From an uncultured SAR86 cluster bacterium (GTDB lineage Bacteria; Pseudomonadota; Gammaproteobacteria; Magnimaribacterales; D2472), in assembly GCA_902509555.1 (NCBI GenBank), contig CABWYS010000009.1, positions 1-33,312 on the forward strand: DNA of 33,312 bases. The letters are read 5' to 3'. The notes under the pieces were generated by a model. It was not told the origin of the DNA. It worked only from the letters and a program-made list of their open reading frames with translations, and did no database searches. A program made the translations under genes and the position numbers. Below, piece by piece: positions 1 through 33,312 of this stretch. The number at the start of each line of letters is the position of its first letter. Position 1 is the stretch's first letter.

Positions 1-528
1 GGGATCCTAGATATCAACATGATTCCTGAGAGAACAAATCACGTAAAGGTTTTAATCTTTTTTGATGTTGGCGGATCTATGGATCCTTATATTAAATTAT
101 GTGAAGAGCTTTTCTCAGCTCTGAAGACTGAATTCAAGCATTTAAAATATTTCTACTTTCATAATTGTGTTTATGAGTCTGTTTGGGAAGACAATAGAAG
201 GAGAACTCAGGAGAGATTCCTAGTGCAAGATATTATCAATAAATATAGTGCTGATTATAAAGTTATTTTTGTAGGTGATGCCACCATGGCTCCATACGAA
301 ATTACTAACGCAGGAGGAAGCATTGAGCACTGGAATGAAGAACCTGGCGGTGCAACCATCAAACGTTTGTGCGAACATTTTGATAAAGTGGCATGGTTGA
401 ACCCTGTTCCGGATGACCATTGGGACTATACCTCTTCTTTATGTATTATTAGAGAGCTGATGGATAACAGGATGTTTCCATTAACATTAAAAGGACTAGA
501 AGAGGGGATGTCAGAACTATCAAAATGA
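1..528 (+). CDS. CoxE-like VWA-domain protein, C-terminal part (5' end outside window)
   Basis: The reading frame is open from base 1 (G-I-L-D-I-N before the first Met at 19), so the true start lies outside the window. The visible part is the von Willebrand A domain: the MIDAS variant DVGGSMD at about residues 16-22 of the visible ORF, then a FYFHNCVYE strand, IFVGDATMAPYE, GGSIEHW and WLNPVP. This order matches proteobacterial VWA proteins of the CoxE/YehP type of about 390 aa, which often sit beside MoxR-type AAA+ ATPases (family knowledge). The domain binds a divalent metal and probably acts in complex assembly; the target here is unknown. The stop overlaps the ATG of the next gene (ATGA), which indicates an operon. 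Confidence 0.85.
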   Translation, partial: GILDINMIPERTNHVKVLIFFDVGGSMDPYIKLCEELFSALKTEFKHLKYFYFHNCVYESVWEDNRRRTQERFLVQDIINKYSADYKVIFVGDATMAPYEITNAGGSIEHWNEEPGGATIKRLCEHFDKVAWLNPVPDDHWDYTSSLCIIRELMDNRMFPLTLKGLEEGMSELSK

Positions 529-1884
529 ATACTATCAATACTGTACAAAGCAATGGAATTAAATGGGGTCCATTTACCCTCAGAATTCCTTTCATTCATA
601 TTAAATTTAGAGCACCAGAATTCCTTCAGGGCCTTGTGATTTCTGGAGCTACTGCTTTTGCAGCCGCACCTTTGGCTATGAAACTAGGCTTAAGCTTTGA
701 AGAGGCTGTAGCTCTAAGTATGGTTGCAGGAACTTTTATTTCAGCTGGCCCTTTAATCTTTGGTGAGCCCATGGCCCCTGGATGGGTTACGCCAGCAGTT
801 CCTATCGTAATGGGAGCATTAGCCGCAGCTGGTTATTATGGAGTTCCTACCGAAGGATCAGATATTTGTGTTGATGGTGTATGCAGATACAACCCAGAAG
901 CCTTTCAGTTCATGGCAGCAATGTGTTTTGAATTTAACTGGTTGGGGTAAATTATTGGTTGAAAAAATACCAAATGGTTTAAAAGCTGGAATTATCCTAG
1001 GAGCCGCTTTGGCTGCTTTCTACCAAGTATTTTTTGAAGATTTTGATGCATATCTTTTGCAACCTGTTTCTATGACAGTAGCAATTGTTCTATGTGTTAT
1101 TACTACTTTTTCTAATCCTTTTAAAAGAATTGCTGCCAAGAATAAATTTTTTGAAGTCATTGGTTCCTTGGGATTATTACCAGGATTTGTAGTAGCTGGT
1201 TTGATCGCTTTCTTTTTGGGTGAATTAACTTTTAATATTGAATGGGGTTTTAAAATTCCTGCAATTATGAGCTTGATTGAGAAAACTTCTCCGCTTTATA
1301 TTGGATTGCCAACATTACAGATGTATATCGATGCATTGCCATTGGTGATTATTGGCTACATGCTCCTTTTTGGAGATCTGGTTACTGCAACAGAAGTCTT
1401 AAAAGATGCTCAAAAACATCGAGATGATGAGAAGCTACCGATTGACCTTAACAGGTCACACCTTTCTGTTGGGATTAGAAATCTATTGGCTTCATTAGTT
1501 AATCCATTTTTTCCAACTCAGGGAGCTCTATGGACAGGAGTTCATGTCGTTGTAGCTGAGCAATGGAAGAAGGGTTATAAACATATGCCCTCCATTTTTG
1601 ATGGAATTGGCTCTTATTATTTAATGGGCATCCCGTTTTTGTATTTTACATTACCTTTTGTAACTCTCATGCAGCCATTGATGGTCATGGCTCTTACCTT
1701 GACATTAATTTTAACTGGTTTTGCTTGTGCTTATGTTGCTATGGCAATTCCAAAAAAGAATTCTGAAATGGCAACTGCACTTCTTATAGCATTCTTCATT
1801 ACTTTTTATAGTGCCTGGGTGGGTCTTCTCATAGGTTTGTTGTTGGCAGTTTTTGTCGATGGATTTGAAGAAGAGGCTCCATGA
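525..1884 (+). pseudogene. multi-pass permease-like membrane protein interrupted by a frameshift
   Basis: Two overlapping frames encode consecutive parts of one polytopic membrane protein. The first frame runs 525-950, starts with MNTINTVQ and contains GATAFAAAPLAMKLG and MAPGWVTPAVPIVMG, then stops after CFEFNWLG. The sequence resumes in the +1 frame near 940 with LTGWGKLLVEKIPNGLKAGIILGAALAAF and continues as hydrophobic segments to 1884 (ending FEEEAP). The whole span is 1,360 nt, one more than a multiple of three. No good start codon or ribosome site serves the second part alone. The layout (a pore-like PGWVTPAVP loop and an amphipathic KLLVEKIPNGLKAG before a helix) resembles NCS2/SulP-fold permeases, but I do not recognise the substrate. 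It overlaps both neighbours by ATGA, so it was built as a working operon member. The shift may be real decay or a sequencing or assembly error. Confidence 0.6.
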
Positions 1885-2798
1885 GTCAATTTGCTCTTGA
1901 GATCACTGATCTTAAAAAAACATATGATTCAGATGTTGTTGCCTTAAAGGGCATTAACCTTTCAGTAAAAGAAGGAGATTTCTTCGCATTGCTTGGACCA
2001 AATGGAGCTGGAAAATCTTCTACAATTGGGATCATTGCTTCATTGGTGACCAAAAGCGCTGGCAAAGTAAAAATCTTTGATATTGATACAGATGAAAATT
2101 TTCCAGAAGCAAAGCGTTTGCTTGGAGTTGTTTCGCAAGAAATAAATTTTAATAATTTTGAGAAAGTTATTGATATTGTTACAACTCAAGCAGGCTTTTA
2201 CGGCATTCCGCTAAAAGATTCTAAGTTAAAAACTGAGTTAATACTTAAACGTCTTGGCCTGTGGGAAAAGCGTAATGAGCAAGCTCGAACATTATCCGGG
2301 GGATTTAAGCGAAGGTTAATGATTGCAAAGGCATTAATTCATGAGCCAAAACTTTTAATACTCGATGAGCCTACGGCGGGTGTTGATATAGAACTCAGAC
2401 GAGAGATGTGGGAGTTTTTGAAGGAGATTAATGCCCAAGGCACTACTATTATTTTAACCACTCACTATCTTGAAGAAGCAGAGCAACTATGCAAAAACAT
2501 AGCCATAATTGATCATGGCGAGCTAGTTGAAAATACTTCAATGAAAGATCTTTTAAGTCGGCTTGATGTTCAGGGATTTGTATTAGATATAGATCAGTCT
2601 CTGGATCAAGCGCCCTCTATTCCCAATTTTTCAATTTCTCTAGAAGATTCAACAACCTTGAATGTGGTAATTAAGAAAGATCAATCCATCAATCATCTTT
2701 TTGATCAATTATCAGCCCTTGGCATCAATGTCTCGTCTATGCGAAATAAATCGAACAGGTTGGAAGAAATGTTTATTGAAATGGTTAAAAAAAATTAA
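1881..2798 (+). CDS. yadG: ABC transporter ATP-binding protein, YadG-like
   Basis: This is the nucleotide-binding subunit of an ABC-2 type exporter. Walker A GPNGAGKSS lies at residues 39-47, the signature LSGGF at 138-142 and Walker B LLILDEP at 158-164, followed by the H-loop TTHYLEEAEQL. A C-terminal extension to 305 aa with LEEMFIEMV at the end is typical of the YadG/CcmA group. The ATG overlaps the upstream stop. The permease partner follows after two bases, so the two proteins would form one inner-membrane complex. The substrate cannot be read from the sequence, and the YadG name rests on family resemblance and on pairing with a YadH-like permease. Confidence 0.88.
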   Translation: MSQFALEITDLKKTYDSDVVALKGINLSVKEGDFFALLGPNGAGKSSTIGIIASLVTKSAGKVKIFDIDTDENFPEAKRLLGVVSQEINFNNFEKVIDIVTTQAGFYGIPLKDSKLKTELILKRLGLWEKRNEQARTLSGGFKRRLMIAKALIHEPKLLILDEPTAGVDIELRREMWEFLKEINAQGTTIILTTHYLEEAEQLCKNIAIIDHGELVENTSMKDLLSRLDVQGFVLDIDQSLDQAPSIPNFSISLEDSTTLNVVIKKDQSINHLFDQLSALGINVSSMRNKSNRLEEMFIEMVKKN

Positions 2799-2800
2799 CT

Positions 2801-3580
2801 ATGAAAAGAAGAAATGAGATATTAGTTTCTTTAATTACTCTTATAAGAAAAGAGATTAAACGCTATTTAAGGATCTGGGTGCAAACATTAGTGCCACCAG
2901 CAGTCACCATGTCATTGTATTTTGTAATCTTTGGATCCTTAATTGGTCCAAGAATTGGAACCATGGACGGTCTTGATTATATTCAGTTTATGATCCCTGG
3001 ACTAATCATGATGTCTGTCATCACAAACTCCTACGCAAATGTTGTTTCTTCTTTCTACTCTGTTAAATTTCAAAAATCCATTGAAGAATTACTTGTATCT
3101 CCAATGCCAAATTGGGCCATATTGGTTGGCTTTATTATGGGCGGAGTTTCTCGTGGTGTTTTGATTGGCTGTATAGTCTTTTGTGTCAGCCTTTTCTTTT
3201 ATCCATCTTTTACCATCGTTAATCCATTGCTAACGATCATTGTTTTATTTTTAACCGCTGTATTGTTTTCATTGATGGGTTTTATCAATGCTATTTTTGC
3301 AGATAGTTTTGATGATATTTCCATCATTCCAACTTTTGTCCTTACACCCTTAATTTATCTGGGTGGCGTATTTTATTCTATCAACATACTTCCTGATATT
3401 TGGAGAAATATCTCTATGGCAAATCCAATGTTGTATGTTGTAAATACCTTTAGGGAAGGGATGCTAGGAGTCAGTGATGTATCTATTCCATTTGCATTGG
3501 CAATGATTGTTTTTTTTATCGTTATGCTGACTTCAGCATGTCTATTTCTTTTACATAGAGGGGTTGGAACTCGTCAGTGA
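2801..3580 (+). CDS. yadH: ABC-2 type transporter permease, YadH-like
   Basis: This 259-aa inner-membrane protein has about six hydrophobic segments. A cytoplasmic amphipathic start (LITLIRKEIKRYLRIWVQTL) precedes the first membrane span. The family landmarks YIQFMIPGLIMMSVI, SFYSVKFQKSIEELLVSPM and PLIYLGGVFYSINILPDIWR are present. It is the membrane partner of the ATPase just upstream and probably works as a dimer with two ATPase subunits. Its TGA stop is shared with the GTG start of queF (GTGA), so the exporter and queF are translationally linked although no shared function is obvious. The substrate is unknown. Confidence 0.87.
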   Translation: MKRRNEILVSLITLIRKEIKRYLRIWVQTLVPPAVTMSLYFVIFGSLIGPRIGTMDGLDYIQFMIPGLIMMSVITNSYANVVSSFYSVKFQKSIEELLVSPMPNWAILVGFIMGGVSRGVLIGCIVFCVSLFFYPSFTIVNPLLTIIVLFLTAVLFSLMGFINAIFADSFDDISIIPTFVLTPLIYLGGVFYSINILPDIWRNISMANPMLYVVNTFREGMLGVSDVSIPFALAMIVFFIVMLTSACLFLLHRGVGTRQ

Positions 3581-4308
3581 AGATTAAATATCTAGGACAA
3601 CAATCTACCCCAAAACTTGATTCTTACTCTCCAGATTTTTTAGATTCTATTCCTCGACATAATCAGGACTTAAATAAATTTTTTGGATTGGATTATTGGA
3701 ATGCTTATGAATTCTCATATCTAAATTCTAAAAATCTTCCAGTAATCGAGGCCTTAGAGATAAAAATTCCAATGCACTCTGAGTTTACTGTTGAATCTAA
3801 GTCTTTGAAACTCTACTTAGCATCTTTTTATAATAAAAAATTTAATGACTCGACTAGAGCATATAAATTAATTGAGGGAGATTTAACTAAACTTTTAAAC
3901 TCCAAAGTATCTGTCAGGAAACTAAATAGATTTGATGATGCTCCTAGTTCCACTCTTGTTTCAAAATTTAAAAATAAAGTACCAAAGAATAAGGTGGTCC
4001 ACTTTCAAGGTTTTAGATCTATATGCCCTGTGACGTCTCAACCCGACTGGGGGAATATTTATATCCATTCCATATCTAATCTCATGGATTCAAAAAAATT
4101 AATTAAATTTTTGAAATCATATAGAAACAAAGGTGATTTCCATGAAGCTTGTATTGAATCTATTTTTATATCACTTCGAGATGATTTTAAAATTGATGAT
4201 TTGACTGTCTATGGAAAATTCTTAAGAAGAGGCGGCATTGATATAAATCCAATACGATCAACTTCAAAAAAGCTTATATTTAAAAATTTTAGAGATTTTA
4301 GTCAGTAA
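3577..4308 (+). CDS. queF: NADPH-dependent 7-cyano-7-deazaguanine reductase (QueF)
   Basis: QueF reduces the nitrile preQ0 to the amine preQ1 in queuosine tRNA modification, in the cytoplasm. The 243-aa protein is the long, tandem T-fold (E. coli) form, somewhat shorter than the usual 280 or so residues. The N-terminal half carries the FFGLDYWNAYEFSYLN block and PVIEALEIKIP. The C-terminal half carries the catalytic SICPVTSQPDWGN, where the Cys forms the thioimide and the Asp is the proton donor, and FHEACIESIF with the conserved His-Glu. The GTG start is set by overlap with the upstream TGA. The gene lies tail to tail with tesA, with a gap of four bases. Confidence 0.93.
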   Translation: MKIKYLGQQSTPKLDSYSPDFLDSIPRHNQDLNKFFGLDYWNAYEFSYLNSKNLPVIEALEIKIPMHSEFTVESKSLKLYLASFYNKKFNDSTRAYKLIEGDLTKLLNSKVSVRKLNRFDDAPSSTLVSKFKNKVPKNKVVHFQGFRSICPVTSQPDWGNIYIHSISNLMDSKKLIKFLKSYRNKGDFHEACIESIFISLRDDFKIDDLTVYGKFLRRGGIDINPIRSTSKKLIFKNFRDFSQ

Positions 4309-4312
4309 TTAT

Positions 4313-4972
4313 CTAATCTAACAGAGCCAAAATTTTGTTTCTGACTTCTTCTTCTATTTGTAGATGACCTTTGATATTTGGATGAATACCATCAGCCTGC
4401 ATCAGTTTTAATGAGACCATTTCTTTTATTGAGCCCTCAATAAGAGTCAAATCATATTCTGTAGCTAATTCAAGATACATGTTCTTAAAACTACTCGTAT
4501 ATTTCTCTCCATAATTTGGAGGAAGCTCAACTCCAATAAGAGCAACATTAGCTCCTTCTTGAAGTGACATTCTAATCATCTGATTTAAGTTTTCCTTTAT
4601 TATCTTTTTTATAGACATACCTCTTAAACCATCGTTCCCACCTAGCTCTAAAATTACAAGATTTGGTTTATGTTCTTCAAGCAATTTTGGAAGTCTATAT
4701 AGACCTCCAGATGTTGTATCTCCACTAATACCAGCATTAATGATTCTTATATTAATATCGAGAGCATTTAAATTTCTCTCAAGAACTGATGGCCATGATT
4801 CCTCTATTTTTACCCCATACCCAGCACTCAAACTATCTCCTAAAACAACAGCAATATATTCTTTGTTTTTGAATTGGTCGGATGAATTTACTGACGCTGA
4901 AAGTGTCAGTAGAATACCTAAAAGCAAAGCTAAGGATATTTTGAAAAATTTAATTTTGGAAGTTAAAAACAT
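4313..4972 (-). CDS. tesA: TesA-like GDSL/SGNH esterase (thioesterase I / lysophospholipase L1)
   Basis: This secreted SGNH hydrolase of 219 aa would cleave acyl-thioesters or lysophospholipids in the periplasm. From the chosen ATG it begins with a basic, hydrophobic signal peptide (KFFKISLALLLGILLTLSASV). Block I GDSLSAGYG places the catalytic Ser at residue 47. Block II (NAGISGDTTSGG) and block III (GGNDG) supply oxyanion-hole residues, and DGIHPN supplies Asp194 and His197. The frame stays open upstream to 5140, but that part is antisense to ybbA and lacks family sequence, so I start at 4972. It is divergent from ybbA, as in E. coli. The two coding regions overlap at their 5' ends by 32 bases. 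Confidence 0.92.
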   Translation of the reverse strand: MFLTSKIKFFKISLALLLGILLTLSASVNSSDQFKNKEYIAVVLGDSLSAGYGVKIEESWPSVLERNLNALDINIRIINAGISGDTTSGGLYRLPKLLEEHKPNLVILELGGNDGLRGMSIKKIIKENLNQMIRMSLQEGANVALIGVELPPNYGEKYTSSFKNMYLELATEYDLTLIEGSIKEMVSLKLMQADGIHPNIKGHLQIEEEVRNKILALLD

Positions 4973-5609
4973 CACCAAAGAAGTTAACAGCCCAGAGGGC
5001 CTTTTGACAATAGTTAAAGATATTAATTTATCAGTTGAGCAAGGCAAGCCTATATCATTAGTAGGCCCATCTGGATCTGGAAAAACTACACTTTTAGCCA
5101 TCATGGCAGGGCTTGATTTACCCACCTCTGGAACTGTCACTCTGATGGGCTCTCAAATTACAATACTTGACGAAGATAAAAGGGCGCAAATCAGAGGTAA
5201 AGACGTTGGCTTTGTTTTTCAGTCATTTCATTTGATGCCAAGATTAACTGCTCTTGATAATGTGATGTTGCCTCTTGAGATTTCAGGGGATCCTTATTCA
5301 ATGGATAAGGCTCAAGAAGCGCTTAAGCAAGTTGGTTTATCCAAAAGGGCAAAGCATTTTGCAACCCAACTCAGTGGTGGTGAAAAACAGCGTGTTGCCA
5401 TTGCAAGATCCATTGTTAATAAACCTAAAATTTTATTTGCTGATGAGCCAACCGGCAACTTAGATAAAAAAAGCTCAGGCTCTATAACCGATCTTTTATT
5501 TTCATTAAATGAATTGATTAACACAACTTTGGTTTTAGTGACCCATGATTTATCTTTGGCAGAAAAGTGTGATGAAGTTTATGAGCTCGATGAAGGTCGT
5601 CTATTGTGA
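4941..5609 (+). CDS. ybbA: ABC transporter ATP-binding protein YbbA
   Basis: This is a LolD/MacB-class ATPase of about 222 aa. Walker A is GPSGSGKTT, the signature LSGGEKQRVAIARS, Walker B ILFADEP followed by TGNLD, and the H-loop LVTHD. No ATG lies near the family N-terminus (LEVKNITKEV). I choose TTG at 4941 because AAGGA at 4932-4936 stands four bases before it, giving MKNLILEVKNI. The frame is open much further upstream, but that part is antisense to tesA. Its partner ybbP follows with a 4-base overlap. By analogy with E. coli, YbbA and YbbP form a complex linked to the neighbouring periplasmic esterase TesA; what it moves or extracts is not established from this sequence. Confidence 0.88.
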   Translation: MKNLILEVKNITKEVNSPEGLLTIVKDINLSVEQGKPISLVGPSGSGKTTLLAIMAGLDLPTSGTVTLMGSQITILDEDKRAQIRGKDVGFVFQSFHLMPRLTALDNVMLPLEISGDPYSMDKAQEALKQVGLSKRAKHFATQLSGGEKQRVAIARSIVNKPKILFADEPTGNLDKKSSGSITDLLFSLNELINTTLVLVTHDLSLAEKCDEVYELDEGRLL

Positions 5610-8071
5610 TTAGAGGCTTGATATATGGCTTAAAAAAATTTAGGTCAGAAATTTTTAGTGGTGACTTACTCATATTGTTTTTCTCTATTGTTTTAGCTGT
5701 CACATCCATCTCTAGTGTTGGATTTTTGGCTGACAGGCTGCAATCTTCCATGCAAATGCAAGCTTCAAGTATTTTAGGCGCAGATCTTGTATTGCGTTCA
5801 GCGTCTGAAATTGATTCTAAATATTTAGACTTGGCTGCAGTAAATGATCTAAATTCAGCTCAGACAATTACATTTTTAAGTATGGTGCTAACAGATGATG
5901 ACAATCTGTTAGCCTCCATTAAGGCTGCAACAGACTCATATCCACTCAGGGGAGAATTGCGGGTGATTAATTTTGATGGTATTCCAATTCAGCATTCTGG
6001 ATCACCCCCTTCAGGTTTCATCTGGATAGAAAAAAAACTCTCTGACTCTTTAGGTTTAAACCAGTCAGATAAAGTTTCTATCGGTAATAAAAACTTAATC
6101 GTTGAAGGCATTATTGAGGATTATCCAGATAGAAATTCAAGCTTTGTTGGCTTTTATCCTATTGCAATTGTAAATATTAATGATGTTGATGAGATGGGAG
6201 TGATTCAAACTGGCAGCAGAGTTGTTTATAGAAAACTTTTTTCAGGTACTCAGGATAACCTTGATCGTTATGAAAAATCTCTTGGTTCAATTCCAGCCAG
6301 CATTAGAGTTCAAAATGCATTAGAGGCTGGAGATAATCTTGGAGAGGATATAGCTAATTCCAACACTTTTTTTAATTTGGCAAGTCTTTTCACCATAATC
6401 ATATCTGTTATTGCAGCTATGATGGCAGTTAAAAGATATGCAAGCAGAAATCTTCTTCATACTTCATTGATGAAAGTTTTTGGTGCTTCTAAGTCGTTTA
6501 TTTTGGGTCATCAAATTATGCAGCTTGTATTAATAGTTATTACTGCATCGATATTAGGATTGATTTTTGGATATGCATTACAGCATCTTTTGCTATCTAC
6601 TTTGCAGGGAATCATCAATGCTAATTTACCGCCTCCTTCATCTCGACCAATCATACTTGGCTTTATTACAGCCGCTTTTGTTGTTTTTGCGACTGCATCC
6701 CCATATTTAAAAATTCTTAGTGAAACAGAGCCAATACGAATCTTGAGAAATGATTTCAATATCAAGCTATCAAGCAACCTTATGATTTACCTAGTTGCGT
6801 TTTTTACAATGTTTGGATTTCTCGGAGTTTTATTTCAAGATATTAGATTAATTTTATACATAGTTATTTCATTGATCTTGGTAACTTCTGCATTGTTTTT
6901 GATAGGAAAATTATTGATTTACATTCTTTCCTCTATGAAATTTTCTAATGGTACAGGATGGAAGCTGGGTCTGAAGAACATAGTTCAGCGAGGTAACGAT
7001 AGTGTATTGCAGGTAATTATTTTTGGACTTTCTTTGTTGTTTCTTGTCGTACTTGCAGAGACAAGAACTGATCTAGTCGATTCATGGGGTGAAACCCTTG
7101 ACGAAGATACCCCTAATTATTTCTTGTTTAACATTCAAGAATATAACTTGAAACCCATTTCAAATTATTTAAAGGATCAAGCAAATATCACCCCAGATTT
7201 CACTCCTTTAATTCGTGGCAGACTTTTATCTGCAAGCCGCCCTGGATCTGAAGAAGTCAATTTTGATAATCTTATGGAAAGAGAAGCTAATTTAACTTGG
7301 CGGAATCTTCTGCCACCAAGTAATGCCTTGGTAGATGGCGAATGGTGGACCAATGGTGAGGAAGTTTCAGAGGTTTCGGTTGATCGCGAGATTGCAGCAT
7401 CAATGAAGCTTGAAATTGGTGATGTGCTTAGTTTTTCTGCTGGCGGTACAAAATTCAGCGCAACTGTAACAAGTTTTAGAGAGATTGAATGGCAAAGCTT
7501 TTCTCCAAATTTCTTTTTTATCTTATCTCCAGCTGCAGGCAAAGAACTTCCCAATTCGTACATTACGAGCATTAAGGTCGAAGGCTCTAAAATGTTGATG
7601 AGTAACTTTATTTCACGTTTTCCCACTATTACAAGTATAAATTTAGAGGCAATTATAGATCAGGCTAAAAGCTCAATCTCAAGCGCTTCTTTGGCTGTGC
7701 AATACATTTTCTTATTAACATTGATTGCGGGAATTCTAGCTTTGATTGCATCCATATACTCGAATAGAGATCAACGAACCAAAGAGACCGCAATCATGCA
7801 TGCAATTGGAGCCAGCAGGGCAATGATCTTTAAATCTGCCGCATCGGAATTTTTTATATTAGGCATGTTATCTGCAACCACGGCAATTATTTTCTCCACA
7901 ATACTTTCATCTGTAATTTTTTATCAATTTCTTGATCTTACTTATTCACCAAATTTCTCAATTCTTGGGCTAAGTTTTTTTCTTGCGATTGCTTTTATAT
8001 TTCTTGCCGGCGTCATCTCTATTAAAAAAAGTATTTATGCCTCGCCTATGATCACTTTGAGAGATTCTTAG
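5606..8071 (+). CDS. ybbP: FtsX/MacB-type ABC permease YbbP
   Basis: This large inner-membrane permease of 821 aa is about the size of E. coli YbbP (804). An N-terminal membrane span at about residues 17-40 is followed by a periplasmic domain (RLQSSMQMQASSILGADLVLRS). A first FtsX-like bundle covers about residues 255-375 and central hydrophobic pairs about 390-450. A second periplasmic domain covers about 490-690, and a last three-helix FtsX bundle (ETAIMHAIGASRAMIFK) about 700-815. This duplicated FtsX layout is typical of mechanotransmission-type ABC systems (family knowledge). The GTG start overlaps the end of ybbA. The next gene region, 35 bases after the stop, is the left end of the tRNA-Ser element. 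Confidence 0.9.
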   Translation: MIRGLIYGLKKFRSEIFSGDLLILFFSIVLAVTSISSVGFLADRLQSSMQMQASSILGADLVLRSASEIDSKYLDLAAVNDLNSAQTITFLSMVLTDDDNLLASIKAATDSYPLRGELRVINFDGIPIQHSGSPPSGFIWIEKKLSDSLGLNQSDKVSIGNKNLIVEGIIEDYPDRNSSFVGFYPIAIVNINDVDEMGVIQTGSRVVYRKLFSGTQDNLDRYEKSLGSIPASIRVQNALEAGDNLGEDIANSNTFFNLASLFTIIISVIAAMMAVKRYASRNLLHTSLMKVFGASKSFILGHQIMQLVLIVITASILGLIFGYALQHLLLSTLQGIINANLPPPSSRPIILGFITAAFVVFATASPYLKILSETEPIRILRNDFNIKLSSNLMIYLVAFFTMFGFLGVLFQDIRLILYIVISLILVTSALFLIGKLLIYILSSMKFSNGTGWKLGLKNIVQRGNDSVLQVIIFGLSLLFLVVLAETRTDLVDSWGETLDEDTPNYFLFNIQEYNLKPISNYLKDQANITPDFTPLIRGRLLSASRPGSEEVNFDNLMEREANLTWRNLLPPSNALVDGEWWTNGEEVSEVSVDREIAASMKLEIGDVLSFSAGGTKFSATVTSFREIEWQSFSPNFFFILSPAAGKELPNSYITSIKVEGSKMLMSNFISRFPTITSINLEAIIDQAKSSISSASLAVQYIFLLTLIAGILALIASIYSNRDQRTKETAIMHAIGASRAMIFKSAASEFFILGMLSATTAIIFSTILSSVIFYQFLDLTYSPNFSILGLSFFLAIAFIFLAGVISIKKSIYASPMITLRDS

Positions 8072-8105
8072 GTTTAGTTCATGTAAAATGCTACAGCATT
8101 AATTC

Positions 8106-8144
8106 GGAGAGATGGCAGAGTGGTCGATTGCGCTACCTTGGAAA
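8106..8144 (+). pseudogene. 5' half of tRNA-Ser(GGA), left attachment repeat
   Basis: The segment matches bases 1-39 of the tRNA at 10583-10672: acceptor 5' strand, D arm, anticodon 5' strand CTACC and loop TTGGAAA. It then diverges into CCGATATAAGCC, with no 3' half. It cannot fold as a tRNA. It most likely marks the original 5' end of the chromosomal gene, left behind by the element. A TAAAAT -10-like box at 8084-8089 could still fire, which would yield a dead-end transcript. Confidence 0.85.
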
Positions 8145-8368
8145 CCGATATAAGCCTTTATTTTCCTGTTATGCCTAATACCAAATATCCCTTAAATACA
8201 GCCTTTACAGGACATTCTGATATTTGCTGATAATTAATAAAAACTAACGATACAGAGAACTTTTGTGCTCGTTTTTGTGCTCGATAGCTTATTACCTTAA
8301 TTGAGAATTTATGACTCTAGAAAAACTCTGCACGTTCGAATTACCCACATGGAATTGTAAGTAAGAAC
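8145..8368. other. left-end non-coding stretch of the element with paired GTGCTC repeats
   Basis: No convincing gene is visible here. The stretch holds two direct copies of TTTTGTGCTCG at 8261-8271 and 8273-8283, 12 bp apart, and an imperfect CCTGT...ACAGG inverted pair. The GTGCTC motif recurs near the right end of the element. In this setting such repeats resemble arm-type integrase binding sites (inference). Confidence 0.5.
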
Positions 8369-8548
8369 CTAGATTATCTGGAATATGTAATCTGCAATAC
8401 AACCAAGTGCAAACATGATTATCAACGCTAGATAGACTGGTATATTTTTAACCTCTAATTTTATTAGTCCTGCTAGCAATGATCCCAATAAAATATAAGG
8501 GATGACACCTATTAATATCATTACAAAGACATATCCAATGTACTCCAT
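8369..8548 (-). CDS. 59-aa two-helix membrane protein of the tRNA-Ser element
   Basis: A small protein of unknown family, last gene of the element's minus-strand run. It begins MEYIGYVFVMILIGV and holds two strongly hydrophobic segments (about residues 4-29 and 36-57) joined by a short KLEVKNIP loop, ending IADYIFQII. Its ATG shares one base with the stop of the 155-aa gene upstream (TAATG), a typical translational-coupling arrangement. That coupling and the clean open frame support it as real despite its size. The sequence suggests an inner-membrane location; no function can be assigned. Confidence 0.6.
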   Translation of the reverse strand: MEYIGYVFVMILIGVIPYILLGSLLAGLIKLEVKNIPVYLALIIMFALGCIADYIFQII

Positions 8549-9015
8549 TAGCCTGACATCTCACCAAAGACACCTCTGATAAAAAGAACGATTAATGCCA
8601 GCCAGTAGAAACTCGTTATTTGAAAAAACTGACCAATCCAAAGTTCTATTTTCCATTTAACTCTATGCTCAGCTTTTAATGTTTTAAGAATCTTTGCGTC
8701 AGACAGTTCTGCAAATTCACTCCTTTTATATTTGAAATATGCCAGCATTTCTTTGTGTGTTTTTGAGTCTGGCGATGCGTTATAGGCTTCAAGAAATTCC
8801 TCTGCTTCTTCATTATGTCTTTCCCATCTTTCTCTGACATCTTTAACACTTAAAGAAGTTATATAAATAACAAATGCAGTAAAAACCAATTCATCAATCT
8901 TTAGGTTCAACCAATCAAAAGTAACAATCTTTTCAGCACCATCACCCATAAAAACACCACCTTCCACAAAGCTGGTAATTATCATACCTATTAATTCACC
9001 TAATGTAGTTTCCAT
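8548..9015 (-). CDS. 155-aa membrane protein of the tRNA-Ser element, unknown family
   Basis: The largest protein of the element. A hydrophobic N-terminal stretch (METTLGELIGMIITSFVEGG) is followed by a second membrane segment near residues 41-56 (ELVFTAFVIYITSL). A highly charged, helix-prone middle follows at about 57-120 (KDVRERWERHNEEAEEFLEAY, then a Lys/Glu-rich stretch). A C-terminal membrane span (about 130-150, FYWLALIVLFIRGVFG) ends it. This gives a cytoplasmic or periplasmic coiled domain tethered at both ends. I do not recognise the family. It starts two bases after the previous gene's stop and is coupled by TAATG to the 59-aa gene. It may be the core of a membrane complex made by this operon (inference). 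Confidence 0.7.
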   Translation of the reverse strand: METTLGELIGMIITSFVEGGVFMGDGAEKIVTFDWLNLKIDELVFTAFVIYITSLSVKDVRERWERHNEEAEEFLEAYNASPDSKTHKEMLAYFKYKRSEFAELSDAKILKTLKAEHRVKWKIELWIGQFFQITSFYWLALIVLFIRGVFGEMSG

Positions 9016-9017
9016 AT

Positions 9018-9248
9018 TTAGTCCTTATAAGGGTAGGGATCACATTTGCCAGAGAGTATGTATCTGATTAACCAACCCATGCCCCAAAACAAAAAACAAA
9101 ACACAGGTGCACTTAAGAACATTGCAACATCATCTAAGCCTTCTTTCATAAAAAAACCACCAACCATTAAGCCACCAAAAGTTATAAATCCAAGAATAAA
9201 ACCAAACCAGTGAATCACCAGCCCCAATCTAGCTACAAAATCTTTCAT
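9018..9248 (-). CDS. 76-aa two-helix membrane protein of the tRNA-Ser element
   Basis: An unrecognised small membrane protein with segments at about residues 8-34 (Gly- and Phe-rich) and 42-65 (MFLSAPVFCFLFWGMGWLIRYIL). A polar tail SGKCDPYPYKD follows. The end of the second helix (WLIRYILSGK) resembles the plus-strand protein of the same element (IRWIVSGKTYQK), hinting at related membrane modules. The ATG overlaps the upstream stop (ATGA), so it is co-translated with the 82-aa protein. Only a location in the inner membrane can be proposed. Confidence 0.65.
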   Translation of the reverse strand: MKDFVARLGLVIHWFGFILGFITFGGLMVGGFFMKEGLDDVAMFLSAPVFCFLFWGMGWLIRYILSGKCDPYPYKD

Positions 9249-9493
9249 TCGTCTTCTTTGTAAAATTCTTCCAAGTGTTCTCTATGAGCTTCTATTTCCT
9301 CAGCCATTGTAGGAACTAAATGAAGGTTTAACTCATCTACCTTTCCCTCTACTCTCATTACCATCTCTTGAGTTTGAGATATGTATCTATTCATTATTTC
9401 AATAGTAGTCTTTGATCTATGCAAGCTTCCATACTCATTGACACATAACAAAATAAAATTAACCACCACCATTACTGCTATAAATGTAATCAT
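9245..9493 (-). CDS. 82-aa membrane-anchored coiled-coil protein of the tRNA-Ser element
   Basis: A single N-terminal membrane segment (about residues 2-18, TFIAVMVVVNFILLCV) is followed by a polar helical region with heptad-like spacing (IMNRYISQTQEMVMRVEGKV) and an acidic tail (EEIEAHREHLEEFYKEDE). The start is well supported: AAAGGAG stands eight bases upstream and the ATG overlaps the previous stop (ATGA). The anchor-plus-coil design repeats that of the 100-aa protein at the head of the operon, so the two could pair (inference). No family is recognised. Confidence 0.68.
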   Translation of the reverse strand: MITFIAVMVVVNFILLCVNEYGSLHRSKTTIEIMNRYISQTQEMVMRVEGKVDELNLHLVPTMAEEIEAHREHLEEFYKEDE

Positions 9494-9666
9494 TTTAATT
9501 TCTCCTTTAGTTTTTGCACTTCAGCTTCAAGCACCTTAACTCTTTCAATTAAATCTTTATTGATATGGTTTTGCAATTCTTCGTTTTGAACTAAGTTTTT
9601 ATAAAGTGGATTATCACTTAGATCAGAGATTTGCTTTGCTAAGTCTTTAAGATTTTCTTCAGTCAT
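9490..9666 (-). CDS. 58-aa soluble coiled-coil protein of the tRNA-Ser element
   Basis: A short, charged, helix-forming protein without membrane segments. It begins MTEENLKDLAKQISDL and ends in a leucine-spaced coiled coil (VKVLEAEVQKLKEKLK). The frame also opens at a TTG nine bases upstream (9675), but the ATG at 9666 gives a cleaner N-terminus. It overlaps the end of the 100-aa gene and shares ATGA with the 82-aa gene. It may bind the coiled-coil parts of its operon partners. It could be mistaken for an antitoxin, but there is no toxin-like neighbour. Confidence 0.6.
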   Translation of the reverse strand: MTEENLKDLAKQISDLSDNPLYKNLVQNEELQNHINKDLIERVKVLEAEVQKLKEKLK

Positions 9667-9961
9667 ACTCACCAAGTGCAGATGCTACCAATACATCAAC
9701 ATCACCTTTAGTAATAGCTAAGCCTGTTTTAACCTCATCAATCTCATAGCCAAGCTCTACAACTTTTACGCCATAGCTAGCCAATCTCTCATTGATTGTC
9801 CAAAAATCTCCTTCAGCATTTATATCCATTCCAATTCTATCAATTATCAAATTAGACATATTTTGATTTGAATCAATCTCTTTATTAAGTTCATTATTTT
9901 GGTAAATCAGCAATGTAATGCAGATAGCAAAACAGACATTCATTATGTTTTGTATGCTCAT
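9659..9961 (-). CDS. 100-aa membrane-anchored protein, first gene of the element's minus-strand operon
   Basis: The N-terminus is one membrane helix (MSIQNIMNVCFAICITLLIY). A polar, helix-prone region follows (NNELNKEIDSNQNMSNLIID), then a mixed domain containing GDFWTINERLASYGVKVVEL and a C-terminal TKGDVDVLVASALGEYD. A strong ribosome site (AAAGGAGAG, three bases before the ATG) fits its place as first gene of the operon; the promoter must lie in the 113-bp divergent gap to 10075. The family is not recognised. The membrane anchor suggests a scaffold or sensor role, but this is only inference. Confidence 0.7.
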   Translation of the reverse strand: MSIQNIMNVCFAICITLLIYQNNELNKEIDSNQNMSNLIIDRIGMDINAEGDFWTINERLASYGVKVVELGYEIDEVKTGLAITKGDVDVLVASALGEYD

Positions 9962-10074
9962 AATCTCTCCTTTGTGTCTTAATAATACACTGAATAAGTT
10001 TGATTGAAGGATTCTTGATCTAGAAAAAAATTACGCTCGCAACCCTCGATGTGTGTTTGCTATAGTAAGAACCT

Positions 10075-10320
10075 ATGAAAGAAAGAATTGATAAAGTTTT
10101 AAGGTTTATAGCTGTTGGCTATCCATTGATATTCGTTTTTGCATGTCTAATGAGGATAATTGACCCTTACAATTCATTTGCTCCGATAGAGAAACTTTTG
10201 TTTGGTAGAGCTGTTCGTTCTCTTATGGACTTCAACCAATTTCCTTTCGAGCCAATAATAGCTACAGCACTTTTATTTGGAATACGCTGGATTGTATCTG
10301 GCAAGACCTATCAAAAATAA
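10075..10320 (+). CDS. 81-aa membrane protein of the tRNA-Ser element
   Basis: The only plus-strand gene in the element, divergent from the six-gene run. Hydrophobic segments lie at about residues 10-27 (FIAVGYPLIFVFACLM) and 58-73 (PIIATALLFGIRWIV), separated by a polar loop, with the end SGKTYQK. A TATAGT -10-like box at 10059-10064 stands only ten bases before the ATG and no clear ribosome site is present, so its transcript may be nearly leaderless. The WIVSGK ending resembles that of the 76-aa minus-strand protein. Function is unknown. Confidence 0.55.
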   Translation: MKERIDKVLRFIAVGYPLIFVFACLMRIIDPYNSFAPIEKLLFGRAVRSLMDFNQFPFEPIIATALLFGIRWIVSGKTYQK

Positions 10321-10399
10321 ATAGCTTAATGCTTAACCATCTGACTTGATCTCTCCTGGAATTGCACCAGTAAGTCTTGTAGCAACGCCATCGCATTAG

Positions 10400-10495
10400 G
10401 ATCATTCTCACTATATGCCAGAGCAATACGATGGCTACCTACAAGAAGCTATGGATAAGCTTCAAGCATTACAGGTTAAGAATTCAGATCTGTAA
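10400..10495 (+). pseudogene. possible C-terminal relic of a tyrosine integrase
   Basis: A short open frame reads DHSHYMPEQYDGYLQEAMDKL and ends VKNSDL-stop. Just before it, in the next frame, the bases read Leu-Gly, so one deleted base would give LGHSHYMPEQY. That looks like the LGHS...Y box and C-terminal helix of tyrosine recombinases. The place also fits, since int genes usually lie beside the att site. The match is short and could be chance; nothing upstream reads as the rest of an integrase. Confidence 0.25.
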
Positions 10496-10509
10496 TTAAA
10501 TTGGGTTTT

Positions 10510-10542
10510 GAGCACAAACTTTTTGTGCTCGAAGTTGTGCTC
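10510..10542. repeat. GTGCTC repeat cluster, right end of element
   Basis: GAGCACAAA (10510-10518) is the inverted copy of TTTGTGCTC (10522-10530), and a further direct copy TTGTGCTC lies at 10535-10542. With the two copies at 8261-8283 the element has five GTGCTC-type sites, two inside the left end and three inside the right. They are candidates for arm-type recombinase sites or for excisionase binding. The inverted pair alone could also form a hairpin. Confidence 0.5.
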
Positions 10543-10582
10543 TTAGAATCAACTTAAAGTACAATTCCCATTCCTATCAGCA

Positions 10583-10672
10583 GGAGAGATGGCAGAGTGG
10601 TCGATTGCGCTACCTTGGAAAGGTAGTAACTGGGCAACTGGTTCCGGGGTTCGAATCCCCGTCTCTCCGCCA
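10583..10672 (+). tRNA. tRNA-Ser(GGA)
   Basis: A complete class II tRNA with encoded CCA. The acceptor stem GGAGAGA pairs with TCTCTCC and the discriminator is G. The D arm is present and the anticodon stem CTACC/GGTAG encloses the loop TTGGAAA (anticodon GGA). The long variable arm follows, and the T arm is CGGGG-TTCGAAT-CCCCG. Bases 1-39 are repeated at 8106-8144. After integration the promoter of this gene must come from element DNA. Confidence 0.97.
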
Positions 10673-10766
10673 ATGCTCTTCAACCCACATCTTTTATTTT
10701 AAGTAACATTTAAGTGACAAATTAATAACGATCATTTAAAGTTGAATAAAAAATATTACACTTTTT

Positions 10767-11057
10767 ATGAAAGAATTTTATAAAAACATTTCTGATGCAT
10801 TGAGCATGCTTGACGGGTTGGAACAAGATCTAAATATTAGGCACTTTAGTCCAAATGAACTAAAAGTTTTTTATACAATCATTATTCGTGCTGCCCATAA
10901 TGAACATGGCTCCAATATTACAGATATAGTAGAAAATTCTGGAATGTCTCGCTCAACTGTATATAAAACTCTGAAAAAATTATCCTTAGAAAAGATTATC
11001 AATTTACATCAATCTGAAGAAGATGGCCGCGAATCTATTGTTGTTTTAAATAGTTAA
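10767..11057 (+). CDS. MarR/TrmB-like winged-helix regulator
   Basis: A 96-aa putative DNA-binding protein. The centre is a winged helix-turn-helix: LKVFYTIIIRAAHN forms the first helix, ITDIVENSGMSRSTVYKTLKKL (about residues 52-73) the recognition unit, and EKIINLHQSEEDGRESIVVL the wing. There is no separate effector domain, so it is probably a compact dimer. It lies 95 bases after tRNA-Ser and 17 bases before a membrane-protein gene on the same strand, which is a candidate target or co-regulated partner. The ligand and operator are unknown. Confidence 0.7.
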   Translation: MKEFYKNISDALSMLDGLEQDLNIRHFSPNELKVFYTIIIRAAHNEHGSNITDIVENSGMSRSTVYKTLKKLSLEKIINLHQSEEDGRESIVVLNS

Positions 11058-11074
11058 CCATACACACTTCCTTA

Positions 11075-11647
11075 GTGAAAAATTTTCTCTCACTCTCTTT
11101 GACTAGCTTTTTATTTTCAAGCGTTTTATGGGTGTTGTGGCACTTTATAGATACCCATCTATTATTTTTAGCAGGTAAGGGTGGTCTTTTCTATTTGCCT
11201 CATGCTGCAAGGGTTTTATGTGTTGTGTATTTTGGCTGGAAAGCTATACCTGCATTATATCTCGGTGAGCTGATTGGGCCTAATGTAATTGATCCTGGAA
11301 TGTATTCTTTTTCTATACTCGTACCAAGCCTCATAAGCGTTATATCAGTTCCATTATCCTTGGCTTTGCTAAACTCATTAGGCTTTTCTTTAGGGCAAAC
11401 AAGAACAAGCCCTTTAAACAAAAGAAACTATAAACACATTCTTTTAATTACTTTTATATCGGCTGGCTTTAATGCGCTTTTAGTAAATTTATACCTGAGT
11501 AGAAACAATTTAAGTTTTTCTAACGCCATTACTGATATCGAACAAGTATCTGCATTTTTGATAGGCGATATTCTTGGAGCAACTATAGTCTTTATACTTT
11601 TAGCTTACATCTTAAAACCAGTTTTAAGGCAGGCAAGAAATCAATAA
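11075..11647 (+). CDS. multi-pass membrane protein, MASE1-like
   Basis: A 190-aa inner-membrane protein with about five to six hydrophobic segments. The N-terminal half contains GLFYLPHAARVLCVVYFGWKAIPALYLGEL, whose pattern (aromatic-Leu-Pro, Arg-hydrophobic, FGW-A, LGEL) resembles the MASE1 sensory membrane domain. No output domain (GGDEF, kinase) is fused. The GTG start at 11075 lacks a clear ribosome site and may depend on readthrough from the regulator gene. The 3' end overlaps the convergent DUF885 gene by seven bases. Role unknown. Confidence 0.6.
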   Translation: MKNFLSLSLTSFLFSSVLWVLWHFIDTHLLFLAGKGGLFYLPHAARVLCVVYFGWKAIPALYLGELIGPNVIDPGMYSFSILVPSLISVISVPLSLALLNSLGFSLGQTRTSPLNKRNYKHILLITFISAGFNALLVNLYLSRNNLSFSNAITDIEQVSAFLIGDILGATIVFILLAYILKPVLRQARNQ

Positions 11648-13458
11648 CCCATAATCCATTCGTCAATAATATCTTCAAGAATAAACAAAGGAACAATTCC
11701 TTGATCTAGAACCACTGTATGAAACTTCTTAATATCAAACTGTTCTCCAAGAGCTTGTTTGGCTTTTTCTCTTAATTCTAGAATCTTTAGCATTCCCATT
11801 TTGTAGCTAGTTGCTTGACCAGGCCAAACAATATATCGCTCAATTTCAACTCTAACTTCTGTATCTGACATGCCAGTAGTTCTCTTCATGTAATCCATGG
11901 CTTCTTCTCTGGTCCATTTTTTAAAATGCATGCCTGTATCTACAACAAGTCTATTGGCTCTGAACATTTCACTTTGTAGAACTCCCAGCTCATCATATAG
12001 ATTTTTAGTCATGCCAACCTCTACAGCGAGTTGCTCTGAGTACAAGGCCCAGCCTTCAGTAAATGCAGAGGTTCTATAGCCCATCTTTCTGTAAAGTGTT
12101 AGGTCTTCATTCTCTTGATTCAAAGCGATTTGGAAATGATGACCTGGAACAGCTTCATGAAATGTAAGAGTTCTCATGCCAAATGTTGGTGTTTGCTTAA
12201 TATCATACAAATTTGCATAAAAAACACCGGGACGTGATCCGTCTAAGCTTGGAGCCTGATAATAACCCCCAGCAGCAGTTTGCTCGGAATATTCAGGAAT
12301 TGCTCTTACTTCTACAGGGCTGATTGGAAATCTTTCAAAGTAAGGTCTGACATCTTCTTCTGCCTCTTTTACCATCTGATTGTAATCAGCAATAACAATT
12401 TGTTTTCGATCTGGAGTATCGGCGTAAAGAAACTCTGGATTCTCATTTAACTCATTCATCATCTCGCCAACAGGCTTATTAACTTCATAACCCAACAAAA
12501 TAAAGATTTCCTTCATTCGATTTCCAATCCTTTCAACTTCTGAAAGACCAATCTGATGGATTTCTTCAGCTGTATAGTCTGTCGTGGTGTAAGACCGAAG
12601 ACGTGATGCATAAAAGGCATCACCATTGGGCAAAGACCAAACACCATGATGCTTATTTGCCTGATCGTAATTGCTCTCCATGTAAAGCAAAATTGACTCG
12701 TAGCCTGGCTTTACATCAAATTGAATGGCCTTACTCAATTCAACAAACAAAGCTTCTTTTTTCTCTGTCGAGATATCTAACTCATTAACTTTTCTTCTAA
12801 ATACCTGCATCAATGGATTGTTATCGTCTGTGTATGCAATTAATTCTTTAAGTTGCCTAATGACATGATCGAATACAAACTCAGGAGCAAAAATCCCTAA
12901 TTTTTTCTGTTCTTTCAACCAAAGCAAATCTGAGTTCATTGAATCATCAAAAAGACTAACTCTTTTAATGTAGTCTGTAGCTTCTCTATAATTTCGTATT
13001 GGATGAGTATCCGTCATAAACTCAACACCATTAAGATGATTGCCGCTGATTTGGTTGAATGGATAGGAATGAAACCTAAAGTTCTCAAATCTATCAATAC
13101 TATTTTCCGTATCAAAAATAGCTATTTTCTGTGTCACCCTTTGAACATCCGTTAAGCCATCTGAATTATATTTTTTGAGCATTTCAAGATGTTTTAAAGT
13201 GTCTTGATAATCCTCATCACCATCTTTAAGGCTATCAATACTTAGCTTTTGATTGTGTTTTAAAATTGCATTGAATGGATCGAAAATTCCAATGTATGTC
13301 ATAAATTCAGGCGAATCTAATAGGCTTAAAGTTAGCTCCTTGGCAAGGTAATGATCAATTGAATATGGCTTCATTAAAAATAAATTTGCTACATATAGGG
13401 ACACAACCGCAAGCCCGCTTAGGACAAGATAGCCAACATACTTCAATAATTTTTTCAT
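11641..13458 (-). CDS. DUF885 family metallopeptidase-like protein, membrane-anchored or secreted
   Basis: A 605-aa protein of the DUF885 family, large zincin-type putative peptidases. The start at 13458 is chosen because AAAGGAA lies five bases upstream and it gives a basic N-terminus with a hydrophobic segment (KKLLKYVGYLVLSGLAVVSL); 13 more codons upstream are open but lack a signal. The zinc site is visible: FHEAVPGHHFQ at about residues 433-443 and the downstream Glu in FTEGWALYSEQ at about 468. The likely location is the periplasm or the outer face of the inner membrane, acting on peptides. Substrate specificity is not known. Confidence 0.87.
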   Translation of the reverse strand: MKKLLKYVGYLVLSGLAVVSLYVANLFLMKPYSIDHYLAKELTLSLLDSPEFMTYIGIFDPFNAILKHNQKLSIDSLKDGDEDYQDTLKHLEMLKKYNSDGLTDVQRVTQKIAIFDTENSIDRFENFRFHSYPFNQISGNHLNGVEFMTDTHPIRNYREATDYIKRVSLFDDSMNSDLLWLKEQKKLGIFAPEFVFDHVIRQLKELIAYTDDNNPLMQVFRRKVNELDISTEKKEALFVELSKAIQFDVKPGYESILLYMESNYDQANKHHGVWSLPNGDAFYASRLRSYTTTDYTAEEIHQIGLSEVERIGNRMKEIFILLGYEVNKPVGEMMNELNENPEFLYADTPDRKQIVIADYNQMVKEAEEDVRPYFERFPISPVEVRAIPEYSEQTAAGGYYQAPSLDGSRPGVFYANLYDIKQTPTFGMRTLTFHEAVPGHHFQIALNQENEDLTLYRKMGYRTSAFTEGWALYSEQLAVEVGMTKNLYDELGVLQSEMFRANRLVVDTGMHFKKWTREEAMDYMKRTTGMSDTEVRVEIERYIVWPGQATSYKMGMLKILELREKAKQALGEQFDIKKFHTVVLDQGIVPLFILEDIIDEWIMGY

Positions 13459-13515
13459 AATATTCCTTTGCCTAATGTAGTATATTGATTTTAGCATTTA
13501 ACCAACGATTTAGGC

Positions 13516-13929
13516 ATGAAGAATCCATTTCACTTAGCTATCCCTGTCAATGATTTAGTTAAGGCAACTGATTTTTATGAAAACACTCTTGGGTGTCAGC
13601 GAGGCAGGGCAAGTGACTCCTGGATTGATTTTAACTTATTTGGTCATCAGCTCGTTTGTCATCTTGTTGAAGAAACTAAAAGAGCAAACTCCAATCCAGT
13701 TGATGGGGATGAAGTGCCAGTTCCACATTTTGGAGTTATCCTGAGCTTTAATCAGTTCGACACTCTTACACAGAAATTAAAAAATAAAAACCAAGTTTTT
13801 ATAATTGAACCTAAAGTTCGTTTTGCAGGTCAACCAGGTGAGCAGCGAACAATGTTTCTTCAAGACCCTAGTGGAAACGCATTAGAATTTAAGGCCTTTC
13901 AAAACTTAGACAGTCTTTTTGCTTGTTAG
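13516..13929 (+). CDS. VOC superfamily (glyoxalase-like) protein
   Basis: A 137-aa vicinal-oxygen-chelate fold protein. The first beta-alpha-beta unit is FHLAIPVNDLVKATDFYENTLG with a His in the usual first metal position. The second holds PHFGVILSFNQFDTL and ends with MFLQDPSGNALEFKAF, where Glu is the usual last metal ligand. The family includes dioxygenases, isomerases and resistance proteins, so the reaction is open. It ends 24 bases inside the convergent SnoaL-like gene. It starts 57 bases from the divergent DUF885 gene, so both probably share an upstream control region. Confidence 0.82.
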   Translation: MKNPFHLAIPVNDLVKATDFYENTLGCQRGRASDSWIDFNLFGHQLVCHLVEETKRANSNPVDGDEVPVPHFGVILSFNQFDTLTQKLKNKNQVFIIEPKVRFAGQPGEQRTMFLQDPSGNALEFKAFQNLDSLFAC

Positions 13930-14418
13930 ACTTTTTCCAATCCTTGGATTGGAGCATTGACCAGAAGTTAATGATCTATACATGCTAGCTCTTTTTTTAA
14001 AAATGGTTTCCTTAATAAACCAATTTTCGTTTTTATCTCGAATATATAAATCTTCATAGGTGCCTGAAATAGTTAAGCTAATACTTTTTAAAGTATCTAT
14101 TAAATTATAGGACATAGACCAAAATCCTGAGGCTTCGTTTCTTGATAACAATTTGATAATTGGATTTTTGCCTGCATGTTGCTCAATTAGATGACCATGA
14201 CATGAATAAAGCTCATATTTGGTTACCATGTCTTGCGCTGAAGAAAAGATACCAAAATCTTCAAAATTTATATACACATCATCCGACCAAAAACAGGCTA
14301 GGATATCGTCAGGTTTTTTTGAATCGCAGGCATTCCAATATTTAAATTTTAAACTTTTGATTGTGTTTATGGCCTGAATTGATTCAATTCTTTCGCTGAT
14401 GTTAGCGCTACTTTTCAT
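13906..14418 (-). CDS. SnoaL/NTF2-like fold protein
   Basis: A 170-aa protein with the cone-shaped NTF2 fold pattern. An N-terminal helix pair (IQAINTIKSLKFKYWNACDSK) is followed by DDILACFWSDDVYINFEDFG, a middle strand region (HAGKNPIIKLLSRNEASGFW) and LTISGTYEDLYIRDKNENWFIKETIF. This resembles the SnoaL_4 group of ring-hydroxylating-dioxygenase-beta or ketosteroid-isomerase-like proteins. The C-terminal 40 residues are basic and Ser/Thr-rich. A role in small-molecule isomerisation or hydrolysis is plausible but unproven. Its start is 69 bases from the LexA box, on the far side of the divergent promoter, so it may or may not be SOS-affected. Confidence 0.7.
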   Translation of the reverse strand: MKSSANISERIESIQAINTIKSLKFKYWNACDSKKPDDILACFWSDDVYINFEDFGIFSSAQDMVTKYELYSCHGHLIEQHAGKNPIIKLLSRNEASGFWSMSYNLIDTLKSISLTISGTYEDLYIRDKNENWFIKETIFKKRASMYRSLTSGQCSNPRIGKSLTSKKTV

Positions 14419-14458
14419 TTATAACTATTTTGGTTGATTAATCATTTTTAGCCAATAG

Positions 14459-14487
14459 TTGACTTAGTTTTAATAATGTTATTAAAT
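14459..14487 (+). promoter_or_regulatory. sigma70-type promoter for the SOS small ORF
   Basis: TTGACT at 14459-14464 and TTAAAT at 14482-14487, with a 17-bp spacer. The expected start point (about 14493) falls inside the LexA box that begins at 14487, so repressor binding would block the promoter. Confidence 0.6.
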
Positions 14488-14506
14488 ACTGTATAAATAT
14501 ACAGTA
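14487..14506. promoter_or_regulatory. LexA (SOS) box
   Basis: TACTGTATAAATATACAGTA is a near-perfect palindrome with CTG-N10-CAG, the gamma/beta-proteobacterial LexA consensus (TACTGTATATATATACAGTA). It lies ten bases before the ATG of the 77-aa gene. Confidence 0.9.
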
Positions 14507-14516
14507 AAACAATATT

Positions 14517-14750
14517 ATGAATAATTTAATACATAAAAACCCTTTAGATCCAATCTTTAATGAGTATGAGGCTTTTGTAGACAAAAGTGCAGGCTTGAAG
14601 ACTATAGCATTCAAATATTTCGGTGCAGACATACAAAAAGCGACTGAATATCTAGATCTTAACTATATACAAGAGCCAAAAGAGGACTTATCTATCAATC
14701 TTAGCTTGGTTGAAAGTGCAGAATATTATCAACCAGAATTATTGCACTAA
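14517..14750 (+). CDS. 77-aa LexA-controlled small protein of unknown function
   Basis: A small acidic soluble protein: MNNLIHKNPLDPIFNEYEAF, a middle LKTIAFKYFGADIQKATEYL with helical character, and a C-terminal NLSLVESAEYYQPELLH. No membrane segment, signal or known domain is visible, and I do not recognise the family. The case for it being real is regulatory: a strong LexA box and promoter point straight at its ATG. No Shine-Dalgarno sequence precedes the ATG. An SOS-induced small protein could be a division inhibitor, a polymerase accessory, or a DNA-mimic or inhibitor, but none of these can be chosen from the sequence. A minus-strand open frame across 14438-14632 is treated as a shadow. 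Confidence 0.65.
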   Translation: MNNLIHKNPLDPIFNEYEAFVDKSAGLKTIAFKYFGADIQKATEYLDLNYIQEPKEDLSINLSLVESAEYYQPELLH

Positions 14751-14799
14751 AGTTATATTTTTCGAATTAAAACAGTATTTATTTTAAAGGATATACCTA

Positions 14800-14805
14800 T
14801 ATAAT
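14800..14805 (+). promoter_or_regulatory. -10 box of the candidate RNA
   Basis: A perfect TATAAT at 14800-14805. The -35 region (around 14777-14783) is AT-rich and a poor match. The predicted start point is near 14812. Confidence 0.5.
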
Positions 14806-14848
14806 TTAATTAGATGTCGCATATACAAATTACTAAGGGGATTTGTTT

Positions 14849-14881
14849 ATGCTTGTTTTAATACCCTTGCGCAGGAGGTGA
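14849..14881 (+). CDS. possible ten-codon leader peptide
   Basis: ATG at 14849 is preceded at eight bases by AAGGGG and reads MLVLIPLRRR before TGA. The last codons are CGC-AGG-AGG, and these AGG AGG bases are also the start of the perfect Shine-Dalgarno sequence. Tandem rare Arg codons next to a stop could stall ribosomes and couple translation to RNA folding. It may equally be chance within a non-coding RNA. Confidence 0.3.
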   Translation: MLVLIPLRRR

Positions 14882-14983
14882 TCTTATTAGTATTTATATT
14901 AAATTAGGAAACGGAGGGTTCGCCTTTTGACAAGAGGTGAATTACCGAATTCGCCTATCAGACTTATCTAACTCTGATAGTTT

Positions 14984-15011
14984 GAAGCCTCCTTCGGGAG
15001 GCTTCTTTTTT
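14984..15011 (+). terminator. intrinsic terminator of the candidate RNA
   Basis: GAAGCCTCC-TTCG-GGAGGCTTC is a perfect nine-pair stem with a UUCG tetraloop, followed by six T. Its 5' arm (CCTCC) could also pair with the upstream AGGAGG, which would give a mutually exclusive fold. Confidence 0.93.
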
Positions 15012-15093
15012 AGATAATTTATATCTAAATTATTAACCTAAAGCTTTTTTATTAGTTTAAAATTCATCAACTTTTATTAGGCTAATTTATTTC

Positions 15094-15960
15094 ATGGAAT
15101 CTAAAGACTGGTTTTTGTTAACTACGCTTGCTGCTATTTGGGGTAGCGCTTTTATGTTTATCAAAATCTCCGCAGTAGATTTTGGACCAATTCTGCTAGT
15201 GACCTTAAGGCTATTAATTGCTGGTTTAGTCTTTATGCCTTTGCTATTAAGAAAAAAATATAGACTTTTATTTAAATCTCACTTGCCAGGAATTATTATC
15301 ATCGCAATTTTTAGCAATGCATTACCTTTTACATTATTTGCATTTGCTTCACTTGGGGCGACATCAAACATGTTGGGCATTTTAAATGGCACCACTGCAT
15401 TTTTAACAACCGTGATTGCTTATTTTTGGCTCAATGAATCAATTTCTTCAAAGCAGATCATCGGCTTATGTTTTGGTTTCTTGGGTGTCATTATCCTTGT
15501 TAATCCTGCGAATGGATCTAGCACCATTATAGCAAGCATGTGCGCATTAATGGGCTCACTTTGTTACGCCTTCAATGGTAACTATCTTCAGAAATTTCAT
15601 TCAAAATCAAACAAAAAAGTTTTAATAGGTTGGTCGATGCTATTTGGAGGCCTGTTTATGACTCCTATTGCTGTATTTAACTTGCCTGATTCTATGCCAA
15701 ATACAGATTCATTTTTGGCATTATTATGGCTTGCTGTTGTCTCAACTGGCATAGGTTATCTTGGCTATATAAGACTCATTGATAGAATAGGTGCTGTAAA
15801 AACATCAACTCTGACCTATTTGCTTCCGGTTTTCAGCATTATATGGGGTGCGATTTTTCTTCAAGAGCAAATAACATTAATAATTTTCGGTGGATTCATA
15901 TTTGTTATGATGGGTATGTACTTTGCAAATACTTTGCCTAAGACAAAAAAAGAGAATTAG
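15094..15960 (+). CDS. EamA/DMT-superfamily transporter
   Basis: A 288-aa inner-membrane protein with ten predicted helices in two EamA repeats. The first repeat has the hallmark WGSAFMFIKISAVDFGPILLVTLRLLIAGLVFMPLLL and ends near GFLGVIILVNP. The second starts near ASMCALMGSLCYAFNGNYLQKF and contains STGIGYLGYIRLIDRIGAVKTS and LPVFSIIWGAIFLQEQ. The family exports metabolites or amino acids; the substrate is not predictable. The terminator and structured RNA upstream might regulate it. The rhodanese gene follows after one base. Confidence 0.88.
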   Translation: MESKDWFLLTTLAAIWGSAFMFIKISAVDFGPILLVTLRLLIAGLVFMPLLLRKKYRLLFKSHLPGIIIIAIFSNALPFTLFAFASLGATSNMLGILNGTTAFLTTVIAYFWLNESISSKQIIGLCFGFLGVIILVNPANGSSTIIASMCALMGSLCYAFNGNYLQKFHSKSNKKVLIGWSMLFGGLFMTPIAVFNLPDSMPNTDSFLALLWLAVVSTGIGYLGYIRLIDRIGAVKTSTLTYLLPVFSIIWGAIFLQEQITLIIFGGFIFVMMGMYFANTLPKTKKEN

Positions 15961-15961
15961 C

Positions 15962-16321
15962 ATGACTTACACAGAAGAATTGCTTTCAAAAGCAGACGCA
16001 GTTATTCCACGAGTTACATTAGAAGACTTTAACAATGACTCAAATTCAAAAGTAATGATAGATGTTCGTCAGCACGAAGAGTTACAAGCATCGGGCACAG
16101 TGGGAGGAGCAATCCATATTCCTAAAGGTGTTATAGAGTTTCGATTGAATAATAATGATGAGATTTCATTTGATACTTCGGTCTATGTTTTTTGTGCTGT
16201 AGGGGTGCGATCAGCTATTGCTGGATATAATTTAAAAAAAGTTGGGTATCAAAAAGTTTTTAATTTAGTAGGATTTCAAGATATCCTAGATCAAGGGGCT
16301 GAAAAACAGTCTTTAATTTAA
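15962..16321 (+). CDS. single-domain rhodanese-like protein
   Basis: A cytoplasmic 119-aa rhodanese. VMIDVRQHEELQASGTVGGA and IHIPKGVIEF are the CH2A-type motifs. The active-site loop CAVGVRS has Cys at about residue 78 and Arg in the usual place, so sulfur-transferase activity is likely. It ends with the YQKVFNLVGF strand-turn. The start is ATG 15962, one base after the stop of the DMT gene; 13 upstream in-frame codons belong to that gene in another frame. It is co-transcribed with the DMT transporter and the VOC gene that follows. Confidence 0.87.
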   Translation: MTYTEELLSKADAVIPRVTLEDFNNDSNSKVMIDVRQHEELQASGTVGGAIHIPKGVIEFRLNNNDEISFDTSVYVFCAVGVRSAIAGYNLKKVGYQKVFNLVGFQDILDQGAEKQSLI

Positions 16322-16337
16322 TTCAGGAGAAGTGCAT

Positions 16338-16730
16338 ATGTTTAGTCATGTTATGGTTGGATCAAATGATATTGAGGCATCAAAAGTTTTCTATGATGCA
16401 ATTTTAGGAGTGTTAGGTGCGAAACCGGGTCTATTGTCCGAGAATTTAACTGGTCAAAAGAGATACATGTACTTTCTCGATGGAGGTACTTTTTTAATTT
16501 CTGAGCCGATTGATGGAAATGCTTCAACTCATGGTAATGGTTCTACTATTGGTTTTAATGTTCCAGACGAAGCAACAGGAGATACATGGCATCAAACTGG
16601 GCTCGAAAATGGTGGCACAGAGTGTGAGGATCCTCCAGGCACAAGAGAGGGCATGGGAGTCAAAATGTATCTAGCATACTTAAATGATCCTTCCGGGAAT
16701 AAGATCTGTGTTTTAAAAAGATTGGCCTAG
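16338..16730 (+). CDS. VOC superfamily (glyoxalase-like) protein
   Basis: A 130-aa VOC-fold protein: MFSHVMVGSNDIEASKVFYDAIL forms the first module with a metal-site His. A GSTIGFNVPDEATGDTWHQTGL stretch starts the second, which ends YLAYLNDPSGNKICVLKRL. The sequence resembles the group often annotated as glyoxalase or bleomycin-resistance family of about 130 aa, where the first His is kept and the final acidic ligand is replaced (here Cys). ATG 16338 is preferred over GTG 16332 because AGGAG at 16325-16329 then stands eight bases away. It ends the three-gene run and converges on the GGT-like gene. Confidence 0.82.
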   Translation: MFSHVMVGSNDIEASKVFYDAILGVLGAKPGLLSENLTGQKRYMYFLDGGTFLISEPIDGNASTHGNGSTIGFNVPDEATGDTWHQTGLENGGTECEDPPGTREGMGVKMYLAYLNDPSGNKICVLKRLA

Positions 16731-16735
16731 ATTTT

Positions 16736-18421
16736 TTAATAGCCAGCTGCTTGGCCATCCTTTCGGGTTTCTGAGGCACCATAATAGACGCCATTCTTTA
16801 GCATGATAGCTTGGTAACCTCCAAAGATACCTCGTTCATATTTAATGGCATGGCCTTTAGTAGCTAATTCATCCTCAATGGCTTTTCCAAAGCCACTTTC
16901 TATGCTCAAAGTTCCGCCATCTAGCATTACTTCATCTGTTGGTTGCGAAGATCCGCTGTGAACAATTCTAGGTGCATCTCCAGCTTCTTGTAAGTTGAGA
17001 CCAAAATCGATCATGTTGATAATTATTTGTGCATGCGCCTGAGGTTGGGTAGCACCACCCATAACACCAAAACTCATAAATGGCTCACCATCTTTGGTAA
17101 CAAATGCTGGAATGATGGTATGGAAAGGTCTTTTGCCTCCTTCTAGGGCATTTTTATGATTTTTATCAAGACTGAATAACTCACCTCTGTCTTGCAACAT
17201 AAACCCTAATCCAGTTGGCATCATGCCTGATCCCATGCCTCGATAATTGCTTTGGATCAAAGAAACCATATTGCCAAACTTATCTGCCACTGTGAGGTAG
17301 ATAGTATCACCAGATTTTAAAATTCCAGCATCATCTGTATTCGATGCTTTGTCTAAATTTATTAACTTAGCGCGCTCTTTTGCATAAGATTTAGAGATTA
17401 ATTCATTGACTGGAATGTCAGTAAAATTTGGATCAGCATAATATTTTGCCCGATCAGCAAACACAATTTTTTTAGTCTCTGTAAATAAGTGAATATATTC
17501 AGAACTATATAAACCCATCTTTTTTAAATCATAATTTTCTAATATATTTAAAATTTGTAAGGCAGCAATTCCCTGGCCATTAGGCGGCAATTCCCAAACG
17601 TCATAACCTCGATAGTTCGATGAGACAGGCGGGGTCCACTCAGAATGAAATCCAGCTAAATCATCATAGGTCAAGAAACCACCCTGAGATTGAACAAAAT
17701 CTGCCATTGTTTTAGCTATCTTGCCCTCATAAAAACCTGCTCTGCCTTTTTCTGCAATAGTCCTAAGTGTGCTTGCCAGTTGAGGGTTTTTAAAAATTTC
17801 TCCTTTTTGTGGCATTTTTCCATTTTTCACCCATACCTCGTTAAAGTTAGGGTAATTTTCAAAGCGTTTCTGCGATCGATCTAAGTAGTAGGCGATCGTT
17901 TCTGTAACTGGGAAACCTTTTTCTGCATATTTAATTGTTGGCTCAAATAAAGATGCAAATTCAAGCTTGCCAAATTTTTCATGCAGTTTTACCCAACCAT
18001 CAACAGCACCAGGGACTGTTACCGGTAATGGACCATATGATGGTATTTTTTTGAGACCTTGTCGTTGAAAATATTCTATGGATAGATTTTTTGGAGCAGG
18101 CCCACTGGCATTAAGACCATGAAGTTTTTTTGTTTTAGCATCCCAAATAATTGCAAATAAGTCTCCACCAATGCCATTGCCTGTTGGCTCCATGAGTCCT
18201 AAGGCGATATTTGCAGCTATCGCCGCATCAACAGCTGTTCCTCCTTGCTTGAGAATGTCTAAACCAATCTGAGTGGCAAGTGGATGACTGGTTGCTACCA
18301 TGCCATTTTCACCTATGACTTCTGATCGACTGGCAAATTTCTCACCAGTGATTCTATCGTATCCATATCCTGAGGTAGTCATAGTTAGTAAAAGTATAAA
18401 TCCAAGTGCTCTATTCATCAT
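16736..18421 (-). CDS. ggt: gamma-glutamyltransferase family N-terminal-nucleophile hydrolase
   Basis: A periplasmic or secreted 561-aa autoprocessing hydrolase. The signal peptide reads NRALGFILLLTMTTSGYGYD. The family start VATSHPLATQIGLDILKQGG and TGNGIGGDLFA follow. The predicted cleavage site and new N-terminal nucleophile is Thr373 in SGDTIYLTVAD, and the oxyanion Gly-Gly lies near 455 in GVMGGATQPQAH. The QSNYRGMGSG segment after the nucleophile matches the YwrD-like branch rather than classical glutathione hydrolase, so the substrate may be another gamma-glutamyl or acyl-amino compound. An in-frame ATG 33 bases upstream (18454) would run into tRNA-Arg, so I use 18421. Confidence 0.9.
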   Translation of the reverse strand: MMNRALGFILLLTMTTSGYGYDRITGEKFASRSEVIGENGMVATSHPLATQIGLDILKQGGTAVDAAIAANIALGLMEPTGNGIGGDLFAIIWDAKTKKLHGLNASGPAPKNLSIEYFQRQGLKKIPSYGPLPVTVPGAVDGWVKLHEKFGKLEFASLFEPTIKYAEKGFPVTETIAYYLDRSQKRFENYPNFNEVWVKNGKMPQKGEIFKNPQLASTLRTIAEKGRAGFYEGKIAKTMADFVQSQGGFLTYDDLAGFHSEWTPPVSSNYRGYDVWELPPNGQGIAALQILNILENYDLKKMGLYSSEYIHLFTETKKIVFADRAKYYADPNFTDIPVNELISKSYAKERAKLINLDKASNTDDAGILKSGDTIYLTVADKFGNMVSLIQSNYRGMGSGMMPTGLGFMLQDRGELFSLDKNHKNALEGGKRPFHTIIPAFVTKDGEPFMSFGVMGGATQPQAHAQIIINMIDFGLNLQEAGDAPRIVHSGSSQPTDEVMLDGGTLSIESGFGKAIEDELATKGHAIKYERGIFGGYQAIMLKNGVYYGASETRKDGQAAGY

Positions 18422-18448
18422 ATTTAATGAGTCTATTATATTTCTTAT

Positions 18449-18525
18449 TGGCACGCCCGGAGAGATTCGAACTCCCGACCCCTTGGTTCGAAGCCAAGTA
18501 CTCTATCCAGCTGAGCTACGGGCGC
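18449..18525 (-). tRNA. tRNA-Arg(TCG)
   Basis: On the minus strand the acceptor GCGCCCG pairs with CGGGCGT (first pair G-T), discriminator G, encoded CCA. The D arm is GCTCAGCTGGATAGAGT, the anticodon stem CTTGG/CCAAG encloses CTTCGAA (anticodon TCG), and the T arm is GGGAG-TTCGAAT-CTCTC. Total 77 nt. It lies just upstream of and on the same strand as the GGT-like gene. Confidence 0.96.
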
Positions 18526-18674
18526 ATTTATATATTGATTATAGTTGAAATTTTAAAAACATATTCCTGAATTTCCTATTACCTCAAGAATACATTTGAA
18601 ATAATTCTATGAGCCTTGAACATTTAAGAGAAGGTAAACATAATGGGTTCGATACATACATTTGGGGAAACAAT

Positions 18675-20678
18675 ATGTATAAAAATTTAGGTTTATTATT
18701 CATCCTTATAGCTGTCTTTAATTGCTCAGAACCTGTGGAAGAAATTGAGTCTGATAGTTTTCTAAATATAGCAGGTGCGCGAGTTGGTCTTGCTAGCCAG
18801 CAACCCATAGATTGGGACTCCCAAGCCATAGACCCCTATATGAATATGAATCCCAAGCTCAGTTCATCCAGAGTACCTTTATTTGGTGACCTGCATGTAC
18901 ATACCACTTATTCATTCGATGCTTATATTTTTGGTACTTTGGCAACACCTGATGACGCATACGAATTTGCTAAGGGCAAATCTATTAAGCATCCTGCAGG
19001 TTTTGATGTCAGTTTGGATAGACCGCTAGACTTTTATGGTGTGACAGATCATGGAACGTTTTTAGGGCATGTTGAAGAGGCAGCCACACCAGGAACACCT
19101 TATTATGAAGCACCATCTAGCGCCCCAGTGAATGACATTAATAGCCCGGAAAATTTAAATATCTCAACTATCCCAAGAAGAACAGAGGCCTTTGGAGGTT
19201 TTTTAGCTAACACAGTTGCTGCTTTTAGAGATAGAAAGCTAGATATTAGATACGCAGATAGCGTCAGTCGAAGAGCATGGGCTGATACAGTTGCTGCTGC
19301 ACAAAGGCACAATGACCCAGGTAATTTCACAACTTTCATTGCTTATGAATACACAGCTTCAACAGCAGATATGGGTAACCTTCATAGAAACGTAGTTTTT
19401 AAGGGAAATGGTAATCGCATCCCATCAGTCCCTTACAGCAGAGCTAATTCAAATGATCCTGAAGGATTATGGCAATGGATGGATAGATTAAGAGAGGATG
19501 GAATAGAGAGTTTAGCTATTCCGCATAATTCCAATGGTTCAGATGGCTTTATGTTTGCATTAAAAGACTCATTTGGTAAGCCATTAACCAAAGAATATGC
19601 TGAACTTCGCATGCGAAATGAACCTATTGTTGAGATCACTCAAGTCAAAGGTACTTCAGACACACATCCAGTTCTTTCTACCAATGATGAATGGGCAGAT
19701 TTTGAAATCATGCCATACAAAGTTGCTACTCAAAGTTTTTCAGAACCGAAGGGGAGTTATGTTCGAGATGCTTTGCTTGAAGGTATCAAGATGGAGCAAA
19801 CAAAAGGTTTCAACCCATATAAATTTGGGTTAATTGGCTCCAGTGATACTCATACTGCCGCTTCTTCACAAGAAGAAGATAATTTCTTTTCTAAAATAGG
19901 TTTGCTTGATTCTAGTGCTGCCTTGCGAGGTTCTATTCCTGTAACCGATCCAGCCATGCTTGCCTCGGGTCAGTCTTTTGAAGAGGTTGATGGCAATCAA
20001 TACATGAATTCATCTGCTATTACATGGGGTGCAGCTGGTCTTGCTGGCGTATGGGCTGAGGAAAATACGAGGAATAGTATTTATGATGCTTTTCGACGCA
20101 AAGAATCATTTGCAACATCTGGACCCAGAATGACAGTGAGATTTTTTGCTGGCTATGATTTAGACAAAGATAAGATCAACGACAATGATTTAATTGAATA
20201 CTTATATACCAACGCTGAAACCATGGGAGCGGATCTAGATGGTATTGATCAACAAACACCCAGTTTCTTTGTTTGGGCTGTTCGAGATACATTTACAGCC
20301 CCCTTGCAGAGAGTTCAAATTATCAAAGGTTACGTTGATGAAAATGGAGATCCTCAAGAACAGGTGTTTGATGTTGCTTGCTCTGATGGGGGATTACCAG
20401 ATTCAGAAACTTACCGATGCCCAGACAATAATGCAAAGGTTGATATTTCTAACTGCGCATTTTCTCAAGATGTTGGAGCGGCTGAACTAAAAACATTTTG
20501 GAGCGATCCTACTTTTGAAGTTAATCAAAGAGCTTTTTATTATGTCAGGGCACTTGAGAATCCTACCTGTAGGTGGAGTACATGGGATGCAGTTAGAAAT
20601 AACGTTGCACCAAGATCTGATATGCCTAAAACCATTCAAGAACGCGTTTGGTCATCACCCATCCACTATATTCCATAA
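18675..20678 (+). CDS. DUF3604 family lipoprotein, PHP-like metal-dependent hydrolase
   Basis: A 667-aa protein with a lipoprotein signal (MYKNLGLLFILIAVFNCSEP, Cys at 17). The start is ATG 18675, with GGGGA seven bases upstream; 22 further codons upstream look non-coding. The DUF3604 hallmarks are PHP-like: GDLHVHTTYSFDAY (His74, His76), FYGVTDHGTF (Asp125, His126), FIAYEYT, SLAIPHNSNGS and GLIGSSDTHTA. The family is found widely in marine bacteria as putative membrane-associated phosphoesterase-like proteins, but its substrate is not established. It heads a plus-strand set with a secreted metallo-hydrolase 12 bases downstream, suggesting a shared extracytoplasmic pathway. Confidence 0.88.
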   Translation: MYKNLGLLFILIAVFNCSEPVEEIESDSFLNIAGARVGLASQQPIDWDSQAIDPYMNMNPKLSSSRVPLFGDLHVHTTYSFDAYIFGTLATPDDAYEFAKGKSIKHPAGFDVSLDRPLDFYGVTDHGTFLGHVEEAATPGTPYYEAPSSAPVNDINSPENLNISTIPRRTEAFGGFLANTVAAFRDRKLDIRYADSVSRRAWADTVAAAQRHNDPGNFTTFIAYEYTASTADMGNLHRNVVFKGNGNRIPSVPYSRANSNDPEGLWQWMDRLREDGIESLAIPHNSNGSDGFMFALKDSFGKPLTKEYAELRMRNEPIVEITQVKGTSDTHPVLSTNDEWADFEIMPYKVATQSFSEPKGSYVRDALLEGIKMEQTKGFNPYKFGLIGSSDTHTAASSQEEDNFFSKIGLLDSSAALRGSIPVTDPAMLASGQSFEEVDGNQYMNSSAITWGAAGLAGVWAEENTRNSIYDAFRRKESFATSGPRMTVRFFAGYDLDKDKINDNDLIEYLYTNAETMGADLDGIDQQTPSFFVWAVRDTFTAPLQRVQIIKGYVDENGDPQEQVFDVACSDGGLPDSETYRCPDNNAKVDISNCAFSQDVGAAELKTFWSDPTFEVNQRAFYYVRALENPTCRWSTWDAVRNNVAPRSDMPKTIQERVWSSPIHYIP

Positions 20679-20690
20679 AACATAGAACCC

Positions 20691-21677
20691 ATGAAACACT
20701 TTTTAGCGTTTGTCGTTATCACATTTTTTTGTTCAAACAATGTTGGTGCACAAACCTACAAAAATACCAATGATCAGCAAAATGGTAAGACCTTTGGTCA
20801 GTTAATGACCTGGGTTCTTGATGGAGAGAAAGGACCAAAGAAGGTAGAAATTGAAACTTCGACTGAGTGGCAAGAATTAATCCCAGATCAGACTAATTAT
20901 GCTGTTTGGATAGGGCACGCAACCTATCTGATTAATAATGGCGACGTTACCATTTTGACTGATCCAATATTTTCAAAGCGAGCATCACCCATTGGTTTTG
21001 CTGGGCCAAAGAGAATGATTCCACCGGCCATGACTCTTGATGACCTGCCGAAGATAGATGTTGTTGTTGTTAGCCATAATCATTATGATCATTTTGATAT
21101 ATGGTCTTTAAAAAAATTATATAAGCTTAATCTTGAAACTATTTTCTTAGTCCCGGCTGGAGACAGGCTCAAATTAATTAAAGCTGGTATTAAAAATGTA
21201 TATGAAATGCAATGGTGGGACGCCTTTAATTTCAGTAATACAACTTTTCATTTTACCCCCGTCCAGCATTGGTCAAAGCGAGGTCTTTTTGATCGAAATA
21301 AAAGCCTATGGGGTGGCTGGTTTATAAAATCAAATGATTTAGCCTTATACCATGCAGGTGATACAGGCTATTCCAGCGACTTTAAAACCACCTATGAACG
21401 CTTAGGAGCACCAGATTATTCTTTTATACCTATTGGAGCTTACGATCCGAGATGGTTTATGAAAGATTCTCATGTTAATCCAGAAGAGGCTGTTCAAATT
21501 GCTTTGGATTTACAGACGCCATATTCTTTTGGAATGCATTGGGGAACTTTTACCTTAACCGATGAACCTGTGCTTGAGCCTCCAGCAAGATTAAAAGCAG
21601 CGCTTCAAGAACAAAATTTAGCACCGGATTTCTTCATATCTCCAAAGCCTGGTCAAATTCTCCAACTCACCAAATAA
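20691..21677 (+). CDS. secreted MBL-fold hydrolase, NAPE-PLD/UlaG-like
   Basis: A 328-aa metallo-beta-lactamase-fold protein with a signal peptide (KHFLAFVVITFFCSNNVGAQ). Metal ligands are visible: SHNHYDH gives His129, His131, Asp133 and His134; His193 lies in VQHWS, Asp224 in HAGDTGY and His283 in GMHWG. WIGHATYLI and TDPIFSKRASPIGFAGPKR are features of the NAPE-PLD-like branch, whose eukaryotic member is a phospholipase D acting on N-acyl-phosphatidylethanolamine. A phosphodiester or lactone substrate in the periplasm is plausible; the exact one is unknown. It lies 12 bases after the DUF3604 gene and is probably co-transcribed with it. Confidence 0.87.
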   Translation: MKHFLAFVVITFFCSNNVGAQTYKNTNDQQNGKTFGQLMTWVLDGEKGPKKVEIETSTEWQELIPDQTNYAVWIGHATYLINNGDVTILTDPIFSKRASPIGFAGPKRMIPPAMTLDDLPKIDVVVVSHNHYDHFDIWSLKKLYKLNLETIFLVPAGDRLKLIKAGIKNVYEMQWWDAFNFSNTTFHFTPVQHWSKRGLFDRNKSLWGGWFIKSNDLALYHAGDTGYSSDFKTTYERLGAPDYSFIPIGAYDPRWFMKDSHVNPEEAVQIALDLQTPYSFGMHWGTFTLTDEPVLEPPARLKAALQEQNLAPDFFISPKPGQILQLTK

Positions 21678-21693
21678 GTCTTATAATTAATCC

Positions 21694-22062
21694 ATGAATC
21701 AATTAAATGTTTTTGGTGAGCCATTACCAATTTGTTGTGAAGATCCTATGACAGGGTTCACACGTTCAGGCTCTTGTGAAACCATGGATCAAGATCATGG
21801 CATCCACACAGTCTGCGCTCACATGACCGATGAATTCTTAGCCTTTTCAAAAGCTCAAGGCAATGACCTATCAACCCCTATGCCTGAGTATGGCTTTCCT
21901 GGTTTAAAGGAGGGCGATGACTGGTGTTTGTGTGCACCCAGATGGGTTGAAGCCTATGAAGCAAACTGCGCTCCAAAGATTTATCTCACTAAAACTCATG
22001 AAAAAACTTTAGAGTTAGTCCCTTTAAAAATCCTGAGAGAATACGCATTAGATATTAATTAA
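21694..22062 (+). CDS. DUF2237 family protein
   Basis: A 122-aa cytoplasmic protein with the conserved DUF2237 layout. LNVFGEPLPICCEDPMTGFTRSG is followed by DHGIHTVCAHMTDEFLAFSKAQGNDLSTP, then FPGLKEGDDWCLCAPRWVEA. Several conserved Cys and His residues could bind metal. The family has no established function. It starts 16 bases after the MBL gene, so it is probably the last gene of that transcript. An AT-rich hairpin follows its stop. Confidence 0.87.
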   Translation: MNQLNVFGEPLPICCEDPMTGFTRSGSCETMDQDHGIHTVCAHMTDEFLAFSKAQGNDLSTPMPEYGFPGLKEGDDWCLCAPRWVEAYEANCAPKIYLTKTHEKTLELVPLKILREYALDIN

Positions 22063-22065
22063 ATA

Positions 22066-22094
22066 GAATGAAAAAATAATTTTTTTTCATATTC
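22066..22094 (+). terminator. weak terminator-like hairpin
   Basis: GAATGAAAAAA pairs with TTTTTTTTCATATTC across TAA with a two-base bulge. It is AT-only apart from four G/C bases, so it is weak, but it lies four bases after the DUF2237 stop and before a gene with its own strong ribosome site. Confidence 0.35.
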
Positions 22095-22129
22095 TTGGTG
22101 TTACCATTAATTTTTAACAAGGAGAAACA

Positions 22130-22612
22130 ATGCGTAATTTATCAATATTTATGTGCCTATTTTTTGTGGCATCTATCCAAGCAGATAACCATACTAAGGC
22201 TGAGCAAGAAGTTGCTAAAGCATTTGCAGAATACTTTAATGCAAGGTCTGAACAAGATTGGGATACCGTGGCCGCAATGGAAAGTGCTTCAGGCACATTT
22301 AATACCAATTCTGATGGTAGTTTTCATAAAGGTTTAGCTAAAACAACAGCTGCTCAATGGGGAGCAAGCGGTCAATTAGGCTCTTTGAACACTTACTATC
22401 CTGAGTTTAGTCAGATCTCTGATGGGGTTGTCTATGTAAGGTTTTACTATGAGGGCATTGCTCAAAATGGTTCCATTTCATCAGATTATAGAACCAGAGT
22501 TAGTCAAAATTGGGTGAAAGAAGAAGGTAAGTGGGTTGTAAAAACATCGCATTATTCACCAGCTCAATTTGGTGGAGTTCACATTACGGTTGCGACAGAC
22601 TTTGATAACTAG
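22130..22612 (+). CDS. secreted SnoaL/DUF4440-like (NTF2-fold) protein
   Basis: A 160-aa exported protein. The signal peptide MRNLSIFMCLFFVASIQA has a likely cut before DNHTKAEQ. The mature part begins with the NTF2-type helix (EVAKAFAEYFNARSEQDWDTVAAM) and continues with strands ending in VSQNWVKEEGKWVVKTSHYSP. AAGGAG six bases before the ATG supports the start. The fold covers binding, isomerase and hydrolase roles; no catalytic set can be picked out. An inverted repeat follows its stop (22623-22649). Confidence 0.72.
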   Translation: MRNLSIFMCLFFVASIQADNHTKAEQEVAKAFAEYFNARSEQDWDTVAAMESASGTFNTNSDGSFHKGLAKTTAAQWGASGQLGSLNTYYPEFSQISDGVVYVRFYYEGIAQNGSISSDYRTRVSQNWVKEEGKWVVKTSHYSPAQFGGVHITVATDFDN

Positions 22613-22621
22613 TTCAAGCTA

Positions 22622-23842
22622 TTAGGCCTCAGGGATAACTTGAGGCCTATTTATCCAAGGTAGCGCTAGTATATTTAGGATTGAGTAAATCATTAAGCTC
22701 ACTGCCACTGCAGCAATGCTCATTTCTATATAAGCATAGACACTAAGAGTAAAGCACAAGACTAGTCGGGCGATTTCCATGGTAAAGCCTTCTTTGCCAT
22801 CTAGCCAAAGCGAAGTGCAATACATGGTAAATGCCATCATGCTGATGGTAACCCAAAGCTGTTGATAATTTAGTGTTCCACTTTCCAATAACACTAACCC
22901 CACCAGGCTTAAGATGAAAAACTGCATGAATGCATAGAACTTAATCTTGGTTGGAACTTCAGGATTATATTTTTTAAATGTTGTTGGATCAAAGTCATCT
23001 TTGTCTACTCTGATAGCTAATGAGGCAGGTTGCCAACCCGTTCTTGCAAAGGGCACAAAGAATTTTTCTTTCCAGCTTTGTGCATGCCAAATATCTTTTG
23101 CCATTTTTACGTAGATGTGAAGATTCGCCCATATAGGATTAAAGGTATTAATTTTGCTTCTGATGCCGTAGATAGGCCTTTCATGATCTTCTTCCTCTTT
23201 ATAGGTACCAAACATTCGGTCCCAGATAATAAAGACTCCCCCATAGTTTTTATCAATGTAGTTTTCATTTTGCGCATGATGCACTCTGTGATTTGATGCG
23301 GTCACAAAGAATTTCTCATACCAGCCGAGCTTAGGAATATGTTCACTGTGGACCCAGAATTGATAGATAAGATTGACTGAAGCAACACTGACAAAAACAT
23401 AAGAGGGCACACCGATTAAAAACACTGGGATAAAAAAGACCCATGTTACAAAAGCCCCAGTTCCAGTTTGTCTTAAGGCAGTGCTCAAGTTGTAATCTTC
23501 GCTTTGATGGTGCGCAACATGAGATGCCCAAAATAATTGTCTTTCATGACTCATGCGATGAAACCAGTAATAAAAGAAATCATAAACAACAAAAGCAAAT
23601 ATCCACACCAGGGGTGAACTTGCGTCCATTCGCCATAGGCCGTTATGGGTTTCAATCAGATAAAAGATGTAGCCACCAAAACTAATGATAATGAGCTTAT
23701 TTGCAGAGCGAAGCGAACCCATAAAAAGGCTGCTAATAGCATCATTGAGTCGATAGGTATTATTTTTTTTAATAATGCCGTAGGCAAGCTCAATCAAAAT
23801 GGCAAGCAAAAAAAATGGCACTGCGTGGGGTACGTAATCCAT
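22622..23842 (-). CDS. fatty acid hydroxylase / sterol desaturase family di-iron protein
   Basis: A 406-aa integral membrane oxygenase. The di-iron histidine boxes are clear: HRMSH at residues 95-99, HVAHH at 108-112 and HRVHH at 185-189, with HSEH near 165. Membrane helices precede, separate and follow them; an extra hydrophobic C-terminal part (about residues 305-400) makes it longer than the basic domain, as in the alkylglycerol-monooxygenase-like group. It would insert oxygen or a double bond into lipids at the inner membrane. Neighbouring lipid-related genes (thioesterase, P450) fit this. The exact substrate is open. Confidence 0.87.
   Translation of the reverse strand: MDYVPHAVPFFLLAILIELAYGIIKKNNTYRLNDAISSLFMGSLRSANKLIIISFGGYIFYLIETHNGLWRMDASSPLVWIFAFVVYDFFYYWFHRMSHERQLFWASHVAHHQSEDYNLSTALRQTGTGAFVTWVFFIPVFLIGVPSYVFVSVASVNLIYQFWVHSEHIPKLGWYEKFFVTASNHRVHHAQNENYIDKNYGGVFIIWDRMFGTYKEEEDHERPIYGIRSKINTFNPIWANLHIYVKMAKDIWHAQSWKEKFFVPFARTGWQPASLAIRVDKDDFDPTTFKKYNPEVPTKIKFYAFMQFFILSLVGLVLLESGTLNYQQLWVTISMMAFTMYCTSLWLDGKEGFTMEIARLVLCFTLSVYAYIEMSIAAVAVSLMIYSILNILALPWINRPQVIPEA
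22623..22649 (+). terminator. possible terminator hairpin between convergent genes
   Basis: TAGGCCTCA and TGAGGCCTA form a perfect nine-pair stem with a nine-base loop, followed on the plus strand by TTTAT. It lies just after the NTF2-fold gene and inside the last codons of the desaturase gene. The T run is poor. Confidence 0.4.
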
Positions 23843-23877
23843 TCCTAAATTATAGAACTAGGATGCTTAAAAGTAAT

Positions 23878-24315
23878 CTATTTAGTCTCAGGATGGTTTT
23901 TATGCATGGCAGTAAATCTAGAAAAAGCCACGCGTTTACCAGCATCATTAGTAATATCAATGTTCCAAACTGAAGTGGATCCACCTATGTGCACTGGAGT
24001 CGCTTTAGCGTAAACATAGCCATCGGTTGGAGAGGATATATGATTTGCATTAATCTCAATGCCAACAGGGTATTTTTTGGTGTTATCCATTGAGAGCGCT
24101 GCAGCTGTGCTGCCAATGCTTTCAGCGAGAACGCAGGATGCACCTCCATGAAGAATTCCGTATGGCTGTTTGGTTTTTTCGATCACTGGCATTCTGCCAA
24201 CAATAAAATCATCACCAATTTCTACAATTTCTATACCAAGGTGCTTGTCCATGTAGATGGATGAATCCTTGAAGTCTTTAATGGAAAGAGGTTGAAACCA
24301 GATAGATTTTGACAT
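23878..24315 (-). CDS. YdiI/PaaI-like hotdog acyl-CoA thioesterase
   Basis: A 145-aa hotdog-fold thioesterase, cytoplasmic. The motif TKQPYGILHGGASCVLAESIGS holds the catalytic Glu and oxyanion Gly-Gly and is almost the same as in E. coli YdiI (MenI). GIEINANHISSPTDGYVYAKA is also close to that enzyme. It would hydrolyse acyl- or aroyl-CoA esters. No menaquinone genes lie nearby, so a role in acyl-CoA housekeeping is as likely as DHNA-CoA hydrolysis. It is divergent from the ABC-F gene and 35 bases from the desaturase gene on the same strand. Confidence 0.87.
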   Translation of the reverse strand: MSKSIWFQPLSIKDFKDSSIYMDKHLGIEIVEIGDDFIVGRMPVIEKTKQPYGILHGGASCVLAESIGSTAAALSMDNTKKYPVGIEINANHISSPTDGYVYAKATPVHIGGSTSVWNIDITNDAGKRVAFSRFTAMHKNHPETK

Positions 24316-24394
24316 GTGAGTATTTTATATGAATGTTGTGTTAATAAAAGAGCAAGAGTATTTGTTACACTTACATTTTTTTAAGACACCATAG

Positions 24395-26266
24395 ATGCTT
24401 TCATTTACAAATCTAGCTCTGCGCAGAGGCCCCAATCTTTTAATTGAAGATGCATCATTTGTGGTTCATCGAGATAAAAAAGTTGGCTTAATTGGTGCCA
24501 ATGGAGCTGGGAAAACAAGTTTGTTTAAAATGATTACCGGTGAATTGGATGTCGAAGAAGGGTATCTGGATTATCCTCATGATTTAAGAATTTCCTATCT
24601 TGCTCAAGAAGTCCCAGGAACCGATGAAGTGGCCGTTCAATATGTCTTAGAAGGCGACAAACAACTCATCGAAATACAACAAAAAATAAAATCAGCTGAA
24701 GAAAATGAACGATATGATGAGCTAGGGGAGCTCCATGCAATTTTCAATTCCATGGATGGCCATGCGGCTTTATCTAAAGCTGAGCAACTCATGATAGGGC
24801 TTGGGTTCACGCAAGATGATTTAAACAAAACTGTTAAAGATTTTTCAGGTGGGTGGCGAGTTCGACTCAATTTAGCAAGAACCTTGATGCAACCATCAGA
24901 TTTACTCTTGCTTGATGAACCAACCAATCACTTAGATTTAGATGCAATAGTCTGGTTAGCAGATTGGATCAAATCATTTAAAGGAGCCCTCATACTTATT
25001 TCTCATGACAGAGAGTTTCTCGATGAATGCGTCAATACAATCGCACATATCTATCGTCAGTCAATTGAGCTTTATACAGGCAACTATTCACAATTTGAGG
25101 AGGTTAAAGCCTTGCGATTGGCCGAACAGGCTGCAACATTTAAGAAGCAACAAAGAGAGATAGCTCACATGCAAGATTTTGTGAGGCGTTTTAAAGCCAA
25201 GGCTACTAAAGCCCGACAAGCACAGAGTAGGGTGAAGGCCCTAGAGCGGATGGAAGTAATTGCACCTGCTCATGTGGATTCACCTTTTCATTTCAGTATT
25301 CCTCAGTCAGATAAGATATCAGATCCATTGCTTACACTAGATGGAGCTACTCTTGGCTATTCATCAGCTGTTCTGGAGAACATCAATCTCAGTTTACATC
25401 CTGGCGATAGAATAGGCCTGCTGGGACCCAATGGCGCAGGTAAATCAACGCTAATGAAAAGTTTGGTTGCTAGCATTCCTCTGCTTGATGGACATAGGTT
25501 TGAAGGCGGCAATTTAAAACTAGGTTATTTTTCTCAACATCAAGTAGATGATTTAGATTTATCCAAAACAGCTTATCAATACATACAACAACTTGATCTA
25601 GGAAAAACAGAACAGCAAGTTAGAACTTATTTGGGCGGCTATGATTTTAAGAATGACAAAGTCAAAGATCCAATAAAGTTATTTTCTGGTGGTGAAAAGG
25701 CAAGGCTGGCACTGGCTATTATTGCTTATCAAAAACCTAATTTGCTGTTAATGGATGAGCCCACCAACCATTTAGATATGGAAATGAGACAAGCTCTCAC
25801 CATGGCCTTGCAATCCTTTGGCGGAGCTATATTACTCATTTCTCATGACAGACATTTGCTTGCCAATAATGTGGATCAATTTTTGCTGGTGGAGGAAGGG
25901 TCGATTGGAGAGTTTGATGGCGATTTAAATGACTACAGTCTAAGAATCTTAAAAAATTTAAATAAATCTCACCCTCGCAAATCCTCTAATACCAAAGAGC
26001 AATCACCTGGCGCTCAAAGGCAACTTGAACAAAAAAAGATTAAACAACTTAAAACTGAAATCCATTCTGCAGAGAAAAGATTAAAACGATTGCAGGAAAA
26101 AATAGCCGGTGTTGAGGGAATCCTGCAATCACCCGAGACCTATGATGGTGACTTTCAAGATGATCTACATGACCTTATTAGAAATCAAACCGAGCTTAAA
26201 GCTGAAATAGAAGAGGTGGAAAAGATTTGGTTAAATTTAAATGAGCAGCTAGAAGGTAGCAGTTAA
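24395..26266 (+). CDS. yheS: ABC-F ATPase, YheS-like
   Basis: A 623-aa soluble protein with two ATPase modules and no membrane part, expected to act on ribosomes. Module one: GANGAGKTS (about 34-42), FSGGWRVRLNLARTL and LLLLDEPTNHLDLDA. The linker (about 240-300) is charged and includes FRRFKAKATKARQAQSR-type residues and ERMEVIAPAHVDSPF. Module two: GPNGAGKST, LFSGGEKARLALA and LLLMDEPTNHLDME. A C-terminal coiled coil of Lys/Glu-rich helices follows (about 545-620). The start LSFTNLALRRGPNLLIEDA and DLRISYLAQEVP match the YheS branch rather than Uup or EttA. The role of YheS is translation-linked by family membership. Confidence 0.9.
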   Translation: MLSFTNLALRRGPNLLIEDASFVVHRDKKVGLIGANGAGKTSLFKMITGELDVEEGYLDYPHDLRISYLAQEVPGTDEVAVQYVLEGDKQLIEIQQKIKSAEENERYDELGELHAIFNSMDGHAALSKAEQLMIGLGFTQDDLNKTVKDFSGGWRVRLNLARTLMQPSDLLLLDEPTNHLDLDAIVWLADWIKSFKGALILISHDREFLDECVNTIAHIYRQSIELYTGNYSQFEEVKALRLAEQAATFKKQQREIAHMQDFVRRFKAKATKARQAQSRVKALERMEVIAPAHVDSPFHFSIPQSDKISDPLLTLDGATLGYSSAVLENINLSLHPGDRIGLLGPNGAGKSTLMKSLVASIPLLDGHRFEGGNLKLGYFSQHQVDDLDLSKTAYQYIQQLDLGKTEQQVRTYLGGYDFKNDKVKDPIKLFSGGEKARLALAIIAYQKPNLLLMDEPTNHLDMEMRQALTMALQSFGGAILLISHDRHLLANNVDQFLLVEEGSIGEFDGDLNDYSLRILKNLNKSHPRKSSNTKEQSPGAQRQLEQKKIKQLKTEIHSAEKRLKRLQEKIAGVEGILQSPETYDGDFQDDLHDLIRNQTELKAEIEEVEKIWLNLNEQLEGSS

Positions 26267-26267
26267 T

Positions 26268-27620
26268 TTAAAATTTAACGGGCATTTCTTGGATGGCATG
26301 CACAAAGTTATTCGGTGCAACTTTCCAATCTCCACTCATACGAATGTTTGGAAAACGTGTCAGAATTTGTTTGTAGGATTCTTCTAGTTGCATCAAAGCA
26401 ACCGGTTTTCCAATGCAAGTGTGCCTACCTATACCAAATGCTAGATGCTTATCCGCATTTTCACGCTCAATATTAAACTGATCTGGGTTAGAGAAGACAG
26501 CAGGATCTCTGTTGGCAGCTCCGTACCACATGACAATTTTTTCACCAGGACCCATCAGCTGACCACCAACCTCTGTTTCGCAAGTAGTGGTTCTTCGCAT
26601 GTGCATGACTGGAGAAATCATGCGAATGCATTCTTGTAAAAAATTAGGCATAAGCTCTGGGTTGTCTATGAGTTTTTGCTTTTGATCAGGATTTTCGGTG
26701 AGGAGTTTAATGGCACCACTGAGAGTATTACGCGTTGTATCATTGCCGGCAAAAATGATCAGCAGCCAAGAACCATCCAGAAACTCTGGACTTAATTGAT
26801 GACCCTCTAATTCTGCATTGGCAATTGCAGAGAGCAAATCATCGGCAGGATCTTTTCTCTTTGCATTTAATATATCTCTACCATATTCAAACATTTCATC
26901 AACCATGGCATTGAACATATCGATCATCTCGGTGTTCACAGGTTCGTTAGACTGTTCAGCATCAAATTCTTTTTTGAGTTGCTCAACTTGAATGTATTGG
27001 GCCAGTTCAAGAAATTCCATCCAGGTGACTAATTTTTGTCTATCAGCCTCTGGAATGCCAAGAATTTCAGACAAGGTAAAAATGGGAAGTTGTTGTGAAA
27101 AAGCAGTTACAAAATTACAGTCTTCTTTAGTGTTAATAGCATCCAGTAAATCTGTCACTTTGGCTTTAACTTTAATTCTTAAATTGGATACATAATCTGG
27201 TTTAAAGAAGGGCATGTGCTCACGTCTTAGATTGATATGCATATCGCCATCTAGATTTAACATGTGATCAACCGCTGATCGCCACAATTTAGGATGTCTT
27301 CTTTCTTCACTACCAAGAGTAATCATGGTGCCAGTACCAGCCTGGGATGAGAAGATCTTAGGGTTAGATGAGACCTTTAAAATGTCTTCATGACGAGTTA
27401 ATGACCAAAAGCCAGGTTCTGGATCATTTAAAAATGGAGGATGTAAAAAAACAGGCGCTTCTTCTCGCATTTTTTTGAAGTGATCAAACGGCTGACCTTG
27501 TGTAAAAACATCTAGATCAGTGAAATTAACATCTGATTTAAAGTTATTAATGGGTGGATGAGAATTTGAACTGAAGGTTTTTTTGGCAATTGCATTGCTT
27601 ATAGATACAGGTTCACTCAT
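26268..27620 (-). CDS. cytochrome P450 (bacterial class I type)
   Basis: A soluble 450-aa haem monooxygenase. I-helix AGNDTT lies at residues 291-296, the ExxR pair Glu330-Arg333 in ECIRMIS, and the haem loop FGIGRHTCIGKP has Cys402 as the axial ligand. The long N-terminus (about 40 residues) and HMRRTTTCETEVGGQ resemble the CYP125/142/153-like bacterial group that hydroxylates alkyl chains of steroids, terpenes or alkanes; the subfamily is inference. No ferredoxin or ferredoxin reductase gene is adjacent. Its ATG shares one base with the stop of the M16 peptidase gene (TAATG), so it is translated after that gene. Confidence 0.92.
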   Translation of the reverse strand: MSEPVSISNAIAKKTFSSNSHPPINNFKSDVNFTDLDVFTQGQPFDHFKKMREEAPVFLHPPFLNDPEPGFWSLTRHEDILKVSSNPKIFSSQAGTGTMITLGSEERRHPKLWRSAVDHMLNLDGDMHINLRREHMPFFKPDYVSNLRIKVKAKVTDLLDAINTKEDCNFVTAFSQQLPIFTLSEILGIPEADRQKLVTWMEFLELAQYIQVEQLKKEFDAEQSNEPVNTEMIDMFNAMVDEMFEYGRDILNAKRKDPADDLLSAIANAELEGHQLSPEFLDGSWLLIIFAGNDTTRNTLSGAIKLLTENPDQKQKLIDNPELMPNFLQECIRMISPVMHMRRTTTCETEVGGQLMGPGEKIVMWYGAANRDPAVFSNPDQFNIERENADKHLAFGIGRHTCIGKPVALMQLEESYKQILTRFPNIRMSGDWKVAPNNFVHAIQEMPVKF

Positions 27621-30340
27621 TAATCTAATAACTCAATAGGACCAAGATTCAGCTTTCTAATTGGCTCTTCAATTTTGCTTAGGTCGCCAACAATTAACCA
27701 TGTCCATTGATCAGGTTTAATATACTTTTGTGCCATAGCATGAACATCTTCCAGTGATGGCTCGTCTAGTAATTGCGGTAATTCATTCAAATAATCCAGA
27801 TCTCTGTCATAAGTCACAATATCCGAAACTCCACCTTTGAGTGCACCAAGGGTTTCAAATTGACCTGGAAGCCTTAATGTTTTTGAGGCTTTGCCTTTAG
27901 CCAGCTCATCTTCAGTCGTTGGTGATGTGCTTAAATAGGCTGCATATTCATTCACTATTTCAGTAATAGATTCGGATGTTTTATCAGTTTGAACAGGCGC
28001 CGTCACCAGCATGGCTCTTTGGCCTTTAGCATCTGATAGTCTAGTTCTCACTCCATAAGACCAGCTTTTATCTTCACGAAGATTCATATTAAGCCTTGCA
28101 GTAAAACTTCCACCGATGGCATAGTTCATGTAGCTAATTTTTATCTCTTCATCAGTCGCAGACGGCGGCAATAATTGTCCAGCAACGATATATGATTGCT
28201 GTGCGTTTGGCTTATCAATTAGGTAAACAGTTCTGGTATCTGGTAATGCTACGTTATTAAGCATTTTGAGGTCTGGGTTAGAGTCACCAGACCAATTTCC
28301 AAATTTCACTTCGAGCATTTCAACTAACTCATTTAAATTAATATCTCCAGCAACTGCAAAAGTTAGATTGGCTGGATTGATGGCTCTCTTATGGACTGCG
28401 ATAACATCTTCACGTGTAATATCGGATATAGTTGCTGAAATACCACTACCAGTTAAAGGTTTGCCATATGGATGATTATCTCCATAGAGTAATTTACCAA
28501 TATTTCTGTATGCAATAGCCGCTGGTCTATTTTCCTCTTGAACTATTGATGCAAGAGTTTGTTTCTTAATTCTTTCTATTTCTTTTTGTGGAAAAGTAGG
28601 ATGAATTAACGCCTCTCTGGCGAGATCCAAGGTTTCTTCTAAATTGGTTTTTAAGCTTGATACGGTTGCATATGATGTATCGAGACCAGAACCAAAACCT
28701 AAATTAGACCCAAGAGAATCCAGAACCTCATCAAATTGAAGTGAGGAATATTTCTTAGTTCCTTCATTCAACATGTCCATCATGAAGTTTGTATATCCAA
28801 GCTCATCATTATTTTCTTGGGCGTAACCAAAACTAAATTGAAAATTTAGTTCAACCAATGGAACCCCAGTTCTTTGAGCTAACACAACTTTAGCTCCATT
28901 AGATAAGGTTGCTGTTTGCAAGGTTGGAAATTTAAATGAAACTTTTTCTGTTGGGTAGGGTACGCCGCTAGATCTATCTAAACCTGTATCGTTAACTCCG
29001 AGTTTCTCATTTGGCAAAATAGTCAGCACATAAGGAGTATCATCTATCCACTTTGCAAACGTTGCTTTCATATTTGCAGGAGTTACTTCATCTAGGTATC
29101 TTGCATTTTCTCTGTAGCAGCCAGGATTGCCTGTATAAGTCTGGCAGGTAGCAAGTAAATCAGACTTGCCTCCAAATCCACCAATGCGTTGAATGCCTCT
29201 GATGAATCCAGCTAAAGCTTTTGTTTTCTCGGCTTTGAGTAATTTTGCATTTGGCCCTTTTCTTATAAATGCATCCATTACCTCATCCATTGCATTTTCA
29301 ACAGCAGCAGGATCTTCACCAGCAACCACATCAACAATTAAAAAGAACATTCCTGCTATTTCTCTATCGTAATAGAAGGCTGATACATCAGTTGCTATTT
29401 GTTTGTCATAAACTAATTCTTTGTAGAGCGGGGAATTTTTTCCACCGACCAGGACACTAGATGCAAGATCAAAGTGGGCGGCAGCTTCTGTATCTCGTGG
29501 AGGGACATTCCAAGCTTTATAAATTCGAGCTTGTGGCACATTATCAAACATAATGTCGCGTTTTTCTTCGCTTCTCTTGGCAACCCAAATATCAGGTTTA
29601 ACAAGAGGAGGTCCCGCAGGAATATCACCAAAAAACTCATTAACCTTTTGTTTTGCTGTTTCTAAATCAATATCCCCAGCTAAGGCTAAGACAGCATTAT
29701 TGGGACCATAATATGTTTTAAACCATTCTTGAACGTCTTCAAGCGAAGCAGCATCCAGGTCTTCCATTGAACCTATGACAGACCATGAGTAAGGATGTCC
29801 TTCTGGAAATGCAGCCTCGGAGATTCTTGTAAATGCTTTGCCATAAGGTTGGTTTTCGCCTTGACGTTTTTCATTTTGAACAACGCCTCTTTGCTCATCT
29901 AGTTTTTCTTGATCAACCACACCAAGTAAATGACCCATTCGATCAGATTCCATCCATAAAGCTAAATCTAATGCATTCGTTGGAACGTTTTGAAAGTAGT
30001 TTGTTCTATCAGAGTTGGTAGTTCCATTTTGATCAGTGGAACCAATTTTTTCAAAAGGTTCAAAATATTCACTGTTATAGTTTTCTGTCCCATTGAACAT
30101 TAAATGCTCAAATAAATGAGCGAAACCAGTTTTACCAGCTTTTTCATTTTTTGAGCCAACGTGATACCAAACATTGACAGCAACCATAGGAACTTTTTTA
30201 TCTTCATGCACAACAACAGTTAAGCCATTATCAAGTTTGAACGACTCGTATTTAATCTCAGGAAGGTCTTCTAGCAAGGAGGCTTGTATTGAAAGAATAA
30301 ATATAAAATTGAGTGTTAAAGCATTAAAGAATATTTTCAT
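27620..30340 (-). CDS. M16 family zinc peptidase, two-module secreted form
   Basis: A 906-aa periplasmic insulinase-like peptidase. The start at 30340 gives a signal peptide (KIFFNALTLNFIFILSIQAS); five codons upstream are open but add nothing. Module one carries the inverted zinc motif HLFEH (His75, Glu78, His79) in FAHLFEHLMFNGTENY. The second half repeats the fold from about residue 475 but reads GYTNFMMDMLNEGT at the equivalent place, with no zinc motif, as expected for the inactive partner module. It would degrade peptides in the periplasm. It is divergent from the M28 peptidase gene (65-base gap), so the two may be co-regulated. Confidence 0.92.
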   Translation of the reverse strand: MKIFFNALTLNFIFILSIQASLLEDLPEIKYESFKLDNGLTVVVHEDKKVPMVAVNVWYHVGSKNEKAGKTGFAHLFEHLMFNGTENYNSEYFEPFEKIGSTDQNGTTNSDRTNYFQNVPTNALDLALWMESDRMGHLLGVVDQEKLDEQRGVVQNEKRQGENQPYGKAFTRISEAAFPEGHPYSWSVIGSMEDLDAASLEDVQEWFKTYYGPNNAVLALAGDIDLETAKQKVNEFFGDIPAGPPLVKPDIWVAKRSEEKRDIMFDNVPQARIYKAWNVPPRDTEAAAHFDLASSVLVGGKNSPLYKELVYDKQIATDVSAFYYDREIAGMFFLIVDVVAGEDPAAVENAMDEVMDAFIRKGPNAKLLKAEKTKALAGFIRGIQRIGGFGGKSDLLATCQTYTGNPGCYRENARYLDEVTPANMKATFAKWIDDTPYVLTILPNEKLGVNDTGLDRSSGVPYPTEKVSFKFPTLQTATLSNGAKVVLAQRTGVPLVELNFQFSFGYAQENNDELGYTNFMMDMLNEGTKKYSSLQFDEVLDSLGSNLGFGSGLDTSYATVSSLKTNLEETLDLAREALIHPTFPQKEIERIKKQTLASIVQEENRPAAIAYRNIGKLLYGDNHPYGKPLTGSGISATISDITREDVIAVHKRAINPANLTFAVAGDINLNELVEMLEVKFGNWSGDSNPDLKMLNNVALPDTRTVYLIDKPNAQQSYIVAGQLLPPSATDEEIKISYMNYAIGGSFTARLNMNLREDKSWSYGVRTRLSDAKGQRAMLVTAPVQTDKTSESITEIVNEYAAYLSTSPTTEDELAKGKASKTLRLPGQFETLGALKGGVSDIVTYDRDLDYLNELPQLLDEPSLEDVHAMAQKYIKPDQWTWLIVGDLSKIEEPIRKLNLGPIELLD

Positions 30341-30405
30341 TGATCTGTATCCCATTGAATTGAAAATATATTTTATACTTTAGTTATCTGAATATACATA
30401 CGACC

Positions 30406-32049
30406 ATGCAAATTAATAAAACTCATTCTTTATTGTTTCTTGTAGGAATCTTTATTTTTATAACCAGTTGCTCAGATTCTTTAAGCGATACCACTGATGG
30501 CAGATTGAGATATTGGATTTCAACTCTCTCTTCTGATGAATTTGAAGGAAGGGCGCCTGGAACTCAGGGAGGTCAATTAACTAAAAACTTTATTTCCAAA
30601 ACATTTCAAGATTTAAATTTAGATCCTGTGAATGACAGCTACTTTTTAGATGTGCCGACTTCAGAAATTACCTTAAAAGATTCTTCTTATTTAACTTTAT
30701 CTTTTAGGGGTAATGATCGAAAAATGATTACAGGTGATGAGGTAGTCTTTTGGACCAAACAAGCTAGAGAATATAGAAAAATAAGAGATAGTGAGGTTGT
30801 CTTTGTTGGTTATGGAATTGTTGCTCCTGAATACAATTGGAATGATTATGAGGGTATTGATGTTAAGGGTAAAACTGTAGTCATTCTCGTAAATGATCCA
30901 GGTTTTGCAACCGGAAAACTAAGACTTTTTAATGGTAGATCAATGACTTATTACGGAAGATGGACCTATAAATTTGAAGAAGCTGCTCGCCAAGGTGCTG
31001 CAGCTGCAATAGTTGTCCACGAAGAAGAGCCTGCTGCTTACCCTTGGTCTGTGGTTGAAAATAGCTGGCAAGGGCCCCAATTGGATTTGCAGAGAGATGA
31101 TTTGGGTGCAGACAGAGTAATTTTAGAGGGCTGGATAAGAGACAGCACTTTAACTGATGTGCTTAACTTTACGGGTTTTAATTATGAATCTTTGAAGGAA
31201 ATAGCCCTCGAGAAAACTTTTTCTGCTTTTCCATTGAGGGGTTTAACCCTTAGTTCTGAAATTCATAACAAGGTGAGATATCTTCAATCCCATAATATTG
31301 CTGCAGTTAAAAAGGGGTCAGTTCAACCAGACGAATATATTTTATTTATGGCGCATTGGGATCATTTAGGTTTTATGGAAGGCGCTCAAATAGGTGATGA
31401 TAAAATTGCTAACGGAGCCGTTGATAATGCAACAGGCGTAGCAGCTGTATTTGAGTTCGCTAAAAGATTTGCCGAGATTGAGACTGATAGATCTATTATG
31501 TTTCTGGCAGTTACCCTGGAAGAATCTGGATTGTTGGGATCTGAGTATTTTGCAAAATACCCACCCATTGATTTATCAAATATAGTTGCGGGTTTTAACT
31601 ATGATGCTATTTTGCCAACTGGTTTAACAAACGACATGGTTGTGGTTGGTTATGGGGCCTCTGAGCTTGAAGACCTATTGGAAGATGAGTTGAGTAAATC
31701 TGGTAGATATATCAATCCTGATCCCAACCCTGACAAAGGATATTTTTATAGATCAGATCATATAAGTTTTGCAAAAAGGGGAGTTCCAGTTCTTTATGCT
31801 GATGGTGGCTTTGATCTTGTGGATGGCGGCAAAGAGGCTGGTTTTGTTATTGAAGAGCAATATCGTCTTGATGCCTATCATGGTGTTGCTGATGAATATG
31901 ATGAATCTTGGAATCTGGATGGTCTCAACCAATCAATTGATGTGATATTTAATATTAGCAAAGAATTAGCAAATAGCTCACAATGGCCTAATTGGTATGA
32001 AGGAAATGAATTTAAATTAATCAGAGATGCATCTAGATCTGGTAAATGA
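30406..32049 (+). CDS. M28 family zinc aminopeptidase, lipoprotein
   Basis: A 547-aa putative outer- or inner-membrane lipoprotein with signal sequence LLFLVGIFIFITSC (Cys22). The N-terminus of the mature part (LSSDEFEGRAPGTQGG) is family-typical, and a PA-type insert at about residues 130-240 contains VVFVGYGIVAPEYNWNDYEG. The two-zinc site is complete: His317 in AHWDH, Asp340 in GAVDNATG, Glu372/373 in EESGLLG, Asp400, and a His near 462 in SDHISF. It would release N-terminal amino acids from peptides, complementing the M16 and DUF885 peptidases nearby. The flavin monooxygenase gene begins nine bases after its stop. Confidence 0.92.
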   Translation: MQINKTHSLLFLVGIFIFITSCSDSLSDTTDGRLRYWISTLSSDEFEGRAPGTQGGQLTKNFISKTFQDLNLDPVNDSYFLDVPTSEITLKDSSYLTLSFRGNDRKMITGDEVVFWTKQAREYRKIRDSEVVFVGYGIVAPEYNWNDYEGIDVKGKTVVILVNDPGFATGKLRLFNGRSMTYYGRWTYKFEEAARQGAAAAIVVHEEEPAAYPWSVVENSWQGPQLDLQRDDLGADRVILEGWIRDSTLTDVLNFTGFNYESLKEIALEKTFSAFPLRGLTLSSEIHNKVRYLQSHNIAAVKKGSVQPDEYILFMAHWDHLGFMEGAQIGDDKIANGAVDNATGVAAVFEFAKRFAEIETDRSIMFLAVTLEESGLLGSEYFAKYPPIDLSNIVAGFNYDAILPTGLTNDMVVVGYGASELEDLLEDELSKSGRYINPDPNPDKGYFYRSDHISFAKRGVPVLYADGGFDLVDGGKEAGFVIEEQYRLDAYHGVADEYDESWNLDGLNQSIDVIFNISKELANSSQWPNWYEGNEFKLIRDASRSGK

Positions 32050-32058
32050 GAGGTATTA

Positions 32059-33312
32059 ATGCATAAAGATATCATTGTAGTTGGAGCAGGAATCTCTGGC
32101 ATAGCTGCTGGCTACAATCTTCAAAAAAGTTGTCATGATAAATCATTTGCAATTTTAGAAGGCAGAGAATCGCTTGGAGGAACTTGGGATCTATTTAAAT
32201 ACCCTGGTATCCGTTCTGACTCCGATATGCATACCCTTGGCTTTCGTTTTAAGCCTTGGATTCATAGGAAATCAATTGCAGATGGTCCCTCCATTTTAGA
32301 GTATCTCAATGAAACAGTTGATGAGTATGATCTGAGAAAAAAAATTATTTTTAATCAAAAAGTCATTGCTTCTAATTGGGTTTCAGAAAAATCAATATGG
32401 GAATTAACGATTGATAGTAATGGCCGGCAATTAACCATGACTTGTAACTTCTTGTTTCTATGCGGCGGTTATTACAGTTATGACAAACCCTACATGCCAG
32501 AATTTCCGTCTCAAGATGAATTTAAGGGCAGACTCATTCATCCACAGTTTTGGGATGAAGCCATGGATTACTCAAATAAAAAAGTTGTAGTCATTGGAAG
32601 CGGGGCAACTGCAGTAACGTTAGTTCCTGCTATTGCTGAGAAAGCTAAGCATGTAACCATGTTACAAAGATCTCCTAGTTATGTGGTTTCTGCGCCTGGC
32701 GAGGATTCATGGAGTAAAGCATTAAATAAAATTTTACCTACTCGTTTCACTTATTTTTTAATCAGATGGAAAAATGTTTTAAGAACCAGTCTAGGCTTTT
32801 ACCTATCAAGAAAATATCCTACAAAAGTTAAAGAAAGATTGATTAATTTAGTTCGTGAAGAGTTAGGCGATGAGTTTGATGTGGAGAAACACTTCACACC
32901 AAGATACAACCCGTGGGATCAGCGTATGTGTCTTGTTCCTGATAGCGATTTGTTCAATGCAATCAAAGCGGGGCGAGCATCTGTAGTTACTGACCATATA
33001 GATCGATTTACTGAGGATGGAATTCAAATTAAATCTGGAGAGGTCATAGATGCAGATATTGTTGTTTCAGCAACAGGAATAGAAATTAATGCTTTAAATG
33101 ATATAGAGGTATCCGTTGATCAGATTAAAGTCGAACCACATAACAAACTTTCATACAAAGGAATGATGTTAAGTGGAGTGCCAAATCTTGCTTTTTCTTT
33201 AGGCTACGTGAATGCTTCTTGGACGCTTAGAGCAGATCTTACATGCGAATATGTTTGTAGACTATTAAATCAAATGGATAAGCAGGGAGTCACCACTTGT
33301 CTTCCTGAGGAA
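32059..33312 (+). CDS. flavin-dependent monooxygenase, Baeyer-Villiger type (3' end outside window)
   Basis: An FAD/NADPH enzyme of which the first 418 residues are visible; the frame is open to the last base. Start ATG 32059 has GAGAGG five bases upstream. The FAD-binding VGAGISGIAAGYNL (about 8-21) is followed by GGTWDLFKYPGIRSDSDMHT. The BVMO fingerprint F-x-G-x-x-x-H-x-x-x-W-D is met by FKGRLIHPQFWD at about residues 154-165. The NADPH Rossmann motif is VIGSGATAVTL, and VVSATGIEI is the second linker. It would convert ketones to esters or hydroxylate small substrates in the cytoplasm. With the P450 nearby it suits oxidation of hydrophobic compounds (inference). Confidence 0.9.
   Translation, partial: MHKDIIVVGAGISGIAAGYNLQKSCHDKSFAILEGRESLGGTWDLFKYPGIRSDSDMHTLGFRFKPWIHRKSIADGPSILEYLNETVDEYDLRKKIIFNQKVIASNWVSEKSIWELTIDSNGRQLTMTCNFLFLCGGYYSYDKPYMPEFPSQDEFKGRLIHPQFWDEAMDYSNKKVVVIGSGATAVTLVPAIAEKAKHVTMLQRSPSYVVSAPGEDSWSKALNKILPTRFTYFLIRWKNVLRTSLGFYLSRKYPTKVKERLINLVREELGDEFDVEKHFTPRYNPWDQRMCLVPDSDLFNAIKAGRASVVTDHIDRFTEDGIQIKSGEVIDADIVVSATGIEINALNDIEVSVDQIKVEPHNKLSYKGMMLSGVPNLAFSLGYVNASWTLRADLTCEYVCRLLNQMDKQGVTTCLPEE

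Follow-up and report, generated by a model that had tools for sequence, protein, structure and literature searches.

In the Islander collection, 159 of 3919 islands have a 5' tDNA fragment, as against 3760 with a 3' fragment, according to the available portion of its description (PMC4383910). In archaeal elements of the pTN3 type, a 41-bp 5' half of a tRNA gene is common to attP and attB, as the accessible text has it (PMC8371274, PMC5495485), and one of these sources, in the part available, presents a tRNA promoter supplied by the element as seldom encountered in bacteria (PMC8371274). Thus, the 5' polarity that an earlier sequence-only reading of the present locus had called unusual is that of a minority type, but one already known. 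The locus lies in a stretch of 33,312 nucleotides (the window) from SAR86, a group described in the available text as ubiquitous in surface seawater and resistant to cultivation (PMC3569297). We consider it very probable that the window contains an integrated element lacking an integrase, one of a family of SAR86 islands whose insertion point is the anticodon loop of tRNA-Ser genes and which bring along the 5' half of the gene. Read directly from sequence are exact junctions, three empty/occupied pairs, varied cargo, end repeats in six elements and the integrase of one relative, G117B.

A repeat search of the window identified a 39/39 direct repeat with a spacing of 2477, the left copy being the displaced fragment in Table 1 and the right copy lying at 10583-10621. 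Chance is ruled out by simple arithmetic for an exact match of this length within 33 kb. The repeat comprises tRNA-Ser(GGA) bases 1-39, up to the last anticodon-loop base, and ARAGORN called the intact tRNA at the right copy and none at 8106, in agreement with the sequence-only reading. After the repeat, the left copy continues with CCGAT and the tRNA with GGTAG, so that identity breaks off immediately beyond the anticodon loop. An empty site of the kind that the reading had proposed looking for is present in the relative G020, which aligned to window positions 5074-8144 (97.7%) and 10583-15481 (97.4%); the two aligned pieces overlap in G020 by exactly 39 bases, which are the repeat. Two further empty/occupied pairs overlap by exactly 39 bp (G030/G129) and exactly 41 bp (G120/G117 element B). 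The window element therefore has, through G020, the empty site expected of a tRNA-targeted integrative island, and it consists of foreign DNA flanked by an intact tRNA and a terminal tRNA fragment. As in the 5'-fragment type of Islander, this fragment lies upstream of the tRNA in the same orientation. The interpretation as an integrative element of 5' polarity is borne out by these junctions, and the excision circle predicted earlier, 2,477 bp, is correct by arithmetic.

Table 1. Features of the tRNA-Ser(GGA) element, in window coordinates.
Feature	Position	Strand	Basis or remark
Native -10-like box TAAAAT, presumed original tRNA promoter, stranded upstream of fragment	8084..8089	+	Box scan; same flank directly before intact tRNA in G020
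Left junction: bases 1-39 (5' half) of tRNA-Ser(GGA), displaced	8106..8144	+	39/39 repeat; G020 overlap
Conserved left end of element	8149..8242	+	G014 identity; held by 2/107 family genomes, own genome included
Left arm-type tandem repeat, GTGCTC twice	8261..8282	+	19/22 bases match 10521-10542
Conserved left module, function unassigned, ends AGAACCTA	8285..8372	+	nhmmer 2.8e-19, this copy itself in model
Cargo ORF, 59 aa, hydrophobic, without Pfam match	8369..8548	-	
Cargo ORF, 155 aa, without family match above cut-off	8548..9015	-	
Cargo ORF, 76 aa, small hydrophobic protein	9018..9248	-	40% identical to G126 element cargo ORF
Cargo ORF, 82 aa, family matches all below cut-off	9245..9493	-	
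Cargo ORF, 61 aa, possible coiled coil	9490..9675	-	
Cargo ORF, 100 aa, family matches all below cut-off	9659..9961	-	
Second, weaker left-module copy before + strand cargo gene	10017..10076	+	nhmmer E 0.0082
Cargo ORF, 81 aa	10075..10320	+	
89-bp block	10325..10413	+	100% identical to G015 element at tRNA-Ser(TGA)
Possible C-terminal tail of lost integrase gene, ~26 codons	10418..10496	+	Position and frame only
Right arm-type tandem repeat	10521..10542	+	
Element-borne -10-like box TACAAT, 17 nt before tRNA	10560..10565	+	Box scan
Rebuilt intact tRNA-Ser(GGA), first 39 bases from element	10583..10672	+	ARAGORN, repeat, G020

The conserved left module sits at the left end in 11/13 records, and nine of these went into building the model; the stretch enclosing its second copy (9993-10080) shares 93% identity with the G015T element. 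The module was rejected as a structured RNA, there being no consensus pair; an Rfam search of 8050-10700 with E values up to 1 returned three matches, with only the tRNA above the gathering score. Comparison of the cargo with Pfam and PHROGs gave weak matches only (best Pfam E 0.001), none over the Pfam cut-off. Two of the seven cargo proteins, the 155-aa one among them, had no relative in the viral contigs or in 50,697 phage records. A model of the 76-aa-type ORFs from G126 and the window's genome (G000) matched 27 of 203 order genomes, these two included.

A search covering 5'-half tRNA copies only yielded 11 bounded elements, distributed over 10 SAR86 genomes, all at tRNA-Ser(GGA) or tRNA-Ser(TGA). 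Their lengths run from 1.0 to 15 kb, and very small size, which the earlier reading had offered as a mark of the group, is therefore no such mark. The tRNA half copies are perfect in nine elements and have one mismatch in the other two. Repeat identity extends as far as the last loop base, and no further, in G000, G014, G015T, G126 and G117B, the five elements picked without a pattern requiring a match at the loop end; G015T, with a spacer of 14, fell outside the 15-21 of the TGA pattern and was missed by it. Four candidates were left out of the 11, two (G083 and G087) having a left copy on contigs that end without tRNA-Ser and two (G023 and L188) having no left copy in the fetched stretches. 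A pattern match in G036, without a tRNA in the fetched stretch, was dropped as chance.

Element A is 99.2% identical between G117 and G120, compared with 93.8% for the right flank. Over its 94 bp, the conserved left end of the window element shares 95.7% identity with the element of G014 (core flanks 67-78%), and 89/89 bp of the block near the right end of the window element are shared with the G015 element (core flanks 77.9%). Element A and the 89-bp block point to horizontal movement, though constraint could partly explain the high identity of short end segments. The same end segments carry different cargo in G014, where no integrase remnant was detected, which suggests that integrase-less ends can spread; G014 also provides the 39-mer joined to other cargo that the earlier reading suggested searching for. 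Large family members carry starch- or alginate-type loci.

Matching tandem repeats were present at both ends in 6/11 elements, each pair scoring above all 400 shuffles, and these repeats are like the arm sites of integrases. The score of the window pair, 14.5, is the lowest among the six matched pairs; it was reached by 0/400 shuffles (maximum 13.5) and equalled, off the diagonal, by one unrelated combination, the left end of G030 with the right end of G110. No matching arms were found in the other five elements (G014, G117A, G120, G030 and G110). Furthermore, a -10-like box precedes the rebuilt tRNA at 10/11 right ends, as against 14% expected from element interiors, so the elements probably replace the promoter of the tRNA that they rebuild. 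The remaining right end, with 4 of 6 box positions, is that of G117B, the sole element with a full integrase. In the mechanism proposed, an integrase would exchange strands inside the 7-base anticodon loop, with the tandem repeats at both ends as its putative arm-binding sites. The element would bring the 5' half and a promoter, the rebuilt tRNA being transcribed from element DNA, and the native promoter would stay in front of the stranded 5' half.

The full tyrosine integrase gene of G117B lies directly upstream of the tRNA, beside two excisionase-like HTH genes, an AAA_25 ATPase gene and an Endonuclease_7 (endonuclease VII) gene. Profile matches of the ATPase include polymerase/primase (phrog_906, E 1.4e-11), ranked below unknown families. 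Open C-terminal integrase remnants occur upstream of the tRNA in G015 (106 codons), G126 (132) and G023 (45 and 49); assignment of the integrase to the tRNA-Ser site is inferred from these positions. This group is distinct from the other SAR86 integrases compared (12 loci fetched, tRNAs near some), whose best match to the remnants had E 0.046, the remnants' match to each other aside; a 19-residue match of L063 to the remnants (E 0.042) was taken as chance. A class-level search matched 9/369 genomes at E up to 1e-10, and the nine short loci had no tRNA-Ser, one having tRNA-Lys and tRNA-His. The G117 integrase is broadly phage-integrase-like, with 1700 phage records matched, all below 60% identity, and two partial relatives in the viral collection (33% over 78 residues); the adjacent ATPase matched 17 phage records, also all below 60%. 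Viral contigs contained 0 exact matches to the 5'-half junction pattern or the left-end pattern.

No tyrosine integrase was detected on the window element with Pfam, PHROGs or tblastn, the possible tail being matchless in tblastn, and the element is accordingly filed as a non-autonomous or decayed derivative and not as an autonomous island. The distinct integrase subfamily of the sequence-only reading is supported for the group, relative to the other SAR86 integrases compared, but the window copy has no detectable integrase, and the term satellite class is unproven for it. Almost the whole integrase gene would have gone from this copy, which could then move only with the integrase of a relative. 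The genome of the window (70% complete) encodes only two PF00589 proteins, both of Xer size, so a helper integrase there lacks support.

The present mobility of such copies can be read in two ways. Small integrase-less elements may be non-autonomous passengers that keep only the attachment site, arm repeats and tRNA promoter and depend on full relatives like G117B to move them in trans; the dispersed family would so carry exchangeable genes, entire starch and alginate loci among them, from one SAR86 species to another, swapping the front half of tRNA-Ser and its promoter. We put this forward tentatively, as possible rather than probable. Alternatively, an autonomous 5'-type island entered once and lost its integrase by internal deletion, the copy being now immobile and its ends persisting for lack of time. 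The varied lengths of the integrase remnants, down to at most ~26 codons in the window, look like stepwise decay, and no helper was found in the same genome; however, the window element has kept its arm repeats and the two tRNA copies intact, and G014 combines the same ends with other cargo and no detected remnant. We judge this immobile state to be nearly an even call, and it is compatible with family membership.

Membership of the window element in the SAR86 family has itself two rivals. Tandem duplication of tRNA-Ser with decay of one copy could leave a partial tRNA 2.5 kb from a whole one and oriented alike, but exact empty sites in three pairs refute this, different tRNA genes all lose identity beyond the last base of the anticodon loop and the element ends are shared, leaving it a practically negligible probability. 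Likewise, an assembly artefact or MAG chimera might be suspected in one assembled contig known from assembly alone; it is highly improbable, given that genomes assembled separately show these ends and this architecture again, in several cases on contigs above 40 kb with core genes flanking.

Insertion by the 5' half, a rare style, may be one way in which genes are exchanged in the ocean. A recurrent site with exact ends would explain the exchange of whole sugar- and alginate-type loci in SAR86, and it gives a concrete junction to seek in reads. Integration into the 5' half of a tRNA, in which the element has to supply the tRNA promoter, could moreover be studied here in bacteria.

Tycheposons are described as bordered by tRNA genes and carrying a tyrosine recombinase and nutrient-use cargo. 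Both tRNA anchoring and nutrient cargo are present in G117B and G030, while the window cargo is without assigned function. Tycheposons and VEIMEs are, like the SAR86 family, marine islands, and were compared by description only, as given in the available text (PMC10872708, PMC10803314, PMC11389934). PICMI phage satellites are described as marine elements of small size that encode int, alpA and replication functions, and comparable genes occur in G117B; the PICMI model requires int, alpA and prim (PMC10803314). None of the set int, alpA and primase was found on the window element, and PICMI115, unlike the SAR86 elements, lies between zntR and fis and not in a tRNA (PMC10803314). In Prochlorococcus and Synechococcus, an integrase gene is described upstream of tRNA-Phe or tRNA-Cys in variable islands, likewise upstream, but with other hosts, other tRNAs and an atypical integrase domain structure (PMC10187409).

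The pTN3-like elements resemble the SAR86 proposal in that the rebuilt tRNA is severed from its original promoter, and differ in being archaeal and in having the integrase gene split by integration, whereas that of G117B is whole and ends before the tRNA (available text of PMC8371274, PMC5495485). Islander excludes candidates without an integrase or below 2 kb, so copies like that of the window fall outside its search, and the available portion of its description has no SAR86 family (PMC4383910). Its 5' islands have, like the window, the 5' fragment upstream and the intact tRNA downstream, and anticodon-centred sites form one Islander class (PMC4383910). The SAR86 family is a further case of this known minority polarity.

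The genome to which the window belongs, as contig C9, measures 1.05 Mb and is 70% complete. The sequence-only reading had taken its 39-base repeat to be the 5′ half of tRNA-Ser(GGA) up to the last anticodon-loop base, and this was borne out: the copies agree at 39/39 positions, and identity stops at the last loop base because the left copy continues with CCGAT and the tRNA with GGTAG. An empty site in a related genome, for which that reading had called, is present in G020, which matches window positions 5074-8144 with 97.7% identity and positions 10583-15481 with 97.4%. On the G020 side these alignments share exactly 39 bases, with which its intact tRNA starts; the product of the upstream gene (5606-8071, candidate ybbP) is 98% identical there. 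The flanks overlap by 39 bases between G129 (occupied, GGA) and G030 (GGA empty), and by 41 bases between G117 with its element B and G120 without it. A left copy might instead be left over from tandem tRNA duplication; the exact empty sites in these three pairs refute this.

The tRNA-Ser(GGA) gene was found in 15 of 17 fetched loci, with no copy in the other two. A left copy occurs in one of the 15 (G014), only the element right end in another (G015), and a native-looking upstream flank, as judged by eye, in 13. In G015:C6 (L064 8660-8741; genome 63% complete) the right end alone precedes the tRNA and the three pre-site genes of the window (4313-8071) are missing, as if a deletion had extended from the element into the upstream genes. 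In G025 (L065 5370-6660), the upstream gene and tRNA-Ser(GGA) are separated by roughly 1.3 kb of different sequence, which contains open frames and lacks a left tRNA copy.

The G014 element was recovered by DNA search, and those of G015 (at tRNA-Ser(TGA)), G126 and G117 by integrase searches, their 5′-half copies being recognised only afterwards. Order-wide patterns, confined to 5′ halves and requiring that the native stem base not continue the half, found matches in 9 of 203 order genomes for TGA and 3 of 203 for GGA; the TGA match in G036 was judged to be chance. Both boundaries were located for eleven elements, from 10 genomes (table), G137 belonging to family f3 and the remaining genomes to f1. 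Nine elements have identical tRNA copies; those of G120 and G110 have a single mismatch. For G000, G014, G015, G126 and G117B, the stop of identity at the last loop base counts as independent evidence; for G129, G120, G030, G110 and G137 it was imposed by the pattern, and G117A, with element B adjoining on the right, allows no judgement. Since elements A and B stand in tandem in G117, insertions accrete on the 5′ side. These comparisons demonstrate the junctions, the 5′ polarity of the elements and the family.

Window features and bounded elements (G-numbers, genomes of the order; G000, the window's own; G117A and G117B, two elements of G117)
Feature	Position	Size	Remark
Direct repeat	8106-8144 and 10583-10621		39/39; repeat search of window
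tRNA-Ser(GGA)	10583-10672		opens with right copy of 39-base repeat
Element G000 (window)		2477 bp	
Element G014		3903 bp	
Element G129		1339 bp	
Element G015		1951 bp	
Element G126		2173 bp	
Element G117A		5928 bp	
Element G117B		15002 bp	
Element G120		5917 bp	same element as G117A
Element G030, at tRNA-Ser(TGA)	L215 3331-18258	14927 bp (14.9 kb)	
Element G110		1019 bp	
Element G137		1677 bp	

A 5′-type island must supply the tRNA promoter, and by their sequence these elements appear to do so. Of the 11 right ends (G117A and G120 entered separately, though one element), 10 have a -10-like box (at least 5/6 bases) 12-22 nt upstream of the tRNA, compared with 14% in element interiors; the exception, G117B, has 4/6 bases. 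The stranded left flanks carry such a box in 10 of 11 cases also, and for G015 and G137 inspection by eye suggests a near-duplicate of the native upstream region. At the left end, 11 of the 13 records have a module of about 90 bp, the model for which was built from nine of them; it also occurs once within the G023 island. It lies at 8285-8372 and 10017-10076 in the window, ends AGAACCTA and yielded no consensus RNA structure; partial copies precede cargo genes in the interior.

Matching tandem repeat pairs, read as putative integrase arm sites, occur at both ends of six of the 11 elements (G000, G129, G015T at TGA, G126, G117B and G137), at about 90-116 nt inward from the left copy and 40-75 nt upstream of the tRNA, with a spacing of 11-12 nt and a sequence that differs from element to element. 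For phages of the type examined in PMC10865867, attP is described as flanked by pairs of putative arm-type sites. Each of the six scores above 400/400 shuffles; G014, G120, G030 and G110 do not exceed all 400. The shuffle test left out G117A, an element whose two ends had no matching repeats in pairwise comparison, the left one being matched by the right end of G117B. The window score is the weakest of the six (14.5, against a shuffle maximum of 13.5), and the unrelated pairing of G030 left with G110 right likewise scores 14.5. In G014, GTTACCC repeats at the left end (L063 7535-7585) and GTGCTC-like ones at the right (11225-11260) were seen by eye; this element is perhaps a hybrid of two.

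A PF00589 search matched 103 of 107 family genomes, mostly through one, two or three ~300-residue proteins taken for putative XerC/XerD; the window's genome has two PF00589 proteins. The integrase of G117B (368 residues) ends 111 bp before the tRNA, with Phage_integrase and SAM-like domains over their cut-offs and an Arm-domain match under its own; among PDB sequences it most resembles 3nkh (Integrase, E 1.5e-13) and 6en0 (Int protein, 9.6e-10). Its neighbours are two HTH_17 genes (one narrowly under that cut-off), which match an excisionase family of PHROGs, and genes for an AAA_25 ATPase and an Endonuclease VII. C-terminal remnants precede intact tRNA-Ser(TGA) on the same strand in G015 (open frame of 106 codons) and G126 (132). 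G023 has two short remnants, one adjoining the tRNA and the other 17 kb off; more than 17 kb of mostly metabolic-looking genes lie between them (L187 245-17648), perhaps a composite island. In G051 (L188 617-1180), the end of a C-terminal integrase fragment with distant similarity to the G126 remnant (31%, E 1.3e-6) lies immediately upstream of tRNA-Ser(TGA); beyond that gene, inspection by eye shows a possible second 3′ tRNA half.

No integrase was detectable on the window element with Pfam and PHROGs profiles or by translated comparison with family integrases; judged by position alone, the last ~26 codons of one may survive in the frame that ends at 10496. That the window copy is a dead remnant has close to an even chance, and that it is a passenger mobilisable in trans is a more tentative proposition; the dead remnant is slightly favoured. 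Strand cleavage would fall within the tRNA anticodon loop. The window and G015 TGA elements share 89/89 bases where core flanks agree at 77.9%; against G014, identity is 95.7% across 94 bp of left end and 88.9% across 63 bp of right end (core flanks 67-78%). The G117 and G120 copies of element A agree at 99.2% over 6 kb, with right flanks at 93.8% and the nearest left flank at 85.7%. These values support transfer between species and exchange between elements; in the short end segments, constraint could also hold identity high.

The seven small ORFs of the window element had no Pfam match above cut-off. One of them shows 40% identity to a cargo ORF of G126; a model built on this pair matched 27 of 203 order genomes, both sources included. 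Cargo functions elsewhere are suggested by family names. Among nine of 11 listed ORFs, the G030 element encodes Chondroitinase_B, alginate lyase/heparinase-family proteins, PfkB kinase, short-chain dehydrogenase and UxuA, MFS and Nramp transporters, a TonB receptor and a GntR regulator; it looks like an alginate-type element with an apparently full alginate-use locus, and neither an integrase match nor arm repeats turned up on it. Ten chosen ORFs of the G117 elements gave GH97, alpha-amylase, esterase, sodium symporter, TonB receptor, AraC regulator and SWEET-like protein for B, and a two-component system and TonB-type receptor for A.

One SAR86 announcement describes a hypervariable surface-gene region (PMC3569297). 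Among the papers listed on SAR86 with islands/tRNA/integrase, mobile elements or polysaccharide loci, in a literature coverage with few subscription papers, no title or opening abstract describes this family. Islander counts 159 5′-fragment islands against 3760 3′ ones (PMC4383910), and archaeal pTN3-like integrases use the 5′ half, the rebuilt tRNA being parted from its promoter (PMC8371274, PMC5495485). Use of the tRNA 5′ half is common to the pTN3-like archaeal elements and those of SAR86.
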